The notes under the pieces are model-generated. The model did no database searches. It saw only the letters and a program-made list of their open reading frames with translations, and was not told where the DNA came from. 64,000 nucleotides of DNA from a virus. The stretch lies in IMG/VR virus record IMGVR_UViG_3300029309_000008, positions 1 to 64,000 of that record, one strand, 5' to 3'. The first letter of the stretch is position 1, and each line of letters begins with the position of its first letter. The translations under genes were made by a program, and so were the position numbers. Positions 1 through 64,000 of this stretch are shown here, in pieces.

Positions 1-61
1 TATTTTCAAAATTCTCATTTCTTTATCACGCTTTTTGCGTAAAAACAAAATCCCCGCCCCC

Positions 62-79
62 AACATTGTGCACAATGCA
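62..79. other. 12-bp perfect palindrome in the left-edge noncoding DNA
   Basis: ATTGTGCACAAT at 66-77 is a perfect palindrome in the gene-poor first 145 bases. It could be a protein-binding site, but nothing around it says which. Any gene it controls may lie left of the window. Confidence 0.25.
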
Positions 80-105
80 TTTATAGGGACAGGGATTACA
101 AGTTA

Positions 106-132
106 AAACCCTACCCCAAAGGGTAGGGCACA
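106..132 (-). terminator. Terminator of the 146-517 gene
   Basis: On the minus strand the sequence forms CCCTACCC, a TTTG loop and GGGTAGGG, followed by TTTTAA. It lies 14 bases past the stop codon of the leftward 146-517 gene. The stem is perfect over eight pairs; the U tract is short. Confidence 0.7.
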
Positions 133-145
133 TGAACAAACAACC

Positions 146-517
146 CTATTCTTTTAATTGGTCTTCAATGTTCTCAATTACTCCTTCAGAGAATTGTCTC
201 CTTTCTTCCACCTCGATAAGACTCTTTGGAACTTTTCCCACTATGCCTATCATGTTAGCACCCATGTACTTAAGGCTATCTGACGTATCTTCGAATTGCC
301 AACCTATGCAAGTAAGCATGTCCATAAAGGCTTCAAAGATAAGTGGCTTTGGCCCTTCTGAAATGTCATCAACGTCAAAGAGGAATAGCATCTTTTGGGG
401 AGTCAATAATAGCATCTCAAAAGGAATGAAATGCGCTTCTAAATGATTGCAAGAATGTTCTATTGCTTTTGGGAATCGTCTGCTAATTTCTAATAAAGTT
501 TTTTGTCTGTTTGTCAT
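146..517 (-). CDS. Hypothetical protein, 123 aa
   Basis: I do not recognise this family. The product is a mixed alpha/beta protein of 123 residues without a signal peptide, membrane segment or metal motif. The middle is hydrophobic (residues about 34-50, with FLFDVDD), and the C-terminus is acidic and helical (VEERRQFSEGVIENIEDQLKE region). The gene is the last of the leftward genes here. It is preceded by a leader (522-540) that is also found ahead of the genes at 570, 983 and 1303, and it is followed by a terminator hairpin. It is probably an early accessory gene of the phage. Confidence 0.7.
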   Translation of the reverse strand: MTNRQKTLLEISRRFPKAIEHSCNHLEAHFIPFEMLLLTPQKMLFLFDVDDISEGPKPLIFEAFMDMLTCIGWQFEDTSDSLKYMGANMIGIVGKVPKSLIEVEERRQFSEGVIENIEDQLKE

Positions 518-543
518 AATAAAAAATAAAAGGGTTTAAACAT

Positions 544-561
544 GCCCTCCTTTCGGAGGGC
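544..561 (-). terminator. GNRA hairpin after the 570-725 gene
   Basis: On the minus strand GCCCTCC-GAAA-GGAGGGC forms seven perfect pairs closed by a GAAA tetraloop, eight bases past the stop of the 570-725 gene. No U tract follows, so it may stabilise or punctuate the mRNA rather than end transcription. Similar hairpins lie at 957-974 and 1276-1293. Confidence 0.6.
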
Positions 562-569
562 TTTACTAC

Positions 570-725
570 TTACCAACCAAGTTTATCTTCTTTTAGTTGG
601 TCAATTTGGAGGTTAATTTCCACCTCGTTTTCATCGACCTCTGCCCAATCAAAGGACTTGAGTTCGTCCTGCTCCTGCTTCACTTGTTTAGGAGTTGGAT
701 TGTAATTGATGTTATCGTCTGCCAT
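570..725 (-). CDS. Small acidic hypothetical protein, 51 aa
   Basis: This gene was read directly from the sequence. The ATG at 725 follows an A/T-rich leader (aaaaattaaagggttaaa on the plus strand, 730-746) that matches the leaders of its neighbours, and the TAA is at 570-572. The product is acidic and helical, rich in D, E, K and Q, with an N-terminal MADDNINYNPTPKQVKQEQD stretch and no cysteines or membrane segment. Two promoter candidates lie upstream (780-811 and 874-905), and a GAAA hairpin lies downstream. The function is unknown. The self-contained promoter-leader-gene-hairpin layout supports a real, expressed gene. Confidence 0.65.
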   Translation of the reverse strand: MADDNINYNPTPKQVKQEQDELKSFDWAEVDENEVEINLQIDQLKEDKLGW

Positions 726-764
726 CGTTAAAAATTAAAGGGTTAAAAAATATGACTGCTTTCG

Positions 765-779
765 TAGTCGTTGACTACT
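765..779 (-). promoter_or_regulatory. Leader hairpin ahead of the 570-725 gene
   Basis: GTAGTC-AAC-GACTAC on the minus strand lies between the predicted start of transcription and the gene, with a T run shortly after it (about 745-751). It could protect the 5' end or act as an attenuator; the sequence does not decide between these. Confidence 0.35.
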
Positions 780-811
780 CAAAGATAAAACGAATAATTA
801 AACTATCCAAA
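780..811 (-). promoter_or_regulatory. Bacteroidota-type promoter, leftward
   Basis: The minus strand reads TTTG, exactly 20 bases, TATCTTTG. This is a full match to the Bacteroidota vegetative promoter (TTTG at -33, TAnnTTTG at -7). The -33 box is part of AATTTGGATA, which recurs at 6500-6511 and 897-906. It points to the 570-725 gene. Confidence 0.6.
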
Positions 812-873
812 TTAAATTGTGTTAAAATTCGTTAACAAAATTATCAGCCTATCCTATATAAGGAACGCACACG

Positions 874-905
874 CACGTATACAAAAAAAATTCAACATAT
901 CCAAA
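874..905 (-). promoter_or_regulatory. Second leftward promoter candidate
   Basis: On the minus strand AATTTGGATATG contains TTTG followed after exactly 20 bases by TATACGTG. The -33 half matches the site at 780-811; the -7 half matches only at TA and the last two bases. It is probably a tandem upstream promoter of the same unit. The rest of the gap 726-982 shows nothing else. Confidence 0.35.
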
Positions 906-956
906 TTTTTTATGTCATTTTTTTTTCTTTACCTCTGATTGATTCTTTATCACGAT

Positions 957-974
957 ACCCACCTTTCGGTGGGC
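957..974 (-). terminator. GNRA hairpin after the 983-1246 gene
   Basis: The minus strand reads GCCCACC-GAAA-GGTGGGT, a strong stem with a GAAA tetraloop eight bases past the stop of the 983-1246 gene. It has no U tract. It belongs to the same family as the hairpins at 544-561 and 1276-1293. Confidence 0.6.
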
Positions 975-982
975 ACGTGAAC

Positions 983-1246
983 CTAATCCCATGTGTAGGT
1001 CTTGTCAGTTGGGGCTTCGCCTCCTTTTAGCCAAGACCTAACGTCAGCATAGTAAGGTCTCTGACGATGTTCTCCGATATGCGAACAAAAAGCATCATTC
1101 ACAATCGAAACATCTTCTCCATCAGCAACGTGTGCCATTTGAAAATGAGTGGAATCTATCTTCTTAAGATAGTAACGATACGGAAGGGTAGGTCTACCTT
1201 CCAAGATGTAAATGCCAGTGACATTTGGGTTTAAAGCATTTTCCAT
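983..1246 (-). CDS. Hypothetical protein, 87 aa
   Basis: The product is a soluble 87-residue protein with a probable beta-rich N-terminal half (TGIYILEGRPTLPYRYYLKK, then an amphipathic strand FQMAHVAD) and a C-terminus rich in aromatic residues and histidine. There is no signal peptide or known motif. The start at 1246 follows the shared leader (aaaaaaggtttaaaggtg, plus strand 1250-1266), and a GAAA hairpin follows the gene. It is one of a group of small leftward genes that look like host-takeover or accessory genes, but no function can be assigned. Confidence 0.65.
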   Translation of the reverse strand: MENALNPNVTGIYILEGRPTLPYRYYLKKIDSTHFQMAHVADGEDVSIVNDAFCSHIGEHRQRPYYADVRSWLKGGEAPTDKTYTWD

Positions 1247-1266
1247 TTGAAAAAAGGTTTAAAGGT

Positions 1267-1293
1267 GAAAAAAATGCCCTCCCTTCGGAGGGC
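1267..1293 (-). terminator. Intrinsic terminator after the 1303-1503 gene
   Basis: On the minus strand a GCCCTC/GAGGGC stem (1276-1293) with a CGAA-type loop is followed by ATTTTTTTC. This is the best intrinsic terminator of the left-end hairpin family because it has a seven-base U tract. Confidence 0.75.
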
Positions 1294-1302
1294 TTGGGTT
1301 AA

Positions 1303-1503
1303 TTACTTTTTGTAGTGTTGACAGACAAAGAATAGCGAAGTTGCTATGGCTTGATAAATGAGCGCACCGATTGGATGTATTGGTGACACTAAGTCTGCAG
1401 TGGTAAACAATTCACATACAAATATTGCAGTGAAAGTAAAGGCTAATATCTGTGCTGATACGCCAAATGAAAATGCTAATTGATACTTTAGTTTGTTCAT
1501 CAT
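1303..1503 (-). CDS. Small membrane protein, 66 aa
   Basis: The 66-residue product is hydrophobic, with two predicted membrane segments: about residues 8-30 (LAFSFGVSAQILAFTFTAIF) and 43-60 (HPIGALIYQAIATSLFFV). It ends in a basic tail (HYKK). Two methionines open the gene and either may be the start. The shared leader (plus strand 1504-1522) lies directly upstream, and an intrinsic terminator lies downstream. Two-helix phage proteins of this size include holins, superinfection-exclusion proteins and envelope modifiers; nothing here chooses among them. Confidence 0.6.
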   Translation of the reverse strand: MMNKLKYQLAFSFGVSAQILAFTFTAIFVCELFTTADLVSPIHPIGALIYQAIATSLFFVCQHYKK

Positions 1504-1530
1504 AAAAATTAAAAGGTTAAAGAATAAAGG

Positions 1531-1998
1531 TTAAAGGTTAAAGTGTTCGTATGCTTTGAGAATTAGGTTTCGTAGTTGCTTTTTACTGATGTACCCCTTG
1601 TCAGCGTGTTTGTGACAAGTAGGACAAACCACAGCAATATTAGTCTTAGGGTCATTCGCTACCTTTACCTTAGTAGTCTTAGGCAAAGAAGATAGTGAGT
1701 CAATGTGATGTAATTCTTTACAATCATCATATTCATCATAACCACAAACTACGCAAGGCGTTGAAAGTAGAAAGGCATTGACCTTTCGATTGTGATGTCT
1801 AACGTTAGGAAATGAATACTCAGCCAACGTTCGCTCTGAGGGGTCAACGTATGCTGTAGTAACCTCAGTTTTAAGGTATCCAATGTGAGAGTTAGCACAT
1901 TGTCTTGAACAATACTTAGTGCGCTTATCTTTTACAACGTTGTTACAAGTTGGGTTAAAGCAAGTCTTAGTAGTAGTAGTACACATAATTCGTTTCAT
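1531..1998 (-). CDS. HNH homing-type endonuclease
   Basis: The product is an HNH nuclease of 155 residues. The N-terminus has a zinc-binding treble clef with C13, C18, C30 and C34 (CFNPTCNN, YCSRQC). The catalytic part has C82xxC85, then ELHHID around H97-H98, and closes with NIAVVCPTCHKHADKG (C125xxC128-H129). This is the order expected of a beta-beta-alpha-metal nuclease with a structural zinc. Such genes are usually free-standing homing endonucleases that nick phage DNA and spread themselves. It stands alone between a 66-residue membrane gene and a gene-free stretch. M5 is an alternative start. Confidence 0.85.
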   Translation of the reverse strand: MKRIMCTTTTKTCFNPTCNNVVKDKRTKYCSRQCANSHIGYLKTEVTTAYVDPSERTLAEYSFPNVRHHNRKVNAFLLSTPCVVCGYDEYDDCKELHHIDSLSSLPKTTKVKVANDPKTNIAVVCPTCHKHADKGYISKKQLRNLILKAYEHFNL

Positions 1999-2410
1999 TG
2001 TTATAAATACAAGTTATAACAAAGAATTGAGAATACCAAATATTAGATAAATTAATTTAAGGTATATATTATATATGTATATCATACCTATATATAATAG
2101 ATGACAGCGACATCCAGCGACAGCTTAGAAAGAAAGATACATCACATTAGATACATATCTATCTATACATACCTACCCTTGAACATGTACCAAAAGACAG
2201 ATGATTACCTACTACATACCCACCACCAAAAAAAACAAGCGACAAAAAAACGTTTCTAAAATTTACAGGGGGGTACAACAAAATTTTTACAAAAAAAAAT
2301 TTGTAATATATAATACTTACACCCGCAACCTCTGTGTACTCTTAGAGGGCGGGGGTCAATATATTTAGAATATGGGGTGGGGGCTGAGTTTAAAATTAAA
2401 CGAAGGGGAC
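1999..2410. other. Gene-free, low-complexity stretch
   Basis: No convincing reading frame lies here on either strand. The stretch contains an alternating TA tract (about 2064-2100), pyrimidine/purine-biased tracts with repeated TACATACC-like words (2150-2222), a G6 run at 2270-2275, an A9/T run and a G-rich segment (2347-2385). It sits between a self-standing HNH gene and the end of the long leftward operon. It may hold the HNH gene's promoter, replication or packaging signals, or nothing. Confidence 0.4.
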
Positions 2411-2440
2411 TAAAAAAACACCCCCCACTAGGGAGGGTGC
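2411..2440 (-). terminator. Intrinsic terminator of the long leftward operon
   Basis: The minus strand reads CACCCTCCC, loop TAGT, GGGGGGTG, then TTTTTTTAG. The stem is strong with one G-U pair, and the U tract has seven residues. It lies 30 bases past the stop of the 2470-2757 gene and marks the end of the operon that starts near 10450. Confidence 0.8.
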
Positions 2441-2469
2441 AACCTAAATAACGATGGGACTATTAATGG

Positions 2470-2757
2470 TTATCGTTTGGAGCGTTTTCTTTTTTTCTTA
2501 TTAGCGTTTGCTATAGCTGCTCCTCTTCTTCTGTTAGCCTTTCGTGTGGTAACTGCTAAGTTCTTCTTAGAGTTAGTCCCTCCTCTCGAAAGGGGCCTCT
2601 TATGGTCTACCTCTTTGCCATCTCCCTTTTTGAGACGGCCTTCCTTTGTAAGAATACGTCTGGCTTTGTTGCGTTCCGAGCGTTGAGCAACTGCCTTCTT
2701 AGAACCCCAGTATTTCTTGTAGTTCTTCTTATTGTATTCTTTACTGTTCGTAGCCAT
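2470..2757 (-). CDS. HNH-like basic DNA-binding protein
   Basis: The product is 95 residues and extremely basic. The central EVDHKRPLSRGGTNSKKNLA followed by NRRRG (residues about 48-77) matches the beta-beta-alpha core of phage HNH proteins: D-H, then G-G-x-N, then N-L and a second N. The usual paired zinc cysteines are absent. The tail is a run of K and R. It may be a minimal HNH nuclease or a DNA-binding protein derived from one. It is the last gene of the leftward operon. Confidence 0.65.
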   Translation of the reverse strand: MATNSKEYNKKNYKKYWGSKKAVAQRSERNKARRILTKEGRLKKGDGKEVDHKRPLSRGGTNSKKNLAVTTRKANRRRGAAIANANKKKRKRSKR

Positions 2758-2850
2758 GGGTGTAGATTAACCCTGGATAGAAGGTTGAGTCTACGGTGTA
2801 GATTAGCCTATCAAGCTCCAGGGTATTGTTTGAGGTGGATATATGGTCCA

Positions 2851-3024
2851 CTACCTCTTCTTAGTACTTCTATGTACCTTTTGAATAGGGAAGTCTGCGA
2901 ACTTAGACGAACCCGTGTGCTTTTTATATCCAGTTGAAGGGTCCTTCATTAGCTTGAGGGAGCCTCCTTTACCTTTCATCCAGTGAAACCCCTTGGGTGC
3001 TGGAACTCTTTTCTTATCTGCCAT
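2851..3024 (-). CDS. Small basic protein, 57 aa
   Basis: This gene was read directly from the sequence: ATG at 3024, TAG at 2851-2853. The product starts MADKKRVPAPKGFHWM and continues with many K, G and S residues (MKGKGGSLKLMKDP, then KKHTG) to an end in STKKR. It lies two bases beyond the neighbouring 3027-3434 gene in the same operon, so the frame is well supported by context. The composition suggests binding to nucleic acid or an acidic partner. From memory, similar short KG-rich proteins occur in other phages of aquatic Bacteroidota; I cannot name a family. Confidence 0.7.
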   Translation of the reverse strand: MADKKRVPAPKGFHWMKGKGGSLKLMKDPSTGYKKHTGSSKFADFPIQKVHRSTKKR

Positions 3025-3026
3025 AA

Positions 3027-3434
3027 TTATTTCTTTTTACTTGCGGTTACTTTACTTTCTCCTTTGGTAACAGTGACATCAGTGTCAGTTACATCAACTT
3101 GCATCGGGTCATCTTCCTTGTCAGACAGCTCTTGAATTAGACTTTTAATTATTTCTAATTCAGGCTTCTCCTCTTTTTCCTTTGCCCCAACGATGTGTTG
3201 TAGTATGCCAATAAGAGCCATAGCTGCTGTAGATACAAGACCTATAACAGCAGTTAAAGCACCTCCTTCTAAAAACTGAGAGCTAATGACACCTATCACT
3301 ACTAATATTGTTATATAGTTTATAGCGTTTTTGCCTAAGTGCTTAGATGCTATCTCTTTCGCAGTGCTTTCTGCGTGTATTTTATCAATCTCTATCTTTG
3401 CTAAGATTTCTTCTTTTAATGTTTCTTTGCTCAT
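3027..3434 (-). CDS. Two-helix membrane protein, possible holin
   Basis: The product has 135 residues: a charged N-terminal helix (1-35), two adjacent membrane segments at about 38-55 (AINYITILVVIGVISSQFL) and 59-80 (ALTAVIGLVSTAAMALIGIL), and an acidic, then threonine/valine/lysine-rich C-terminal tail. Two close helices with both ends probably on the same side fit a class II-like holin, but the long soluble ends are unusual. A second candidate, more holin-like in size, is at 5816-6058. It is in the leftward operon, between two very short basic genes. Confidence 0.5.
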   Translation of the reverse strand: MSKETLKEEILAKIEIDKIHAESTAKEIASKHLGKNAINYITILVVIGVISSQFLEGGALTAVIGLVSTAAMALIGILQHIVGAKEKEEKPELEIIKSLIQELSDKEDDPMQVDVTDTDVTVTKGESKVTASKKK

Positions 3435-3436
3435 TA

Positions 3437-3562
3437 TTACTTGTTTCTGCTTTTAAAATAATTTATTTGTCTTTCTCTCTCTTCCGCTTTCTTTTTACTT
3501 CTAAAGGTACCGAGAACGTCTCCTTTCTTTGAGTATAACTTCCACACATTTTTATTTGGCAT
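3437..3562 (-). CDS. Small basic protein, 41 aa
   Basis: The reading frame is open further upstream, but the likely start is the ATG at 3562, because the upstream part is atypical and overlaps noncoding repeats. The product begins MPNKNVWKLYSKKGDVLG and ends in a helix with many K, E and R residues (KKKAEERERQINYFKSRNK). The pattern 'lysine/tyrosine strand, GDVLGTF, charged helix' suggests a small beta-hairpin plus helix. The function is unknown. It sits two bases from the 3027-3434 gene in the same operon. Confidence 0.6.
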   Translation of the reverse strand: MPNKNVWKLYSKKGDVLGTFRSKKKAEERERQINYFKSRNK

Positions 3563-3719
3563 CTTCCGTATCACTGTTCTATATTTATTGTTATTGTAAC
3601 TACAAATAAAAATAGTTCTGCAGTATACCAATGCACCACATCTGTGGGAGCCAAGCACTGCCAACCCAAAGCACATCTATTGTGGGGCCAATGAAGAGAT
3701 ATATCTATACTCCAGTCTC
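3563..3719. other. Noncoding gap with an imperfect direct repeat
   Basis: This is a rare real gap inside the leftward operon and is richer in GC than its surroundings. On the minus strand TTGGCCCCACAATAGATGTG (about 3674-3693) recurs imperfectly as TTGGCTCCCACAGATGTGG (about 3638-3656). I could not fold a tRNA or other known RNA. It may carry a structured RNA, a processing site, or the remains of a deleted gene. Confidence 0.35.
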
Positions 3720-4073
3720 TCATCGTTCAAATAGTTTTTCAAAAGGTATAAGGACTATATTACTTGTGTTATTGTCCCCTCCTTTGACTTTTCTAGCAAA
3801 CTTTGATTTGCAAAGTTCTTTCAATCGTTCTGTGGTTACAAGAACTATAGTATCTTTCTTGCCTCCCTCAACAATTGCAAACCATTCTGCTTCTGTCGTT
3901 GATATTCCAGAATACTTTCCTCGACTAGCATACTCCACGGCTATATTATTAGTGTCTGCTAGTTGAAAATCGGTTTTTACCTCGATTTTTTTGTCTGACA
4001 AAAGATTGCCTAATGTTTCCTCGCCAATTTTACCCAGCTCAAGGTCGTATTTAAAGTCAGAGTTATAATTCAT
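3720..4073 (-). CDS. PD-(D/E)XK-like nuclease
   Basis: The 117-residue product resembles small archaeal- and phage-type resolvase or VRR-like nucleases: an N-terminal helix with GKIGEE (residues 14-19), then KKIEVKTDFQ with E-V-K (about 31-33) in place of the E-x-K catalytic step, then NIAVEYASRGKYSGISTTEA, the long strand and loop typical of this fold, and a C-terminal helix. The acid usually found before the ExK step is probably D29 or a neighbour; I cannot confirm it. A role in processing branched or replicating DNA would fit RecA in the same operon. The stop overlaps no other gene; the start overlaps the end of the next gene upstream by four bases. Confidence 0.6.
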   Translation of the reverse strand: MNYNSDFKYDLELGKIGEETLGNLLSDKKIEVKTDFQLADTNNIAVEYASRGKYSGISTTEAEWFAIVEGGKKDTIVLVTTERLKELCKSKFARKVKGGDNNTSNIVLIPFEKLFER

Positions 4074-4372
4074 TTCTTTGTTGGTTTACCGTGCTTCCTT
4101 CTCACACTGTTTTTACCCTTCTTGAAGATGTCAACCACCTTATCTTTTCCCATAACCTTAGCACGTTGTTCGCCAACGGTTAAGATTTGTATTTTCCTGG
4201 CGAAAGACTTGCTGCTGTTCTTGACTTTCTTTACAGTGTCTCTAGCATCCTTCTGCGTAGCAAACTTTATACGAACAGTATCTTTTGGATTTTCATCCGT
4301 ATAAAGCCTTCTACCAGAACCTTTAGGCTTCTTGCCAGTCCCTACTTTAGGGTCTTTCTTTTTTCTCGGCAT
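4070..4372 (-). CDS. Basic hypothetical protein, 100 aa
   Basis: The N-terminus (residues 1-25) is a Lys/Gly-rich disordered arm. A compact region follows (TVRIKFATQKDARDTVKKVK), then a helix with ARKIQILTVGEQRAKVMGK, and a K/R-rich tail. There is no catalytic motif. From memory, similar basic proteins with the 'ARKIQILT..EQRAK' core are found in several aquatic phages, always without a function. It overlaps the nuclease-like gene at 3720-4073 by ATGA-type coupling, so the two are probably made together. A nucleic-acid-binding role is a guess from charge alone. Confidence 0.6.
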   Translation of the reverse strand: MPRKKKDPKVGTGKKPKGSGRRLYTDENPKDTVRIKFATQKDARDTVKKVKNSSKSFARKIQILTVGEQRAKVMGKDKVVDIFKKGKNSVRRKHGKPTKK

Positions 4373-4374
4373 GA

Positions 4375-5079
4375 TTAAGGTACAACCTGTCTGTTAAAAG
4401 AAACAATTCCATCAGTAATTTTACCTGATGTAACGACTGAAAGAAATCCTCCACACTCAGGTAAAACAGTTTTTGCTTTTTCTTTTGTGTAAACAGGTAA
4501 CGAAGCCAATACTTGGCTAAGTTTTATGTATCCTTTTGGAAGATTGCAGTTTCTATATAGAATTTGTTCTTTTTTAATTGCAATATCAAAGTAAGGTACC
4601 TTCTTTTCCACCGCACCATTATTATTGGAACCAAAATTACCAGTTACTAACCGTAAGTCTCCACCAGCTGCCGAAAGATAAGGGTCGCATTTTTTAAGTC
4701 CGTCCCCTACAGCAGCTGCTTCAGTAGCGTATACAGGCAAACTTCCGTAAACAGATGTAAACCTTACATAACCATTTGGTATTTGGCAACCATACTTTAC
4801 AACTTCTTCTTGAGGAATAGCAATGTCAAGAGCATTTGTAAAGTCTCTATCTCCTGTTCCTGTACCCCCTGTACCCCCTGTACCCAAAATAGCAATAGAG
4901 TTAATGCTACCAAGTGAATACATATCACAGTCTCTTAGGCCTGCTGCTCTTGCCTCTGCCTCATTTTTAAATGCAGGTAATCTTGCTATCACTGAGCTTA
5001 ATCTTACGTACCCTGCAGGTACAGCACATCCGTGCTTGACTAGGTTTTCTTTTTTAATCGATATATCGTAACTAGGCAT
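4375..5079 (-). CDS. Protein of three two-cysteine repeat domains
   Basis: The 234-residue product is three copies of one domain of about 60 residues: residues 1-66, about 78-145 and about 160-225. Each copy starts with [FY]DI[AS]I.KE, has a first cysteine in K.GC or RNC, then P.GY[VI][RK], L/F..V...LP.[FY], and ends with a second cysteine (DCD, KCD, ECG). The first two copies are joined by a Gly/Thr linker encoded by a tandem repeat (4856-4885). The same domain forms the whole 67-residue protein at 24945-25148 and the N-terminus of the fibre at 27836-29023. Those are structural genes on the other strand, so this is probably a virion or fibre-related protein lying among early-side genes. No catalytic residues are seen. 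Confidence 0.75.
   Translation of the reverse strand: MPSYDISIKKENLVKHGCAVPAGYVRLSSVIARLPAFKNEAEARAAGLRDCDMYSLGSINSIAILGTGGTGGTGTGDRDFTNALDIAIPQEEVVKYGCQIPNGYVRFTSVYGSLPVYATEAAAVGDGLKKCDPYLSAAGGDLRLVTGNFGSNNNGAVEKKVPYFDIAIKKEQILYRNCNLPKGYIKLSQVLASLPVYTKEKAKTVLPECGGFLSVVTSGKITDGIVSFNRQVVP
4856..4885. repeat. Short tandem repeat coding a Gly/Thr linker
   Basis: The unit CCTGTACCC is repeated about three times on the plus strand with small variations and codes Gly-Thr-Gly-Gly-Thr-Gly on the minus strand. It separates the first and second domains of the three-domain protein. Slippage would change linker length in steps of three residues without a frameshift. Confidence 0.6.
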
Positions 5080-5103
5080 TATTTCTCGTTTTTAATTTTA
5101 TTT

Positions 5104-5823
5104 TTAGTCATTTTCAGCTTCCCATTCAAGCTGTTCTTTTAATTCATTTAATGCTTCGGTTAGACCTTTGCTTCCTTCAGCGTATTGTTCAAGGCTATCT
5201 GTCCATTTTGTGTTAAACCATCCAAGGTTTACAATAAATCCTTTCCCATTAGTACTTCCACCACCATCGTCTTCTAATTCTTTACCATCATAGTAGAGCT
5301 TTTCTACAAACTCTCCAAAGTTAGTTTCAAGTATTCCAGCAGAAAGTTTTTTATCATCAAACTCTTCTCCTTCTTCAAGCTCTAGAGTCCAAGTATTTAT
5401 CCATCCCTTCTCTTGGCTCATACAAGCTATTACAGGAACGTAATCCTCTTCAGTGAGCTCTGCATACAAATTATCCCAATCAGGCTCCTCAGTATCAAAG
5501 AAACCGCCTTCTCGGCCCCATAAGAATTGATGTTCTATCTCTCTTTCTTCTTCGGTGTCTGTGTCTATCAAAGTTAAGCTCCCCTCAGCATGGCTACCAT
5601 AAAAATGTAAGATATCGTCTAGGTCGTGCCAGTATTTGTCCTCGCCACCAATCATATGTGGAATGGAATCGTTTTCGTTTTCCTCCCACCCTTCAAGAAT
5701 ATAAGACTCAATCTCCTCTGGGTCCTTATATTTCCAATAATTACAAAATTCTTGAGAAATTTTTCCTATTGTTATTTCTCCTCCGTATCGGTTACCTACA
5801 ATAGTGTAAACTTTTTTACTCAT
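5104..5823 (-). CDS. Acidic hypothetical protein, 239 aa
   Basis: I do not recognise this protein. It is strongly acidic and rich in W, Y, D and E. It begins with a strand-like MSKKVYTIVGNRYGGEITIG, continues with YGSHAEGSLTLIDTDTEEER, a W/G-rich centre (FLWGREGGFFD), another strand-rich section (VPVIACMSQEKGWINTWTLEL) and ends in a helix (LTEALNELKEQLEWEAEND). No signal peptide or metal site is visible. The composition would suit a DNA-mimic or inhibitor protein, but that is speculation. Its start overlaps the stop of the holin-like gene at 5816-6058 by eight bases, which suggests coupled translation in the leftward operon. Confidence 0.6.
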   Translation of the reverse strand: MSKKVYTIVGNRYGGEITIGKISQEFCNYWKYKDPEEIESYILEGWEENENDSIPHMIGGEDKYWHDLDDILHFYGSHAEGSLTLIDTDTEEEREIEHQFLWGREGGFFDTEEPDWDNLYAELTEEDYVPVIACMSQEKGWINTWTLELEEGEEFDDKKLSAGILETNFGEFVEKLYYDGKELEDDGGGSTNGKGFIVNLGWFNTKWTDSLEQYAEGSKGLTEALNELKEQLEWEAEND

Positions 5824-6058
5824 GGTTTTGGTTTTTTCTTTTACTAATTATTTCGGAAAACTTTTCAGATGCTGTAAATCCTAGTCCTGCCATAACTATC
5901 CATTGCAAAGATTCAAACATATGTTGCTCTACAGTGTAATCGCAAAATAAATTTGATGTAAAAGCAATTAACATAAAAAGTAAACACATGGCTGTGACTA
6001 CTCTTTTAGAAGATACCTCGCCTCCCTCTGAAAACATTCCTTTAAAAAAATTCTTCAT
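5816..6058 (-). CDS. Holin-like membrane protein, 80 aa
   Basis: The product has 80 residues: a short amphipathic N-terminus (MKNFFKGMFSEGGEVSSKR), a membrane segment at about 21-38 (VVTAMCLLFMLIAFTSNLF), a loop with VEQHMFESLQ, a second segment at about 53-65 (WIVMAGLGFTAS), and a basic tail (SKRKNQNHE). Length and topology are those of small phage holins, and the 'GGEVSSKR...GLGFTASEKFSE' pattern is, from memory, common in phages of Bacteroidota, where it is often called a holin. Its ATG overlaps the TGA of a 24-residue membrane peptide gene immediately upstream. Confidence 0.6.
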   Translation of the reverse strand: MKNFFKGMFSEGGEVSSKRVVTAMCLLFMLIAFTSNLFCDYTVEQHMFESLQWIVMAGLGFTASEKFSEIISKRKNQNHE

Positions 6059-6129
6059 CTACCTCTAAGTTTGTCAATAATAATGCATGATAATAATATA
6101 AGGACTACTACAGCAATTTCTATTGACAT
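6055..6129 (-). CDS. 24-aa membrane peptide with a lipobox-like motif
   Basis: This gene was read directly from the sequence. ATG at 6129 is followed by 24 codons, and the stop TGA (6055-6057) overlaps the ATG of the holin-like gene (6056-6058) as ATGA. The peptide MSIEIAVVVLILLSCIIIDK plus LRGR is one hydrophobic helix with a charged end. LLSC resembles a lipobox, but the helix continues past the cysteine, so a simple anchor is more likely. Stop-start overlap with a holin-like gene suggests a partner or antiholin, or a translational coupler. Confidence 0.5.
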   Translation of the reverse strand: MSIEIAVVVLILLSCIIIDKLRGR

Positions 6130-6249
6130 TTATTTTTTCTTTCTTTTTTTCTTGCTAGCACAATGGGCCTTTTGACTAAATCCCTTTGGATTCTTACAGT
6201 TAATTGACTTTTTATACTTAGCTGACCATTTTTTACCCTTCTTCGTCAT
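6130..6249 (-). CDS. Small Lys-rich protein with two cysteines, 39 aa
   Basis: This gene was read directly from the sequence: ATG at 6249, TAA at 6130-6132. It overlaps the end of the 6233-6478 gene by 17 bases in another frame. The product is strongly basic, with SINCKNPKGFSQKAHCASKK holding two cysteines 12 residues apart and a final K/R run. The 'NC.NPKGFSQKA.C.S' signature recurs, from memory, in many phages as a short protein of unknown function. A small metal- or nucleic-acid-binding protein is possible. Confidence 0.7.
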   Translation of the reverse strand: MTKKGKKWSAKYKKSINCKNPKGFSQKAHCASKKKRKKK

Positions 6250-6478
6250 ACCATTGTGTATTACCACTTTTTGGTTCTTCTTTTTTTATTGGCTCCTCCT
6301 CATCCATTTGTTTTAGAGTTTCATCCCACTCTAAAAATTTAGGCATATCATAAGACCATATTCCAATCATGGTGGGGTGCTTGACAAACAACTCACCCGA
6401 TGTTTTCATATCTTCATACCTAGCTCTGGAATCCCAATAGCTTTCCTCTTTTATAGGTTTATAATTTTTCTTAGCCAT
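6233..6478 (-). CDS. Hypothetical protein, 81 aa
   Basis: The product is 81 residues, hydrophilic, with aromatic residues in its N-terminal half (SYWDSRARYEDM, then MIGIWSYDMPKFLEW) and an acidic C-terminus. There are no cysteines, membrane segments or known motifs. It opens a subgroup of the leftward operon after a 41-base gap that contains a promoter-like sequence (6479-6510). The 39-residue gene overlaps its 3' end. Confidence 0.55.
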   Translation of the reverse strand: MAKKNYKPIKEESYWDSRARYEDMKTSGELFVKHPTMIGIWSYDMPKFLEWDETLKQMDEEEPIKKEEPKSGNTQWYDEEG

Positions 6479-6510
6479 TTAATATAATAAAAATATTTGA
6501 ATTATCCAAA
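6479..6510 (-). promoter_or_regulatory. Promoter-like sequence inside the leftward operon
   Basis: On the minus strand TTTG (within AATTTGGATA) is followed after exactly 20 bases by TATATTAA. The -33 half is the same word as at 780-811. The -7 box touches the ATG at 6478, so transcription would start inside that gene. It could serve the genes from 6249 downward, or be a chance match. Confidence 0.3.
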
Positions 6511-6519
6511 TTCATGACT

Positions 6520-6729
6520 TTAGTTGAGATGTTTATCTACACCAAGTTGAACTCTTTTCTCTACTTCTTCTAAAACAGTCAAAGCAGACAAACCATCCAG
6601 ACCTGATTCTTCTAATGAAGTCAGTAATCTATCTTGTATCTCCACGTTTTCCAACCCTTCTTTTTGGTATGTGTACCAAGCCATTGTAAGTTTGGATAAT
6701 ATTTTATGATGTCTAGCCTCTAGTGTCAT
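6520..6729 (-). CDS. Small helical hypothetical protein, 69 aa
   Basis: The product is predicted to be wholly helical: MTLEARHHKILSKLTMAWYT, then a second helix VEIQDRLLTSLEESG and a third, SALTVLEEVEKRVQ. There are no motifs. Its start overlaps the stop of the 6726-7079 gene by ATGA, so the two are translationally coupled. The function is unknown. Confidence 0.55.
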   Translation of the reverse strand: MTLEARHHKILSKLTMAWYTYQKEGLENVEIQDRLLTSLEESGLDGLSALTVLEEVEKRVQLGVDKHLN

Positions 6730-7079
6730 ACAATTGTTATGTGTGGCCTAATTTTTTCCATTACCTCGTCATATGTTGTGGCGAAAAGTCTTGGCAAGAA
6801 GTTGCCTTCACTTTGTATTAAAGCTCTTCCTTTTTTTGTTTTAGATATGCTCCTAATATCATCTACCTTAATCAGCATAGTTTCTTGCTGTAAGTTGTTT
6901 ACACTTTCATCTATATCTTCTGCACAAAGTTCTTCACACTGTTCTTGTAACCTTTCTGCACTTAAACCTAAAGCTTCTGCTTTTTCTTGTGCTTCTTCAA
7001 GACACTGTGAGCAAGACTCGTCCATTTTACCCTCTATCTGGTAGAATGCTTGCAATTCTAAAAATACTGGTTTAGTCAT
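6726..7079 (-). CDS. Hypothetical protein, 117 aa
   Basis: The N-terminal strand (KPVFLELQAFYQIEG) leads to a cysteine-containing helical insert (ESCSQCLEEAQEKAEALG, then EQCEELCAED), and the chain returns to a beta-type end (ETMLIKVDDIRSISKTKKGR, then FATTYDEVMEKI). The outer parts look like one small beta-rich domain of the 'strand, KVDDI, basic turn' type seen in phage proteins of unknown role, split by a helical pair with four cysteines that could bind metal. It shares a single base with the exonuclease gene ahead of it (stop-start overlap near 7079). Confidence 0.5.
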   Translation of the reverse strand: MTKPVFLELQAFYQIEGKMDESCSQCLEEAQEKAEALGLSAERLQEQCEELCAEDIDESVNNLQQETMLIKVDDIRSISKTKKGRALIQSEGNFLPRLFATTYDEVMEKIRPHITIV

Positions 7080-8068
7080 TACACTGATTTTGTTAGTAAT
7101 TTTCTAGCCTCTGTCGTTAACGAACTTGCTCTTGACCTGTTAACACTTCCACAAGAATCACATCTAAGTGCATCATACTCAGACATATACGTTTTATAAG
7201 TACCTACAACAGAAAGGTCGGTGCCCCCACAAGTTGCACAACAAGTCACGTTTTCACCAATATGTAACCCCATATTTGGGTGAGGAGTAATCCAAGAGCG
7301 TATCCTTAAATATACTTCTTCAAGAAGGGTTACATCCTTAATATTATATTCTTCCATCTTGTCTAAAGACTCTTGTTCACCTTCCATACAGCCCTTCCAA
7401 AGCTCAAATCCCCCAGTTTTCATTTTTTCTCCTAATTCAAGGAATTGTGCCACATAATCTAGTTTGTTAGACGAAATGTTAAACTTCTTCCTGACATGTT
7501 TAAGGGTGTCAATAGTCTGGTACGGTGTCGGTGGGTGTAAACCCAGTTTTAGGAAGCGAGTGTTAACTCTTTTTATATCAAACTTATCTCCGTTGTGAGC
7601 AATGACTATATCTGCTTCGTTTAATAGTTCCCAAAAATTTCTTACTATTCTAGAATCGTCTTGTGCCTTAACTTCTTTTGGTGTAAGTTTTCCTGTGTAT
7701 ATTTTTTCTTCAAAGAGCCATTTAGCAGACCATGTAATGATAAACCAGTCTGATTCAAGCATAGACAAGTTGTACCCAACATTTTGATTCCACAAGCTCC
7801 ATATATTAGCCATAAGAGGGGCGGTCTCAATATCAAATATTAGCACTCTTGCAGGAGATGATTTAGCAGCTTCTTGATTAATTGCTATCTCTGTCTCAAT
7901 ATCTCCTAGAGAATTTATGTATCTACTAACAGCTCTTCTCCAAGAATCAGAATATTTGTATTTATGTTTATTACAAAACTCTTCCGCTGTGTGGGTAAAA
8001 TTACCATGCCTAGAATATATCTCTAATATTTCAGCGATATTTTTTTGTATAATATCTTTAATAGCCAT
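7079..8068 (-). CDS. DnaQ-like 3'-5' exonuclease with zinc ribbon
   Basis: The 329-residue product has an N-terminal helical region (1-70, possibly helix-turn-helix-like). An RNase H-fold DEDDy exonuclease follows: Exo I VLIFDIET (D79, E81), Exo II IVIAHNGDKFDIKR (D164), Exo III YNIKD (Y241, D245). The C-terminus has a zinc ribbon, C277xxC280 and C303xxC306. The family removes nucleotides from 3' ends of DNA or RNA; no polymerase domain is attached. It sits with RecA, a PhoH-like ATPase and a GIY-YIG nuclease in one leftward operon, pointing to recombination, repair or nucleotide recycling. All catalytic acids are present. Confidence 0.85.
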   Translation of the reverse strand: MAIKDIIQKNIAEILEIYSRHGNFTHTAEEFCNKHKYKYSDSWRRAVSRYINSLGDIETEIAINQEAAKSSPARVLIFDIETAPLMANIWSLWNQNVGYNLSMLESDWFIITWSAKWLFEEKIYTGKLTPKEVKAQDDSRIVRNFWELLNEADIVIAHNGDKFDIKRVNTRFLKLGLHPPTPYQTIDTLKHVRKKFNISSNKLDYVAQFLELGEKMKTGGFELWKGCMEGEQESLDKMEEYNIKDVTLLEEVYLRIRSWITPHPNMGLHIGENVTCCATCGGTDLSVVGTYKTYMSEYDALRCDSCGSVNRSRASSLTTEARKLLTKSV

Positions 8069-8069
8069 C

Positions 8070-8546
8070 TTAACAATTCAGGTCATTTGGGAAATATTTC
8101 CCTAAAATGTTACCGTTATAATATTTACCGTTGTCCCTAATAACATCCATCTTAAACTGGGCTTCTGTTTCTAGAAAAGAAAGTTTCTTTTCGCAGTTAG
8201 AAAACTCCCATATATGTTTTTCAAATTGGTCTCCTTCCTGTATGTGTTTGTTAAGCTCTGCATTAGACCCCGTATACATTAACCAATCAGATTCTAATTT
8301 AGCTTTATGAACCCATACTGGCAAGCCTTTTTTAGATTTTCTTTTATTTTTGTGCCTCCTAATTTCTACCCCCTCAAGTTTCAACTCCTGAAATCTTTTT
8401 ATGCCTACCTTCTTCCAGTGGTATAAACTTTTTTTACCAATATACATTTTACCTTTACTAAGGTTCGTTATGCAATATACAAATCCTATAGCATCTTTAG
8501 GTATCTGGTCGAGAGTGCTTACCTTTTTGTCATCATAAATCCACAT
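8070..8546 (-). CDS. GIY-YIG-type endonuclease
   Basis: The 158-residue product has the GIY-YIG core: GFVYCITN for the first half and KMYIGKKS for the second, at about residues 20-40. A basic linker follows (RRHKNKRKSKKG), then W-x-x-Y-T-G-S, and a later FLETEAQ with a possible metal-binding glutamate. This resembles single-domain phage GIY-YIG nucleases related to Seg enzymes. I chose the ATG at 8546 because it forms TAATG with the stop of the PhoH-like gene; the frame also has an ATG four codons earlier. It may cut host or competing phage DNA. Confidence 0.75.
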   Translation of the reverse strand: MWIYDDKKVSTLDQIPKDAIGFVYCITNLSKGKMYIGKKSLYHWKKVGIKRFQELKLEGVEIRRHKNKRKSKKGLPVWVHKAKLESDWLMYTGSNAELNKHIQEGDQFEKHIWEFSNCEKKLSFLETEAQFKMDVIRDNGKYYNGNILGKYFPNDLNC

Positions 8547-9220
8547 TACCAGCCACAAATTTTTTCGTACTGCTCCATAAATTTAGCCACCATAGGGTCT
8601 CTGTAATTTTGTTGAAGTTCTACGTGAACCATCTCATCCAGCTTATCGGCAGTATCTATAAGTTGATGAAATCCACTACGGCTAGGTTGTTTCAAATCAT
8701 TCTGTCTAAGGTCCCCTGTAAATATCATGAGAGAACCTTTACCAAGTCTTGTACAGAATAAATATGTTTGAAGTTTAGTTAGGTTCTGTGCCTCATCGAC
8801 AATCATAACACTATTAGTAATTGTTCTACCTCTGGCAAATTGCAAGGGAAGAAGTTCTAGTTGGCCCTCTTTTAGCCACTTTTCTAACTCTTTTTTACCA
8901 TTCTCTCTTAGAACCTCCATATTTTCTATTACGGGAGCACACCACTGCCTCATCTTTTCATCTTTGTTTCCTGGCAGATAGCCCATATCTTCTGTGGAAA
9001 CTTGAGGACGAGCAATATACATTCTTTCTACACCACCTTTTAAGAACAAGTCTAATGCAATTTGTGATGCAAGAAATGTCTTAGACGTACCTGCTTTACC
9101 AGTTATGATTGCAATCTTAGAATCTAGTATTTTTTCTTTTGCATGTTTTTGTTCTTCACTTAATTCATACTTAAAAGACGGGTTGGTTTTTGTCTTTCTA
9201 GTACTTAAGTCTTCTCTCAT
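8546..9220 (-). CDS. phoH: PhoH-like P-loop ATPase
   Basis: The 224-residue product has a Walker A motif GKAGTSKT (41-48), a Walker B motif VMIVDEAQ (D142, E143), and MIFTGDLRQND, the sensor motif of PhoH-family and superfamily 1 ATPases. PhoH-like proteins are common in phages of aquatic bacteria and are thought to act in RNA metabolism or phosphate-related host control; the exact role is unsettled. The gene overlaps the RecA gene by four bases (ATGA) and the GIY-YIG gene by TAATG, so these are translated as a unit. Confidence 0.9.
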   Translation of the reverse strand: MREDLSTRKTKTNPSFKYELSEEQKHAKEKILDSKIAIITGKAGTSKTFLASQIALDLFLKGGVERMYIARPQVSTEDMGYLPGNKDEKMRQWCAPVIENMEVLRENGKKELEKWLKEGQLELLPLQFARGRTITNSVMIVDEAQNLTKLQTYLFCTRLGKGSLMIFTGDLRQNDLKQPSRSGFHQLIDTADKLDEMVHVELQQNYRDPMVAKFMEQYEKICGW

Positions 9221-10212
9221 TTGTTGTAATGTTTAATAATTTCATCCCTCAAAGTTTCCTCTAAATCAGGATTTTCATCAAGTAAAGCAAAAACTGCTTT
9301 CTTACCTTGTCCAAGTTGCGTACCATCATAACTATACCACGCTCCTTTTTTATCTATTAATCCTAGAGCTATAGCCATATCTACTATCTCCTCTTTTGCG
9401 TCTATACCAATACCAAATCGTAATTGGAAAGAGTGTTTTTGTAAAGGAGGGTATGTTTTATTTTTCTCTGTAGTTGCAGTGATTAAATTAGACACCTGTC
9501 GGTCTACACCGTCAACTTTTTCTTTGTTGCCAGCAGACTTACTAGATGTAAGTTTAATACGTATTGAGGAATAAAATTTAAGTGCATTACCACCAGTTGT
9601 AACATCTGGCGAACCATACATAACACCAATCTTTTGTCTAAGTTGATTTACAAAAATTAACGTACAATTGTTTCTACTTGCAATGGGAGACAAAACACGC
9701 ATAGCTTGTGACATTAATCTTGCATGCACACCCATTTTGCTCTCACCTGCTTCACCCTCCGATTCCACAGACGGAACCATAGTGGCTACTGAGTCTACTA
9801 CAACTAGTCCTACCTCTCCAGTATCCGCAAGTGTTTTTGTTATTTCTATTGCTTCTTCGCCACTACTTGGTTGACAAAAAATAAGCTCTTCAGTATCAAC
9901 ACCCAGGGCTTCTGCGTAATTTTTATCAAAAGCATGCTCCATATCCACAAAAGCACATCTCTTCCCCATAGCTTGAGCCTCAGCTATAGCATGAACACAT
10001 AGTGTGCTTTTACCAGAAGATTCCCACCCAAAAAGCTCAATAATTCTTCCTAGAGGGTAACCCCCTCCTGTAATAACATCTAGGCCTAATGAGCCTGTTG
10101 ATATTCTTTCTAATTTTTCAAAGGCTTCATTCTCTCCCAAATGAAAGACTGAACCTGAGCCAAAATTTTTATTTAGCTTGGCCAAAGCATCATTAAGCTT
10201 ACTACTCATCAT
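9217..10212 (-). CDS. recA: RecA-type recombinase
   Basis: The 331-residue product is a bacterial-type RecA rather than a T4 UvsX. The P-loop is GWESSGKST (62-70), Walker B lies in VGLVVVDSVATMVP, and the DNA-binding loops follow as NQLRQKIGVMYGSPDVTTGG and ALKFYSSIRI. It ends slightly short of cellular RecA (about 350 residues), lacking part of the acidic C-terminal tail. It forms filaments on single-stranded DNA and exchanges strands during phage repair and recombination-dependent replication. The start overlaps the upstream 10202-10432 gene by 11 bases. Either of two adjacent methionines may initiate. Confidence 0.95.
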   Translation of the reverse strand: MMSSKLNDALAKLNKNFGSGSVFHLGENEAFEKLERISTGSLGLDVITGGGYPLGRIIELFGWESSGKSTLCVHAIAEAQAMGKRCAFVDMEHAFDKNYAEALGVDTEELIFCQPSSGEEAIEITKTLADTGEVGLVVVDSVATMVPSVESEGEAGESKMGVHARLMSQAMRVLSPIASRNNCTLIFVNQLRQKIGVMYGSPDVTTGGNALKFYSSIRIKLTSSKSAGNKEKVDGVDRQVSNLITATTEKNKTYPPLQKHSFQLRFGIGIDAKEEIVDMAIALGLIDKKGAWYSYDGTQLGQGKKAVFALLDENPDLEETLRDEIIKHYNK

Positions 10213-10432
10213 TAAGGTGGTTTTTAAATTGTTTAAAAAAAGTCTCTATTAAAACAGTTGCAACCCCACAACGAATATTAAAAAGAAACATTTCAAATAC
10301 CAAATCATCTAATTCTGTCTGGTACTTATCAAACATATCGTCAGTTAACAAGTCCTCATCCACATAGTCTAGAACACAATCTCTATAACTGTGAAAGTAC
10401 TCCCTGTCAAGAAGTTGGTTATTGTCATCCAT
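10202..10432 (-). CDS. Acidic hypothetical protein ahead of RecA, 76 aa
   Basis: The product is acidic in its first half (MDDNNQLLDREYFHSYRD, then DEDLLTDDMFDKYQTELDDL) and hydrophobic in its second (VFEMFLFNIRCGVATVLIET), ending with a basic-aromatic helix. No family is recognised. As the first gene of the leftward operon, with its ATG about 20 bases from the promoter candidate's -7 box, it would be among the first genes expressed. An early regulator or RecA partner is possible, without direct evidence. Confidence 0.6.
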   Translation of the reverse strand: MDDNNQLLDREYFHSYRDCVLDYVDEDLLTDDMFDKYQTELDDLVFEMFLFNIRCGVATVLIETFFKQFKNHLNDE

Positions 10433-10436
10433 AACT

Positions 10437-10454
10437 GCAAGTCATTTATCTTGC
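10437..10454. repeat. Inverted repeat, possible operator
   Basis: GCAAG, eight bases, CTTGC forms an inverted repeat next to the leftward promoter's -7 box (10453-10460). GCAAG recurs at 10480-10484, next to the -33 box. Paired half-sites flanking a promoter suggest repressor binding; this is inference from layout. Confidence 0.35.
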
Positions 10455-10484
10455 AATATAAAAAACATATCTGAATTACGCAAG
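10453..10484 (-). promoter_or_regulatory. Promoter of the long leftward operon
   Basis: The minus strand reads CTTG, exactly 20 bases, TATATTGC, close to the Bacteroidota consensus (TTTG, about 19-20, TAnnTTTG). It lies 21 bases upstream of the first leftward ATG (10432). The region between the boxes (ATTCAGATATGTTT) resembles the interior of the site at 874-905. Confidence 0.5.
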
Positions 10485-10673
10485 TAAATTACAGTAAATA
10501 TTACAAATAATTTTTAGATAAAATATTTTTTTAAAAACGCTTGCAAATGTCAGAAACTTTTTTTAACTTCACGTTGTCCTGTTAAGGGGAAGAGAAGAAG
10601 GGGGACTATAGGGGGATTTTGAGAAGGGGTTGTAAGGTGGTGTGGTTTTTGTGGATAATTACCAGTAAATTTC

Positions 10674-10703
10674 CTTGTATATTATTAAACATATTAGTAT
10701 AAT
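10674..10703 (+). promoter_or_regulatory. Promoter of the rightward arm
   Basis: TTGTAT (10675-10680), 17 bases and TATAAT (10698-10703) make a near-perfect sigma-70-like site; read in Bacteroidota terms it is CTTG, 20 bases, TATAATAG. Transcription would start within a few bases of the ATG at 10713, so the first mRNA may be nearly leaderless. Confidence 0.6.
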
Positions 10704-10712
10704 AGTAATATT

Positions 10713-11093
10713 ATGGCACAATATAGAACACTACCTTTTTTTCTAACATACACAGACAAGATTGATTTAATTCAAAAACTTCTTGAAATATATAGTGCAA
10801 CAACTACACATCTTACACAAAGAGATATTGACCTATTAACATTGTGTTTTATGTATGATTTAAATTCTAAAGGGTTCAAAGATAAGGTAATATCTGCAAA
10901 TTTAGGAGTTAAAACACATCAAAACGTTACAACTATGTTTTCTAGGTTAAAGAAAAAAGGTTTAGTTATAAAGCATCCTGTAAAAAATAGAAAGGACCTT
11001 AATAGTGACCTTCAAAAGCTAAAAGAAACAATAGAACAATATCCAAATATCGCTATACAAATGATGTATACTTCAAATGATTCTAGAAGATAA
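10713..11093 (+). CDS. Winged-helix DNA-binding protein
   Basis: The 126-residue product has a helix-turn-helix core at about residues 35-90: LTQRDIDLLTLCFMYDL, then KVISANLGVKTHQNVTTMFS and RLKKKGLVIKHP, where the last part reads as recognition helix plus wing. It is the first rightward gene, directly after the divergent control region and upstream of the terminase. It may be the late-gene regulator, or the DNA-recognition (small terminase) subunit, which often has a similar fold. Its 3' end overlaps the next gene by 17 bases. Confidence 0.6.
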   Translation: MAQYRTLPFFLTYTDKIDLIQKLLEIYSATTTHLTQRDIDLLTLCFMYDLNSKGFKDKVISANLGVKTHQNVTTMFSRLKKKGLVIKHPVKNRKDLNSDLQKLKETIEQYPNIAIQMMYTSNDSRR

Positions 11094-11469
11094 AATATAT
11101 TTTATAGACGACATACTTGATGAGTATGAGAAAAGGGGAGGAGACAGAGAAGCTGCAGAAGCTTTGTATTGGACAACAAGAGACGAATTAGTAGAACATA
11201 TTAGTAATAATGATAGTGTTGTATATAAGATAAATCACTTTGGTACTTTGTACTACACTGCAGCATCTTTAAATAATTTGTTAAAGCAAGTTACTCGAGT
11301 TATAAATAAAAAAAGTAAATTCGAAAATACTTGGATTCATCGAAAAAAAGTGTTAGAGTCTAAAATAAAAAACATGTCTATTCTTATTGATAAGGCAAAG
11401 AGTAATAATATTAATAACATATGGTTTTTTAGGAAAAGGTTTAATCCACAAAAGATAAAAAATGGGTAA
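11077..11469 (+). CDS. Hypothetical protein, 130 aa
   Basis: The N-terminal half (FIDDILDEYEKRGGDREAAE, then TTRDELVEHISNN, then VYKINHFGTLYYT) matches, from memory, a conserved protein of Bacteroidota phages found beside the terminase, with the 'H-FGTLYY' strand as its hallmark. The C-terminal half is a basic helix (LESKIKNMSILIDKAKS). No function is known to me. Overlaps at both ends (17 and 8 bases) suggest coupled translation with its neighbours. Confidence 0.6.
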   Translation: MILEDKIYFIDDILDEYEKRGGDREAAEALYWTTRDELVEHISNNDSVVYKINHFGTLYYTAASLNNLLKQVTRVINKKSKFENTWIHRKKVLESKIKNMSILIDKAKSNNINNIWFFRKRFNPQKIKNG

Positions 11470-12070
11470 GATAAGACCAAGAAGAATTATTGAAGGATGG
11501 AAGAATCGCATTCTAGGAAAAAATATGTCTTTTGATGAGGCACGCTACAATACTTGCTTGGATTGTGAACATAGAAATAAAATGATTGATACTTGTAATA
11601 TATGTGGTTGTGTTTTAAAAGCTAAAACTAAAGTAGCAGATGAAGTTTGTCCTGAAAATAGATGGCATGACATAAAGGAGTTTGAGGGGAGAGGTTTAGC
11701 TATTAGAGTTCATGATTATGAAAAAACTGACATTGATGTTGTGGATGACATTATAGTTATAGAATACAGAGAACCTCTCATCCTCAACTCTCCTGTTTCT
11801 TCTTCTGAGTTTAAGATAGACTTAGTAAACTGTAGAGGAGATTATGAAAAACTTAGTTCTGAAGAAATAACTCTTGATAATATATTTACAAAGGTTTGTT
11901 CTTGCTTTTCGGTTGTACATTTAAAGAAAAAACTTGAAGAGGGAGAAAGTATGACTATGACTATTAAGTATAATACTAAGATACCTGGAATAATAGATAA
12001 AAGGCTAAAAGTGCACACCAGTCAAGGTGTGTTTGTTATAAGAATAAAAGGTGATGTAATAGAAGAATAA
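11462..12070 (+). CDS. Zinc-ribbon protein with an Ig-like C-terminal domain
   Basis: The 202-residue product has two parts. Residues about 28-70 carry a four-cysteine metal site with a fifth nearby (CLDCEHR, CNICGCVLKAKTK, VCPENRW), as in short phage zinc fingers. Residues about 80-200 are a beta-sandwich, ending in TMTIKYNTKIPGIIDKRLK and VHTSQGVFVIRIKGDV, the pattern of DUF1573/ASPM-SPD-2-Hydin-type Ig folds. The gene lies between DNA-binding and terminase genes. It may be a packaging accessory or a minor virion protein. It shares a base with the following 12070 gene. Confidence 0.6.
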   Translation: MGKIRPRRIIEGWKNRILGKNMSFDEARYNTCLDCEHRNKMIDTCNICGCVLKAKTKVADEVCPENRWHDIKEFEGRGLAIRVHDYEKTDIDVVDDIIVIEYREPLILNSPVSSSEFKIDLVNCRGDYEKLSSEEITLDNIFTKVCSCFSVVHLKKKLEEGESMTMTIKYNTKIPGIIDKRLKVHTSQGVFVIRIKGDVIEE

Positions 12071-12285
12071 TGGAATCAATAAGAAAAAGACACATAGCGG
12101 ATTTATTGTCAACTATGATATTAGAGAACCCAGACTTCACTGCTGTAGAATTAGTTAGGTCAGTTTTGAGAGTAAAGAATTTTAAAAATAAAAAAGGATA
12201 CAAATCCTTTAATATGTCTGCTACAGATGAAGAGTTTTCTATTGCGTTGGAAAACACGGTTAGAGAATTAAAAAATCAAAAATAA
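12070..12285 (+). CDS. Small helical protein, 71 aa
   Basis: The product is a short helical protein (RKRHIADLLSTMILENPD, then AVELVRSVLRVKN, then EEFSIALENTVREL). The helix-loop-helix look, basic centre and position just before the large terminase make it one candidate for a small terminase or its partner, but no known family is recognised. It touches both neighbours by stop-start overlap. Confidence 0.5.
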   Translation: MESIRKRHIADLLSTMILENPDFTAVELVRSVLRVKNFKNKKGYKSFNMSATDEEFSIALENTVRELKNQK

Positions 12286-12656
12286 TGACTGAGGAGCAAA
12301 AAAAGTATTTAGAAAATGTTGTAAACTATAACTTGGACCTTTACGAAAAATTAGTAGAGGCCTCTAACGATTTAGACGATGAAAGCGAGTCTGAAAAGTA
12401 TGTAAAGTTTTTAGTGGTGTCAACAGCACAAGAGTGTGTTTTCAAAATAAAAGAAGCACATACTCATGCAAAACAATTATTCAATCATTCCATAGAGTTG
12501 CCTTCAAAAATTGAAAGTATGTTTGCAGGAATGAAAAGTGCATTTTCCGTTCAAAATGATGAGTTAGTAAATGTTTCAGGAATGAAGATGCCTGATTTAT
12601 TAGAATTTATAACCGAGTCATTAAACAAAGAAAATGGAGAAAAGCCAAATTCCTAA
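12285..12656 (+). CDS. Hypothetical protein upstream of the terminase, 123 aa
   Basis: The product is acidic and helical (TEEQKKYLENVVNYNLDLYE, then SESEKYVKFLVVSTAQECVF, then a flexible part, MKMPDLLEFITESLNKE). It overlaps the large terminase gene by 23 bases. Helical, oligomer-like proteins in this position are often small terminase subunits, but sequence alone cannot show it here. Confidence 0.5.
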   Translation: MTEEQKKYLENVVNYNLDLYEKLVEASNDLDDESESEKYVKFLVVSTAQECVFKIKEAHTHAKQLFNHSIELPSKIESMFAGMKSAFSVQNDELVNVSGMKMPDLLEFITESLNKENGEKPNS

Positions 12657-14781
12657 CATATCGTTTAAGGATTTTTTAATTAATCAACCAGAGCCCACAA
12701 GAGAGCAAACTAGTTATGTCTCTTTCTGGATGAAGCATATAAACTATTGTAAATCAGGAGTTTATGTTGGAGGGGTATATATCTCTGGATGGTTATATTG
12801 GCATTTAAATTTTTTCAAACTATCTATTGATAAAAGAGATGAGTTTGGTAACTCTGTGCGAGTGGTCACCAACCCTCATCTTAGAGACAATGAGTGGCTT
12901 ATAAACTGGTGCTATAATGAAGCAGATAAAAATGGTAAACAACCTATTCTTGCATTTGGTACAAGACGATTCGCTAAGACATCTTTTATTTCATCAAGAG
13001 TTGCTTATAATACTTTTATATTTCAGTATAGTAATCCTTTAATCATTGGTGGGTCTCAGTCTGACCTAAACAATATTACTAAGTATCTTGATGAATTTTA
13101 CGAAAGAAGACCTGACTGTTTTTCTGACTTTGTAAAGATAAATGACTGGAACAAAGCGACCTCATCTGATGTTGAGATAGAGTTCAACAAAAGAATTGTA
13201 ACAAAAGGTCGAAATCCAATAAATCCTGTTAGCTACGAGTTTTTTCCTATTAATGAAAAACCAAATGATAATTCGTTTGCTTTTTCAAGGGTATCAGTTA
13301 GAAATCTCCAGCAAGGTCAAGTTACTTCCAAAGAAGAATTACTCGCAGGTATTACCCCTACAGAAGCTGTATGGGATGAGGTGGGAAAGTACTTATATTC
13401 TAAACAGCGTTCAGCTTTGCTTCCCGCTATAGAAAATGACCTTGGGGAAAGAAGGTTTGTAGAGCTATTGATTGGTACGGGAGGTAATACAGATTTTGCC
13501 GCAGATGCAGAGATAGACTTTTTAAACACAGAAAAGTCTAATTTCTTTCATTTTGACGTAAAAGAATATTTAAAAGATATTAAAGATGAGCATTTTAGAT
13601 ACTATCAAGATACTGATAAGAAAGTTAGTCTTTTTGTTCCTGCCCAAATGTCTAACAAGGGCGGCCAGAAGAAAGAAATACCGTTGGTACAATATCTCAA
13701 CAGAGACTTCACGGCTGAACAAGTTGAAGCGTTGGATGGGTTCAATATTTTTGTAACTGACTGGGAGATTGCATATGATAAGGTCGGTGACTTTATAAAT
13801 TCTGAACATGCCAAATCACCCGATAAGGGTAAAAAGGCACAAATGTATTATCCTTTCCAACCAGAAGATTGTTTTTTGTTTTCTGGTAATAATCCATTCC
13901 CTGTGGAACAAGCTAAAAAAGCTCAGGACATTATAACCATTGATGGTAAAACAGGTGAGTATGTTTCTCTAGACGTTGGTCCTAACGGTCTTATATCCGT
14001 TATACAGTCAAGTTTAGAACCTGTTACTGAATACCCATTTAAAGGAGGAGCGTATGAGTCACCTTGTGTCATATATGAAAGACCTATTTTTGAAAATCCA
14101 AGACAAATAAAAAGGGGTACATATGTTGCAGGCTTTGACGGTGCAAAGGTTGCCACCTCTAAGACATCTGATTCCCTCAACTGTTTGTATATATTTAAAA
14201 GGCAGGCTGGTGTATCAGGTTGTCAAAATCAAATAGTAGCACATCTTACAGGTAGACCACATATGGATGCGATATACTATCGACAAGCTATGTTATTGCT
14301 AAAATTGTACAATGCTGAGTGTTTGCCAGAAGCAGATGTGCCTTTTGTAAAGTATTTACGTAGCCAAAAGGCAGACTACCTTCTTGCACAAGCAAAGGGC
14401 ACAAACTTAAGAATCAATGAAAATAGTAGAGCAAATGTAGATTATGGATTACCTGCTACAGCGAGAAATAAAGAACATCTTTTAAAATTACTAAAAAACT
14501 ATTGTTGGGAACAGATACCAACAGGTGAGATAGGACCAGATGGAGAGGAGATAACTGTTCTAGGTGTAGAACGTATTACTGACCCTATGCTACTAGAGGA
14601 AATAATAAAATTTGGTAACTACAAGAATTATGACCGTATTATGTCTTTTGGACACGCATTGATTTGGGATGAAGAATTATCAATCAATAATATCACTGGT
14701 TCTGAAAATAAATATGAAATAAAAAGAGATGTCTACACTAAACTAACCGACAAAAAATTTGGTAGAAGTAGGTTTAGGTAA
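12634..14781 (+). CDS. Large terminase subunit (TerL)
   Basis: The 715-residue product is the packaging motor. The N-terminal ATPase has a divergent Walker A, FGTRRFAKTSF (about residues 108-118), and Walker B followed by the catalytic acid in EAVWDEVGKYLY. The C-terminal RNase H-like nuclease has AGFDGAKVATSKTSD (first metal-binding D) and a final D-rich site near NYDRIMSFGHALIWDEE. Length and the N-terminal YISGWLYWHLNFFKL pattern resemble the terminases of crAss-like and other large Bacteroidota phages. Start: the ATG at 12634 overlaps the upstream gene. A promoter and the portal gene follow. Confidence 0.9.
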   Translation: MEKSQIPNISFKDFLINQPEPTREQTSYVSFWMKHINYCKSGVYVGGVYISGWLYWHLNFFKLSIDKRDEFGNSVRVVTNPHLRDNEWLINWCYNEADKNGKQPILAFGTRRFAKTSFISSRVAYNTFIFQYSNPLIIGGSQSDLNNITKYLDEFYERRPDCFSDFVKINDWNKATSSDVEIEFNKRIVTKGRNPINPVSYEFFPINEKPNDNSFAFSRVSVRNLQQGQVTSKEELLAGITPTEAVWDEVGKYLYSKQRSALLPAIENDLGERRFVELLIGTGGNTDFAADAEIDFLNTEKSNFFHFDVKEYLKDIKDEHFRYYQDTDKKVSLFVPAQMSNKGGQKKEIPLVQYLNRDFTAEQVEALDGFNIFVTDWEIAYDKVGDFINSEHAKSPDKGKKAQMYYPFQPEDCFLFSGNNPFPVEQAKKAQDIITIDGKTGEYVSLDVGPNGLISVIQSSLEPVTEYPFKGGAYESPCVIYERPIFENPRQIKRGTYVAGFDGAKVATSKTSDSLNCLYIFKRQAGVSGCQNQIVAHLTGRPHMDAIYYRQAMLLLKLYNAECLPEADVPFVKYLRSQKADYLLAQAKGTNLRINENSRANVDYGLPATARNKEHLLKLLKNYCWEQIPTGEIGPDGEEITVLGVERITDPMLLEEIIKFGNYKNYDRIMSFGHALIWDEELSINNITGSENKYEIKRDVYTKLTDKKFGRSRFR

Positions 14782-14791
14782 TTGTAAGGTA

Positions 14792-14823
14792 TTTGGACAT
14801 TTAATATAAAATTAGTAAGTTTG
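14792..14823 (+). promoter_or_regulatory. Bacteroidota-type promoter before the portal gene
   Basis: TTTG (14792-14795), exactly 20 bases and TAAGTTTG (14816-14823) give a full match to the Bacteroidota vegetative consensus. The -33 context ATTTGGACA echoes the leftward sites (ATTTGGATA). The portal ATG is 17 bases past the -7 box. It implies a separate start of late transcription after TerL. Confidence 0.7.
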
Positions 14824-14840
14824 CCGTTTAAAGTCAAAGT

Positions 14841-17561
14841 ATGTTTCTAGATATTGATTTAAGAGATGCCCCCTATTTGGGTAGCACCCTACGGCTACCT
14901 GCACAGGCGTTGCCTAATAAGAAAAAGACAAAAGCTTGGTTTAAGGACTGCATGGATACTCTTGAAACTATTGGAATCAGACAGCTTAACGTTAATAGGC
15001 AAAGATTCGAGGATGCATATAGAATAGTTGAAGGCAGTTTCAGATACAGCGATGTTACAAACACATCTGCTTTTTTATCTGAGGTTGATATGCTTCGTTC
15101 TCAGTCTGATATTGCAGAAGACTTACAACACTATGGTTTTATTGAGCCTATCGTAAATACACTTATAGGTGAGTATATTAAGAAGCCTAATCCATCAATT
15201 ATACATGCTGATGATACACACTCTACAAATGAGTATTTGAGGTTCAAAAAACAAAGACTTTGGGAGAGCGTAAGTAAAGCTATAAACTCAGAGATAGAGC
15301 TAAAAATGATTTCTAGGGGTATAAATCCTAATCAAAAACAATTTGGCTCTGAAGAAGAGAAGCAGGCTTATATGCAGCAGCTTAGAAGCTACAGACAACA
15401 AAACATACCAAAAGAAGTAGAACAGTACATGAACACAGAGTGGAAGCCTAACTATATTGATTGGGCAGAGAAAACTCTTGAGGAGTCAGAAACTCGTTTC
15501 CATCTTGATGAAATGTACAGAGACCTATTCAGAGACTATCTAATTACTGGTAGGTGCTTTATGCATTGGAGAATAGGTAGAGACTACTATAGACCAGAAA
15601 GGTGGTCCCCACTAAATACTTTTACATCTATCACACAGGAGGAGAAATATCCTGAATTGGGTGAATATGTTGGTAGAATACAATATCTTACCCCGAACCA
15701 AGTTATAACAAACTTTGGCCATCGTTTAACTGAAAACGAGAAGAGGGAGGTACTGAAGTCCCGACATTACAAAAAATCAGATGAGGTTGCAGTATCAGGT
15801 ATAAAAGACACGCAGTCTTTTCTTGAAAACTTTGGAGGTACTCTTAAAAGAGTTCCATACGCAGATTATATTGCTCATGAGAATATTGGATTTATTCAAG
15901 ACCAAACAGGTGTTGATTTAGGGTATAGGGGTCAGTTTCCTAACCAGAATATGGGTCTTAACTATTTCTTTAACAATTATGATAACAGATACGATTTAAT
16001 AAGAGTAGTCGAGACGTATTGGGTATCCTACAAGAGAATAGGGTATTTGGTGTACAGAAAACCAGAGAGTTATGACCTTGTTAATGAAATCGTAACTGAC
16101 GAAATATTAAGAGAGCTTATAAACGAATATGGCATCAAGCAACTGCGGACTGTTACTCTAGACCAACACTCTGCTAATCCAGTTGAAAATACTATTGTAT
16201 GGGATTATGTTCCTGAAGTTTGGTATGGTGTAAAAATATTAAAAGACAATACTGACCTTTATGAAGATGTGTACATATTTGGAGAACCTGTAGAGCATCA
16301 GCTCAAGGGAGAAAGTTCTATGTTTGACACTTTGTTACCTGTATGTGGTATGATGGAAAACACATCTTTGGTATCAAGAGTAGAAATAGACCAAATTGAA
16401 TACTCTCTTGCAATGAACATGGCTAGAGATTACATGTCTAAAGAATTAGGTATATTCTTCTTGATGGACTTGGCGTATATGCCTGAGTTTTTAAAAGACT
16501 TTGGGGGAGATGAGGCAATTGGCAAACTAATGGAAGTCACAAGAAATCTTGGTCTTCTTCCTGTAGATTCTTCTCAAGCAAGAGGTACTGCGTTCAATAA
16601 CTTTCAGATGGTCAATATGGACCTTACTGCAGCTATGATGGGTAAGTTACAGTTTGCACAAGCAATTAAATCAAGAGCTTTTGAGAAGTTAGGTTTAAGT
16701 ATGCAGAGGATGGCAGGGGCTGTAGAGCAACAGACTGCTACAGGTATTAAGGTAACCCAAGATGCATCATACGCTCAAACAGAGGTATGGTTTGACAAGT
16801 TTGCTAAATTTCAACAAAGAGCTTCAGAGATGCATATTAATGTTGCACAATGGGTTCAAAAGACAGGTATTGATGTAACTGTTAACTTTACAGACAGTGA
16901 CAGAATGAGACATTTAATTATGTTAAATGATACTAATCTTCCTATTAGAAGGTTCAAAGTGTACACTCAAAATAATTCTAAAAGACGTAGTGAGCTTGAA
17001 ATACTGAAGAAAACATATTTCCAAGACAATACAATTATGAAAAACTTGGAGGATATGGCAGAAGTAATATCTGCTGACTCGACTGCTAAAGTTATCCAGT
17101 TGGCAAGGTTGTCAAGAAAGAGAACCGACCTTATGCAGCAGCAACAACAGCAACAGCAAATGCAGGCTATTGAGATGCAGAAAGCTGCTGATATGGAAAA
17201 AGAGCAACTTAAGCATCAGCACAAGATGGAGGTTGAAAGGCTGAAAGGAGAAATAGCCTTGAACAAGCAAGCTATATTATCTTTAGGCTTCGTCAAGCCA
17301 GGAGATGAGGGTGCTAAAGATGATACCCCGATGGTTGTAGAACAATTGAAAGCTTCAACTGATGCACTCGAGCAAAGGTTCAAACAAAGGATAGGAGAAG
17401 AACAACTCAGAAGACAAGCAATAGATTCTGATAGGAGGTACCAAATAGCTCAACAAGAATTAAATCTTAAGGAACGAGAGATGCAAACTCGGATGCAAGT
17501 GGCAAATAAGGACTTGCAAATCGCTGAAACTAACAAAAATCGTTATGATGCAAAAGCATAA
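14841..17561 (+). CDS. Portal protein
   Basis: The 906-residue product has the layout of large podophage portals: a helical N-terminal stem and clip part (residues 30-200), then FRDYLITGRCFMHWRIGRDY, the conserved core strand, a crown with acidic/aromatic residues (VWDYVPEVWYGVKIL), and a long helical C-terminus. Residues from about 760 on form a barrel-like coiled coil with a polyglutamine run (QQQQQQQQMQ). It forms the dodecameric DNA channel at one capsid vertex. The assignment rests on position directly after TerL, length and the core motif. The Gln-rich tail probably lines the capsid interior. Confidence 0.85.
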   Translation: MFLDIDLRDAPYLGSTLRLPAQALPNKKKTKAWFKDCMDTLETIGIRQLNVNRQRFEDAYRIVEGSFRYSDVTNTSAFLSEVDMLRSQSDIAEDLQHYGFIEPIVNTLIGEYIKKPNPSIIHADDTHSTNEYLRFKKQRLWESVSKAINSEIELKMISRGINPNQKQFGSEEEKQAYMQQLRSYRQQNIPKEVEQYMNTEWKPNYIDWAEKTLEESETRFHLDEMYRDLFRDYLITGRCFMHWRIGRDYYRPERWSPLNTFTSITQEEKYPELGEYVGRIQYLTPNQVITNFGHRLTENEKREVLKSRHYKKSDEVAVSGIKDTQSFLENFGGTLKRVPYADYIAHENIGFIQDQTGVDLGYRGQFPNQNMGLNYFFNNYDNRYDLIRVVETYWVSYKRIGYLVYRKPESYDLVNEIVTDEILRELINEYGIKQLRTVTLDQHSANPVENTIVWDYVPEVWYGVKILKDNTDLYEDVYIFGEPVEHQLKGESSMFDTLLPVCGMMENTSLVSRVEIDQIEYSLAMNMARDYMSKELGIFFLMDLAYMPEFLKDFGGDEAIGKLMEVTRNLGLLPVDSSQARGTAFNNFQMVNMDLTAAMMGKLQFAQAIKSRAFEKLGLSMQRMAGAVEQQTATGIKVTQDASYAQTEVWFDKFAKFQQRASEMHINVAQWVQKTGIDVTVNFTDSDRMRHLIMLNDTNLPIRRFKVYTQNNSKRRSELEILKKTYFQDNTIMKNLEDMAEVISADSTAKVIQLARLSRKRTDLMQQQQQQQQMQAIEMQKAADMEKEQLKHQHKMEVERLKGEIALNKQAILSLGFVKPGDEGAKDDTPMVVEQLKASTDALEQRFKQRIGEEQLRRQAIDSDRRYQIAQQELNLKEREMQTRMQVANKDLQIAETNKNRYDAKA
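17128..17166 (+). repeat. CAG/CAA microsatellite coding polyglutamine
   Basis: Alternating CAG/CAA codons give eight Gln residues, then MQ, inside the portal C-terminus. The mixed codons reduce slippage. The short run supports a coiled-coil or disordered interior tail. Confidence 0.6.
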
Positions 17562-17597
17562 CATTTTTTGTAATGTATTTGTAACATTTGTTTCAAA

Positions 17598-17629
17598 GTT
17601 GCAAAACATAAAAATTATATATACTTTTA
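17598..17629 (+). promoter_or_regulatory. Promoter candidate before the scaffold and capsid genes
   Basis: GTTG, exactly 20 bases and TACTTTTA (17622-17629) resemble the Bacteroidota consensus with one change in each box. The gap of 86 bases between portal and scaffold is unusually long for this genome, in keeping with a promoter. Confidence 0.4.
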
Positions 17630-17647
17630 CACCATAAAATCACCAAC

Positions 17648-18820
17648 ATGTCAGAAGAAAATAAAAATCCCTTTACTATAGGGACCCCGTTCACAATTCA
17701 ATTTGATGATGCGGCAGCTTCAGAAACTGATGAAAACCAAACTGAAACTGAAGATAGTAAGACAGAAGAAACAGCCCCTGCAAAAGAAGAAAAGCAAGAA
17801 GCCGCACCAGTAAAGGCTTCTCCTGAAAAGGAAGTGGAGGAGAAAAGTGGTAAGGTAGAGATAGAGGATATCCTAGATAAGCCTGTGGCTTTCGATGATG
17901 AGGAACCTTCTCAAGCTGAAACTACAGAGGCAAAGGAAGCTATCAAAGAGGCTTTAAGCTCTGACGATGAAAACTTTGACTACGATTATGTTTCTAAAAA
18001 ATTAATTGAAGCAGGGTTTTGGGAGGACTTTGAAGGAAGAGAAGAAACTGAAATAACTAAAGAAGTATTTGAGCAGCTCTCTAAGCAACAAGATAAGTGG
18101 AAGAAAGAGAATCTAGCTACGACTCTCTTTTCTAGCTTGGACCCCGCTGAAAAAGAATTTCTGGCTTTTAAAAAGCAAGGTGGTGATTTGCACACCTATT
18201 ATCAGTCCAGAACACAAGTAGATAGAATTAATAACTTAGATATTGACTCAGAGCAAGGTAAGTTGAATTCTATTTATACTTATTATAAGAATTTTGTTGG
18301 ATGGGACGATGCTAAGATTCAAAAGCACCTTGCTAGAATCTCTGAAACTCCAGAAGACCTTGAAGAAGAGGCTATGTCTTCTTACGAGAAGATTCAACAA
18401 CACACAAAGCAGCAGCATGAACAGTTGGTACAACAACAGCAACAGGTTGCTGAACAGAGACAGCAAGCAGTTAACGATTATAAGAAAACTGTTAGAGAAA
18501 CTCTTAAAACTAAAAACTTTAATCAAAATCAAATTAAATCGGTGGTTAGCGGGCTAACCAAACTAGATGAGAATGGTTTTGCTGAAGTAGATAAAGCTTT
18601 TTTACAGTTTAGGAATCATCCTGAACGAGCCATCGAGCTTTACAGATTCTTGACTGACTATCAAGGCTACATTGAGGACGTAACTCGTACAAGAGAGAAC
18701 GAAACCAAAAAAAGAGTCTTTATGGACATCAAGAAAGCTAAGAAGACAGAAGATGAGAAACGTGATTTCTCTTTCAAACCTACAAGGGACAAAAAAACAA
18801 AAAATCCCTTTATCAAGTAG
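17648..18820 (+). CDS. Scaffolding protein
   Basis: The 390-residue product begins with a disordered, highly acidic N-terminus (residues about 20-110, rich in E, D, T, A and P), has a folded helical middle (YDYVSKKLIEAGFWEDFEGR), a Gln-rich coiled coil (QQHTKQQHEQLVQQQQQVAE), and a very basic C-terminal tail (residues 350-390, KKAKKTEDEKRDFSF, KPTRDKKTKNPFIK). An acidic, coiled-coil protein with a basic end placed between portal and major capsid protein is the classic scaffold design, in which the basic tail binds the capsid protein. No protease motif is seen. Confidence 0.8.
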   Translation: MSEENKNPFTIGTPFTIQFDDAAASETDENQTETEDSKTEETAPAKEEKQEAAPVKASPEKEVEEKSGKVEIEDILDKPVAFDDEEPSQAETTEAKEAIKEALSSDDENFDYDYVSKKLIEAGFWEDFEGREETEITKEVFEQLSKQQDKWKKENLATTLFSSLDPAEKEFLAFKKQGGDLHTYYQSRTQVDRINNLDIDSEQGKLNSIYTYYKNFVGWDDAKIQKHLARISETPEDLEEEAMSSYEKIQQHTKQQHEQLVQQQQQVAEQRQQAVNDYKKTVRETLKTKNFNQNQIKSVVSGLTKLDENGFAEVDKAFLQFRNHPERAIELYRFLTDYQGYIEDVTRTRENETKKRVFMDIKKAKKTEDEKRDFSFKPTRDKKTKNPFIK

Positions 18821-18863
18821 TATATATTTTTTTAAATAATTTTAATTTTAAACACCGAGTACA

Positions 18864-20534
18864 ATGGGAAAAGAAAATTTTAATGGGCAGTTTATTGGAG
18901 CGAACTTCAATGACTCTACGGTGATTGGTGTTACCAATAAGAGCGACATCCAATCCCAATTCGGCTATCTCGACTCAGTTGCTTTGAAAGCATCTGATTA
19001 TGTCGATGACAGAACATCACTAGGAATGCTTGAGCTATTCGAAAATGCTCGAATCGTAAATGTTCCTTTTATTAAAGATGCTCTGAAAAATTCAGACAAA
19101 ATTTATGTTAACGGAATCAGAGGAAGTTTTGATTACGAAATCGCAATGGAAATTGATAAACCATGCGTTATTCAAAATGTAGAAGAAGGAGATTTCTTAG
19201 GTATTGATGGTTCATATTTCGATATAAAGCTATCTCACCCTTACTCTCCTGGTGACATTCTTACTTACGACCCAGTTGATGGTGAGCAAGTAATTGTTAT
19301 TGAAGATTCAGAAGTTGTAGACGAAGGTGACGGTTACGTTCACACTGTACAGCTTGTAACAAGAGACAGAAGCAAATACTTCCCTGCTTCTAAATTGAAG
19401 CCAGGTACAGAGTATGTTAAAATTGACCACATTGCTGGTGAGTTTGACACTCAATACTCTGCTCCCAACATGATGGGATTGGCTCAAAACTCTGTAAAAC
19501 TTCAGTATACGTTAGGTGATTACCGTGCAGTACAAGTTGGATACTCTGCTTACGCAGACGTTCTTACTGTAAACGGGAAAGAAGCATCTCACTTAACTGA
19601 AAGAATTCAAAAAATGCAAGACCGCCTAGGAGGTGATTACTTCTTCGTAGGTCAAGTTAACCCTAACAACGGAAGACTTCTCCGTGACACAGTTCGAGTT
19701 CAACCTATTATGGAAGCTCTTGCAATGGCTGAGTTGATGAAGCTTACTGCAATGGGTATGATGTTCGATAGAGGTGCGACAATCACAGGAATCAATGGTT
19801 CTAAGCTTGTAAATGAAGGGCTCTACCACCAGTTACGTAGAGGTCACAGATTCATCTACAAAAATGTAAATGAGTTACGTCAGTTAATTCAACGTGCTGC
19901 TGAGATTATATATCACGGTACATCTATTCAAATCCACGACAGACGAATGGTATTCAAAGCTGGATTTAACGCACACAATTTAGTTCGTGAATTGTTCAAA
20001 GAAGAGTTCAAGAACACTACTCCAGTACACATTGACCAAGAGGCTCTTCCAGTAAGAATTCTTTCTGGTAATGACAGATACAACTTACAGTATCAGTCTT
20101 ATGCTATCGGTGAGGCATTCCTAAACGGAATCGGTACAGTAAGAGTTGAGCACGACCCATCTCTTGATTATGATAGCTTTGGTGACTACATCAGCCGAGG
20201 GTACTCTGCTGGACTGTCCAAGCGTTCTTACACATTGGTTATGTATGATATCTCTGACCCAATTTATACTAATGTATTTGACAGAAGTGTGTTCCCTAAA
20301 GGTGTTGATATCGACAACAAATCTCAAGGCACTAGCAATCTTTATATTGTTAAGCCTAAGAATGTTCCAGACTTTGCTTACGGTTCTACTAACGGACCAG
20401 TATTCGAATCAGGATTCACATACTCAAGGCCACAACCTGGTAGAGAGTTCACTTGCATGTCTTCCATGTCAGCATGGATTCCAGACAAGTCTAGAGTTGT
20501 AATGATTGAGAAGCTCGAAACTAACGACTTCTAA
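18864..20534 (+). CDS. Major capsid protein
   Basis: The 556-residue product is the best candidate for the HK97-fold capsid subunit. It follows the scaffold gene and is closed by a terminator-like hairpin, as expected for a highly expressed gene. The sequence has an N-arm (1-60), a long alpha-rich central stretch with MEALAMAELMKLTAMGMMFD (about residues 280-300) typical of the spine helix and A-domain, and a beta-rich C-terminal half (SRGYSAGLSKRSYTLVMYDI). Codon use is more GC-tolerant than in neighbours (CGT, GGT, AAC), fitting high expression. There is no sign of an N-terminal cleavage site that I can identify. Confidence 0.85.
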   Translation: MGKENFNGQFIGANFNDSTVIGVTNKSDIQSQFGYLDSVALKASDYVDDRTSLGMLELFENARIVNVPFIKDALKNSDKIYVNGIRGSFDYEIAMEIDKPCVIQNVEEGDFLGIDGSYFDIKLSHPYSPGDILTYDPVDGEQVIVIEDSEVVDEGDGYVHTVQLVTRDRSKYFPASKLKPGTEYVKIDHIAGEFDTQYSAPNMMGLAQNSVKLQYTLGDYRAVQVGYSAYADVLTVNGKEASHLTERIQKMQDRLGGDYFFVGQVNPNNGRLLRDTVRVQPIMEALAMAELMKLTAMGMMFDRGATITGINGSKLVNEGLYHQLRRGHRFIYKNVNELRQLIQRAAEIIYHGTSIQIHDRRMVFKAGFNAHNLVRELFKEEFKNTTPVHIDQEALPVRILSGNDRYNLQYQSYAIGEAFLNGIGTVRVEHDPSLDYDSFGDYISRGYSAGLSKRSYTLVMYDISDPIYTNVFDRSVFPKGVDIDNKSQGTSNLYIVKPKNVPDFAYGSTNGPVFESGFTYSRPQPGREFTCMSSMSAWIPDKSRVVMIEKLETNDF

Positions 20535-20556
20535 TCAAGCCTTATAATTTAATTAG

Positions 20557-20578
20557 TGGGGGAGGTTATACTCCCCCA
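20557..20578 (+). terminator. Hairpin after the major capsid gene
   Basis: TGGGGGAG, loop GTTATA, CTCCCCCA make eight perfect pairs 22 bases past the capsid stop. The following ATTTAAAAG is only a weak U tract, so it may be partly passable. It helps define the start of the next gene downstream. Confidence 0.65.
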
Positions 20579-20606
20579 ATTTAAAAGTCTTTTAAACTTA
20601 GAAATT

Positions 20607-20777
20607 ATGCCAGGACATACAGAAGAAAAAAGAATGATGAAAAAAATGATGGGAACGAGGATGTACGGAGACGGTGGCATGCATCACAACCCACACGGAT
20701 TTGGTGTAGAAGGAAAAGGTGGAAAAAAATCCAATTTTGTCAGTCCTCCAAAAGGTAACTCGAAAGAGACCAAGTAA
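20607..20777 (+). CDS. Small basic Met/Gly/His-rich protein, 56 aa
   Basis: The frame is open from 20556, but that part lies in the hairpin, so the start is the ATG at 20607. The product MPGHTEEKRMMKKMMGTRMY continues with GDGGMHHNPHGFG and a flexible Lys/Gly/Ser tail. It is low-complexity and basic, with methionine clusters. It is bracketed by two terminators right after the capsid gene, hence probably made in quantity. A capsid-interior or decoration peptide is possible; no family is recognised. Confidence 0.65.
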   Translation: MPGHTEEKRMMKKMMGTRMYGDGGMHHNPHGFGVEGKGGKKSNFVSPPKGNSKETK

Positions 20778-20780
20778 TTA

Positions 20781-20812
20781 AAAATATGGGGCCTAACCAG
20801 CCCCAATATTTT
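20781..20812 (+). terminator. Intrinsic terminator after the 56-aa gene
   Basis: AAAATATGGGGC, a seven-base loop and GCCCCAATATTTT form a stem extended by an A/T base, ending in ATTTT. It lies directly after the stop at 20777 and before the gene at 20869. Confidence 0.8.
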
Positions 20813-20868
20813 CCAGAAGTAAGTAGCCCTTACTTAATTTAAAATTAACCAGTAAAAAATAACCAATT

Positions 20869-21777
20869 ATGTATTCAGAATGTTTTGAAGTCGCTAAAGA
20901 CAGGATATATCGCATTGTAGAAAAAGTAGACGACTCCACTCCAGGAGGCCTAAGAGAGATAAACAGATATAAAATGGTTTCCTACACAGCGGAGCCTGCA
21001 AGATGTTTATTCGTAGGAGACCCTGAAACAGGTCGCTATGACACTGGTTTTGACGAAAACTCAGTAGAGTTCGCAGGAAAGTCAAAATCAGAAACTACTA
21101 AAATTTTAAAGGAAAGAGAAAATCTAATTAATTGGTACAATTCCAAGCTTGCTAATTTTCTAAAAACAAATCCTAACTATACAGAAAAGGATTTTGTAGC
21201 CTCAGAGCATTGTGGATTAGACTTATCTCATAACACTATGGTAGACACCAGTGATATGAATAATTACTTCAAGCTTTACTTAGCTTACAGAGGTGGTCAA
21301 ATAACCCCTCAGTGTGATGCTAGTAACCCAAGATATAACGGTTCATTGTATCAAATTGTAGATACAACTAAAACTGAAACAGAACAGACCTCAACTTCTG
21401 AAAAGAAACTAGAGGTTATGACTTGGTTCGGAAATATGCACAAGAAGGATTCCGACAAGTTGAAACAATACCTACAGTATGTAGGAGCGTTGCGAAGAGG
21501 GCAAAGTGCAACAAGAGGCGTTATGCTTTCATTACTTGAAAGATGGATTGCAGACGTTAGAAACTTAGACTATATTCTTCAAACAATTAAGAATACAGAC
21601 TACGAAGAAGTTCTAATTAAAAATAGAATTAGCGACTTCATCAAGAGGAGAAGAATTGTTAAAGAGGATGGAACCTTCTATTTTGACGGGGAAAAACTCG
21701 GAAGAACTACTCAACAAGCTTTCAAAACACTTACAAAAGTTGGAAATGAAGAGCTTCTTGAGAAACTAAATGAATAA
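20869..21777 (+). CDS. Hypothetical neck or virion protein, 302 aa
   Basis: I do not recognise a family. The first 70 residues are strand-rich (DRIYRIVEKVDD, then YTAEPARCLFVGDPETG), the middle is helical with NLINWYNSKLANFLKTN, and the C-terminal part reads MLSLLERWIADVRNLDYIL, then DFIKRRRIVKEDGTFYFDG. Position between the capsid and adaptor genes suggests a head-completion or virion role. It ends one base before the next ATG (stop-start overlap at 21777), so the two are coupled. Confidence 0.55.
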   Translation: MYSECFEVAKDRIYRIVEKVDDSTPGGLREINRYKMVSYTAEPARCLFVGDPETGRYDTGFDENSVEFAGKSKSETTKILKERENLINWYNSKLANFLKTNPNYTEKDFVASEHCGLDLSHNTMVDTSDMNNYFKLYLAYRGGQITPQCDASNPRYNGSLYQIVDTTKTETEQTSTSEKKLEVMTWFGNMHKKDSDKLKQYLQYVGALRRGQSATRGVMLSLLERWIADVRNLDYILQTIKNTDYEEVLIKNRISDFIKRRRIVKEDGTFYFDGEKLGRTTQQAFKTLTKVGNEELLEKLNE

Positions 21778-22445
21778 TGACTATAAGAGAGGCATATTTA
21801 CGGTTTTTAACTAAAGTTAACCAAAACTTAAAGTCGAACAATATAGCTGCCTCAAAGGATAGATTCATCTTCTTGTACAATGAAGAACAAATCAGGTTTC
21901 TTGATTATTGTTTAGATTTTAGAAATGATGAAGCCATTAGCGATGTTGAAGAGTTTCTTGTAATAGACAACAACGTACAACCTCTTCCCGCTGTAGATAA
22001 GATAGTGCCGTTGGACCTAGATGACGATTGGTTCGAAGTATCAAGTGCTTTTGCTTATGTGAAAACAGATGAATGCAAGGGTATAAGAATGAGTCTTTTT
22101 GAGATAAAAAACTTTGACCAAGAGCAGCTAGCGATAGATGAAAACAACGCTCCTTCTTTAAGGTACAGACAGGCACCATTTTATATAGGTAATAATAACC
22201 TAAATGTCTACACCAAAGACTTCGATATTGAAAGAGGGGTAGTCACTTACTACAGGTTTCCAAAACCAGTAGACATTTCAGGATACATAGACATAGATGG
22301 AACAGCATCTACAGATATAGACCCAGAGGGCACAGATTGGTGGGTCAACAAAATTATTTCAATGTGTGCCGAATCATTTTTTAGAAACTATGGCGATGCC
22401 AATTTAGTAACAATTAATAAAGATAGGATTATTAACAACAATTAA
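21777..22445 (+). CDS. Neck or head-tail adaptor protein
   Basis: The 222-residue product begins MTIREAYLRFLTKVNQNLKS, with RFIFLYNEEQIRFLDYCLDF next: an N-terminal helical hairpin of the kind found in ring and adaptor proteins of crAss-like and other Bacteroidota podophages (recognition from memory). A beta-rich part follows, with the typical VDKIVPLDLDDDWFEVSSAF pattern, and a C-terminal helix. It probably forms a ring below the portal. Its partner genes at 34942 and 36091 look like further ring proteins. Confidence 0.65.
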   Translation: MTIREAYLRFLTKVNQNLKSNNIAASKDRFIFLYNEEQIRFLDYCLDFRNDEAISDVEEFLVIDNNVQPLPAVDKIVPLDLDDDWFEVSSAFAYVKTDECKGIRMSLFEIKNFDQEQLAIDENNAPSLRYRQAPFYIGNNNLNVYTKDFDIERGVVTYYRFPKPVDISGYIDIDGTASTDIDPEGTDWWVNKIISMCAESFFRNYGDANLVTINKDRIINNN

Positions 22446-22456
22446 AATTTTTTATC

Positions 22457-24880
22457 ATGAATTCACGTTCACACAATTCAGCGTATTCAAGGCTGATGGT
22501 ACTTTCTGACCTGGGTACCGATAATGTAGTAAAGGCAACGGGAGGCTCCCGAGACCTTGCAAATGGTCAAATTGGTCTCTTCCGAATGGCAGGGAAAACT
22601 GCACGAGGTGTAGAAGCAGTATCTGAAATGGATGGATACGGCAAAAAAGAGTTATTCCAAATTCAAGTAGGTACAGGACGTACGCAGGATGCTGGAGGTA
22701 TGACTAACAAGAACTTCTCAACTATCTCTTTCACTAGAGATGACGTTCTCGATGTTACCTTTGATACAGCAAAAGCTCCTGTGTATTCTGAAGTAACTTT
22801 AGGTTACAATGGTACAGCTGGTAGTGGAATCAAACTAAAAGAAAACGAAGCTACTACAGTTTCATTGAAACTATTCGGTGAGCAACTTTCATATCTAGGT
22901 TATCGTGATGGAGTTGCAAATATGGAATTTAGCATATTCTCAGGCTCTCCTGATGCTTGTGATAACTGCTTGAACCCATGTGCTACTACTTCTTGTACTT
23001 CTATCGTAAGAGACTTGGTAGAAGATATTAGAACTTACGAACTTCGTGCTGGTTCTGATTTAGGAACAGGAGCATCTATCAAAGTAGGTGATTTAGTAGA
23101 CGTTATCGGTACTTACTCTTGTACTCCTGATTTAGTACCTTCAACTACTACAGTGTATTACACACTAGAGTTATGTGATGATGGAACATCACAAGCTCTT
23201 GCTAAAGTTCAATCTCAGTATGACGATGGAACTGTAGTAGAGAGAATTGAAAGAGAGGGAACTCAATCGACTTATCAAATCATTAAGTCAGGCGGTGCCC
23301 CAGCTAACTTTGCTCCTACTCAGACTTATACACTTGAGCCAAGTGGAGCTAAGAGACTTGTTCATACCAGAGTTCTTCTTGACTGTGAGGTATGTCCAAC
23401 AGGATTTAGCAAAGTAACAGGAGGCCATGTATTTGAGGTAACACTACCAGTAGAAGCACTTACTGTTGCTGAGGTAAAGTCTGCTATTGAAAATAATGCC
23501 GCTGTAACTTTAGCAAATGTAACTGATGTAGGTAGAGCCACTGGCGACCTTAACAGTCAAGTATATATCATTGTTGCAGATGGAGACATTAGCAGAACAG
23601 ATGTTATTGCAGAATTGATTGCGAAAGCTCCTGGAGCAGGTTCTACAGGTATCAGCGATGCTGCACAACTTGAAGTAGTAGACAAAGGACAAAGTTCTGA
23701 TGTTTGCGTATCTGACAGTGACGGAGTTGCTTCAACTATTGCTTGGAGTACAGGTAAAAGTTGTGATATTTTCTCTAAAACAATTGAGCTTGATGTAGAC
23801 TTAGATTGTGGTCCTTTCGCTACTGCTGCTGCACGAACTACTGCTGCAAACGCCAAACTAGCTGAATTACAAGCTATCTATACTGATTTAAGTGTAGCTC
23901 TTAGCTCTACCGATATAGGAGAGTGTAGAGCACGTTACACAGGTACATTAACTTCTGAACCTGTATGTGAAGGTTGTGAACAGCCAGACCCAATTTTCCC
24001 AGCTATGCCAGATGACTATGAGTTTTCTGCTTGGTCTGAAAGAACTGTAGGAGCATCTGAAATCACTTCTTTCACATTGACTAACGGTTTCACTGCAATT
24101 GGTGCTACTGAAACTGTAACTGTTGATGAGACTTCGGCTGCAGTCACTACTAAGCCTGCAGGTTCTACTTTTAATGTTCAGGTTACAACAAATTCAGCTG
24201 CTGTTGACACTGTTGTTGTAAAAATCGATGCTAGTGACCCTAGTACAGGATTTGCTGTAGGTGACACAATTGTAATCGATGCTGACCAAGTAGGTTCAGG
24301 ATTCAACGCTGGTACTAATGGTACAATCACTCTTACTATAACAGGTATCGGTGGGGCGTTCCCAGATGACTGTGAGTGTGGTATCAAATTCGTTGCTAAG
24401 AACGCATTCTTGTGTCCTCCAGCAATGCTTGCTGACCAAATTGGAACATTCACTCCTAAAGGAGTTAAACTCCAAGTTTCTGGTGGTGAAGCACCTGCAA
24501 ACCTCTTAGAAGGTTATAAATTTGTAACAACTCCATTTAAAGTCACTCGTCACGAAAGAGACTTTGACGGAACTGGATGGGGTATCAACTACATGAAGCA
24601 AGAGAAAGCTTCTGCTGAGTACTTCGCTGGAATTTCTCCACGAAGAAGCTACGCTGAAGGTTACTTAAGCGGATTCGAAACTAAACTTGACCCTTGTACT
24701 CAGTACGACAAGTTCACAGTTAAGTTGAGAAGAAATCCATACGCTGGTACTGCAAGCCGCAGAATGGGAGAAGAAATCAGATATGTCTTCTTAATCCCAA
24801 GTAACACAGGTTGCAGCTACGAATCATTCGTAGGAGCCCTCGGAGGGTCTGTAGATTGTCCGAAGCCTGCTAACAACTAG
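22457..24880 (+). CDS. Abundant virion protein, 807 aa
   Basis: The 807-residue product is beta-rich, high in T, S, V, G and A, with repeated Ig-like stretches (TVDETSAAVTTKPAGSTFNV, TFTPKGVKLQVSGGEAPANL) and about 20 cysteines, many in pairs (CDNCLNPC, CEGCEQPD, DDCECGIK). The two ends look conserved: AVSEMDGYGKKELFQIQVGT near the start and KLDPCTQYDKFTVKLRRNPY near the end, suggesting one outer domain split by insertions. A perfect intrinsic terminator follows, as after the capsid genes, hinting at high copy number. Auxiliary capsid shell or tail-tube-like protein are both possible; no sheath motif is present. Confidence 0.6.
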   Translation: MNSRSHNSAYSRLMVLSDLGTDNVVKATGGSRDLANGQIGLFRMAGKTARGVEAVSEMDGYGKKELFQIQVGTGRTQDAGGMTNKNFSTISFTRDDVLDVTFDTAKAPVYSEVTLGYNGTAGSGIKLKENEATTVSLKLFGEQLSYLGYRDGVANMEFSIFSGSPDACDNCLNPCATTSCTSIVRDLVEDIRTYELRAGSDLGTGASIKVGDLVDVIGTYSCTPDLVPSTTTVYYTLELCDDGTSQALAKVQSQYDDGTVVERIEREGTQSTYQIIKSGGAPANFAPTQTYTLEPSGAKRLVHTRVLLDCEVCPTGFSKVTGGHVFEVTLPVEALTVAEVKSAIENNAAVTLANVTDVGRATGDLNSQVYIIVADGDISRTDVIAELIAKAPGAGSTGISDAAQLEVVDKGQSSDVCVSDSDGVASTIAWSTGKSCDIFSKTIELDVDLDCGPFATAAARTTAANAKLAELQAIYTDLSVALSSTDIGECRARYTGTLTSEPVCEGCEQPDPIFPAMPDDYEFSAWSERTVGASEITSFTLTNGFTAIGATETVTVDETSAAVTTKPAGSTFNVQVTTNSAAVDTVVVKIDASDPSTGFAVGDTIVIDADQVGSGFNAGTNGTITLTITGIGGAFPDDCECGIKFVAKNAFLCPPAMLADQIGTFTPKGVKLQVSGGEAPANLLEGYKFVTTPFKVTRHERDFDGTGWGINYMKQEKASAEYFAGISPRRSYAEGYLSGFETKLDPCTQYDKFTVKLRRNPYAGTASRRMGEEIRYVFLIPSNTGCSYESFVGALGGSVDCPKPANN

Positions 24881-24905
24881 TAGTTAGATTTCATTAACCT
24901 AAGAA

Positions 24906-24931
24906 GGGGGAGGCTATCCTCCCCCTTTTTT
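24906..24931 (+). terminator. Strong intrinsic terminator after the 807-aa gene
   Basis: GGGGGAGG, CTAT, CCTCCCCC and six T residues form a textbook intrinsic terminator. It is the strongest in the window and lies 25 bases past the stop. Confidence 0.95.
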
Positions 24932-24944
24932 ATAATATAATATA

Positions 24945-25148
24945 ATGGCAAATTTCGATGTGGCAATAAAAAAAGAAGAACTGGTCAAAAGTGGTTGTAA
25001 TATACCTGTTGGCTATGTTAGATTAACTGAAGTATTAGGTTCTCTACCTGCATACGCTGACGATGCGGCTGCCAAAGCAGCTGGGTTAAAGAAATGCGAT
25101 GTTTACATTAAAACATCTACAGGTGCGATAACAGCAATACAAGCCTAA
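24945..25148 (+). CDS. Single two-cysteine domain protein, 67 aa
   Basis: The whole protein is one copy of the domain also seen three times at 4375-5079 and once at 27836-28030: FDVAIKKEELVKSGCNIPVG, YVRLTEVLGSLPAYADDAAA, AGLKKCDVYI. The cysteines are at residues 18 and about 51. It sits in its own unit between two terminators, at the head of the fibre block, which suits a stoichiometric decoration or fibre-attachment subunit. No catalytic residues are seen. The ATG is only 13 bases after the terminator's U tract, so expression may depend on read-through or on a start within the A/T-rich spacer. Confidence 0.75.
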   Translation: MANFDVAIKKEELVKSGCNIPVGYVRLTEVLGSLPAYADDAAAKAAGLKKCDVYIKTSTGAITAIQA

Positions 25149-25165
25149 TTAATTATGAAAATATG

Positions 25166-25208
25166 AACCTCATATCTCTATTAATTTTGATAGGGAGTGG
25201 GGTTTTTT
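25166..25208 (+). terminator. Terminator after the 67-aa gene
   Basis: AACCTCATATCTCTAT pairs imperfectly, with several G-U pairs, to ATAGGGAGTGGGGTT across a TAATTTTG loop; TTTTTTAA follows. The position just after the stop codon and the U tract support termination. Confidence 0.65.
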
Positions 25209-25220
25209 AATATACAGAAA

Positions 25221-25835
25221 ATGGGAAAAGACGTATTAATACCAAAGAAGTGGTTATATACAGATGGCCAATGTACTTACTCTAGTAAGTATGACCTTCT
25301 GTCTAAATATTTTATAAAATATCCAGATGTAACAGGAACAGAAGGACAAGTTCTTTCCCTTGACGCTGATTTAAAACCTGTATGGAAAAATGACGCTGAT
25401 ACAACAACGACATCATTCAGTGTAACAAGTCTTGATGCAGCCATAGGTAGCATGCTAGGAGACAAGCTTATTCCTACAAAAACCGAGACTAGTGGGTTGA
25501 CGGTAGGAAATCCTTACTATATAAGCAATAACTCAGGTGAAACTGACCTTTCTGCTGTATCTGATATTACAAGTACAACAGCAATGAGTGCAGCTATTGG
25601 TTTAGCAGTAGGTACAACAAGTGCCAGTGGTATTTTAGTTAGGGGACTTGTTAGATTAAATGCCGACCTACAACCAGGAGCAACTTTATACTTCGTTAAC
25701 AATTCTCTATCTGCTACCGCACCCTCAACAACAGGTCAGTATGTTAGAATAGCAGGTTATGTCCTACAAAAAGTTAGTTCCACTAACAGTGTAGTTTATT
25801 TTAATCCATCTCAAGACTTTATATTATTATCTTAA
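25221..25835 (+). CDS. Fibre or head-decoration protein, 204 aa
   Basis: The ATG at 25221 is preferred because the earlier in-frame ATG lies inside the terminator. The product has a short anchor-like N-terminus (GKDVLIPKKWLYTDGQ), a linker with EGQVLSLDADLKPVWKNDAD, which is the 'next-base' motif of phage fibre trimers, and a Thr/Ser/Gly/Ala-rich beta domain (ILVRGLVRLNADLQPGATLY, IAGYVLQKV). This resembles capsid-bound fibres or decoration proteins. It precedes several other fibre genes. Confidence 0.65.
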   Translation: MGKDVLIPKKWLYTDGQCTYSSKYDLLSKYFIKYPDVTGTEGQVLSLDADLKPVWKNDADTTTTSFSVTSLDAAIGSMLGDKLIPTKTETSGLTVGNPYYISNNSGETDLSAVSDITSTTAMSAAIGLAVGTTSASGILVRGLVRLNADLQPGATLYFVNNSLSATAPSTTGQYVRIAGYVLQKVSSTNSVVYFNPSQDFILLS

Positions 25836-25847
25836 AATTTAGAAAAA

Positions 25848-26135
25848 ATGGCATTACAAGGTTCAATTACATTCAAAGGTTTACCAGTACCAAAGGCATA
25901 TCTTGATATTCACAAAATTGTTATAGACGTAGAAAGCATGTCTGCTAACATGGAATACAAAGTATATGCAAACGAAGATGTGTTTGCTAAGGATAAAAGC
26001 AATCACCTTACAACTCATATAGAAGTTGTACCTGTTCAGGAAGTCTTCATAGATAAACTCTTACGAGCTGGTAGAGAAGAAGCTAAGAAAGACGGTAAGA
26101 AGTTTGGTGGATTTAAGGATTATAGAAGAGAGTAA
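25848..26135 (+). CDS. Small virion-associated protein, 95 aa
   Basis: The product starts with strands (MALQGSITFKGLPVPKAYLD, then IHKIVIDVESMSANMEYKVY), an acidic turn and a strand (LTTHIEVVPVQEVFID), and ends in a basic helix (RAGREEAKKDGKKFGGFKDY). From memory, such 'GLPVPKAYLDI' proteins are common, unnamed, between fibre genes in phages of Bacteroidota. It may be an assembly factor or a fibre collar. It lies 12 bases after the upstream fibre gene and four before the next. Confidence 0.6.
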   Translation: MALQGSITFKGLPVPKAYLDIHKIVIDVESMSANMEYKVYANEDVFAKDKSNHLTTHIEVVPVQEVFIDKLLRAGREEAKKDGKKFGGFKDYRRE

Positions 26136-26138
26136 CCT

Positions 26139-27545
26139 ATGGCTAATATTGGAAGCATATCAGGTGTATTAGCATCTGCTATATCTTCAATAGATGGTAT
26201 AGCTAAGTCTGCTATATCTGCTGTTGATGGGGTATTATTTTCAGTTATTTCCACATTAATTGCTATTATTGCAAAAGGTACAGCAAATGATGCTATAACT
26301 TCGGGAATACAGGGTACTTCAGGGAATTCCAGTTGCGGAAAAACTGTACAATTAGATTTAGGAAAATATATAACGTTTAATGGTCAGTTAACAAATGCAA
26401 ATAACCAAAATGTTCTTGGTGTTGGAATAACTCAATCGGATTTAACTCTAACGACTAGTTCTTCAGTATTAAGTGTTTATCCAGGGACTGCTGATTTAGA
26501 CCCATACGGTAGAGGTCAAGCAATGGGAGCGTGTAAATTAAATTCTAACCAAGCACTTGTTTGTTCTCCCTCAGTTGGAGTTGGAAATGTCTTTAAGGTA
26601 TTAACATATAGTGGAGGCACAAATGCTCTTGTTATAGATGCTACATTTAATGATGGTGATTCTGCAAATTTAGTTGACAGGTTCCCAAATTTTCAACTTT
26701 TAAAAGTTAGTGGTACTGTATATACAGTTGCATCTACTGGATTGAGTAGAGGAGGAGCATTCCCTTATGCAAGGGTGTGGGATATAGATATTTCAGGTTC
26801 TGGTTCAGCAACATCAAGAGGGATAATTTATCCTATGGGAACAGGACCAGCCTCTGGTAATGGAAAAACAAACTTATGTTATTTAGGTACTGTTGGTGGA
26901 AAAGAATGCTTTGCAATTTTTTATGCTAAATCCACTTCTGGTGCTGGAGTAGCTTATTATGCAGTTTATGAATACAATACTTCAACTAATACTTTAGTTG
27001 AGACTGTTGGCGATACATTATATAAAAGTGGTTCAAATTCTTTTGAAGGATTTGTAGATTTTAAAATTGAAGATGGAAGAGGTCCAGTTATGTTTGTAGA
27101 AAACAGTGTAGGCTATATTGCAGGTGCAATATATGATGGAACATCGTTTAGTGTTGGGTCCTCTAGCACATGGGGAACAGCTTCGGATTTAGTAAGATTT
27201 CCAGGAATGTGTCCATATTATAATGGTCAAGAAAATTCCACTTCTCAATTTATTATTGGTAATGGAAAAAATAGTAACGCGTCTGGACAAACGGCAAAAT
27301 TTAATGTCTTTCCAGTAAATTATAACTCTTCATCTAATCAATTTGATACTTCTAAATATAATACTTCAGATAGTGAAGATGTTTTAGAAGATTCAGCTAC
27401 AACAACTACATTTAGTGGTGCCATACATAACCCATTTATAGGTACACAAAACACAGAATTTGGCTCAGTTGTTACCACTTATAGAGATTCTGTAGGAACA
27501 TTTAGAGGACAAAGAGCTAATGCATTTAAAATGAGTAAGACATAA
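26139..27545 (+). CDS. Fibre or surface-appendage protein, 468 aa
   Basis: The 468-residue product begins with a hydrophobic repeat (ISGVLASAISSIDGIAKS, AISAVDGVLFSVISTLIAII), a helix-forming N-terminal tag that probably anchors the trimer or inserts in a collar. The rest is a beta-rich S/T/N/G-dominated body with short repeated strands (GSNSFEGFVDFKIEDGRGPV, VGYIAGAIYDGTSFSV), compatible with a beta-propeller or beta-helix receptor-binding region. Codon use is more A/T-rich than in the capsid genes. It ends in a stop-start overlap with an 88-residue gene, which may be its chaperone. Confidence 0.6.
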   Translation: MANIGSISGVLASAISSIDGIAKSAISAVDGVLFSVISTLIAIIAKGTANDAITSGIQGTSGNSSCGKTVQLDLGKYITFNGQLTNANNQNVLGVGITQSDLTLTTSSSVLSVYPGTADLDPYGRGQAMGACKLNSNQALVCSPSVGVGNVFKVLTYSGGTNALVIDATFNDGDSANLVDRFPNFQLLKVSGTVYTVASTGLSRGGAFPYARVWDIDISGSGSATSRGIIYPMGTGPASGNGKTNLCYLGTVGGKECFAIFYAKSTSGAGVAYYAVYEYNTSTNTLVETVGDTLYKSGSNSFEGFVDFKIEDGRGPVMFVENSVGYIAGAIYDGTSFSVGSSSTWGTASDLVRFPGMCPYYNGQENSTSQFIIGNGKNSNASGQTAKFNVFPVNYNSSSNQFDTSKYNTSDSEDVLEDSATTTTFSGAIHNPFIGTQNTEFGSVVTTYRDSVGTFRGQRANAFKMSKT

Positions 27546-27811
27546 TGAAATTTTTAGTAACACAATCAGATAGGCAAATTTGTTTAATTGCAGATAACAT
27601 CATATTAGAAAGTGATGGGATATACTATGCTTGGGATGATGCATCTCCCCACAAGGTCACAAGAGCTAACTCAACAGACACCTTAGAAATAGTTGATGTA
27701 CCTGAAGGAACTCAACTTCCTGATGATGAGTTTATCATAGGTAAGTATGTCTATGACTTAGACGGAACATTTAGTATCTATCCTGATTGGGATAATGATG
27801 GCATCGATTAA
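27545..27811 (+). CDS. Small acidic protein coupled to a fibre gene, 88 aa
   Basis: The 88-residue product is acidic, strand-rich and unusual in aromatic content (KFLVTQSDRQICLIADNIIL, YYAWDDASPH, ending YPDWDNDGID). It follows a fibre gene by stop-start overlap (TAATG); a second such small acidic gene (29026-29307) follows the next fibre. The repeated 'fibre, then small acidic protein' order suggests fibre assembly chaperones, as known for many tailed phages. No family is recognised. Confidence 0.55.
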   Translation: MKFLVTQSDRQICLIADNIILESDGIYYAWDDASPHKVTRANSTDTLEIVDVPEGTQLPDDEFIIGKYVYDLDGTFSIYPDWDNDGID

Positions 27812-27835
27812 TAGTATATATAAAATATTTTAAAA

Positions 27836-29023
27836 ATGGCAAAACAATACAGCAAAGACGTTGCTATAAAAAAGCAACAAGTAATGAAAAGTAAATGTAA
27901 CATGCCAATTGGCTATGTTTCATTAAGTAATTTATTAGGTTCTTTTCCTAAATATGCAGACAATGCTGCAGCAAAAGAAGCAGGTCTTAGAAACTGTGAT
28001 GTATACATAAATAGCCTTAATCAACTAGCAGTTGTGAGAGATGCTGCTTTATCTGCAAGACTACTAGATAAGATAGGGGCAACTCCAATAGCTGCTTATT
28101 CTACTAGACTTCTTAGAAATGCTTATACAGGACCCCTAATTAGAGTTAGAAAAGTTCCACCATTCCCTGGCATAGGAGGAGAAGAGAAGGATATATTTCC
28201 TGATTTAAACGGAAATCTAAATGAAGAAATTCTTCTTGACTTTTTAGGAACTTCAGATGGAAAGGTAACCAAGTGGTACAATCAGGCAACTACAGGCTCT
28301 ACCCACGACCTTGCCCAAGCATCAGCTCTTTCACAACCACAATTAGCTACAGGAGGTGTTCTTAACAAGACAAACAGTAAACCTACTATTAATTTAGGTA
28401 GTCAATCTAATTTATTAACATCGGGCACACTAGGATTTGTGGGACAAGGCTCCGCTGTAGGGGCTTATCACGCTTTTACTGTGGCTAAGGCTTTTAGTAA
28501 TGGTGCCACTGGAGGGTTGCCTGCAACTTTAGCATCTGGTCCTATAGCAAGGGCTATTACATCCACAGGGATAAGCGGTACTGTTATAGCTGAATTTGCA
28601 AGGATGCAACGGTCAGGTCTTTTTGACGGTACTTATGATATTGCTACAGAGGACACTTTGGGAGCCGCTTCATTTCATCAGACAGGGCTTTCTCCTGTAA
28701 ATATGTCTTTTAGACGAAGCAACTTTTTAGCTAATGCTGGAAATCAAAGCTACCTTGAAGCCAAAGACAATGGAGCCGCTGAATTGACTGTCACTTTGAA
28801 TAATAGTTCAAACTTAGTAGCTGCAATAGGTAACGCACATCAAGCCGATGGTGTCTTAGAAATAGGTGGTCGAGGTTCATCTCCTAACGTTGCTTACACT
28901 AATAGTTTTCTTCTCACAAAAGAAATACAAGAATACATCCATTTTGGAGACAGCAATACATCTATTGATGTAGCTGCATCTATAATTAAGAACGACATTA
29001 ATAATTACTACTCAATATTTTAA
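27836..29023 (+). CDS. Fibre with two-cysteine anchor and LamG/AbfB-like domain
   Basis: The 395-residue product combines two modules. Residues 1-66 are the two-cysteine domain (KDVAIKKQQVMKSKCNMPIG, LRNCDVYI) shared with the proteins at 4375 and 24945. Residues about 85-390 start with AAYSTRLLRNAYTGPLIRVR and continue to KVTKWYNQATTGSTHDLAQA, the hallmark of the jelly-roll domain seen in arabinofuranosidase B (GH54) N-terminal regions and in many phage fibres. The rest is a LamG-like sandwich. This joins an apparent docking module to a glycan-binding (or glycan-cutting) receptor domain. Whether it is enzymatic cannot be said. Confidence 0.75.
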   Translation: MAKQYSKDVAIKKQQVMKSKCNMPIGYVSLSNLLGSFPKYADNAAAKEAGLRNCDVYINSLNQLAVVRDAALSARLLDKIGATPIAAYSTRLLRNAYTGPLIRVRKVPPFPGIGGEEKDIFPDLNGNLNEEILLDFLGTSDGKVTKWYNQATTGSTHDLAQASALSQPQLATGGVLNKTNSKPTINLGSQSNLLTSGTLGFVGQGSAVGAYHAFTVAKAFSNGATGGLPATLASGPIARAITSTGISGTVIAEFARMQRSGLFDGTYDIATEDTLGAASFHQTGLSPVNMSFRRSNFLANAGNQSYLEAKDNGAAELTVTLNNSSNLVAAIGNAHQADGVLEIGGRGSSPNVAYTNSFLLTKEIQEYIHFGDSNTSIDVAASIIKNDINNYYSIF

Positions 29024-29025
29024 TC

Positions 29026-29307
29026 ATGCATTTATATTATCCATTTCCAAATAATGAAGCATCAAAGGATGCTAGTATGAATATCTACGACCTAAACGCT
29101 CCTTCAAGAAGTGAGCGTGTAACGTTATATGCTTTTGATTGGTTTCCAAATGAAAACGATGATACTTGCGTTATTGCTTGGGAAGATGAAGAACAAGTTT
29201 TTAATACTGGCGACATACTAAATGGTATCACTCCTTTAACAGAAGAAGAAGCTATTGAAGCAGGATACCAACTAGGTGATGAGTATAGTGGCGTTAGGAA
29301 CATATAG
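29026..29307 (+). CDS. Small acidic protein after the LamG-like fibre, 93 aa
   Basis: The product is acidic and aromatic (MHLYYPFPNNEASKDASMNI, FDWFPNENDDTCVIAWEDEE, GDILNGITPLTEEEAIEAGY). It lies two bases after the fibre gene and matches the layout of the 88-residue gene after the previous fibre. A role in fibre folding or attachment is likely from context only. Confidence 0.55.
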   Translation: MHLYYPFPNNEASKDASMNIYDLNAPSRSERVTLYAFDWFPNENDDTCVIAWEDEEQVFNTGDILNGITPLTEEEAIEAGYQLGDEYSGVRNI

Positions 29308-29318
29308 AATAAGAGAAG

Positions 29319-29912
29319 ATGATAGATTTGTGGATAGCTCTTGTGGGGCTTTTGAGTGTATTTGTAGGGGGGATATTGGGTGTTATAAGTTCAAACTTTG
29401 ATGCCTTTAAATATATGGTTCCTAAAAAGTGGAGACGAGAAACTGATTTTGGCCAAGTGGTATCTACAAAACTACATCTTGACACCTTAGCTAGATTGTT
29501 ACAAAACAGAGCTAATGTTAACAAAGCGGTCCTTATACACGTATCTAACGGAGGAACCATGGTGAAACCAGAGGGACTTCTGTATGGAACAATTATCAAC
29601 CCTACAGAATTTACCCACACATTTAACAAACAAACTCTTGATAACGAGTACATACATATGGTACAAGAAATATATCAAGATGGTAAAACAAAGAGAAGTG
29701 TAAAAGAATTGAATGCTAATGGATTACTAAGACCTTTATTGGTAACGCAGAAAGTTGGTGAAACCCATTGCTTTCACGTTAAAGAAATTCATCACAAAAA
29801 CAATTTTTGTTACATCTTCTTGGCTGTTGACGTTCACATGGGTGCAACGCTAAATGACGAGGATTTTGATGCAATCAGGAACGTCATCAGTCAGATACAA
29901 AACATATTGTAA
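29319..29912 (+). CDS. Membrane-anchored protein with GAF-like domain
   Basis: The 197-residue product has one N-terminal membrane helix (residues about 3-24, LWIALVGLLSVFVGGILGVI) followed by a basic patch (VPKKWRRE) and a soluble domain. The soluble part (LARLLQNRANVNKAVLIHVS, NGGTMVKPEGLLYGTII, later CYIFLAVDVHMG) resembles the GAF-like domain of a conserved family in Bacteroidota phages (recognition from memory). It opens a four-gene membrane cluster with spanin-like genes, so a lysis-related or envelope-sensing role is likely. Confidence 0.5.
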   Translation: MIDLWIALVGLLSVFVGGILGVISSNFDAFKYMVPKKWRRETDFGQVVSTKLHLDTLARLLQNRANVNKAVLIHVSNGGTMVKPEGLLYGTIINPTEFTHTFNKQTLDNEYIHMVQEIYQDGKTKRSVKELNANGLLRPLLVTQKVGETHCFHVKEIHHKNNFCYIFLAVDVHMGATLNDEDFDAIRNVISQIQNIL

Positions 29913-30319
29913 TGAATTTTGATATTAAAGATATTTTACTTAAATTAGAGTCCCGTGGGGTAGGTAAAATACTGGACTTTTTACTGAGGACCGCCATCTT
30001 AATAATATTAACTATTATACTGTCTACAAGGAGCTGCAACTCTGATGTCAGTTATCTAGACCAAGAAATTATTAAGAAGAGAGAAAAGGTAGAGGAACAA
30101 CTTGATGCTCTACTAAAATCCACTAAAGATATTGAAAAACTACAAGTTAAATTAGATAGCTTGCAATCAAATATTTATAGTGAGTTAAATCAATTTGAAA
30201 ACCTACTAACTAGAAACATTTATGAAACCGATTCTACTCTCATTATTATTAGTAATACTAACATTGACAGCCTTCTCTCAAACATCCCCGAATACCGTGG
30301 AGGAGATGGAGGTCTTTAG
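29912..30319 (+). CDS. Inner-membrane spanin-like protein
   Basis: The 135-residue product has a membrane segment at about residues 21-38 (DFLLRTAILIILTIILS), then a long heptad-type coiled coil (VEEQLDALLKSTKDIEKLQV, KLDSLQSNIYSELNQFENLL) and a short Gly-rich end. This is the topology of the i-spanin (Rz): an N-in anchor and a periplasmic coil. The next gene starts inside its 3' end in another frame (98-base overlap), which is typical of Rz/Rz1 pairs. No sequence family is recognised. Confidence 0.55.
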   Translation: MNFDIKDILLKLESRGVGKILDFLLRTAILIILTIILSTRSCNSDVSYLDQEIIKKREKVEEQLDALLKSTKDIEKLQVKLDSLQSNIYSELNQFENLLTRNIYETDSTLIIISNTNIDSLLSNIPEYRGGDGGL

Positions 30320-30689
30320 GTTTGAAGCAGATGACACTACATATGTAATGTTTTATGCTGATGACTATAAAAAGTTATTAGAAATAGGTAGAGAAAATGT
30401 TTTACTAAACAATATAAAAGACTCTCTCACAATAAGTTACAATTCATTGGTGGGAAGCATTGATGTGTTTGTGATGGAGTATGAGGCTGTTGTAAGTTAT
30501 ATAGACACTATGAAAATAGTAGCTAACGACCTACAAAAAAGTTTTAAAAAGTATACGGATGTTACCGAGACCAAATTAGAAAAGGCAGTGAGAAAATGGT
30601 ACAGGTGGAGGTCGGTAGCATTAACATCAATAGGATTTAACTTTTTACAAGTTGGAGCCTTGATAACGACTATTAAAGTATTAAAATGA
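30222..30689 (+). CDS. Secreted, C-terminally anchored lysis protein
   Basis: The 155-residue product has a signal peptide (MKPILLSLLLVILTLTAFSQ) without a lipobox cysteine, a soluble coiled-coil region (residues 45-130, LLEIGRENVLLNNIKDSLTI and DLQKSFKKYTDVTETKLEKA), and a C-terminal membrane segment (about 133-151, SVALTSIGFNFLQVGALITT). The design resembles one-piece u-spanins, except that no lipid anchor is visible. Overlap with the preceding i-spanin-like gene strongly suggests that both act in outer-membrane disruption. The four-base overlap with the next gene continues the operon. Confidence 0.55.
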   Translation: MKPILLSLLLVILTLTAFSQTSPNTVEEMEVFRFEADDTTYVMFYADDYKKLLEIGRENVLLNNIKDSLTISYNSLVGSIDVFVMEYEAVVSYIDTMKIVANDLQKSFKKYTDVTETKLEKAVRKWYRWRSVALTSIGFNFLQVGALITTIKVLK

Positions 30690-31261
30690 CAAACGGACTA
30701 GACCCAGTATTAAATTTTGAAGTTACTCCTTCTTGGGATAGTAGGGTTCTTGTAATTACTGATATTTCCGATTGGAAGCACCTCATAGATGAGCCTTCTT
30801 ATATAGAGATAACACTACCTGGTTCTAAGACCCCCGTAAGACATAGTTATTCTAAAAACAAGGTAATGGTGTTTAATGCTAGTACTTTGAACTTTGGTTG
30901 TAACAGTGGTTGCGAAGACGAACTGCCCACGTTACCTGATGGTATTTACAAGATAAAAATCTATGTTTGTGAGGGCACCCAATTTTCTTATGAAAAACAT
31001 GTTCTTAGGACTGTTAATCTAGAAATAAGACTTCAAAGAGAGATAATGGCACTTGATATTGAATGTATGCCAAATTCAGGATGCTTAAATAAAATTATAG
31101 AAGCTGAGTTTATGATTAAGGGAGCAAAGGCAGATATTTTCTTCGGAAATATCACTTCTGCTCAACGAAAGTATCATCTAGCTGTTGACATAGTAGAACA
31201 CGTTGAACATTGTGACTGCTCAAAAAATTGTGGAAATGGACACACTACAACGACTTACTAA
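30686..31261 (+). CDS. Virion protein with Cys-rich end, 191 aa
   Basis: The 191-residue product is a beta-sandwich-like domain (residues about 15-115: SRVLVITDISDWKHLIDEPS, YIEITLPGSKTPVRH, DGIYKIKIYVCEGTQFSYEK), followed by a helical region (MIKGAKADIFFGN, RKYHLAVDIVEHVEHCDCSK) and a final Cys/His-rich tail. From memory it resembles minor structural proteins of Bacteroidota phages. It leads a run of Cys-containing small genes (30686-33993) that look like parts of one appendage. Confidence 0.55.
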   Translation: MTNGLDPVLNFEVTPSWDSRVLVITDISDWKHLIDEPSYIEITLPGSKTPVRHSYSKNKVMVFNASTLNFGCNSGCEDELPTLPDGIYKIKIYVCEGTQFSYEKHVLRTVNLEIRLQREIMALDIECMPNSGCLNKIIEAEFMIKGAKADIFFGNITSAQRKYHLAVDIVEHVEHCDCSKNCGNGHTTTTY

Positions 31262-31487
31262 TACGGAACAGTCCATATACGAGAAGATACAGAGATATTA
31301 TCAGAAAAAATCTGATGGTCTTCTTCACAATTATATGTTTGACAAGGAGTTTCATTTTGATATACCTAATTGTACTATAGTTAAAACCTTTGAAAACATA
31401 ATATGCCAAGACCTAGATTGTGATTATGGTATAGACAGCTGTATGTTAGAAAAAATGAATATATACTTAGAAAAAAATAAAAAATGA
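31236..31487 (+). CDS. Small protein of the appendage cluster, 83 aa
   Basis: Two starts are possible. I prefer the ATG at 31236 (MDTLQRLTNTEQSIYEKIQR), because the earlier one at 31203 would extend overlap with the previous gene to 59 bases. The product is helical at both ends with an acidic centre and CQDLDCDYGIDSC. It shares four bases with the next gene. The function is unknown; the cysteine pattern matches its neighbours. Confidence 0.55.
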   Translation: MDTLQRLTNTEQSIYEKIQRYYQKKSDGLLHNYMFDKEFHFDIPNCTIVKTFENIICQDLDCDYGIDSCMLEKMNIYLEKNKK

Positions 31488-31984
31488 GTTGCAGTAATTA
31501 CAAATTCAAAGACACTTGTGGAGAATCTATATTTGCACCATGTGTTTATGTAGAGCAAACCTTTCCCGACATCTCTTCGTTATCAAGTGAAAGTTGTACG
31601 GACCTAGACAAAGTTATTGCTGATTTGTACACACTCGTAAATAAGAGTTACGTAGACATGCATACGTATGCAAAAGGTTGTTTAGACTACTCCCCCACAA
31701 CAGATGCTGACATTAAACCTGTTCAAGTTCTCAATAAGTTAACAGAGGAGGTTTGTAAACTTCAGCCTCTAATGGGACTAATAGACACCACAGTAAACCC
31801 TAATGTTTTAAAGAAGATACCAGAGTTTGATATTAATAAACTTAATCTCTGTTGTCTTGTTCCAGACCCTTGCGGAGCTACTCCTGCTACTTTAGAGCAG
31901 CTATTACAAATTATTATTAATAAGGTTTGTTTGTGTTGTGATAGTATTACTTGTGCATCTAACCCAACATTATTCCCATCTTAA
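31484..31984 (+). CDS. Cys-rich virion protein, 166 aa
   Basis: The product carries cysteines at both ends (MSCSNYKFKDTCGESIFAPC and LCCLVPDPCGAT, VCLCCDSITC) and a helical middle (DLDKVIADLYTLVNKSYVDM). It fits a small trimer-forming or collar protein stabilised by disulfides or metal. Similar 'CSNYKFKDTCGES' proteins are, from memory, seen in other Bacteroidota phages near fibre genes. It lies between two other Cys-rich genes. Confidence 0.6.
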   Translation: MSCSNYKFKDTCGESIFAPCVYVEQTFPDISSLSSESCTDLDKVIADLYTLVNKSYVDMHTYAKGCLDYSPTTDADIKPVQVLNKLTEEVCKLQPLMGLIDTTVNPNVLKKIPEFDINKLNLCCLVPDPCGATPATLEQLLQIIINKVCLCCDSITCASNPTLFPS

Positions 31985-31994
31985 AATTTAAATA

Positions 31995-32750
31995 ATGGCT
32001 TGTAAAAATTGTAAAGACGTAGTAGTAGAAAGTTGTGATACCTGTTATTGCAGCGACACGGTTTGTACACCCTGTAAAATAAAATTAGCTGATAGATGTA
32101 TAACTATTACATCGAACCTACCTGGTATTGCACCAAACCTGGAATGTAAGGACTTAAATACTGTGTTGTTAGCTATAAACAACAAATTAAGCAGTAGTCT
32201 AACCATTGCATCCAATCAGTTTTTTGCAACTGATGGTACTGCTAACTTTCCAGGTCCAGGCGATAATTATAGATGGGCTGGAGAGATAGTTACAGGTGTA
32301 AACTTATGGGACCAGAATAATTATACAGAGGGACTTGATGCTCCAAAAACAGGGTTTACTACTGTATCAGACCAAAGAATGGCAGGTATACCTGTACCTT
32401 TTGATATTGCTGCAGGGGAGAAGATAGTTCTTACAGGTACATTCAGTAATTTACACTCCGTACAAGTAAATGGCAAGGTAGAGGTAGGAGTTACGCCATG
32501 TGCAGGTAGCGACACATCTTTACCTCGCACAATAGCTCCGCTTGTAGAAGCATCTACACCTGCTAACAATGACATAGTGATGGAAAACTTCTATGGGGAG
32601 ACCATGTACTCAACATGTTTTAGAAAGGAATTTAATGCCCCTGAAGGAGGCATTACTAAAGGTTCAGACCTGCTTGTAGTGGGGTGGCAATTAAGTAGAA
32701 CATTAACTGCTAGTGATAAGTTAGTAGTTGCATGGACGTTATCTGTTTAA
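31995..32750 (+). CDS. Cys-tagged appendage protein, 251 aa
   Basis: The 251-residue product has a Cys-rich tag (residues 1-35: MACKNCKDVVVESCDTCYCS, DTVCTPCKIK), then a helical link (LECKDLNTVLLAINNKLSSS), and a beta-sandwich (about 75-251) with AGEKIVLTGTFSNLHSVQVN and a final LVVAWTLSV. The tag pattern 'Cys-rich start, CITITS, CKDLNTVL' resembles the collagen-like gene downstream (CIRLTS). The two probably share an attachment site on the virion. The C-terminal sandwich may be a knob. Confidence 0.6.
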   Translation: MACKNCKDVVVESCDTCYCSDTVCTPCKIKLADRCITITSNLPGIAPNLECKDLNTVLLAINNKLSSSLTIASNQFFATDGTANFPGPGDNYRWAGEIVTGVNLWDQNNYTEGLDAPKTGFTTVSDQRMAGIPVPFDIAAGEKIVLTGTFSNLHSVQVNGKVEVGVTPCAGSDTSLPRTIAPLVEASTPANNDIVMENFYGETMYSTCFRKEFNAPEGGITKGSDLLVVGWQLSRTLTASDKLVVAWTLSV

Positions 32751-32765
32751 AATAAATAAAAACCA

Positions 32766-32918
32766 ATGGAAAAATTTATTATAGATGGAGGATTATTAAA
32801 TGATGTAAAAATGGTTATTCTGAATGGTAAGCAAGAAGTGGCAACAGCTCAACAAATTATCAGTATTATGAATAGGCTACAGAATTTAACTCCACAAGAA
32901 ACACCAGAAAAAGAATAA
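32766..32918 (+). CDS. Small protein between appendage genes, 50 aa
   Basis: This gene was read directly from the sequence: ATG at 32766 and TAA at 32916-32918, two bases before the next ATG. The product ([20 protein letters not shown], then [20 protein letters not shown] and an acidic end) has a beta start and an amphipathic helix. Tight packing, with 15 bases upstream and one base downstream, supports a real gene. It may be an assembly factor of the neighbouring fibre. No family is recognised. Confidence 0.6.
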
Positions 32919-32919
32919 A

Positions 32920-33993
<1,074 letters not shown>

Positions 33994-33995
33994 TA

Positions 33996-34829
33996 ATGGG
34001 AAGTTTTAGATATCAAAAACAATTTGAAATATTAGCCGCTGGGGGCACAAATACGGTCTTAACTACAGACCCACATAGTAGTTATGTTATAAAGTCTACT
34101 GGCCACGTATCACTAGGAGCTAATAATTGGAGTGTCACTTACACAGGAACAGTCGCAGGGCAAACTATCATTACAAACTATATTGCTAACGTAGACTCCT
34201 CGGGAACAGGAACAGTTACTATTAACGGCACAGTGATTCCAGAGTATTTGACTTGTATACAAAATGGGACAGGAGCAGGACAAACAGCTTCTGATTTATA
34301 TGTAGTTTCTGTATATGATGGGGCTGCTTGGACTAATACTATTTTAATAGATAGGACTAATGACCCTTTCGTCACTCCTTTCCTTACAATTGCCCCAGTA
34401 TTATACACACCAGGAGTAAGTGATATAGTAGGACCATTGAGGTCAGGAAGGTTCTCTATAACTTCACCAGCTACTGGCATTTCGGATGCTACTTATATTT
34501 GGCAAAGAATAGGTAACGTAGTTACAGGAAACCTACAACTATCTATCAGCGATAGAACGGCACTACCAATTGTAGCTGATAATCTTGATTTCACAATAGA
34601 TGTCCCTGTTAGGCCTTCTTCTGCAGGTATTTCAAATTTACATGGAACGGGTACTGCACAATTATTTGCTTCAGCTAATCCAAATAAATTTTATCCAGTG
34701 TTTGTTCAAAATGATACAGGAGTACCAACTACTAAAATTAGAGTACTAGCTGAGAATTTAAGTACAGCAAGTGTGACAGGAGGTACAGGCCTAGGTTCTA
34801 TTTCTATAGAATTTAGCTATTACATATAA
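33996..34829 (+). CDS. Fibre or decoration protein, 277 aa
   Basis: The 277-residue product is beta-rich with high S, T, G, V and N (FEILAAGGTNTVLTTDPHSS, NWSVTYTGTVAGQTIITNYI, SGTGTVTINGTVI), resembling phage fibre tips or Ig-like decoration domains. It has no cysteine tag, unlike its neighbours. It is the last gene before a strong terminator and a new promoter, so it closes the adsorption block. Confidence 0.6.
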   Translation: MGSFRYQKQFEILAAGGTNTVLTTDPHSSYVIKSTGHVSLGANNWSVTYTGTVAGQTIITNYIANVDSSGTGTVTINGTVIPEYLTCIQNGTGAGQTASDLYVVSVYDGAAWTNTILIDRTNDPFVTPFLTIAPVLYTPGVSDIVGPLRSGRFSITSPATGISDATYIWQRIGNVVTGNLQLSISDRTALPIVADNLDFTIDVPVRPSSAGISNLHGTGTAQLFASANPNKFYPVFVQNDTGVPTTKIRVLAENLSTASVTGGTGLGSISIEFSYYI

Positions 34830-34866
34830 AATTAAAAGGGTGGTTTTGGTTGGTTTTCCACCTGCT

Positions 34867-34891
34867 GGGGGGTTCTTTTAGAGCCCCCTTT
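34867..34891 (+). terminator. Terminator closing the fibre block
   Basis: GGGGGGTTC pairs with GAGCCCCC (one bulged G) across a TTTTA loop, followed by TTTGTT. It lies 38 bases past the stop of the 277-residue gene. Confidence 0.8.
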
Positions 34892-34917
34892 GTTATTGTA
34901 ATAAATTTGTATATTTA
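34889..34917 (+). promoter_or_regulatory. Promoter for the neck and internal-protein operon
   Basis: TTTG (34889-34892), 17 bases and TATATTTA (34910-34917) resemble the Bacteroidota consensus. A second reading, TTTG at 34906-34909, 20 bases and TAATTTAG at 34930-34937, is equally good by sequence but would start transcription at the ATG. Either way a promoter between the terminator and the gene at 34942 is well supported. Confidence 0.55.
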
Positions 34918-34941
34918 ATTAATTTTCACTAATTTAGAAGA

Positions 34942-35640
34942 ATGACTGTTGGACAATTTATCTCGGATGTAAAAAACTCTGTTCAAGCTATCAGACAAGA
35001 TGATAGAATAAGTAATAAGTATATCCATTCGTTAGCAAGGGATTATACTAGTTTTATATTGTCACAAAGACAATTGAGAGATGTATTTAGAGATAGCACT
35101 ATCTTTACAGAGGTAACTTGTGTTGAAATGAAACAAATTCGTGCTGATAAGTGTGATATTGCAGAGTTTAGAAAGTGCGATAAAGTCATGAAATCTGAGT
35201 GCAAGCTTCCAAATATTTTCAATTCTTCTATCGGGCCTATCATTATTGCAGTTTCAAATATTACAGGAGAAACTCAATATCAGCAGCTAAGAACAGCAGC
35301 AGACTACAAAAGTCAGCAGAAAAGAAAGTTCCAAACTGCCGTTAATTATTTTTATTTAGCTAACGGTTTTTTGTATGTTGTAGGGAGTACGCCCGAAAGG
35401 ATATCAATAACTGCTCTATTTGAAGACCAACTTGAAGCAGAACAGTTTTCCGCTTGCTCTGGTGTTGATAGCTGTGAGTCTGCTCTTGATTATAAAATTA
35501 TTATACCTAACAAGTATATCTCTACAGTAAAAGACCAAGTGGTACAACATTTAATTAAAACAAGAAAAAATATACCAGCCGATGAAAATCCCGATTTAGA
35601 TAGTAACCAGAAAACTGGATTAGTAGCTAAACGTAAGTAA
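34942..35640 (+). CDS. Neck (ring) protein, 232 aa
   Basis: The 232-residue product has a helical N-terminus with a pattern typical of podophage ring proteins (MTVGQFISDVKNSVQAIRQD, then HSLARDYTSFILSQRQLRDV), a cysteine-containing middle (IRADKCDIAEFRKCDKVMKS) and beta elements (FLYVVGSTPERISITALFED). It resembles ring proteins of crAss-like phages, by general pattern from memory. It probably stacks between portal and tail hub. Stop-start overlap with the next gene. Confidence 0.65.
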   Translation: MTVGQFISDVKNSVQAIRQDDRISNKYIHSLARDYTSFILSQRQLRDVFRDSTIFTEVTCVEMKQIRADKCDIAEFRKCDKVMKSECKLPNIFNSSIGPIIIAVSNITGETQYQQLRTAADYKSQQKRKFQTAVNYFYLANGFLYVVGSTPERISITALFEDQLEAEQFSACSGVDSCESALDYKIIIPNKYISTVKDQVVQHLIKTRKNIPADENPDLDSNQKTGLVAKRK

Positions 35641-36134
35641 TGTTTAAACGAGGTGATAGAAAACCATCTTCGTGGGGAGTTCCTGTAAATGTGATGGGTA
35701 AAAACTTTGAACGAAAAGTTAAAAGAAAATATCCCAACTTAAAAGACAGGTATACTCCGACTGAGTGGGCTAACATAAAAAAAGAGTTCTGGGGAACTGC
35801 AGCTGATGTTTTGATAAATCAGCCTAACGGAATAGTTTTAGATGGGATAGGATACTTTTGTTTCCCAGCCTACATAAAAAAAAGTAAATTCCCCTACACA
35901 AACAGAACCAATTTTAAGAACAAAGGACTATTGTATTACAGTCAGTTTTTTGGTCATGTATTTAATAATTTTTTCTTGAGAGGACTAAGTTTTGAATTTA
36001 TAAGACCACAAAAGAATAAATGGAAAGACAAAGTAAACGAAGGATACGAATATAAGTGTCACTACAAGAATATAGATAACATCATAGGCAATGGAAAAAA
36101 GCACTTACATCCCACTAGAAGAATTTATCGCTGA
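35640..36134 (+). CDS. Conserved virion-assembly protein, 164 aa
   Basis: The basic 164-residue product has FKRGDRKPSSWGVPV, YTPTEWANIKKEFWGTAADV, and the core PNGIVLDGIGYFCFPAYIK, then a tyrosine/phenylalanine-rich end. From memory, this 'GVFLDGIGYF' core is a constant feature of a small protein found in crAss-like phages beside the ring genes. The function is unknown; a tail assembly or ring role is suggested by place. Its 3' end overlaps the next gene by 44 bases. Confidence 0.6.
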   Translation: MFKRGDRKPSSWGVPVNVMGKNFERKVKRKYPNLKDRYTPTEWANIKKEFWGTAADVLINQPNGIVLDGIGYFCFPAYIKKSKFPYTNRTNFKNKGLLYYSQFFGHVFNNFFLRGLSFEFIRPQKNKWKDKVNEGYEYKCHYKNIDNIIGNGKKHLHPTRRIYR

Positions 36135-37047
36135 TTTAACTTCTAGTAATTATTTTAAAGACAACCCTCAATTAGTAGATGAGGCATCTATCGCTAGGTG
36201 GGTGTTTTTGAAATTAAAAAACTTTGGGAGAAACGTTATGGATAAGTATGAGAGAGTTATCCACGTTGATAACTATAGAGCAGAACTTCCAGAAAATTTT
36301 GCATCCCTTTTCTTAGCTGTATTTTGTGAACCACATTTAATTAGTATGCCAGAGGATACTGAACCACTTAGAGTTCAGTCTAGACTGTACGCAGAAAAAA
36401 TCAGCTGCCCTGAAGAAAGCATTTGTACTGACTGCCTACCAACTTGTAAAGAGGGAAGTTGTGTAGACAGAGTAGTAGAGAATTTATATTTAGACCCCAC
36501 TACAAACGTAAACGTCCTTTACAGGAATCCTGTTTATGTAAAAATAGGTAGTGACTTGATTAGAAGCCAATGTGAGGCTAACTGTATAAATCGTCATGTA
36601 AAAGACAGCCCATATTCGATGAATATAAAAGGAAAGACAGTATACGCTAACTTCAAGAAAGGGGCTATCTACCTTCAATACTATGGATTACCGATGGATG
36701 ACAATTGTCTTCCTGTTATTCCTATAACACCTAACGGATACTTAGAAGAATACCTAGAGTATTACGTCAAAAGAAAAATATTGGAAGATGCAATGCTATC
36801 TGACGATACCACTAATAAACAATACATATATAGTTCATACATACAACAAGAAACTGATTTACACGCTAAGGCTAAAGCTGATACTTCTAAAATTGATATG
36901 GTTGCTTTGTTTAAAGCTATGGGCAACAACAGGTTTAGAATGCATAAATACGATGTTTATCTAGGTGCGTTGAAAACTAATTATGTTGATTCGGGACCAG
37001 CCGTAGGATTCGGTACGTTCCAGAACCCTAATCCATTTCGATTCTAA
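36091..37047 (+). CDS. Neck or tail-ring protein, 318 aa
   Basis: The 318-residue product opens MEKSTYIPLEEFIADLTSSN, then helical (RWVFLKLKNFGRNVMDKYER), a strand (VIHVDNYRAELPENFASLFL), a Cys-rich insert (CPEESICTDCLPTCKEGSC), and a C-terminal helical domain. 'Helical hairpin, VDNYRAELPENF, later GLPMD' is the pattern of tail-ring (gp10/gp4-like) proteins in crAss-like phages (from memory). It probably forms the ring below the adaptor. It ends in stop-start overlap with the giant hub gene. Confidence 0.65.
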   Translation: MEKSTYIPLEEFIADLTSSNYFKDNPQLVDEASIARWVFLKLKNFGRNVMDKYERVIHVDNYRAELPENFASLFLAVFCEPHLISMPEDTEPLRVQSRLYAEKISCPEESICTDCLPTCKEGSCVDRVVENLYLDPTTNVNVLYRNPVYVKIGSDLIRSQCEANCINRHVKDSPYSMNIKGKTVYANFKKGAIYLQYYGLPMDDNCLPVIPITPNGYLEEYLEYYVKRKILEDAMLSDDTTNKQYIYSSYIQQETDLHAKAKADTSKIDMVALFKAMGNNRFRMHKYDVYLGALKTNYVDSGPAVGFGTFQNPNPFRF

Positions 37048-40000
37048 TGGCTAAGAGTAACAAAAGAATAGACAGACAGATAGGTGCACCCAAGCAGGGT
37101 ATGAATAAGGATGTGCATCCCGCATCCTTAGACGAAAAAACCTACACACATGCCCTCAATGCAAACTATGAGGGACAGGATGGAGATATTGTTAACCTTC
37201 AAAATGAAGAAAGCAACATACTTTGTTCAAAGTTTAAACCAGGCTTTAAAGTAGTAGGACACCAAATTGACATCACAGGGGAAAGAACATATTTCTTTTT
37301 AGTTGATGATTCTACAACTCCCCCTCGCTCTGAGATAGGATTTATAGAGGACCTGGGTAAGCAAATTAATTTTACTGACACAGTAATTAAATGTGGGTGT
37401 AGTATAGAGGCTGTTCTATCTGATGGTTTAGAAAATCAAGTTCAAAGTGAGACCTGTACTTATACTACCTTAATAGCTGATTACGAATGTCCTAATGGCT
37501 TGACTCCTAATCACTGTCTAAATTTTAACATAAACTATCCAATATCGTCAGTACTAAAAGACGACAAGTTGGGGAAGATACTGTATTTTACAGATGACCT
37601 TAACCCCAGAAGAAGAATAGAACTAGATAACATTTCTCAGTACTACAAAACTCCTGTTGTTTGTGCCGATGATGCGGATGCTTGCATCAATTGTGGGCTA
37701 ATGGATATGCTTCCAGAGACACCACCACTTTGCATCGATGTAGAAGGCACAGTAATAGGTGGGGATGTTGACCATGGGGTGTATGCTTTTTTTGCAGGGT
37801 ATTGTGATGGAGAGGGTAATATGGTTAGAGACTACTCCGCTTCTACAAATACCTTTTCAGTTAAAGACCCTAATAAGGATATTTATACTCAGCCTGAATT
37901 AGATATTCCTACAAACTTCTCTATAAAACTTAATATAAATAATCTAGATACACAATTTGAATTTTACCAAGTAGCTGTAGTGGCTATTAAGGAGGTCAAT
38001 GGTGCAAAGTCTTATTATAGTTTAGGAGTTTTTCCAACATCGAATCAAGAAGTTTTATTCTCTGGATTAGAAACTTTACCACAGGAAAATAGGTTAGGCC
38101 TTTTTGAAATTACCCAAACTGTGCCAGAATACATCAAAGCTAAGTTTGTAACAAACACAAACAACACCCTTTACTTTGGGGACCTGGAGGGCAGGCCAGA
38201 CCCTAACCTTCAGCCAGTTGTAAACTTTATGGGACAGTTTGCCAAGTGGCGAACTTTTATGGCAGAAGAAGACCTTTACAGTACTTCTTATGGTACAGGT
38301 AATTTTAAAGGATATATGCGAGACGAAGTTGTTCCTTTTGGAATTAGGTTCGTAACTAAAAAAGGCTACAAGACTCCAATCTATCCTTTGATAGCAAGAG
38401 TAGCAGATGCAACTAGCGATTTATACTTTGATGATATATCTTCTGGAAGTATACCTTCTCACCAAGCTGACCCAACGGCTTGTATCGCAGCTATAAAAAG
38501 TTCTATCAACTTACCTACAGCAGCTAGCACACGTAAGTGGATAAAAGACGTTTACTCAACATTAAGGTATGGTAATGAAAACTGTAATGATGAAGAGAGA
38601 GTGTACAAGTGGCAGTACTACAACACCGCAGTAGAACAGAGAAGAGATATCGATGATTGTGCAACGGTAAGTTCTACAACAGTTAAAAGAGATATAGAAA
38701 AGGTTTGTTCTCAAGAAGAAAACACTATACTAGGTACTTCTGTAGGTATACCTAATGATAACACCACGGCATTAAGACTTGATTTCACAGAGGACGGAAC
38801 TGTACCTGAGTTTGAAACTCCTCCTTGTGACCCCACGACTGACCCCACTTGCCCGTGTCCAGTAGGTATTGAGGTAGAAGGATTTTTTACAGGGTTTGCT
38901 GATTATGTTCAAAATAATCAATCCGTCTTTGAAGACATTGCAAATGATTCTACTGGTCTATATGGTGCAACTCAAAAACTACTAGCAAGTTACTTTATTT
39001 TAGATAATTATAAAGAAGGAGGCATACATGCACTCGACTGTTGTGATGTAGGGTTTGATAGTAGCGTTTGTGGCACGCCTACTAAAATATCTGAATTCAT
39101 AGAAGTTTTAGGATTAGAGACAAGGGCTCCCTGTGCTAAGATAGTTTATGAAGAGTGCTCATATTATGATAGGCCTCCTGAATCAGATATCTGTTTTAAC
39201 TATGCAATAGACCCTACCAATGGTGATAACAAAAACATAAATATTCAATGTGCTTATGATGTAAAGGGGGACAATACCCAACGTTGCGAGAATGATTGTG
39301 GAGATGGTGCTAAAAATTATTTATTTACTTATGAATTTTTTGTAGGTGTAAGAAAAAAGAAAGATAAATATAATTTAGTATTTGATAGAACAACTCCCGT
39401 TTCTGGAGGAAGCAGTTGTAACAATTCCTCTAGTCTTCCATTAAGCTTTAATGAGTATGATTCTGCATTTACCACACACATTACTCCTGATTTTCCTGAT
39501 ATTGAAATAGTTGAAAATGACGGGACCACTTCAGACGAAGATGCCAGGTACATTAGTAAACATATAAATAGCCAAGAAGCACAAGTCAAACAGTTAATGG
39601 ACAAAGACTTTATAGCTGGTTATGGTTATGGGGAGGTAGACCCTAGACAAAATACTAATCCAGGAAGCAGAAGAAAGAAAAAATTCTGTGCAAAGGCAAA
39701 AAATGACATTTATTTAGGGCTTCCTGAGAATGCAGGGCCATTTGATAATTCAGATAACGTATCAGGACCTGGTATTTTCTTTAATGGGGGGAGTGCAGGT
39801 TTTCCATTAGTAGATGGAGTAGATTATGGCAGAGTTCACAATAATGCTGTATGGTATAAATTAGCTGTGGGTTCGAATAATAAAATTTATTTTGCTGTTT
39901 CTAGACAAAATGATTTTCCCTCTGACAACGATAAGAAAGACTGTTTATGGTATCCTGAAATAGCAAGAGTCAGTTTCTTTGTAAACTGTGATGGAGACAT

Positions 40001-43000
40001 CTTTGAAAATTTCACACTTTGTGCTAATCCTTCTGAAAAGAATTTAAACTCCACGAAAGTAGATTTAGATGGGCCTGATGGAGTTATAGAGCTTGATATA
40101 AAAGCGGCTCTTGACTCTGGTGCGTTTCCAGGGGGTATATCAGAAATTTATGTTGCTGTAGACACACCAGTTGTGAGGGCTGAACAACGTCCAGGACAAG
40201 CCAATTCTTGTTTTTATCCTGGGGGATTGGGAGATAAGGAACATACAGATAAAGCTGGTGGCAGCGGTCAAAATATTTACTATTATAGTTCTGGTACAAA
40301 CTGTTTTGTAGTCAAAGCTTATAACCAAGCCATAGATTATATTGAGGCTTACTTGGCACCCACACAACTAATTTTAGAAAAAACTTGTACTTTCAAAAGT
40401 AGTTGCACACTATCTGTTTACGATACTTTAAAGTGTGACCCTTTCTTTAGAAGTGAAGGTATATTTTCATATTGGGAATCAACTAACATCTACCCCGATA
40501 ATGATTTTCTATATAACAGTAAAAATCAAATAACTAATATCGCTAACTTGGACTTAGGTAGTGCAGATGCAAATAATGAGTTCAATAATATATATGTAAC
40601 GGGTGGAGAATTAAACGACAAGGCTAACTTTGCGTGTAAACCGATTAGACACTTTAAGTTCCCTGATGTAAACATTTCTCCAATGTTTGGGGCTGATACG
40701 TTCTTCAATGCCCAGCCTGTTCCTTTTGTACCATCTAAAATTTATCCAATAGGCTTCCATATTGATAACAATATTATCAATGGATTCTTGGATTTAGCCG
40801 TAGATAATACTTTAATCACTCAAGAGTTTAGGGATTCAATCACTAACTACGAAATATTTAGAGGGGATGTCAGACTAAATAAGTCTATTATTTCTAAAGG
40901 TGTTCTCTACGATATGTACAAACACGTAGACGAGGATACCAACGATACATCTTATTTTAGTAACTTTCCTTACAATGATTTATCAGATAATAAACTACTT
41001 TACAGAAAAGAAAACAGGAAGAAGTTTATAGAGCATCCATTTAAGAATGATTTAAAATCAAACAACAGGTTTACATTCCATTCTCCTAACACATCGTTTG
41101 ACAGAGACTTGTTGCCTTTTGAAATGTATGTTGAAACTGATTTTGTAGGGTATAGTAGAGGTGCATTCGCAAAAGTAGAGGACCATCCGAAGTATACAGT
41201 CCTCGCACCAAGAGCCTACAGAATAGCTAGATTCTTAGCAGCAGCTGAAACAACATTAGACTTTTTAACAAACTTAAGTTCGGCATTAATACAAGTGGGT
41301 CTTGCTGGTAATGTGGGTACAACTACCAACGTTTTACAGCCTGTAGCATGGGTAGCATTTGGTCTATACACAGGACAAGCACTTATAAACTTAGTACCAC
41401 AAGGTAAACAGAATACATCTAAGTGGTTAACTATATTTAGAACTTTAGGAAATGACAGAAACTTCGCCAATTACTACTCTTCAGTAGGATTCTACAATGG
41501 TATGTATATACCCCCTTCACAAGAGGGCGACAAATTAAGAGGGCTAAGAGAAAAGTTATATATTGATAATGGTAGATACCGTGTCGATGAGATAGATGAA
41601 GATAGTAATATTATCATCAACAACTTTAACAGAGAGTCTTCAGTTTATTTAAGTCTTGGTGTAGAAAAGGATTCATCAGGCAACGTTAGACATAATTTTA
41701 ATCTTGATAAGTCACCTGCTATTAGAAACTACGATAATAGTAGATTCATAGCATCGGACAAAGGGTGCTTTAAGGGAGCTGTATCAAGGGAGTATGAAGC
41801 ACCTATCTCTTCCCCTTATGTTTCACTTAAACGATTCTTGCCTGGACAGTATGGAGGTATTAGTAGTGTAAGTTGGTTTGATACCGCATATTGTGGAGAC
41901 CTTACAAAAACTAATTCTTGTGAAGCTGCCTTTGGTGGAGATACGTTTATAAGTAGGATGTACCTCAAAAGAAAGTTTTCGCTTTTCTCTACGCCAGCTT
42001 TGATAGGTAAAAACGGTACAGGAGACAATGTGCCTTATGAGTACTCTATTTATAGAAATGTAGGCTACCCTAGATTCTTCTTAGACTATCTGATGGATGG
42101 AGAAGATGATGTTACAATTTATGGTAACATCCCTAACTTAAGGTCAAATTTTGAATTTGATTGTACAAATAGTAAGGGGTTGTACATGAAGCCCCCATCA
42201 AAGTTCTACTTGTTCTACTATGGTATACCTGGATTTTTGGTAGAGTCTAGAATTAATCTTAACTTCCGTTATGGTAGAAATAATTCTGATAAATTCTTTT
42301 ATCCAGGAACTAGGGATTACTTAGGGTGGACTCAAGAAAACTATGTGTCTGTACGTGAGGGAGAAGAGTTTTCATACAATGAGAACTACAGTAAAAACAA
42401 TGATATCTCTGATGCATTTGTTCTTCCTGATAACTACGACCCAGCCATATGGAATGCACAGTATGATAATTATGATAGAGTAATATTCTCACTACCTGAT
42501 AACAATGAGTCTAACAGAATTGACAACTTTAGATATTTCCTATCTAATAACTACCATGACTTTGGTAATAAGTATGGCAGACTGGTAGACTTGGCTAATA
42601 TAGAGTCAGATAAAGTACTTGTTCGTTTTGAAAATGGAGCATCTATATTTAATTCTTATAATGTTTTACGTGGCCAAAATCAATCCGACCCTAATTATGC
42701 GGTGAATCCTCAAGAAAACAGAACAATACTCAAGAGTAAACCTAGTGAGTTCTTTAGAACAGAGTTAGGCTACGGAGGTACTCAACACAGAGCTTTAGTT
42801 TCTTGTCAGCTGGGGCACTTTTGGACTGATGCTAAAAGAGGGAGAGTATACCAGTTAAGTCCTAACGGAACGTCTTGGGATGAAATATCTAACAAGGGTA
42901 TGAAAAACTGGTTTAGAGAAAACTTGCCTTTCCGTATTAAAACTCAGTTTAAGGATATCCCAGATGATATGCTTGACAATACTATGGATGGGCTAGGAAT

Positions 43001-43928
43001 AGCTATGACATGGGATGACAGGTATATGCGTTTATTCTTAACCAAGTTAGATTCAAAGGTAAAATCAAGCATTACGATTTGGACAGGAGATGATTCTCTA
43101 GCTCCTAATAACAGTATGAGAATCAAAGACTTAGACTTTATCTATAGAAATGATTTAGGAGTTGATTCTGTTGTAAACCCTCAAGACCCTACGTATTTTG
43201 ATTTAGCTTCTTGGACGACAGCTTATAGTCCTGTAATTAAGGGGTGGGTATCTTTTTACTCTTTCACGCCTAACTATTATGTAAGTCATCAGAACTATTT
43301 CTCTTCTGGTCTTAATCCTCTTGTAAGTGGGACAAGAAAAGGTAGTACTGCAGGAATATGGAATCACTTACTTGGTAGTAACCAAACATTCCAAGTATTC
43401 TATGGTTCTAGGCACTCGTGGATTATTGAAACTGTCGCTAAAACTAATTATCAAAGTAAGCTATATGAAGACTTTAGCTATAGGCTAAATGTTAGAAGAT
43501 ATGTGAATGAGTATGATTACCATTACTTCGATGAAAACTTCGATAAGATGGTTCTGTACAATGACAGAGAGTCTTCAGGATTATTAAGACTAGTGACTCA
43601 AGAGCCTAATAGTTTGAAACAACTTATTGATTTCCCTAAGTTCACTTCTACAGGTATTGACATTATAGCCACAAATCAGGATTATACTTGGTCAGTTAAC
43701 TACTTTTTCGATAATTTAAAAGAAAATCATACACAACCTATTTGGACTAATGCTCTAAATAATGTAGATAAGGATTTAAACAATGAAGCATTCAACTACA
43801 ACCCTTCATTCAAAAACCATATTAGAGGTCAATACTTACTAATAAGAATGGAGCAGAGTAAAGAATCAAGACTTAAGTTTATATTTGAACACTTTATATC
43901 AGACTCATTAATGTACGATGCCTACTAA
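37047..43928 (+). CDS. Giant tail-hub ('muzzle'-like) protein
   Basis: The 2293-residue product begins with GAPKQGMNKDVHPASLDEKT and HALNANYEGQDGDIVNLQN (residues 12-50), the N-terminal pattern of the tail-hub or stabilisation proteins of crAss-like and T7-like podophages: a strand that donates to a beta-propeller. The body is beta-rich throughout, with many Cys-containing inserts in the first half (residues 110-750). One hydrophobic stretch occurs near residues 1410-1460 (ALIQVGLAGNVGTTTNVLQP). It probably forms the end of the short tail and its nozzle. It is much longer than known muzzle proteins. The 3' end overlaps the next gene by 11 bases. Confidence 0.65.
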   Translation: MAKSNKRIDRQIGAPKQGMNKDVHPASLDEKTYTHALNANYEGQDGDIVNLQNEESNILCSKFKPGFKVVGHQIDITGERTYFFLVDDSTTPPRSEIGFIEDLGKQINFTDTVIKCGCSIEAVLSDGLENQVQSETCTYTTLIADYECPNGLTPNHCLNFNINYPISSVLKDDKLGKILYFTDDLNPRRRIELDNISQYYKTPVVCADDADACINCGLMDMLPETPPLCIDVEGTVIGGDVDHGVYAFFAGYCDGEGNMVRDYSASTNTFSVKDPNKDIYTQPELDIPTNFSIKLNINNLDTQFEFYQVAVVAIKEVNGAKSYYSLGVFPTSNQEVLFSGLETLPQENRLGLFEITQTVPEYIKAKFVTNTNNTLYFGDLEGRPDPNLQPVVNFMGQFAKWRTFMAEEDLYSTSYGTGNFKGYMRDEVVPFGIRFVTKKGYKTPIYPLIARVADATSDLYFDDISSGSIPSHQADPTACIAAIKSSINLPTAASTRKWIKDVYSTLRYGNENCNDEERVYKWQYYNTAVEQRRDIDDCATVSSTTVKRDIEKVCSQEENTILGTSVGIPNDNTTALRLDFTEDGTVPEFETPPCDPTTDPTCPCPVGIEVEGFFTGFADYVQNNQSVFEDIANDSTGLYGATQKLLASYFILDNYKEGGIHALDCCDVGFDSSVCGTPTKISEFIEVLGLETRAPCAKIVYEECSYYDRPPESDICFNYAIDPTNGDNKNINIQCAYDVKGDNTQRCENDCGDGAKNYLFTYEFFVGVRKKKDKYNLVFDRTTPVSGGSSCNNSSSLPLSFNEYDSAFTTHITPDFPDIEIVENDGTTSDEDARYISKHINSQEAQVKQLMDKDFIAGYGYGEVDPRQNTNPGSRRKKKFCAKAKNDIYLGLPENAGPFDNSDNVSGPGIFFNGGSAGFPLVDGVDYGRVHNNAVWYKLAVGSNNKIYFAVSRQNDFPSDNDKKDCLWYPEIARVSFFVNCDGDIFENFTLCANPSEKNLNSTKVDLDGPDGVIELDIKAALDSGAFPGGISEIYVAVDTPVVRAEQRPGQANSCFYPGGLGDKEHTDKAGGSGQNIYYYSSGTNCFVVKAYNQAIDYIEAYLAPTQLILEKTCTFKSSCTLSVYDTLKCDPFFRSEGIFSYWESTNIYPDNDFLYNSKNQITNIANLDLGSADANNEFNNIYVTGGELNDKANFACKPIRHFKFPDVNISPMFGADTFFNAQPVPFVPSKIYPIGFHIDNNIINGFLDLAVDNTLITQEFRDSITNYEIFRGDVRLNKSIISKGVLYDMYKHVDEDTNDTSYFSNFPYNDLSDNKLLYRKENRKKFIEHPFKNDLKSNNRFTFHSPNTSFDRDLLPFEMYVETDFVGYSRGAFAKVEDHPKYTVLAPRAYRIARFLAAAETTLDFLTNLSSALIQVGLAGNVGTTTNVLQPVAWVAFGLYTGQALINLVPQGKQNTSKWLTIFRTLGNDRNFANYYSSVGFYNGMYIPPSQEGDKLRGLREKLYIDNGRYRVDEIDEDSNIIINNFNRESSVYLSLGVEKDSSGNVRHNFNLDKSPAIRNYDNSRFIASDKGCFKGAVSREYEAPISSPYVSLKRFLPGQYGGISSVSWFDTAYCGDLTKTNSCEAAFGGDTFISRMYLKRKFSLFSTPALIGKNGTGDNVPYEYSIYRNVGYPRFFLDYLMDGEDDVTIYGNIPNLRSNFEFDCTNSKGLYMKPPSKFYLFYYGIPGFLVESRINLNFRYGRNNSDKFFYPGTRDYLGWTQENYVSVREGEEFSYNENYSKNNDISDAFVLPDNYDPAIWNAQYDNYDRVIFSLPDNNESNRIDNFRYFLSNNYHDFGNKYGRLVDLANIESDKVLVRFENGASIFNSYNVLRGQNQSDPNYAVNPQENRTILKSKPSEFFRTELGYGGTQHRALVSCQLGHFWTDAKRGRVYQLSPNGTSWDEISNKGMKNWFRENLPFRIKTQFKDIPDDMLDNTMDGLGIAMTWDDRYMRLFLTKLDSKVKSSITIWTGDDSLAPNNSMRIKDLDFIYRNDLGVDSVVNPQDPTYFDLASWTTAYSPVIKGWVSFYSFTPNYYVSHQNYFSSGLNPLVSGTRKGSTAGIWNHLLGSNQTFQVFYGSRHSWIIETVAKTNYQSKLYEDFSYRLNVRRYVNEYDYHYFDENFDKMVLYNDRESSGLLRLVTQEPNSLKQLIDFPKFTSTGIDIIATNQDYTWSVNYFFDNLKENHTQPIWTNALNNVDKDLNNEAFNYNPSFKNHIRGQYLLIRMEQSKESRLKFIFEHFISDSLMYDAY

Positions 43929-46900
43929 AAAAAATAACATACCAAAAGGAGGATTCATAAGAAACCAAGATGCAGACAGAAAGCAAGAAATCCTAGATTT
44001 ATTTATTAAAGAGACCAATGAATACGGTGCTCCTAATTATAATGCTACAGCCGAATTCCCAAGTCCTATATACGAAGATGCTTACCAAGCGGCCATAGAC
44101 TACCAGATAGAAATGTTAAACTCGCCTAGAGGCCAAGAGATGTTAAGGCAGGAAACGGCAAGAAATTTTTTATTTAATAGAGATAAAAGAAATGAAAGAG
44201 CTTTTCAAGAAACTTTTGATGCAAGGTTACGTAATTTAGAAAATGCTAGAAGTTCATTATTATTTGCACCAGAAATAGCTGGCACTGCATATGGGATGGC
44301 ATTTCCAGATGGGGAAAACACTGTCGTTCTTACACAGGAATTAAGAGGGATACCATACACCGTTCCAAATATGTATAGTCCAGATGATTTAATGTTTACA
44401 ATGGTGCATGAGGCTGACCATGTTGAAAAGGGGTCTGATTTTAATACAGAAGGTTTTAATTTTTTTGATGCCAATTTACAACCTAAAGCTTTTGAAAAAG
44501 TCAGGCTAACACAACGTAAGACAAAGGATGCTCTAGAAAACCTTGATGCCCAATTTGGAGGAGGATATCAGAGACAAACTGGTATGACCAAAGAAGATTT
44601 TTTATCTAATTACAAAAACAAAAAGAAAGGAGAAAAGGCTTATTATTTTGGAGAAAATAACCCTGACAAAAAAGTAGAGGGGCATATACCCCTAGTAGAA
44701 CTATATGATTTTGATTGGGCTACTAACCCTGACGAAGTGTCGTCTCAAATAGTTGAACTTCAATTTCTTTCATCTCGGATAGGAATATACGACCCCAAAA
44801 CAGAAGAATTTAACGAATCGCATTTGAAGAAACTAGAGCAATTAGTAAATTCAAAACAGGTCCCTCGAACAGTTTTTAGGACTTTTAAAAACCTTAAGGG
44901 TATCTACGAAGATGATAACTTAATAGATATTATGAATCTTATCTCACAGGACAACTCCATGACAGACCAAACTAATATGACATACGCCCAAAACGGAGGG
45001 TATTCTAGACATCAAGATGATATACCAATACTTGACCCTAACCTTCCCATTAGCAGTCAAGCTAGTGGATATACACAATCCAGCGAAGCAGATAGAATAT
45101 CTATTCAAGATGCAATGAATCAGGCTAATGCTCAGAGAGAAGAGGATAGGGCAAGGCTAGAATATTTGAAAAAACTTGATGATGAAGCTAGAGCATTAGG
45201 TTTTAATAATTATGCAGAATATTCACAAGCAAAAGGTAAAGAAAATAAAGCGGTAGTAGACAATACTTTCACAACACAGGCTTCTGATTTAGGTATGTAT
45301 GATAGTTATCTACCTAATATAGATATAATAGAAGAACAAGGACCACAAAAATTTTTAGGAAGTGAGTTTCTAGGAGATTTATTTCCATTTGGAGGTGCAG
45401 AAATCATACCAGGTCCAAGTGAGGGTATAGATTTTGCAATGGGTGTAGATGCGGTAGACAGAGGAGCTTACGGAGAGGCAGCAGCTCATGCTGCAGGGTT
45501 TATTTTTCCTTTTGTAACGGGAAAGGGAATATTAAATTTTGCAAAAAAATATTTTGGAAAGTCAACACCACCAGTAGCAAGAAAAAATATTGCACGAGAG
45601 GGTGAGAATTTTGTAAGAATAGAAGTGCCCGTTGACCGCTTAGATGAAACTACTAATGTTATAACACCTGGTGCCAGAAGTACAAGTCCATCTGTTGCTA
45701 GTGGAACAAACGCACCTGGCAGAGCTTCTGTTCATTTAGGAGAAGTGCCTTATTACAATAATCCTAATAAAATGCTAAATAATGAAGCACAGTTGGCAGC
45801 TTTATCAAATATGAAAAGTCAAGGTAGATACCTAGATGATATTAATTTTAGTAGCTCTAATTTAAATCCAGGAGATGTTAATTATGTTGGTACTTCAGGT
45901 GGAAGACCTGTAGTATCTGTTCAAGTTCCTGGTCCAGATGGTAATATGTCAACTCAATATTTTTATAAGTCAACTGGTTTAGGGGGTAAGACTGTAAGAG
46001 ATGCTGACGGAGTAGTTAGAAGTACGGAAGGCATGTGGCAACCTTTTGGAGGCTTTGCAAATATAAACATGCATGGACTTCCCCCAGACAAAGAAATACA
46101 ATGGTTTATAAAAGGTGCGGGATATAAAGATTTTTATGGAAGTAACGCTTTTGAAAATATAGCAGAAAATTTAGATGATTTAACAAAGAATCAATTTCGT
46201 TATTATGATAGGGCTAATAATCAGTTTGGTCCTAATCCTATAAATAAACAGCAAGGGGGTTCAGTTAAATTTATGCAAGGAGGTACGATGGGAAGACATC
46301 AGGAACAATTTATTGTTAACCCTGATGGAGAGACTACCCCACTAACCGATAGAGGGTTTTACTATAATAGAGCTCTGGGCAGCAACGTAGGCGGCCAATC
46401 AGCTTACTCTGCCCCATCTCCAGGGGGTGGAGGTTTTCTTGGGTCCGCTACTAAAGATATGACCCAAGCAGATGTAGTACGTCAGAATATAGTAAAAGAT
46501 GAGGTAGAAGCTCAAATTGATAGAGACAATCAAAGACAAAGGGAGATAGACAGGGGAACCCTGCCTGCTTACTCTTTTAACAAAAGATATGGTAAAGATA
46601 CAGAAACTCTAAATGGGTATGCACCTGGAACCCCAGGACACACCTTTGCTATGTATGGACAGGACATAAACCTTTACAGATATGGTGACAATACTGCGGA
46701 AGAAAACCGTCAATTAGTAAACGAACTAGAGCAAATATTTAGAGAAAATGGATTAGGGTATAGTGAGGAATTAAATCAAAGTTTAAAAGCATTTAGAGAT
46801 AGAGCTTATCATAATTATCTTGTTAAAAATAAAGATGTGCTTGATGGATATTACGCTCAAGTAAAAGACTACGATAATTTATTAGCTGCTCAGAGTGCTC

Positions 46901-49900
46901 CAGGTGTTGATAATACTCGAATGGAGGCAAGAACATTGGAGGCATTTAGACCTGAGTTTCCTCTAGAAGCCAAAAGAAATCCAGTTGTAATAAAAAAGAG
47001 CCCACTGTCGGCAGTTCATAATACTCTTGCATTGGCTGGGATGGTACCTGTTATAGGTGAACCTCTAGACTTACTTGATGCAGCTTTATACACTCTAGAA
47101 GGAGACTACGGAGGGGCTGCTTTAGCTGGTGCATCTGTTGTACCATTTATGGGTAGTGGTGCAGGGGCTTTAAGACTGACGGGTGCAGCCAAGACTCTGG
47201 CAAAAGGTGCAGAGGAAGGGTCTGATTTGAACAGGTATATAAAGCAGATAGAAAGGGAAAGAAGAATGTATGCAAATCCTGGTGCATCTCAAGAGGGATT
47301 TGATTATTTGCGATACTCGGAACAATTCCCCCAACTCAGTAAAGAATCAGAATATTTAAGTAATTTAGGCTTTTACAATATTAATCGTAAAATGGGTGCC
47401 CAAGCAGTAGATGATTACACAAGTTCTCATCATTTAGCAATGAATACAGCTTTTGATAATTTAAACTTGCCTAATCAAAAAAGAGCTTCGGCACTCAATG
47501 AGTTAGTGCTTGACAACTCTAAAAGAATGGCTAATGATTTAGATGATTTTATTTCGTCAGGAATAGGAGGAAGAACATCTAAACCCATCACTTTGTCTAG
47601 AGCATCAACAGATGAAGTAGTCAGAGTTGTTAATGCAGATAATTCTATTACTGTAAAAAAGTTTAGCCAGTTACAACCTAACGATGTTATCTTAGAGACT
47701 AAGTTTACTTCCTACTATGACCCTAACAGGCCTTTATTTAACCAAAATATGTTTACTAAAACTGCCGATGATTATGGATTAGTCTCTAAGACACCATCGC
47801 TTGGTTACTTCCCAGTTCGTCAACAAACATATATACCACAGGGTACAAAACTAGGCGTTCCTACTTTCCACGGTAAAGCAAGGATGTTTCAAGATGAAGC
47901 TGAATTTATAGGGAATAGGTTTGGTGTTAGAAGATTCACTGGCATGAATCCAGATGGAAGTTATGGTTTCCAACTTATAGGGGGCTTTCAAGATGGAGGA
48001 AGTGTCTCAGGCGAAGAACCTGTAAGTGACAATGTCATGGATAATGTGGAAGAATCTATTGACTATAGTCAGTATAATACAGACATACTTATTATGGCTT
48101 CTAAATTTTCTATGAGTCCTGATGAGTATATTGAATATTATAATAAGGGAATACAAATGCTCAATGCAGGAAATACCATAGACGATTTAGTTAATATGGG
48201 TTATGGCAATAAAGAAGCATTATTATCTATGTTTCCTGGGGCATCTGTAGAGTCTAGAGGCAAATCCCAAACTCTTCAACAAGAAATAAAGCATATTCCT
48301 GTAACTAATTTACTAGAGGATACTGACTCTAGAACAGATGTGTCTAAGGTAGGAGCTGATATGATAGAATTTGTTGATAGTAGTAAAACAAAAGAAAGTG
48401 CTACATCAAAAATGCAGTCGGGAGGTATATTTGAAAATCCCATAACATCTGCTATGGAGAGTATGGATGAGTTCGGTAATATGATTGTAAATCAAAATTT
48501 AAAAAATGCTCTAGGGGAAACAGTAGAAGATACCTTTGGATTTAACTTCTTACCCGATGATTCAAATTGTGAGGTGGAGGTGATTTACAAGGCACAGGAA
48601 GGGGGATATTATATGAATCAAGACAATGTAGTTAGACAATTAGTCGAAGACGCTGGAGACAGAGCAGGAAAAATTTATGATTTTATTTCAGACATGGGAG
48701 ACCTTGCTGAAGATATTATAGAAATATCAAAAAATCCAAATTATGTAAATCAAAATCAGCCCTTCCTTAATAAAGCACTGGATGCATTTAAATTGTATTT
48801 ATCAGGTACTCCCGCCCCAGTTAAGACAGAGCAAGGGGAGAATGCAGATAGTCCTGTTGCATTGACTCCTGCAAAAATTAATGCTAATAATATCACAGCT
48901 GCTATAGAGCAAGTAGCGAAAGATGACGAAAATCTAGCTACACTCCTGGGTATGACAGCTTACATGGAAAATTCGTATGGAGCGAATCCAAATGCTTACG
49001 GTAGAGAGTATACACATAGTTTTATGTCTCTTGATGACCCTTCTCTAAATCAAATTTTTGATATTAGAACTGGAGCTACTGATTATACAAAAGGTCAAAA
49101 AGCTATATTTAATATGTTTGAAAGCTTAGGCCTGCCGTCAGACAAAGAGTCGTTTACAGAACTTTTAGACAAGGACGACCCTCTCGCTTCTGTAGCCGCA
49201 GCTAGGGCGTACTATGCTACTGTGCCTGAAGCACTGCCAGCATCATCAGATACTGAAGAGTTATTTAATTACTTTAGTAAGTACTACAACAGAGGAGGTC
49301 AAGGCAAGTACCAAACTGAGGAAGAATCACTTAACAGGTTTTTAGAGGGCTATACTCGACTGGTAGAGCAAGAGGACTTTGCGAATGGCGGCACTGTTGG
49401 TGAAACGGGAAAAATACTAGTTTCTAGTAATGGAGTATTTGACCGTAATTATGAACCAGGCAAACCAGTGATTGTTCCTACAAGAAATGGTGTAATAACT
49501 ATGGACGGTGTTGATGAAGACCTTTTAGCTATAAGTAATCTTGGAGAGTTTCGATTTATGGATGCTGATTCTGGTAATTATCAATTTGAAGGTAAAACTG
49601 TTCTGGAAGTGCCTGTTAAAATGTTTTATGGTAAAGATGGCGGTCTAGCTGATTGGTTTAAAGAAGAGTGGGTAAGAATCGATACTGAGGGCAATATCAC
49701 AGGACCTTGTGGTACTATGAAAAAAGGCAAAGCCACTACCAGATGTCTTCCTAAAAAGAAAGCACAGTCCTTAAGCAAGGCAGAAAGAAAAGCAACTGCC
49801 CGTAAAAAGGTAAGAGGTTCTAAAAAGGGAAAACAGTTTGTAGCGAATACTAAGAAAGCCAAAGTGACGAGGAAAGATACGAAAAGATACGAAGCAGGAG

Positions 49901-50382
49901 GTCAAACTCCACTCAGCGAGTCATTCGTTATGGTAGATGTGTCTAAAATGGACACCCCAAGAGAGAACAAATCCTTTACTTTTGCAGATAATTTATCTCA
50001 GTACTCCACTGCCACTGCCGCATCTAAAGCTTTAAATGCCAATGATATTAGGGATTTTTTAAAGTCTGAAGGTTACGATGTGAGTCTTACGGATGGTAAA
50101 ACTTTATCTTCAGATGAATTATCTGCTTTAAATGCTTATATGACTGGTCAACAAAGTGTAATGCTAGACGGGGGTGAGCTGCCTTACCAAACTTTTATAA
50201 GAGTAACTGGTTTACCTTGGCCCGAAGCAAAAAGAAGAGGATTCACAGACGGCAGTTATGAGAAAAATATAGCTCTACAAAATATGCTTTTAGAAGGGAA
50301 AACTCTTGGTACTACAATTAAACCAGAGAACAGAAGAAGCTTTGCAGAGGAGGAAGGACTAGTAGAAATAAACATCAGATAA
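43918..50382 (+). CDS. Giant multi-effector virion protein
   Basis: The 2154-residue product is a string of modules. An N-terminal zincin-like metalloprotease has HEADH (H164, E165, H168) and a downstream NPDEVSSQIVEL (E273). A hydrophobic Gly/Ala linker is at 482-538. An unknown domain follows at about 600-770. A second hydrophobic linker (about 1036-1085) precedes a candidate ADP-ribosyltransferase: YTSSHHLAMN (1167), LSRAST (R1228), KFTSYYD (S1265), DEAEF (E1327, E1329). A lysozyme-like domain lies at about 1660-1820 (E1684). A basic region at 1912-1990 has GPCGTMKKGK and CLPKKKAQSLSK. Modules are separated by '[NDEQ]GG' turns. It is probably packaged and injected with the DNA. Confidence 0.6.
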   Translation: MPTKKNNIPKGGFIRNQDADRKQEILDLFIKETNEYGAPNYNATAEFPSPIYEDAYQAAIDYQIEMLNSPRGQEMLRQETARNFLFNRDKRNERAFQETFDARLRNLENARSSLLFAPEIAGTAYGMAFPDGENTVVLTQELRGIPYTVPNMYSPDDLMFTMVHEADHVEKGSDFNTEGFNFFDANLQPKAFEKVRLTQRKTKDALENLDAQFGGGYQRQTGMTKEDFLSNYKNKKKGEKAYYFGENNPDKKVEGHIPLVELYDFDWATNPDEVSSQIVELQFLSSRIGIYDPKTEEFNESHLKKLEQLVNSKQVPRTVFRTFKNLKGIYEDDNLIDIMNLISQDNSMTDQTNMTYAQNGGYSRHQDDIPILDPNLPISSQASGYTQSSEADRISIQDAMNQANAQREEDRARLEYLKKLDDEARALGFNNYAEYSQAKGKENKAVVDNTFTTQASDLGMYDSYLPNIDIIEEQGPQKFLGSEFLGDLFPFGGAEIIPGPSEGIDFAMGVDAVDRGAYGEAAAHAAGFIFPFVTGKGILNFAKKYFGKSTPPVARKNIAREGENFVRIEVPVDRLDETTNVITPGARSTSPSVASGTNAPGRASVHLGEVPYYNNPNKMLNNEAQLAALSNMKSQGRYLDDINFSSSNLNPGDVNYVGTSGGRPVVSVQVPGPDGNMSTQYFYKSTGLGGKTVRDADGVVRSTEGMWQPFGGFANINMHGLPPDKEIQWFIKGAGYKDFYGSNAFENIAENLDDLTKNQFRYYDRANNQFGPNPINKQQGGSVKFMQGGTMGRHQEQFIVNPDGETTPLTDRGFYYNRALGSNVGGQSAYSAPSPGGGGFLGSATKDMTQADVVRQNIVKDEVEAQIDRDNQRQREIDRGTLPAYSFNKRYGKDTETLNGYAPGTPGHTFAMYGQDINLYRYGDNTAEENRQLVNELEQIFRENGLGYSEELNQSLKAFRDRAYHNYLVKNKDVLDGYYAQVKDYDNLLAAQSAPGVDNTRMEARTLEAFRPEFPLEAKRNPVVIKKSPLSAVHNTLALAGMVPVIGEPLDLLDAALYTLEGDYGGAALAGASVVPFMGSGAGALRLTGAAKTLAKGAEEGSDLNRYIKQIERERRMYANPGASQEGFDYLRYSEQFPQLSKESEYLSNLGFYNINRKMGAQAVDDYTSSHHLAMNTAFDNLNLPNQKRASALNELVLDNSKRMANDLDDFISSGIGGRTSKPITLSRASTDEVVRVVNADNSITVKKFSQLQPNDVILETKFTSYYDPNRPLFNQNMFTKTADDYGLVSKTPSLGYFPVRQQTYIPQGTKLGVPTFHGKARMFQDEAEFIGNRFGVRRFTGMNPDGSYGFQLIGGFQDGGSVSGEEPVSDNVMDNVEESIDYSQYNTDILIMASKFSMSPDEYIEYYNKGIQMLNAGNTIDDLVNMGYGNKEALLSMFPGASVESRGKSQTLQQEIKHIPVTNLLEDTDSRTDVSKVGADMIEFVDSSKTKESATSKMQSGGIFENPITSAMESMDEFGNMIVNQNLKNALGETVEDTFGFNFLPDDSNCEVEVIYKAQEGGYYMNQDNVVRQLVEDAGDRAGKIYDFISDMGDLAEDIIEISKNPNYVNQNQPFLNKALDAFKLYLSGTPAPVKTEQGENADSPVALTPAKINANNITAAIEQVAKDDENLATLLGMTAYMENSYGANPNAYGREYTHSFMSLDDPSLNQIFDIRTGATDYTKGQKAIFNMFESLGLPSDKESFTELLDKDDPLASVAAARAYYATVPEALPASSDTEELFNYFSKYYNRGGQGKYQTEEESLNRFLEGYTRLVEQEDFANGGTVGETGKILVSSNGVFDRNYEPGKPVIVPTRNGVITMDGVDEDLLAISNLGEFRFMDADSGNYQFEGKTVLEVPVKMFYGKDGGLADWFKEEWVRIDTEGNITGPCGTMKKGKATTRCLPKKKAQSLSKAERKATARKKVRGSKKGKQFVANTKKAKVTRKDTKRYEAGGQTPLSESFVMVDVSKMDTPRENKSFTFADNLSQYSTATAASKALNANDIRDFLKSEGYDVSLTDGKTLSSDELSALNAYMTGQQSVMLDGGELPYQTFIRVTGLPWPEAKRRGFTDGSYEKNIALQNMLLEGKTLGTTIKPENRRSFAEEEGLVEINIR

Positions 50383-50402
50383 AGGTAATTAAATGTAACA
50401 TA

Positions 50403-50434
50403 TTTGTATTATCCGATTAATTGTTTTATATTTA
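50403..50434 (+). promoter_or_regulatory. Promoter before the 1021-aa gene
   Basis: TTTG (50403-50406), exactly 20 bases, TATATTTA (50427-50434), with the ATG at 50468. The 85-base gap between genes is long for this genome. It would give a separate start for the last four internal-protein genes. Confidence 0.55.
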
Positions 50435-50467
50435 AACCTCCACTAAAGTACAAATTTCATACTAAAA

Positions 50468-53400
50468 ATGGCACAGGAATTTAAAAGAAAAAATGCCCCT
50501 CAATATAAGGATGGCGGGGGCTATTTCAAACATCAAATGATTAGTCCTTTTTTTGGGGTGTCAAACACTCCTGTGTTCGGGGTATCTCAAACTCCAGTAA
50601 TGGGTTCGGCTTCTCAACCTTGGTGGCAAAGTATGTTTAGATTCTTACCTGCAAACACTCGAAGTGCGATAAGAACTCTATCGGGTAGAGGTGCGGGTTC
50701 AGGCACCCGTGGGGGAGGAACTCCTACACAAAACTTAATGAGGTTAGGCATAGAGACAGGCCAAGTAGGTCCTGTTTCAGAGACATATAGGGAAACAAAT
50801 ATGCCTTACTTCGATTTGATAAGATTTCTTGCAAAATCTACATATGGTAGAGAGGAGCTAACTTCAGAAGAGTGGGACCGCATGTTAGGTGTTAATGCCG
50901 ACAAGGTGGGGTTTTTAGGGGATTACTCTCGAATGATTAAAAGACTTGATTATTTTGATGAAGAAAAGGGGTATGAAATTCCTACATTAGCAAAAGATAT
51001 TATACTAACCTTCGATGATGACGGTACAGCGTATTATGTGCCTTATGATGAGAAGATAATGCAAGGAGATGCAGAAGCAAGGAAACAAGGAATACAAAAT
51101 GCTTTTGGTGGACTTGATAACCCCTATTTGAATAGAGCTTTTGAAAATCAGAATATACCGATATATGGTCTTGATGAGTTCTATCCAGAGGATAAAAGAT
51201 ATTTAGTATACAACAGTGCTTTAAACAGGGTAGAAGTTATGGGTGAGGGACTTGCTAACCCTATTAAAAGTATGAGCATGAAAAGGTTTCAAGAACTTTA
51301 CCCACAATTAGACACTTCAGGTGTACAAGCTTCTGGAGCTGATGTAAGAATAAATATACCTGAAGAAGGAATAACTATAGGCGAAATGTCAGGGGGCATA
51401 AAGATTAGGCAAGAAGGGGGATTAACCTTAGCAAAAGACGGAAAAAAAATGAAAAAAGGATACACAAGAAAACAAGATAATACTGGAGCAACTGGAGCAA
51501 CTGGAGCAACTGGAGCAACAGATGATGGAGCAGTCACACCTGGAGGGTCGGTAACTACCACATCCACTTCTTCGCAAGACCAAGCCGTAACGGGTGCAGG
51601 GCCACAGCAGAGTACATTTGTAGGAGACCCTACCCAGCAACCATACCTCACTAAAAAGGAAGCTAGGCGAGCAAGAAAGGACTTAAGACTTTCAAATAGA
51701 ACAGGTGTGCCTATCAACCTTTTTGGTAGTTTTCTAGACATGCCTATGGGTGACCCTAGTACTATTGCAAGAATGGCTGGACTTTCAGGAAGACCTGGTA
51801 TGTATGGCAGACTTGGAGCTAGTATAGGAGGTAATGTATTGCAAGGATTACTTGCAGGAGCTCAACGAACAGGTGGAGGACGATTTGGAGGATTTTTTAT
51901 GCCGCAAAATACTTTGAATCAAATGGCAGGAACGGGCATGGGCATGGGCATGGGTGACGGTGTTAACGTTCAAGTTTTAGGACCTCTACAGAGAAGAAGA
52001 CTACAGAGAAGAGGTGTAGACTTAGTACCTGCCTCGCAGTATATTACTGAAGGTTTTGAAAGAGGGAGAGTAGAACCTATCGAAGCCGTAGAACCAGGTA
52101 CATTAAGCACAGAAGAAGCACAAACAGAACAAACTGCCTCAACAGGGCAAACTGCCTCAACAGCGACTACTCCACAAATGTATGAAATAGCTCCAGGGAG
52201 GACTACCACTAGTCAAATCAATCCTGAAACAGCAGATATAAATAGGCTGCTCTTTGCAGCAGGGTATGGTGTAAGACCAGGAAGAGCTAGACGAGCAATG
52301 ATGGAAGATGCAAACATAGGTAGAGGAGATATTAGACTAGAAAGACAAACAACACCTTTTGGAGCAACTCGACAAGAAGCTATAGACAATCTTCTTAGAG
52401 AATACTTTATAGAACAGGTCCTACCTACCTTAAATCCTGATGCATTTATTCAAAATAATATGCAAGGAGGAACTATCGTGGGGGGAACGCCTACTTCACA
52501 ATATGGGGTAACTGTAAATCCTCTAAATAACTACGCAGGTTCCTTTATGGATTCAGCACTTAGTGCTGCTGGCTCATATGCTAATGGAGGATACACTAGG
52601 AATCAGGGTGCTCAAACAACCATACCCTCAATAGGAACAATGCAAAGACGATTAGACCAAGCAGTTAGTGCTATTGCATCAATCACCGATTTATATGGAG
52701 ATACTAAAGATGAAACTGTGGCTACTATTAATAGTTTTTCATTAGATGATTTAAATAAGGAAATTAATAGACCAGGACTAGACCCTATTGTAAAATCACA
52801 ATTACAAATTCTTAGGGACGGGTTAACTACGTCTCAAACAAATGCTTTGATTACCCCTCAAGATGGGTATACTATGAACAGAGATGGATTTGATGGTCAA
52901 ACTTATGAAGAGTACGCTAAAACTACTCCTAACCCAATTCCTAAAGATGTTTTTATTGCAAAAGGCCTAGCTATGGGTAATGAGAGCGTAGCTATGGAAG
53001 GAATGGTTATTCCCCCACCTCCGTCACCAACTAGAATCGGTATGCGTATGGCTCAAGAGGGTATACAAACTCCAATCGATTACTCTAGCAGTGATGCAAG
53101 TTTGATGGGAGATGAGCAAATGATGGCTAATGCTTTTAATAATTCTATGATGGCAGGAAATAATATTCCTAATGGTGGGATGATGATGGCAGCTGACGGA
53201 ATGATGAAAGAAGATATGGGCGTTAATAACGCTATACAGCAGTATAGAAACGAAATGTATCTTAGAAATGGAGGTGCGGTAGTGCGAAGTAGAGATGCAT
53301 ACTCTCCTGCTATACCTATGGGTTCAGGGATGGGGCCAAGCAACCTTTCACAATCATTAGTAGACACAGCAATGGGGCCTGATTTAACTCAAGAACAAAT

Positions 53401-53533
53401 GGATGTTCTAAATATGGTTGTAGGTGAAGAACCTATGGTACTGCCTGGTAATTCCGAGATAGTTCAAGGTAAATTTGGACCTATACACAGTCCTACTCCT
53501 GAGTATTTAATGAGAACAAATAGAATGGCATAA
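50468..53533 (+). CDS. Internal virion protein, 1021 aa
   Basis: The 1021-residue product has an N-terminal YKDGGGYFKHQ, a folded region (residues 110-300, DLIRFLAKSTYGREELTSEE), a basic KDGKKMKKGYTRKQ, and a short collagen-like GATGATGATGAT run (9-base repeats). The rest is mainly disordered, with Met/Gly runs (GMGMGMGD) and many '[NDE]GG' turns (RQEGGLTLAKDG, MQGGTIVGG, YANGGYTRNQGA, LRNGGAVVRS). Residues about 732-785 are a domain duplicated in the 57425 gene. It resembles packaged, ejected proteins of large podophages. The role is unknown. Confidence 0.55.
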   Translation: MAQEFKRKNAPQYKDGGGYFKHQMISPFFGVSNTPVFGVSQTPVMGSASQPWWQSMFRFLPANTRSAIRTLSGRGAGSGTRGGGTPTQNLMRLGIETGQVGPVSETYRETNMPYFDLIRFLAKSTYGREELTSEEWDRMLGVNADKVGFLGDYSRMIKRLDYFDEEKGYEIPTLAKDIILTFDDDGTAYYVPYDEKIMQGDAEARKQGIQNAFGGLDNPYLNRAFENQNIPIYGLDEFYPEDKRYLVYNSALNRVEVMGEGLANPIKSMSMKRFQELYPQLDTSGVQASGADVRINIPEEGITIGEMSGGIKIRQEGGLTLAKDGKKMKKGYTRKQDNTGATGATGATGATDDGAVTPGGSVTTTSTSSQDQAVTGAGPQQSTFVGDPTQQPYLTKKEARRARKDLRLSNRTGVPINLFGSFLDMPMGDPSTIARMAGLSGRPGMYGRLGASIGGNVLQGLLAGAQRTGGGRFGGFFMPQNTLNQMAGTGMGMGMGDGVNVQVLGPLQRRRLQRRGVDLVPASQYITEGFERGRVEPIEAVEPGTLSTEEAQTEQTASTGQTASTATTPQMYEIAPGRTTTSQINPETADINRLLFAAGYGVRPGRARRAMMEDANIGRGDIRLERQTTPFGATRQEAIDNLLREYFIEQVLPTLNPDAFIQNNMQGGTIVGGTPTSQYGVTVNPLNNYAGSFMDSALSAAGSYANGGYTRNQGAQTTIPSIGTMQRRLDQAVSAIASITDLYGDTKDETVATINSFSLDDLNKEINRPGLDPIVKSQLQILRDGLTTSQTNALITPQDGYTMNRDGFDGQTYEEYAKTTPNPIPKDVFIAKGLAMGNESVAMEGMVIPPPPSPTRIGMRMAQEGIQTPIDYSSSDASLMGDEQMMANAFNNSMMAGNNIPNGGMMMAADGMMKEDMGVNNAIQQYRNEMYLRNGGAVVRSRDAYSPAIPMGSGMGPSNLSQSLVDTAMGPDLTQEQMDVLNMVVGEEPMVLPGNSEIVQGKFGPIHSPTPEYLMRTNRMA
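51482..51520 (+). repeat. 9-bp tandem repeat coding Gly-Ala-Thr
   Basis: ACTGGAGCA is repeated exactly four times (51482-51517) and codes a mini-collagen GATGATGATGAT inside the 1021-residue protein. It is identical copy to copy, so recently expanded. Confidence 0.85.
52662..52820 (+). repeat. Copy A of a duplicated 159-bp segment
   Basis: This segment aligns without gaps to 58812-58970 with 27 mismatches over 159 bases by hand count, about 83% identity. It codes SAIASITDLYGDTKDETVAT and EINRPGLDPIVKSQLQILRD. Confidence 0.85.
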
Positions 53534-53542
53534 ACAATTCGT

Positions 53543-56500
53543 ATGTTTAGAAAAAAAGTAATTAGAAACCAAGAGGTACCTGTAGACCCAAATGCATATC
53601 AGTCTACCAACCCTGCCTATCAATATATTCCAGCAGGTATAGATATGATGGCAACAGAAGGGGAGCCTGCTACTGATGTTTTTGGAAATCCTAGGCCTCT
53701 TGTTTTTAAAAGACGAGCCCTTGGTAGTTTTGACTCTCAAGAAGACTTTAATAAGTATCACGCAATAGTGAGGAATCGTCAAAATCAAATGTCTACTTCT
53801 GGAAAAATAATAGATGAAATTCAACAAGCATTGGTGGATGCAGCTTACGTTTTAACTAATCCATTGAGTACGTATAAGGATGCTCATAGCATGGAGGGTT
53901 TGAGAAGAATGAGAGGTGAAATTGAGCAGAACGGAGGATATATTAGAAATCAAAATGCTGTAGGAACTTCACTACCAGGATATGGGGGGTTTGCAGGACC
54001 TGGATTACCTGCAAATATTGATGCTGACTCAGATGGTATACCTGATGCATATGATAGTTTACCAGACTCAACGGGAGGCTCTTTTGTATTTGACACCCCA
54101 ACTACAACTACTGAATCAACTACATCTCCGATGGTACCTTTTGTGCCTGACACAGTCGAAAGTCTTCCAAATATGAGACAGTTTAACCCTTATCAAAATG
54201 TTGGTTTTGGGTTGAGCACTGCCTTAACATCGGATAGTGCGGGTGAAAGAAGAGCTGGTGCTGTTCTTACAGGATTAGCAGGGGCTTCCTCAGCGTTTGA
54301 CCTTGGCAGCAATCTATTGCTTGGTAGAGGGGCCAACAAAGAAATAACAGACATGATGGCCCAAGCAGATAGAACTGCAGGCCTTGATTTTCAAGCACCT
54401 ATTATGGACCAAACAGAAGGAGTAGAGTCTGCGTTATCTAGAACTGGCTTTGCTCAAGATGGTGCAACTATGTACAAAAAAGGTGGTAAGTCTAAAAAGA
54501 AAAATAAACCTAATAACCCTTCATTGTGGTCAAGAGCCATTGCTGCAGCAAAGAAAAAGTTTGATGTTTATCCATCGGCTTATGCCAATGCATGGGCTGT
54601 ACAATGGTACAAAAAGAAAGGAGGCACTTGGAGAAAAGCTCAAGATGGTTTTGTATACGAAGAAGGAGGTCAAATCACTATTGAAGAGCAACTATCAGGT
54701 AGAAACGTGACGGGAATAGCTAGACCTGAATTATCAGGGACAGAGATAAATGCAGAGCTTGAGAAAAACGAATACGTTGAGTACCCAGAAGAGCAAAAAA
54801 TATCTAAAGTTATAGGAAAGTCACACGCCCAAGGTGGAGAAAAAATGAACCTAGAGCCAGGTACAAGAATCCTCTCTGACAATATAAAGGTAGGTGCCGA
54901 GTACAAGAAAGCTTTATCTGATTTATTTGATATGAAAAATATCAAAGCAAATGATACTGTAGCGAAGGTGATGGAAAAGTATCTTCAAAAGTCAGGAATT
55001 ACAGCTATACAAAAAAGACAAGAAGAGGTACTGAAAGGTCTTAAAGAAAATATGTCTGTTAAGGACGAGGCTACTAGAAGAACTAACGAGCAGTTCTATG
55101 CTGATAAAATTATTAAGACTCAAGCTGAATTAAACGAGAAGCAAAAAGAACAAACACTAGTGTTCAATGTATTGTTCCAGATGCAAGAAGCTCGTAAAGC
55201 TAAAAATGAGCAAGGAGACCCCTCTGCAAAAAACATTAGAAAAAGACCACCATTAGAACAGGAATTCGTACCTTACGAAGGCCCACCCCCAGTAGAAGAA
55301 GAAACCGCACAACCAGTTGAAGTGGCTCTGCAAAACGGAGGCACTATAGATATTTTAATGGATGGTACTAAAATATATGCATCTCCAGAAGCAATAGAAA
55401 TTGTACGAAGAGATGCTTTAGAAGGAGGCTATGGCGACTTTATGGAGTACCTATCTGAAAATGTAACGGGTAGATACGCAGATGGTGGAGGTATCCCTGA
55501 GAGATACAAGAAAAAAGGCTTTAGAAAAGTAGGTGTAAAGAAAAGAGCTCCATCTGGTTCAAAACACAAGTGGGAAGTACTTGCACGCAAAAAAGTAGGA
55601 GGTAAGACTCGTTACAAAATTGTTAAAGGAGGCTTTAGAGGGATGAAGGACTTTACCCAACACAAAGACAAAAAACGTCAAAAAAGTTTCTGGGATAGAA
55701 TGGGAGGTAAAAACTCTGCTAAAACAAAAGACCCATTTTCTCCACTTTATTGGCACAAACGCTTTGGTACTTGGGAAGATGGTGGTAAATTAGATGCGAA
55801 GAAAAATTTTAAACCGCATTGGATGTACGACCCTAATAACCCAAATAAGGCTGAGTTTGCAGAAAAGTATGAAGACCACGTAAGACTTGATAAGCTAGGA
55901 TATGTTTACGAGAAGCCTAAAATCGAAGACTTTGAGTACGGTGGTATGAGCAGATACCAAAGTGCGAATCAGGTTGAAATTATTGTCGATGCAGACGGTA
56001 ATAGATATATTCCTCAGTTTAGAGACAGAGAGACAGGACAAGTTGTATATGCTGATGCACAAGGTAATTATGTTGTACCTGGGCAAATGACTACTGAAAA
56101 TTCAACTTTTAATGCAAATGCTCGAGGTATATACCGTGCGGGGCAGTATGGTTATGATGAATTGGATGACGTAGGAAAGTCTAAATTAGACGAATCGTCT
56201 GGAGCTACAGCAGACTATGTGGCTGAACAATACAAAAAAACAGGAAGCGTACAAGGTCTTACTGTAAACGTGTTTGGTGCAAGTTCAAAAACTCCTGTTT
56301 CGCCCAAGAGCCAGATAGAGATATTTGAAAGCTTAGGCTATGAGCAAATTGGTAGTAACAAAAATAGATATAGAGTTCCTGATTTAGCTAATGACCCTAC
56401 AGGTCAAACTTTTATAGAGGTTCTGGTTGGTACTTCTGAAGCAAGTGATGCAGCTAATTATGGTTTACCTAAACTAAGAACTTCAGACCAAATTACTAAA

Positions 56501-57397
56501 CTAAAAGAAGACCTATTAGCTAGAGGTATACCTCAAGAGCAAATTGACCAAATTGCTTTTAACACACAGGAAAGACCTATGATAGGTCCTGAATACGGAG
56601 GCGAAGGTGTCAGAAGCGATGACCCTAAGTATATGGGGTACCAAAACTCTGGTTTTAGCGTAGACTTGGCAGAAGATAAACAAGGTATGGTACCTTATGG
56701 TTATATGGAGGAAACACCACAACAGGAATTTGATTTTGAAATTCCTAATTTGGGAGCTTCTCTTAGTGTGCCAGCATTAGACTTTACCAGTGATTTAGTC
56801 AGACCTAGTATAGGCATAGCTACAACTCCTTTGCAACAACAAGCTAGAGTAGACCTCCAGCCTGTAAAATATAGTGAAGAACAAGCCCTTAGAGAGGGTG
56901 CGGCTGCTACTAATTTGGCTATGCGACAGTCTGCTAATATGGGAGGACCAGAAGCTAGGACTGCTGCAGTAGGCTCACAAAGTGTTAGAAGCCAGTATGC
57001 TAATGAGGCTACTCTACAAAGACAGGAAAAGGATGCGGAATCAGTATTTAAAACTGATTTAGCAGAGGCACAGCTTAACAGCCCAATTGATAGTGCTAAC
57101 TTAACTAGACAGTATCAGTACTCCTCTAATGCACTCAAAGCTGTTGATAATGAGATATCAGCCATTGCTGATTTTGAAAAAGCAGTACTTGACAGAGCAG
57201 ACCAAAAAGAAAGGTTCGCTAATACATTAGCAGTTATGGGTCAATTTGCTCCTAATTTCATGGTAACTCCTTCGGGTCCAGTATTCAACCCAGGAACACA
57301 GACAGATATACTGTATCCTTTTGCTAGCAATATAGCTCAACAAGTTCTTGCATCATCAGGACAACCTATATCATTCGAGCAAGCATCTGGAAACTAA
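53543..57397 (+). CDS. Internal virion protein with basic modules, 1284 aa
   Basis: The 1284-residue product contains, in order: a calcium-loop-like DADSDGIPDAYDSLPD (about 160-175); an NPSLWSRAIAAAKKKFDVYP and SAYANAWAVQWYKKKGGTW segment (about 325-362) resembling DUF5872; HAQGGEKMNLEPGTRILSD (about 428-446), a motif of phage internal proteins; a coiled coil (about 490-540); a basic region at about 650-740 (RYKKKGFRKVGVKKRAPSGS) resembling DUF5754; then a DADGNRYIPQFRDRETGQVV segment, and a helical, Ala/Gln-rich end. '[NDE]GG' turns separate the parts. It is probably packaged with DNA; the basic parts could bind it. The domain names are from memory. Confidence 0.55.
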   Translation: MFRKKVIRNQEVPVDPNAYQSTNPAYQYIPAGIDMMATEGEPATDVFGNPRPLVFKRRALGSFDSQEDFNKYHAIVRNRQNQMSTSGKIIDEIQQALVDAAYVLTNPLSTYKDAHSMEGLRRMRGEIEQNGGYIRNQNAVGTSLPGYGGFAGPGLPANIDADSDGIPDAYDSLPDSTGGSFVFDTPTTTTESTTSPMVPFVPDTVESLPNMRQFNPYQNVGFGLSTALTSDSAGERRAGAVLTGLAGASSAFDLGSNLLLGRGANKEITDMMAQADRTAGLDFQAPIMDQTEGVESALSRTGFAQDGATMYKKGGKSKKKNKPNNPSLWSRAIAAAKKKFDVYPSAYANAWAVQWYKKKGGTWRKAQDGFVYEEGGQITIEEQLSGRNVTGIARPELSGTEINAELEKNEYVEYPEEQKISKVIGKSHAQGGEKMNLEPGTRILSDNIKVGAEYKKALSDLFDMKNIKANDTVAKVMEKYLQKSGITAIQKRQEEVLKGLKENMSVKDEATRRTNEQFYADKIIKTQAELNEKQKEQTLVFNVLFQMQEARKAKNEQGDPSAKNIRKRPPLEQEFVPYEGPPPVEEETAQPVEVALQNGGTIDILMDGTKIYASPEAIEIVRRDALEGGYGDFMEYLSENVTGRYADGGGIPERYKKKGFRKVGVKKRAPSGSKHKWEVLARKKVGGKTRYKIVKGGFRGMKDFTQHKDKKRQKSFWDRMGGKNSAKTKDPFSPLYWHKRFGTWEDGGKLDAKKNFKPHWMYDPNNPNKAEFAEKYEDHVRLDKLGYVYEKPKIEDFEYGGMSRYQSANQVEIIVDADGNRYIPQFRDRETGQVVYADAQGNYVVPGQMTTENSTFNANARGIYRAGQYGYDELDDVGKSKLDESSGATADYVAEQYKKTGSVQGLTVNVFGASSKTPVSPKSQIEIFESLGYEQIGSNKNRYRVPDLANDPTGQTFIEVLVGTSEASDAANYGLPKLRTSDQITKLKEDLLARGIPQEQIDQIAFNTQERPMIGPEYGGEGVRSDDPKYMGYQNSGFSVDLAEDKQGMVPYGYMEETPQQEFDFEIPNLGASLSVPALDFTSDLVRPSIGIATTPLQQQARVDLQPVKYSEEQALREGAAATNLAMRQSANMGGPEARTAAVGSQSVRSQYANEATLQRQEKDAESVFKTDLAEAQLNSPIDSANLTRQYQYSSNALKAVDNEISAIADFEKAVLDRADQKERFANTLAVMGQFAPNFMVTPSGPVFNPGTQTDILYPFASNIAQQVLASSGQPISFEQASGN

Positions 57398-57424
57398 GTT
57401 ATTAATTTTAACATTTAAATTAAC

Positions 57425-60400
57425 ATGGCTACACCATTTTCAAAACCTTTAGAGTACGCAGAGTATATCGAACCAGTAGATATGGACCTACTGCTCAAAG
57501 CAGTTACGTACAAGCAAGGTAAATACGATTTAAATAAACAAAGAGTTAGTAATTTAGTCAATCAGGCTATTACTATGCCTTTTGCTAAAGAGGAGGATAG
57601 AGAATATTTTGATTCTAGAATGGCTGGTTTAATTAACGAGCTAAATAGATACGGTGCAGGGGATTTATCTTCAGATACTAGAGCTGATTATTTAGTAGGG
57701 TTTCTTTCTCAAGCGGCAGATGAATCGGTTGCTAATGGTGTAGAGGGTACTTTGTGGAAACAACAGTACGATGCATCCGCTTTGGAGGCTAGGAAAGAAA
57801 ACCCAGAATCATTTAGTGAAAGAAACTACCAATACGGTTTACAGAATTACAATGAATGGCTCAATGATAGGCAAGTAGGGACGAATGTTAATGACTATAG
57901 CAACCCTTGGACAGGAAAAGGCGTGGGGAGATATCAACCTTTTGTAAATGTTGATGCTATGTTGCGAGAGGAGCTTGAAAAAATAGACCCAGAAATAACT
58001 TTCGAAATATCGCCTTTTGGTAATGGTATTCAGTATTATAAAAACAAGTATGAGTTGATAACAGATGAAAAGTTATTAAACTCTATAAATCTTCAAGTAG
58101 AAGGTAATCCCCAGTTACAAACTCAACTAGACATAAATGCATGGTCAACTTACAGTGGAGCAACTTCTGAACAACTTACACCACAAATTCAAGAATATTA
58201 TCAAGGAAAAGCTGCTGAGGCGGGAAAGAACATTGAGTATTTTCGCCAACAAAAGGCAGGGGCATCCACACAGGAGCTTGAAATTCTCAATCAAGAGATA
58301 GAGAACTTAAAAAAATTACAAAATAATTTTACACAACAAGCTAGTTTAGAAAGTGTAAATGCAACATTAGCCAATCCGTCTGCTAGAGTGGCTACCTTAA
58401 AGAATCTATACAGAGACGGTCTATACTCATCGTATGCTTATCAATATGCACAAACAAACCTTGTGGATATGGATATCTTTAGTGACGAAGCCGCAAAGAT
58501 AAGTGCGACTGCTTCTGCAAATGCAGAGGTTGAAAGAATGAAACAAGCTAATGATGTGTTACTAAAAGCTTATGAAGCTGATGGTAAGGGAGAAACTGCA
58601 TTAGCCGATGCATATGTTGGTTATCTTGAAGATGTATTACAATTCAATTATGAGGTACCAGGAACTGGGATTGTAAGTCCTAGTGGAATGATGGCTCTTC
58701 ATAGAATGGGAGAGGTGGGTACTGCTCTAAAAGATGAGTCTATAGAAAATGTAAGTATTACACAGCAGTTTACAGCAAAACAAGCTCTAACACAACGACA
58801 AGTAGACGAAACAATTAGTGCTATTGCATCAAGTACTGATTTATATGGAAATACTAGAGCTGAAACTGTGGCCACTATCAATTCTTGGTCACCAGAAAGA
58901 TTAACTGAGGAAATTAATAGACCAGGACTAGACCCTATTTTAAAAGGACAATTCGAAATTCTTAGGGAGGCGGTGACTATGAATACCACTTTAGCACAAA
59001 CACATGAGCTAGCTGTTGACTTGACATATGCACAAATTGAAAGTAAACTAAGAAATGGTGAAACTGCATGGACTGGGGGAGGTTATGCAGGCTATCGTGT
59101 AATAACAGATGAAAACGGTGAGACGGTCAAACTACCTGCTACAGGTACATTTTTAAAAGTTGAAAATGGTCAACTTGTAGGTTACGACTACATAACTCCA
59201 AAAGAGAGAGCAGTAGCTTTTCAAACCATGAAGGATGCGGAGTACGCAGCCAACAGAAGGCCAATAGGTGGAGGAGGGTTTGGTAATGTCGGAGGTTGGT
59301 TTGTAAACAGAGGAGTTGATTTCATGGATTTTGCAGGAAATGTTATGAGTGCTCTATATGATTTTGGTCCAGGAAGAGTAACAACGGGGGGTCGTTATAT
59401 AAACAGTTACAAACAAAATAGACTCGAGGCTAATCTAGATGCTCTTTACGAAAATGACCCTACACCAGATAAAAGAATATATGCAGCTGTATCAGGATTT
59501 AGAGGCTATGATGTCGATGGAGATAATATAGCAGACCCAGGTGCGACTAGCGGAACACCAATCTACGGAGAGGGACTTGTTAGAAATTCACAGATGCCTG
59601 TGGGTACGCAACTTAGGCAAGAATTGGGTAAAGGTATCTTCACTTACTTAGCATTTATGCCACAGGGTAATATTTTGAGAACTGGAGCTCCAGCTCTTGG
59701 AGGAGTTTTAGGCCCTCTCGGACCAGGTAGAATAGTTAGTAGGATACCTGGAGTCAGAACCCTTCTTCCGAGATATACAGGAAGAGCAGCTCTTGGTCGC
59801 AATTTACAGGGTTTATTTTTAGCAACAGGTTTAGGTACTGTTGCAGATGCTGGCAATGTGCTGTTAGAGACGGGGGTGGCTCGTAGAGGAGGGTATAATA
59901 CGAGTGTTAATAGAAGAGGTCAAGGATTAGGCATAGGGTTTGAGGCTCAGCAACAAGCCCCTGCTAATTATGGAGGGTTTCGGAACTTTCGGTTTTTTAG
60001 AAGAGGGTTGGCTTCAGATATCTTAGCATATGATGTTCTTGGTGACGATGATGCACTACGCCAAGCTATTGGGGATGCTGCTGATATAGACTTCATGGCT
60101 AAACACGATGGTTTAATATTTTCTAATGGTAGACATTATTTAGGGGCGATACTTGAAAATAACCTTGAGCATGTGTTAATTCAAAATAATGTACAAGCTA
60201 TCCCAACTAGACAATTAAGTTTAAATTCAATGGCGGCTAGGCCTTATTTGGAGGATATATTTAATGCTATGACTCCTGATGGTGTTCCACTATTCCCTGA
60301 TGTACCTGAATTACAGAGTGCTCCAAGTTTTATAGCAGCAATGGATAAAGACCCTACAGAGGACCAAGAAGCTCTTTTATTAGATATTAAAGGAATCGGT

Positions 60401-61030
60401 GGGGGCCAACTACAAGTAGTAATGCGAAGAGGGGATGACGAACCTGTGGTAAAGATGTTTTACCCAGATAAGAATAGTGACTTTTACAAGCAAATTTTAG
60501 TACCAGAAACTCTTGACTACAATAATCAGATGGATAACATGTTATTCAATGTTGGTAATATGGCTAAATCTAGAGACCTAATAGCTAAGGGTACGGAAGT
60601 TATGCCAGACGGTACTATCAAGGAAGGTAGCCCTCTACAAAACAAACTGCAAACCATATCTCTGATTGACGAGGAGACTGGATTATTTATAAGACCAGAA
60701 TATACTATGACATATGAACCTAATCCTAAAGATGGATACTCATACTCTTCAACACCTTATGATGGAAATAAGGTTTTAAGAATGAAAGGCGTTACTATCT
60801 TGAATTCAGATAATGACGTTTTAGGTTTTGTGGAAAAGGCAGGGATATTTAAGTTTGACCAAATAATAGCTACCACGAGACCAAGTAGTGCACAAGAACC
60901 AGGTGTGGAAGACCTTCTATTCAATGTAGGAGACAATGTGCTTTCTGTCCAAGCTGCGAATGCATTTTTTTCTAATGAAGAACAAGTACAAGCTGTAATA
61001 GATGAATTTAGTAAATCCCAATCAAAATAA
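57425..61030 (+). CDS. Internal virion protein, 1201 aa
   Basis: The 1201-residue product starts with a conserved-looking helical region (FSKPLEYAEYIEPVDMDLLL, KAVTYKQGKYDLNKQRVSNL), typical of ejection proteins that begin with a packed helical bundle. A long coiled coil follows (residues about 270-310), then the duplicated domain (about 463-515), a hydrophobic Gly/Ala/Pro zone at about 735-810 (FTYLAFMPQGNILRTGAPAL, GVLGPLGPG), which may insert in membrane, and a mixed C-terminus. A D-V-D-G-D motif at 59510-59524 looks like a calcium loop. It may form part of the ejected channel, as T7 gp15/gp16 do. Its end overlaps the next gene. Confidence 0.55.
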   Translation: MATPFSKPLEYAEYIEPVDMDLLLKAVTYKQGKYDLNKQRVSNLVNQAITMPFAKEEDREYFDSRMAGLINELNRYGAGDLSSDTRADYLVGFLSQAADESVANGVEGTLWKQQYDASALEARKENPESFSERNYQYGLQNYNEWLNDRQVGTNVNDYSNPWTGKGVGRYQPFVNVDAMLREELEKIDPEITFEISPFGNGIQYYKNKYELITDEKLLNSINLQVEGNPQLQTQLDINAWSTYSGATSEQLTPQIQEYYQGKAAEAGKNIEYFRQQKAGASTQELEILNQEIENLKKLQNNFTQQASLESVNATLANPSARVATLKNLYRDGLYSSYAYQYAQTNLVDMDIFSDEAAKISATASANAEVERMKQANDVLLKAYEADGKGETALADAYVGYLEDVLQFNYEVPGTGIVSPSGMMALHRMGEVGTALKDESIENVSITQQFTAKQALTQRQVDETISAIASSTDLYGNTRAETVATINSWSPERLTEEINRPGLDPILKGQFEILREAVTMNTTLAQTHELAVDLTYAQIESKLRNGETAWTGGGYAGYRVITDENGETVKLPATGTFLKVENGQLVGYDYITPKERAVAFQTMKDAEYAANRRPIGGGGFGNVGGWFVNRGVDFMDFAGNVMSALYDFGPGRVTTGGRYINSYKQNRLEANLDALYENDPTPDKRIYAAVSGFRGYDVDGDNIADPGATSGTPIYGEGLVRNSQMPVGTQLRQELGKGIFTYLAFMPQGNILRTGAPALGGVLGPLGPGRIVSRIPGVRTLLPRYTGRAALGRNLQGLFLATGLGTVADAGNVLLETGVARRGGYNTSVNRRGQGLGIGFEAQQQAPANYGGFRNFRFFRRGLASDILAYDVLGDDDALRQAIGDAADIDFMAKHDGLIFSNGRHYLGAILENNLEHVLIQNNVQAIPTRQLSLNSMAARPYLEDIFNAMTPDGVPLFPDVPELQSAPSFIAAMDKDPTEDQEALLLDIKGIGGGQLQVVMRRGDDEPVVKMFYPDKNSDFYKQILVPETLDYNNQMDNMLFNVGNMAKSRDLIAKGTEVMPDGTIKEGSPLQNKLQTISLIDEETGLFIRPEYTMTYEPNPKDGYSYSSTPYDGNKVLRMKGVTILNSDNDVLGFVEKAGIFKFDQIIATTRPSSAQEPGVEDLLFNVGDNVLSVQAANAFFSNEEQVQAVIDEFSKSQSK
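58812..58970 (+). repeat. Copy B of a duplicated 159-bp segment
   Basis: This is the partner of 52662-52820, in the same orientation and in frame within a different gene. It codes SAIASSTDLYGNTRAETVAT and EINRPGLDPILKGQFEILRE. Confidence 0.85.
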
Positions 61031-64000
61031 TCCTGTTTTTCAACAGGCTCAACAAGGTTTATCTCAGATACCCCGTCCTTCAGTCAGGAACATGGCTACC
61101 ATAAAAGATTTTTATGAGTATGCAGGTCCTAAATATGGTTATATAACCAAGTATAAAGAAGGATTCATACCTGATTTTGATAACGAAACTTACTATGCAA
61201 ATAAGCAGTCTGGTATAGACGTTACATTAGCAGGACTAAAACAATTTGGTAATTTATTTGCTAATCAGTTTTTGAATAACTTTTCTCAGTATGGAAGAGA
61301 TGTTACTGCTTTGGCAACCTTAGATGCTTCAAAACTTTGGGACAGTGATATGGCTTCTGGTGCAGCACAGACTGCAAAAGCACAACGGTTGCTCAACCCT
61401 ATATTTAGAACACCAGAAATGGCTGAGTTTGAATTAGAGCAGGCCACAGGCAAAAGGGGGCCTTTTTCAGCTTTTACTAAATTTTTACCAGGTTCACCAG
61501 GTGCAGGAAGGTTCAGGTCCGAGCTTTTAGGACAAGCAGGTTTTTCGTTAGGTGCTTTAGGGGCGTATGGGGTTGAATCATTAGTACTGGCGGGTTTAAC
61601 AACTCCTGCTGGAGGTCTAGCTAATGCAGCGATGAAAGCTCCTAAATTAGCAAGGACTATCTACTCTATGTTCCGTACAGGTGACCAACTTAGAGATATT
61701 ACTACAGCAAGAAGGGCGGTTCAAACTTCTCGTTCTTTAAAAAAGTTAGTAAACAGTGTGCCCACAGTAATTAGAAGGTCTAACTTGGCTGCATCAGAAT
61801 CTGCTTTAGAAGCTAATATGGCAGCTTTAGAGTTTAAAGAACAAGAACTTAAAGTAAGAGAGTTAGACTCACGTTTACCTACTAGCGAGGAATTAAGCTC
61901 ATTAGCAAAAGATACTGAAGAAGTAGGTGATTTTACTTTTGGGTGGAATATGCCTATATTATTAGCGAGCAATGCTTTGTTTTTAAGTAATGTTGCAAAC
62001 GGTAGATTTTTACTACCAAAGACAGCAAACCTAAGTGAGCACCTTTTATCTAAAGGAGCCAAGTTTATGACCTATAAGCAAGCTGCTAAACAAGGTTTAC
62101 TTACATTTGGAGACAGGGTACGCAGAGCAGGAATGTACTTACCCATGCTTAATCTTCAAGAAGGGTTTGAAGAGGGTGCTCAAAGAGTCGCATCAGAAAC
62201 AGCTAAAAAATACTTTAGCCAAACTAATAATCTATACGGTGAAACTATAAAATCACAAGCATTAGTTGCAGGAGAAGAAATACACAATACACTTACAACA
62301 GCTGAAGGCTGGAATGAGATAGCTGCAGGTATTATTAATGGTATGGGCATGTCCATGTCAAGGGCTGCTATAAATAGGTCTTTAGGTAACACAAGAGTTG
62401 GGCAGAAGTTAGGCCTTATGAGTCCTAGCAAAAGAGAGGAAAACTTAGTAAGTATTGCAACAAAGGTAAATGAGCAAGTATCTAAGTATGTTCAAAGTAG
62501 TGTAGTAAATGGACCACAGACTCATAATGCCTCCCAACAATTAGAGTCTGCTGCAGGAACTGCTGCAGAAGCAGGTAAAGGTAATCAAAAATCAGCAAGA
62601 GACTTTAGACAAGATTCAAAATACTCCTTATTTTCTCTTGGTAGAAGATATGGAATTACAGATGCTATTATCGATAATGCTGTATTAGAGCTGAAAGAAG
62701 CTGTAAAAAATGACCCTTCACTAGAGAGTTCTCTTGGAGAGAATAGCGATATAGACACTCTAGGGTTTGACCTTAAACAAGAAGCAGAAGTCTACAATAA
62801 AAAGATGGATGCTGCAATGACTAATTTAGGTAGGGTCAGAGATAAACTTACCACCGACCTAGCCAAACAAGCCCATGATGTGGCAGTAGATGTTCTTGTA
62901 CGACTTGATATGGGGGCTGATAATGCCTTTTCTCGTGGTAGAAAAATGATGCAAGAGCTTAAAACTAGAGCTCAAGAAAGTAGTGATGCTGCAAAAATTA
63001 TGGAAGTTCTAGATGCCGTATCTAGTCCAGAGTCTTTAGTAGAGTTAGCTCTTAGAGTAGAGTCAAGTATTCAACAACGGGAGGATGCCAATAAAGGTGT
63101 CGAGATGACCAAGCAACAAAGGGAAGCATTTAACTTGGAAATCATAAAAGAAAAAAATTATCTAAAGACCCTTCAGAATTTAAGAGATACATTTTTAGAT
63201 AAAAACGGAAAGCTAAAATCTGATGTTACTGCAAATGAAGCATCCGTTGCTATAGTTAATGAATTTGCTAATTATAATGGTAGGTTTGCAGATAGAGAAT
63301 TCCAAGAGAAACTTGCTGACTATCTTTTACTAGAAGCAGAGGGGTCTTCAATTAGAGAACTATTTAACAGGGTACAAGACCCTAAATCATTCGAAGAAAA
63401 CTTTTTAAAAGGTTTTGTAAGAGAAGCTAAGAAATCTGCTAATCAGCAGGCTAAGGCTATCGAAGTAAAAGATACTAGTACTACGGGCACTATCACTGAT
63501 GAAGACTACCAACAAGCTTTATCTAATATACCAATATTTGTAGTAGCAAAAGTAGAAAATATCTTAAGAGGTATAACAGAACAAAATGGTAAATTCCTTT
63601 TTGGAAACAGAGAGTATACAACAGAAAAAGAGGCTATTGATACTGCTATAAATAGTTTAAATTTAAATGAAACAGATAAAGCTTCTGTTATGAATGCTAT
63701 CGGTCCTTTCATGCGGAAGGCAAAGCAATCAGCTGCCGCAGAGGCTGCAAGCACAGAAACTCAAGAGGAAGCTGAAACGGGTATGAACGTAGTTGTGCCC
63801 CAAGGAAAAGAGGAGCCTAATACCAAGGAAGAAATAGAAGAAAGAAATAAAAAATATAGTCTTAGTAGAAGTACTCCTGGAAATATTGTTACCCACTTTT
63901 TCGACAAAGCTTTAGCAAAAGTGTACTCGGTGTACGAGAAGTACTTGTATAAGTTTGCTGGCGAAAATGTTAAACAAGGTATTGAAAAGATGAAGAATCT
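61002..64000 (+). CDS. Internal virion protein, partial (runs off the window)
   Basis: This frame is open from ATG 61002 to the end of the window (999 codons and no stop). It overlaps the end of the 1201-residue gene by 29 bases. It begins MNLVNPNQNNPVFQQAQQGL. Residues about 170-215 are hydrophobic (LGQAGFSLGALGAYGVESLV, LAGLTTPAGGLANAAMK), a second hydrophobic part is near 310-325 (MPILLASNALFLSNV), and the rest is helical with many A, E, K and N. It resembles the large channel or internal proteins of podophages; no RNA polymerase or protease motif appears in this part. The function of the missing end is unknown. Confidence 0.6.
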   Translation, partial: MNLVNPNQNNPVFQQAQQGLSQIPRPSVRNMATIKDFYEYAGPKYGYITKYKEGFIPDFDNETYYANKQSGIDVTLAGLKQFGNLFANQFLNNFSQYGRDVTALATLDASKLWDSDMASGAAQTAKAQRLLNPIFRTPEMAEFELEQATGKRGPFSAFTKFLPGSPGAGRFRSELLGQAGFSLGALGAYGVESLVLAGLTTPAGGLANAAMKAPKLARTIYSMFRTGDQLRDITTARRAVQTSRSLKKLVNSVPTVIRRSNLAASESALEANMAALEFKEQELKVRELDSRLPTSEELSSLAKDTEEVGDFTFGWNMPILLASNALFLSNVANGRFLLPKTANLSEHLLSKGAKFMTYKQAAKQGLLTFGDRVRRAGMYLPMLNLQEGFEEGAQRVASETAKKYFSQTNNLYGETIKSQALVAGEEIHNTLTTAEGWNEIAAGIINGMGMSMSRAAINRSLGNTRVGQKLGLMSPSKREENLVSIATKVNEQVSKYVQSSVVNGPQTHNASQQLESAAGTAAEAGKGNQKSARDFRQDSKYSLFSLGRRYGITDAIIDNAVLELKEAVKNDPSLESSLGENSDIDTLGFDLKQEAEVYNKKMDAAMTNLGRVRDKLTTDLAKQAHDVAVDVLVRLDMGADNAFSRGRKMMQELKTRAQESSDAAKIMEVLDAVSSPESLVELALRVESSIQQREDANKGVEMTKQQREAFNLEIIKEKNYLKTLQNLRDTFLDKNGKLKSDVTANEASVAIVNEFANYNGRFADREFQEKLADYLLLEAEGSSIRELFNRVQDPKSFEENFLKGFVREAKKSANQQAKAIEVKDTSTTGTITDEDYQQALSNIPIFVVAKVENILRGITEQNGKFLFGNREYTTEKEAIDTAINSLNLNETDKASVMNAIGPFMRKAKQSAAAEAASTETQEEAETGMNVVVPQGKEEPNTKEEIEERNKKYSLSRSTPGNIVTHFFDKALAKVYSVYEKYLYKFAGENVKQGIEKMKN

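What the first reader, a model, noticed from the sequence alone, without database searches (positions are those of the whole stretch)
522..1522. Repeated leader plus GNRA hairpin around small left-end genes
Genes at 146, 570, 983 and 1303 share a leader (plus-strand aaaa(n)ttaaaaggttaaa-like: 522-540, 730-746, 1250-1266, 1504-1522), and the last three are followed by GC hairpins with GAAA-type loops (544-561, 957-974, 1276-1293). This looks like a modular cassette system in which each small gene carries its own start and end signals, ideal for swapping accessory genes.
Basis: seen in the sequence. Interest (0 to 1): 0.6.

Follow-up and report, generated by a model that had tools for sequence, protein, structure and literature searches.

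The report
Shuffled phage genes with terminator–leader joints
In an uncultured tailed phage distantly related to crAss-like phages, several unrelated small genes are joined by the same short connector, a hairpin that closes one gene followed by a host-style ribosome landing strip that opens the next, and related phages carry the same connectors between different genes, so the genes look like interchangeable blocks built from ordinary signals.

Summary
The repeats are real. Four minus-strand genes (146-517, 570-725, 983-1246, 1303-1503) have related leaders (TTTAACCYTTTAATTTTTA, starting about -22 from ATG). The motif recurs in relatives: a profile from the window leaders picks out genes in phages G006 and G001, mostly behind GAAA hairpins and before unrelated proteins. 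Linkers are homologous where the genes are not. One gene is shared at 93% as a block that starts inside its leader and ends just past its own hairpin, with different flanks. So 'cassette' (leader + gene + 3' hairpin) is supported.

'Own start signal' in the transcriptional sense is not: only two host-type promoters (2039-2009, 810-780) serve the cluster, and the 26-29 nt between hairpin and ATG hold none. The leader is best read as a Bacteroidota translation-initiation region: the same 18-mer near an ATG occurs 17 times in 84,980 genomes, at least 13 in Bacteroidota, 15 at real ORF starts. Hairpins are best read as intrinsic, probably partial, terminators. No RNA data exist. Ordinary parts in an informative arrangement, analogous to SAS/ESAS of cluster K mycobacteriophages.

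The parts
146..517 (-). small gene, 123 aa, no family match; weakly related to G001 39094-39480 (21.5%, E 6e-4)
522..540 (-). leader (TTAAACCCTTTTATTTTTT) of gene 146-517
544..561 (-). hairpin GCCCTCC-GAAA-GGAGGGC, 8 nt after stop of 570-725, 26 nt before ATG of 146-517; -16.2 kcal/mol with leader, z -4.3
570..725 (-). small gene, 51 aa, no family match
729..747 (-). leader TTTAACCCTTTAATTTTTA of gene 570-725
780..810 (-). host-type promoter TTG-N20-TATCTTTG for 570-725 and 146-517
   Evidence: consensus from PMC6847099
957..974 (-). hairpin (core CCCACC-GAAA-GGTGGG) after gene 983-1246, followed by GTGATAAAG box (953-945) and a long spacer
983..1246 (-). small gene, 87 aa, 95% identical to G001 42509-42772; no family match
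1250..1266 (-). divergent leader of gene 983-1246
1276..1293 (-). hairpin GCCCTCC-GAAG-GGAGGGC then ATTTTTTT, 9 nt after stop of 1303-1503, 29 nt before ATG of 983-1246
1303..1503 (-). small hydrophobic protein gene, 66 aa, 40% to G001 37986-38318
1503..1521 (-). leader TTTAACCTTTTAATTTTTA of gene 1303-1503 (no hairpin upstream); its last A overlaps the first ATG
1531..1998 (-). HNH endonuclease gene, 155 aa, first gene of the upstream transcription unit
2009..2039 (-). promoter-like TTG-N20-TAACTTGT (flavobacterial SM5 type TAnnTTGY) in front of the HNH gene
   Evidence: PMC9723704
2418..2440 (-). T-tailed terminator after the HNH-type gene 2470-2757, comparison case

Best explanation
An accessory gene cluster built from blocks of leader + small gene + 3' hairpin. 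The hairpin belongs to the upstream gene: an intrinsic-terminator-like stem-loop that ends or thins out the transcript and caps its 3' end. The leader belongs to the downstream gene: a pyrimidine-rich, weakly structured translation-initiation region of Bacteroidota type that replaces a Shine-Dalgarno site. Where blocks abut directly, the hairpin's T-rich tail merges into the next leader, so a gene behind a hairpin is expressed by readthrough from one of two host-type promoters (2039-2009 and 810-780); elsewhere a hairpin is followed by a long spacer with a new promoter. Because linkers are alike while genes are not, they are also where gene blocks have been exchanged, probably by recombination. 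Shown: anatomy, recurrence, linker homology, block boundaries. Inferred: termination and its partial character, translation role, recombination as cause.
For: 13 of 17 intergenic hairpins in three genomes lie 5-30 nt after a stop codon, while the distance from hairpin to next ATG is 26-29 nt in short linkers and roughly 200-800 nt in long ones; T content is higher 3' than 5' of the hairpins (4.6 vs 2.9 of 9, P=0.025). Hairpins occur without an adjoining leader (957-974, 108-129) and leaders without hairpins (1503-1521, G001 42509), so the two parts are separable. Leader start is fixed near -22 in three phages. Leader 18-mer plus ATG in 84,980 genomes: 17 hits, at least 13 Bacteroidota by record title, 15 at ORFs >=47 aa including triosephosphate isomerase- and galactokinase-like starts. 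In viral contigs 47 of 65 hits start ORFs >=40 aa, some with stop-hairpin-leader-ATG in other phages such as L125. Shared block window 1273->944 = G001 42483-42811, 93%, different flanks. Five of six linkers match relatives better than all 200 shuffles. Two promoters only.
Against: Two hairpins (544-561, 957-974) have poor T tracts, so termination there is doubtful. The start region of 983-1246 is predicted less accessible (0.46) than the genome median 0.55, although the other three are 0.58-0.71. The leader lacks the A-rich -12/-13 positions favoured in F. johnsoniae (PMC6847099). Only three genomes cover the cluster well. The leader of 1303-1503 alone does not exceed shuffles in the linker comparison (9 of 200). 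Host phylum is inferred from signals and the TerL relatives, not shown.
Confidence: 0.68

Rival explanations
1. Each hairpin-leader is a promoter for a phage-encoded (virion) RNA polymerase, so every gene truly has its own transcription start, as hairpin promoters work for phage N4 (N4 recalled from general knowledge).
For: Fixed hairpin-to-ATG distance of 26-29 nt in short linkers; crAss-like phages use a virion RNA polymerase for early genes (stated for phi14:2 in PMC8375218); stable GAAA/UUCG loops.
Against: Hairpins track stop codons and occur with no gene close downstream; leaders occur without hairpins; the leader 18-mer precedes Bacteroidota genome genes; two host-type promoters are present; no polymerase-type DxDxD motif among the virion ORFs apart from DxDxDG matches in two proteins that look calcium-binding, and no solved-structure match for the two largest. 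About 19 kb is missing relative to G001, so a polymerase gene could be unseen.
Confidence: 0.08
2. The hairpins are not terminators but mRNA processing or stability elements that give each gene its own decay rate within one long transcript.
For: Poor T tracts at 544-561 and 957-974; very stable stems, some GNRA-capped; no promoter behind short-linker hairpins.
Against: Good T tracts at 1276-1293 and in several relatives' copies; excess of T on the 3' side; the same class of hairpin ends gene blocks before long spacers with new promoters.
Confidence: 0.2
3. The repeats merely reflect recent duplication of linkers and low-complexity AT-rich DNA, with no functional selection.
For: AT-rich sequence; the 13-mer is not over-represented window-wide.
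Against: Fixed spacing, recurrence in relatives before unrelated genes, start association in unrelated genomes.
Confidence: 0.05

Closest known systems
Start-Associated Sequences (SAS) and extended SAS of cluster K mycobacteriophages (PMC3203893)
   Same: A short asymmetric sequence just upstream of start codons of many genes of different families; about half also have an inverted repeat directly upstream; function not settled.
   Different: SAS is GGGATAGGAGCCC and ESAS an imperfect 17-bp inverted repeat with mostly 4-13 bp spacer; here the leader is SD-less and pyrimidine-rich, and the hairpin is tied to the upstream stop codon.
Short conserved boundary sequences of lambdoid phages (Clark 2001, Susskind & Botstein 1978, as cited in PMC3029335)
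   Same: Short similar sequences between exchangeable, non-homologous modules, proposed sites of homologous recombination.
   Different: Here the boundary is itself a terminator-like hairpin plus translation leader, in a phage of another host phylum; recombination was not observed.
Bacteroidota translation-initiation regions and sigma-A promoters (PMC6847099, PMC9723704)
   Same: SD-less AU-rich leader with A at -3 in most copies; promoter TTG-N-TAHHTTTG and the SM5 variant TAnnTTGY.
   Different: The exact TTTAACCYTTTAATTTTTA word is repeated and pyrimidine-rich at -12 to -17 rather than A-rich.
Intrinsic terminators with partial termination (class 3'-PT in PMC9723704)
   Same: GC hairpin with T-rich tail shortly after stop codons, with transcription expected to continue in part.
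   Different: The tail doubles as the next gene's leader; two copies have weak T tracts.

Membership tests
Intrinsic (Rho-independent) terminator | GC-rich stable stem-loop after a stop codon | tested here: met
   -13.1 to -17.6 kcal/mol, z -3.8 to -4.3; 8-17 nt after stop in window
Intrinsic (Rho-independent) terminator | U-rich tract directly 3' of the stem | tested here: inconclusive
   Good at 1276-1293 and 2440-2418, moderate at 108-129, weak at 544-561 and 957-974
Intrinsic (Rho-independent) terminator | Transcripts end there | not testable with these tools
   No RNA data
Bacteroidota translation-initiation region | Start-associated in Bacteroidota genomes, no SD | tested here: met
   15 of 17 genome hits at ORF starts, at least 13 of 17 records titled as Bacteroidota
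Bacteroidota translation-initiation region | Unstructured around the start codon | tested here: inconclusive
   Unpaired fraction 0.58-0.71 for three genes, 0.46 for one; genome median 0.55
SAS/ESAS | GGGATAGGAGCCC-like sequence at starts | tested here: not met
   Leader sequence is different (against PMC3203893)
SAS/ESAS | Associated with genes of different families across related phages | tested here: met
Phage boundary-sequence linkers | Homologous linker between non-homologous genes | tested here: met
   Linkers beat 200/200 shuffles for 5 of 6; flanking proteins unrelated by BLASTP
Phage boundary-sequence linkers | Recombination at the linker | not tested
   Block end points fit it, events not observed
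Autonomous promoter-gene-terminator moron | Own promoter for each gene | tested here: not met
   Two host-type promoters for five genes; none in the short linkers

The most novel reading that the evidence does not exclude
The hairpin-leader joint is a dedicated three-in-one element, a partial terminator, a translation start and a recombination joint, selected so that accessory genes can be inserted or swapped into a working operon without a promoter of their own, each insert stepping expression down along the array.
Probability: 0.25. Interest if true: 0.6.

Novelty: new member of a known kind. Interest (0 to 1): 0.36.

Why it matters
It gives a sequence-level rule for where genes are exchanged in the accessory region of a little-studied lineage distantly related to crAss-like phages, a region likely to hold host-takeover genes, and offers a search handle (hairpin + TTTAACCYTTTAATTTTTA + ATG) for such genes. 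It also adds a Bacteroidota phage example of start-associated sequences, whose role was left open when they were described in mycobacteriophages.

Tried and rejected
Alternative-hairpin attenuator in front of gene 570-725 (GTAGTC-AAC-GACTAC against GACTAC-GAAA-GCAGTC): weak folding energy (z -0.8) and the palindrome overlaps the expected transcription start, so a DNA operator is likelier. Hairpin promoter of a virion RNA polymerase: not supported. Known RNA family: none convincing (one match far below its gathering score). Family matches for the small proteins: none in Pfam, PHROGs or NCBIfam. More relatives through gene 146-517: none; through G006 1010-1303: one other weak hit, not followed. 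Very specific hairpin+leader scan of viral contigs: only G001 and G006. SD pairing of the hairpin arm GAAAGGAGG: seen in one hairpin only, judged coincidental.

Full report
What the window is. The window is the first 64 kb of an 89,756-base linear IMG/VR record. Its TerL matches phi17:2 and phi4:1 of Cellulophaga at 32% and, more weakly, gut crAss-like phages; the record has RecA, PolA, ribonucleotide reductase and very large virion proteins. The closest relative found, G001 (92,261 b), is permuted; its 37-62 kb stretch fills what this record lacks between its two ends.

Observation. The order is stop codon, 8-9 nt, hairpin, leader, ATG. A fourth hairpin follows gene 146-517. The 13-mer is not over-represented in the window as a whole, but the clustering, the fixed position and the recurrence in relatives are far from chance.

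Relatives. G006 has two genes with near-identical modules, for example GCCCCCGAAAGGGGGC ATTTTTAAAACCCTTTAATATTTAAAC ATG; G001 has one with hairpin and leader (38368), and G005 one at a contig end with a UUCG-loop hairpin. The genes behind them are unrelated to the window genes by BLASTP, while the linkers are homologous: 84% over 44 nt, 83% over 54 nt, 80% over 96 nt, and so on, five of six above all 200 dinucleotide shuffles. Conversely, where genes are related their neighbours differ: 983-1246 and G001 42509-42772 (95%) have different upstream genes; 1303-1503 and G001 37986-38318 (40%) are each followed by hairpin and leader but then by different genes; G006 1656-1817 and the G001 gene at 43063-43224 (58%) are followed by a short and a long linker respectively. 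The 93% block between window and G001 begins in the leader and ends at GTGATAAAGA just beyond the hairpin.

Two kinds of linker. Short: stop-hairpin-leader-ATG, about 45 nt. Long: stop-hairpin-GTGATAAAGA-AT-rich spacer-promoter (TTTGGATA-N-TATCTTTG type)-untranslated leader-ATG, some 250 nt or more. Both kinds appear between different genes.

What the leader is. The word TTAACCCTTTAATTTTTA followed within 8 nt by ATG occurs 17 times in a collection with one genome for each of 84,980 species. At least 13 are Bacteroidota by title, and 15 of 17 open a reading frame of 47 aa or more, among them triosephosphate isomerase- and galactokinase-like sequences (recognised by eye from the translations). 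In viral contigs the shorter word opens reading frames of at least 40 aa in 47 of 65 cases, many in phages without other resemblance to this one; that set is redundant, with several near-identical contigs. Since Bacteroidota lack Shine-Dalgarno use and rely on weakly structured start regions with A at -3 (PMC6847099), I read the leader as a translation-initiation region.

What the hairpin is. It tracks stop codons, not starts, and has more T on its 3' side, so an intrinsic terminator is the best reading, with weak T tracts at two sites suggesting leakiness. There is no room for, and no trace of, a host-type promoter between hairpin and ATG; only the promoters at 2039-2009 and 810-780 were found on the coding strand of the first 2.5 kb. 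Genes 983-1246 and 146-517 must therefore be read through, unless an unknown polymerase is used.

Verdict. The parts are ordinary; the arrangement resembles SAS/ESAS (PMC3203893) and phage boundary sequences (PMC3029335) without meeting the sequence definition of the former. The function of the small proteins is unknown, and nothing here shows that the exchange is ongoing.

Noticed in passing
window 945-953 and 21-29 (-); G001 38668, 39761, 41418, 42032, 42802, 43252 (+); G006 902 (-): A GTGATAAAG box follows the hairpins that open long linkers, often inside a small stem (ATCACGG...CCGTGATAAAGAA). Meaning unknown.
   Followed up: partly
G001 about 41498, 42108, 42934, 43330 (-) and the G006 linker after gene 1010-1303: Host-type promoters pointing backwards, towards the GTGATAAAG box and the 3' end of the upstream gene, in five long linkers; they would make short antisense RNAs. 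Not found in the window.
   Followed up: partly
window 764-778 (-) and G001 42195-42209: Palindrome GTAGTC-AAC-GACTAC / GAGGTC-AAC-GACCTC at the expected transcription start, arms changed but symmetry kept; possible repressor operator.
   Followed up: partly
window about 905-870 (-); G001 about 38918 and 43887 (+): TTTGGATA followed by a GTATACGTGCGTGTGC-like element, repeated in long linkers of both phages.
   Followed up: no
G001 37986-38318: Protein whose first 60 residues match window 1303-1503 and whose last 39 match the end of G006 1010-1303, possibly one membrane protein family with a shortened member in the window.
   Followed up: partly
G001 45-51 kb: A second repeated leader, TTAAATAAAAAGAA-ATG, in front of many small genes of the neighbouring cluster.
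   Followed up: no
L125, L128, L130, L165, L177; L119 and similar loci: Other viral contigs with stop, hairpin (for example GGGTGGGG-GAAA-CCCCACCC), TTTAATTTTTATCAC, ATG between genes: the same layout in other phages.
   Followed up: partly
G001 about 55710-55790: Sequence resembling a tRNA gene between small genes; seen by eye, not scanned.
   Followed up: no
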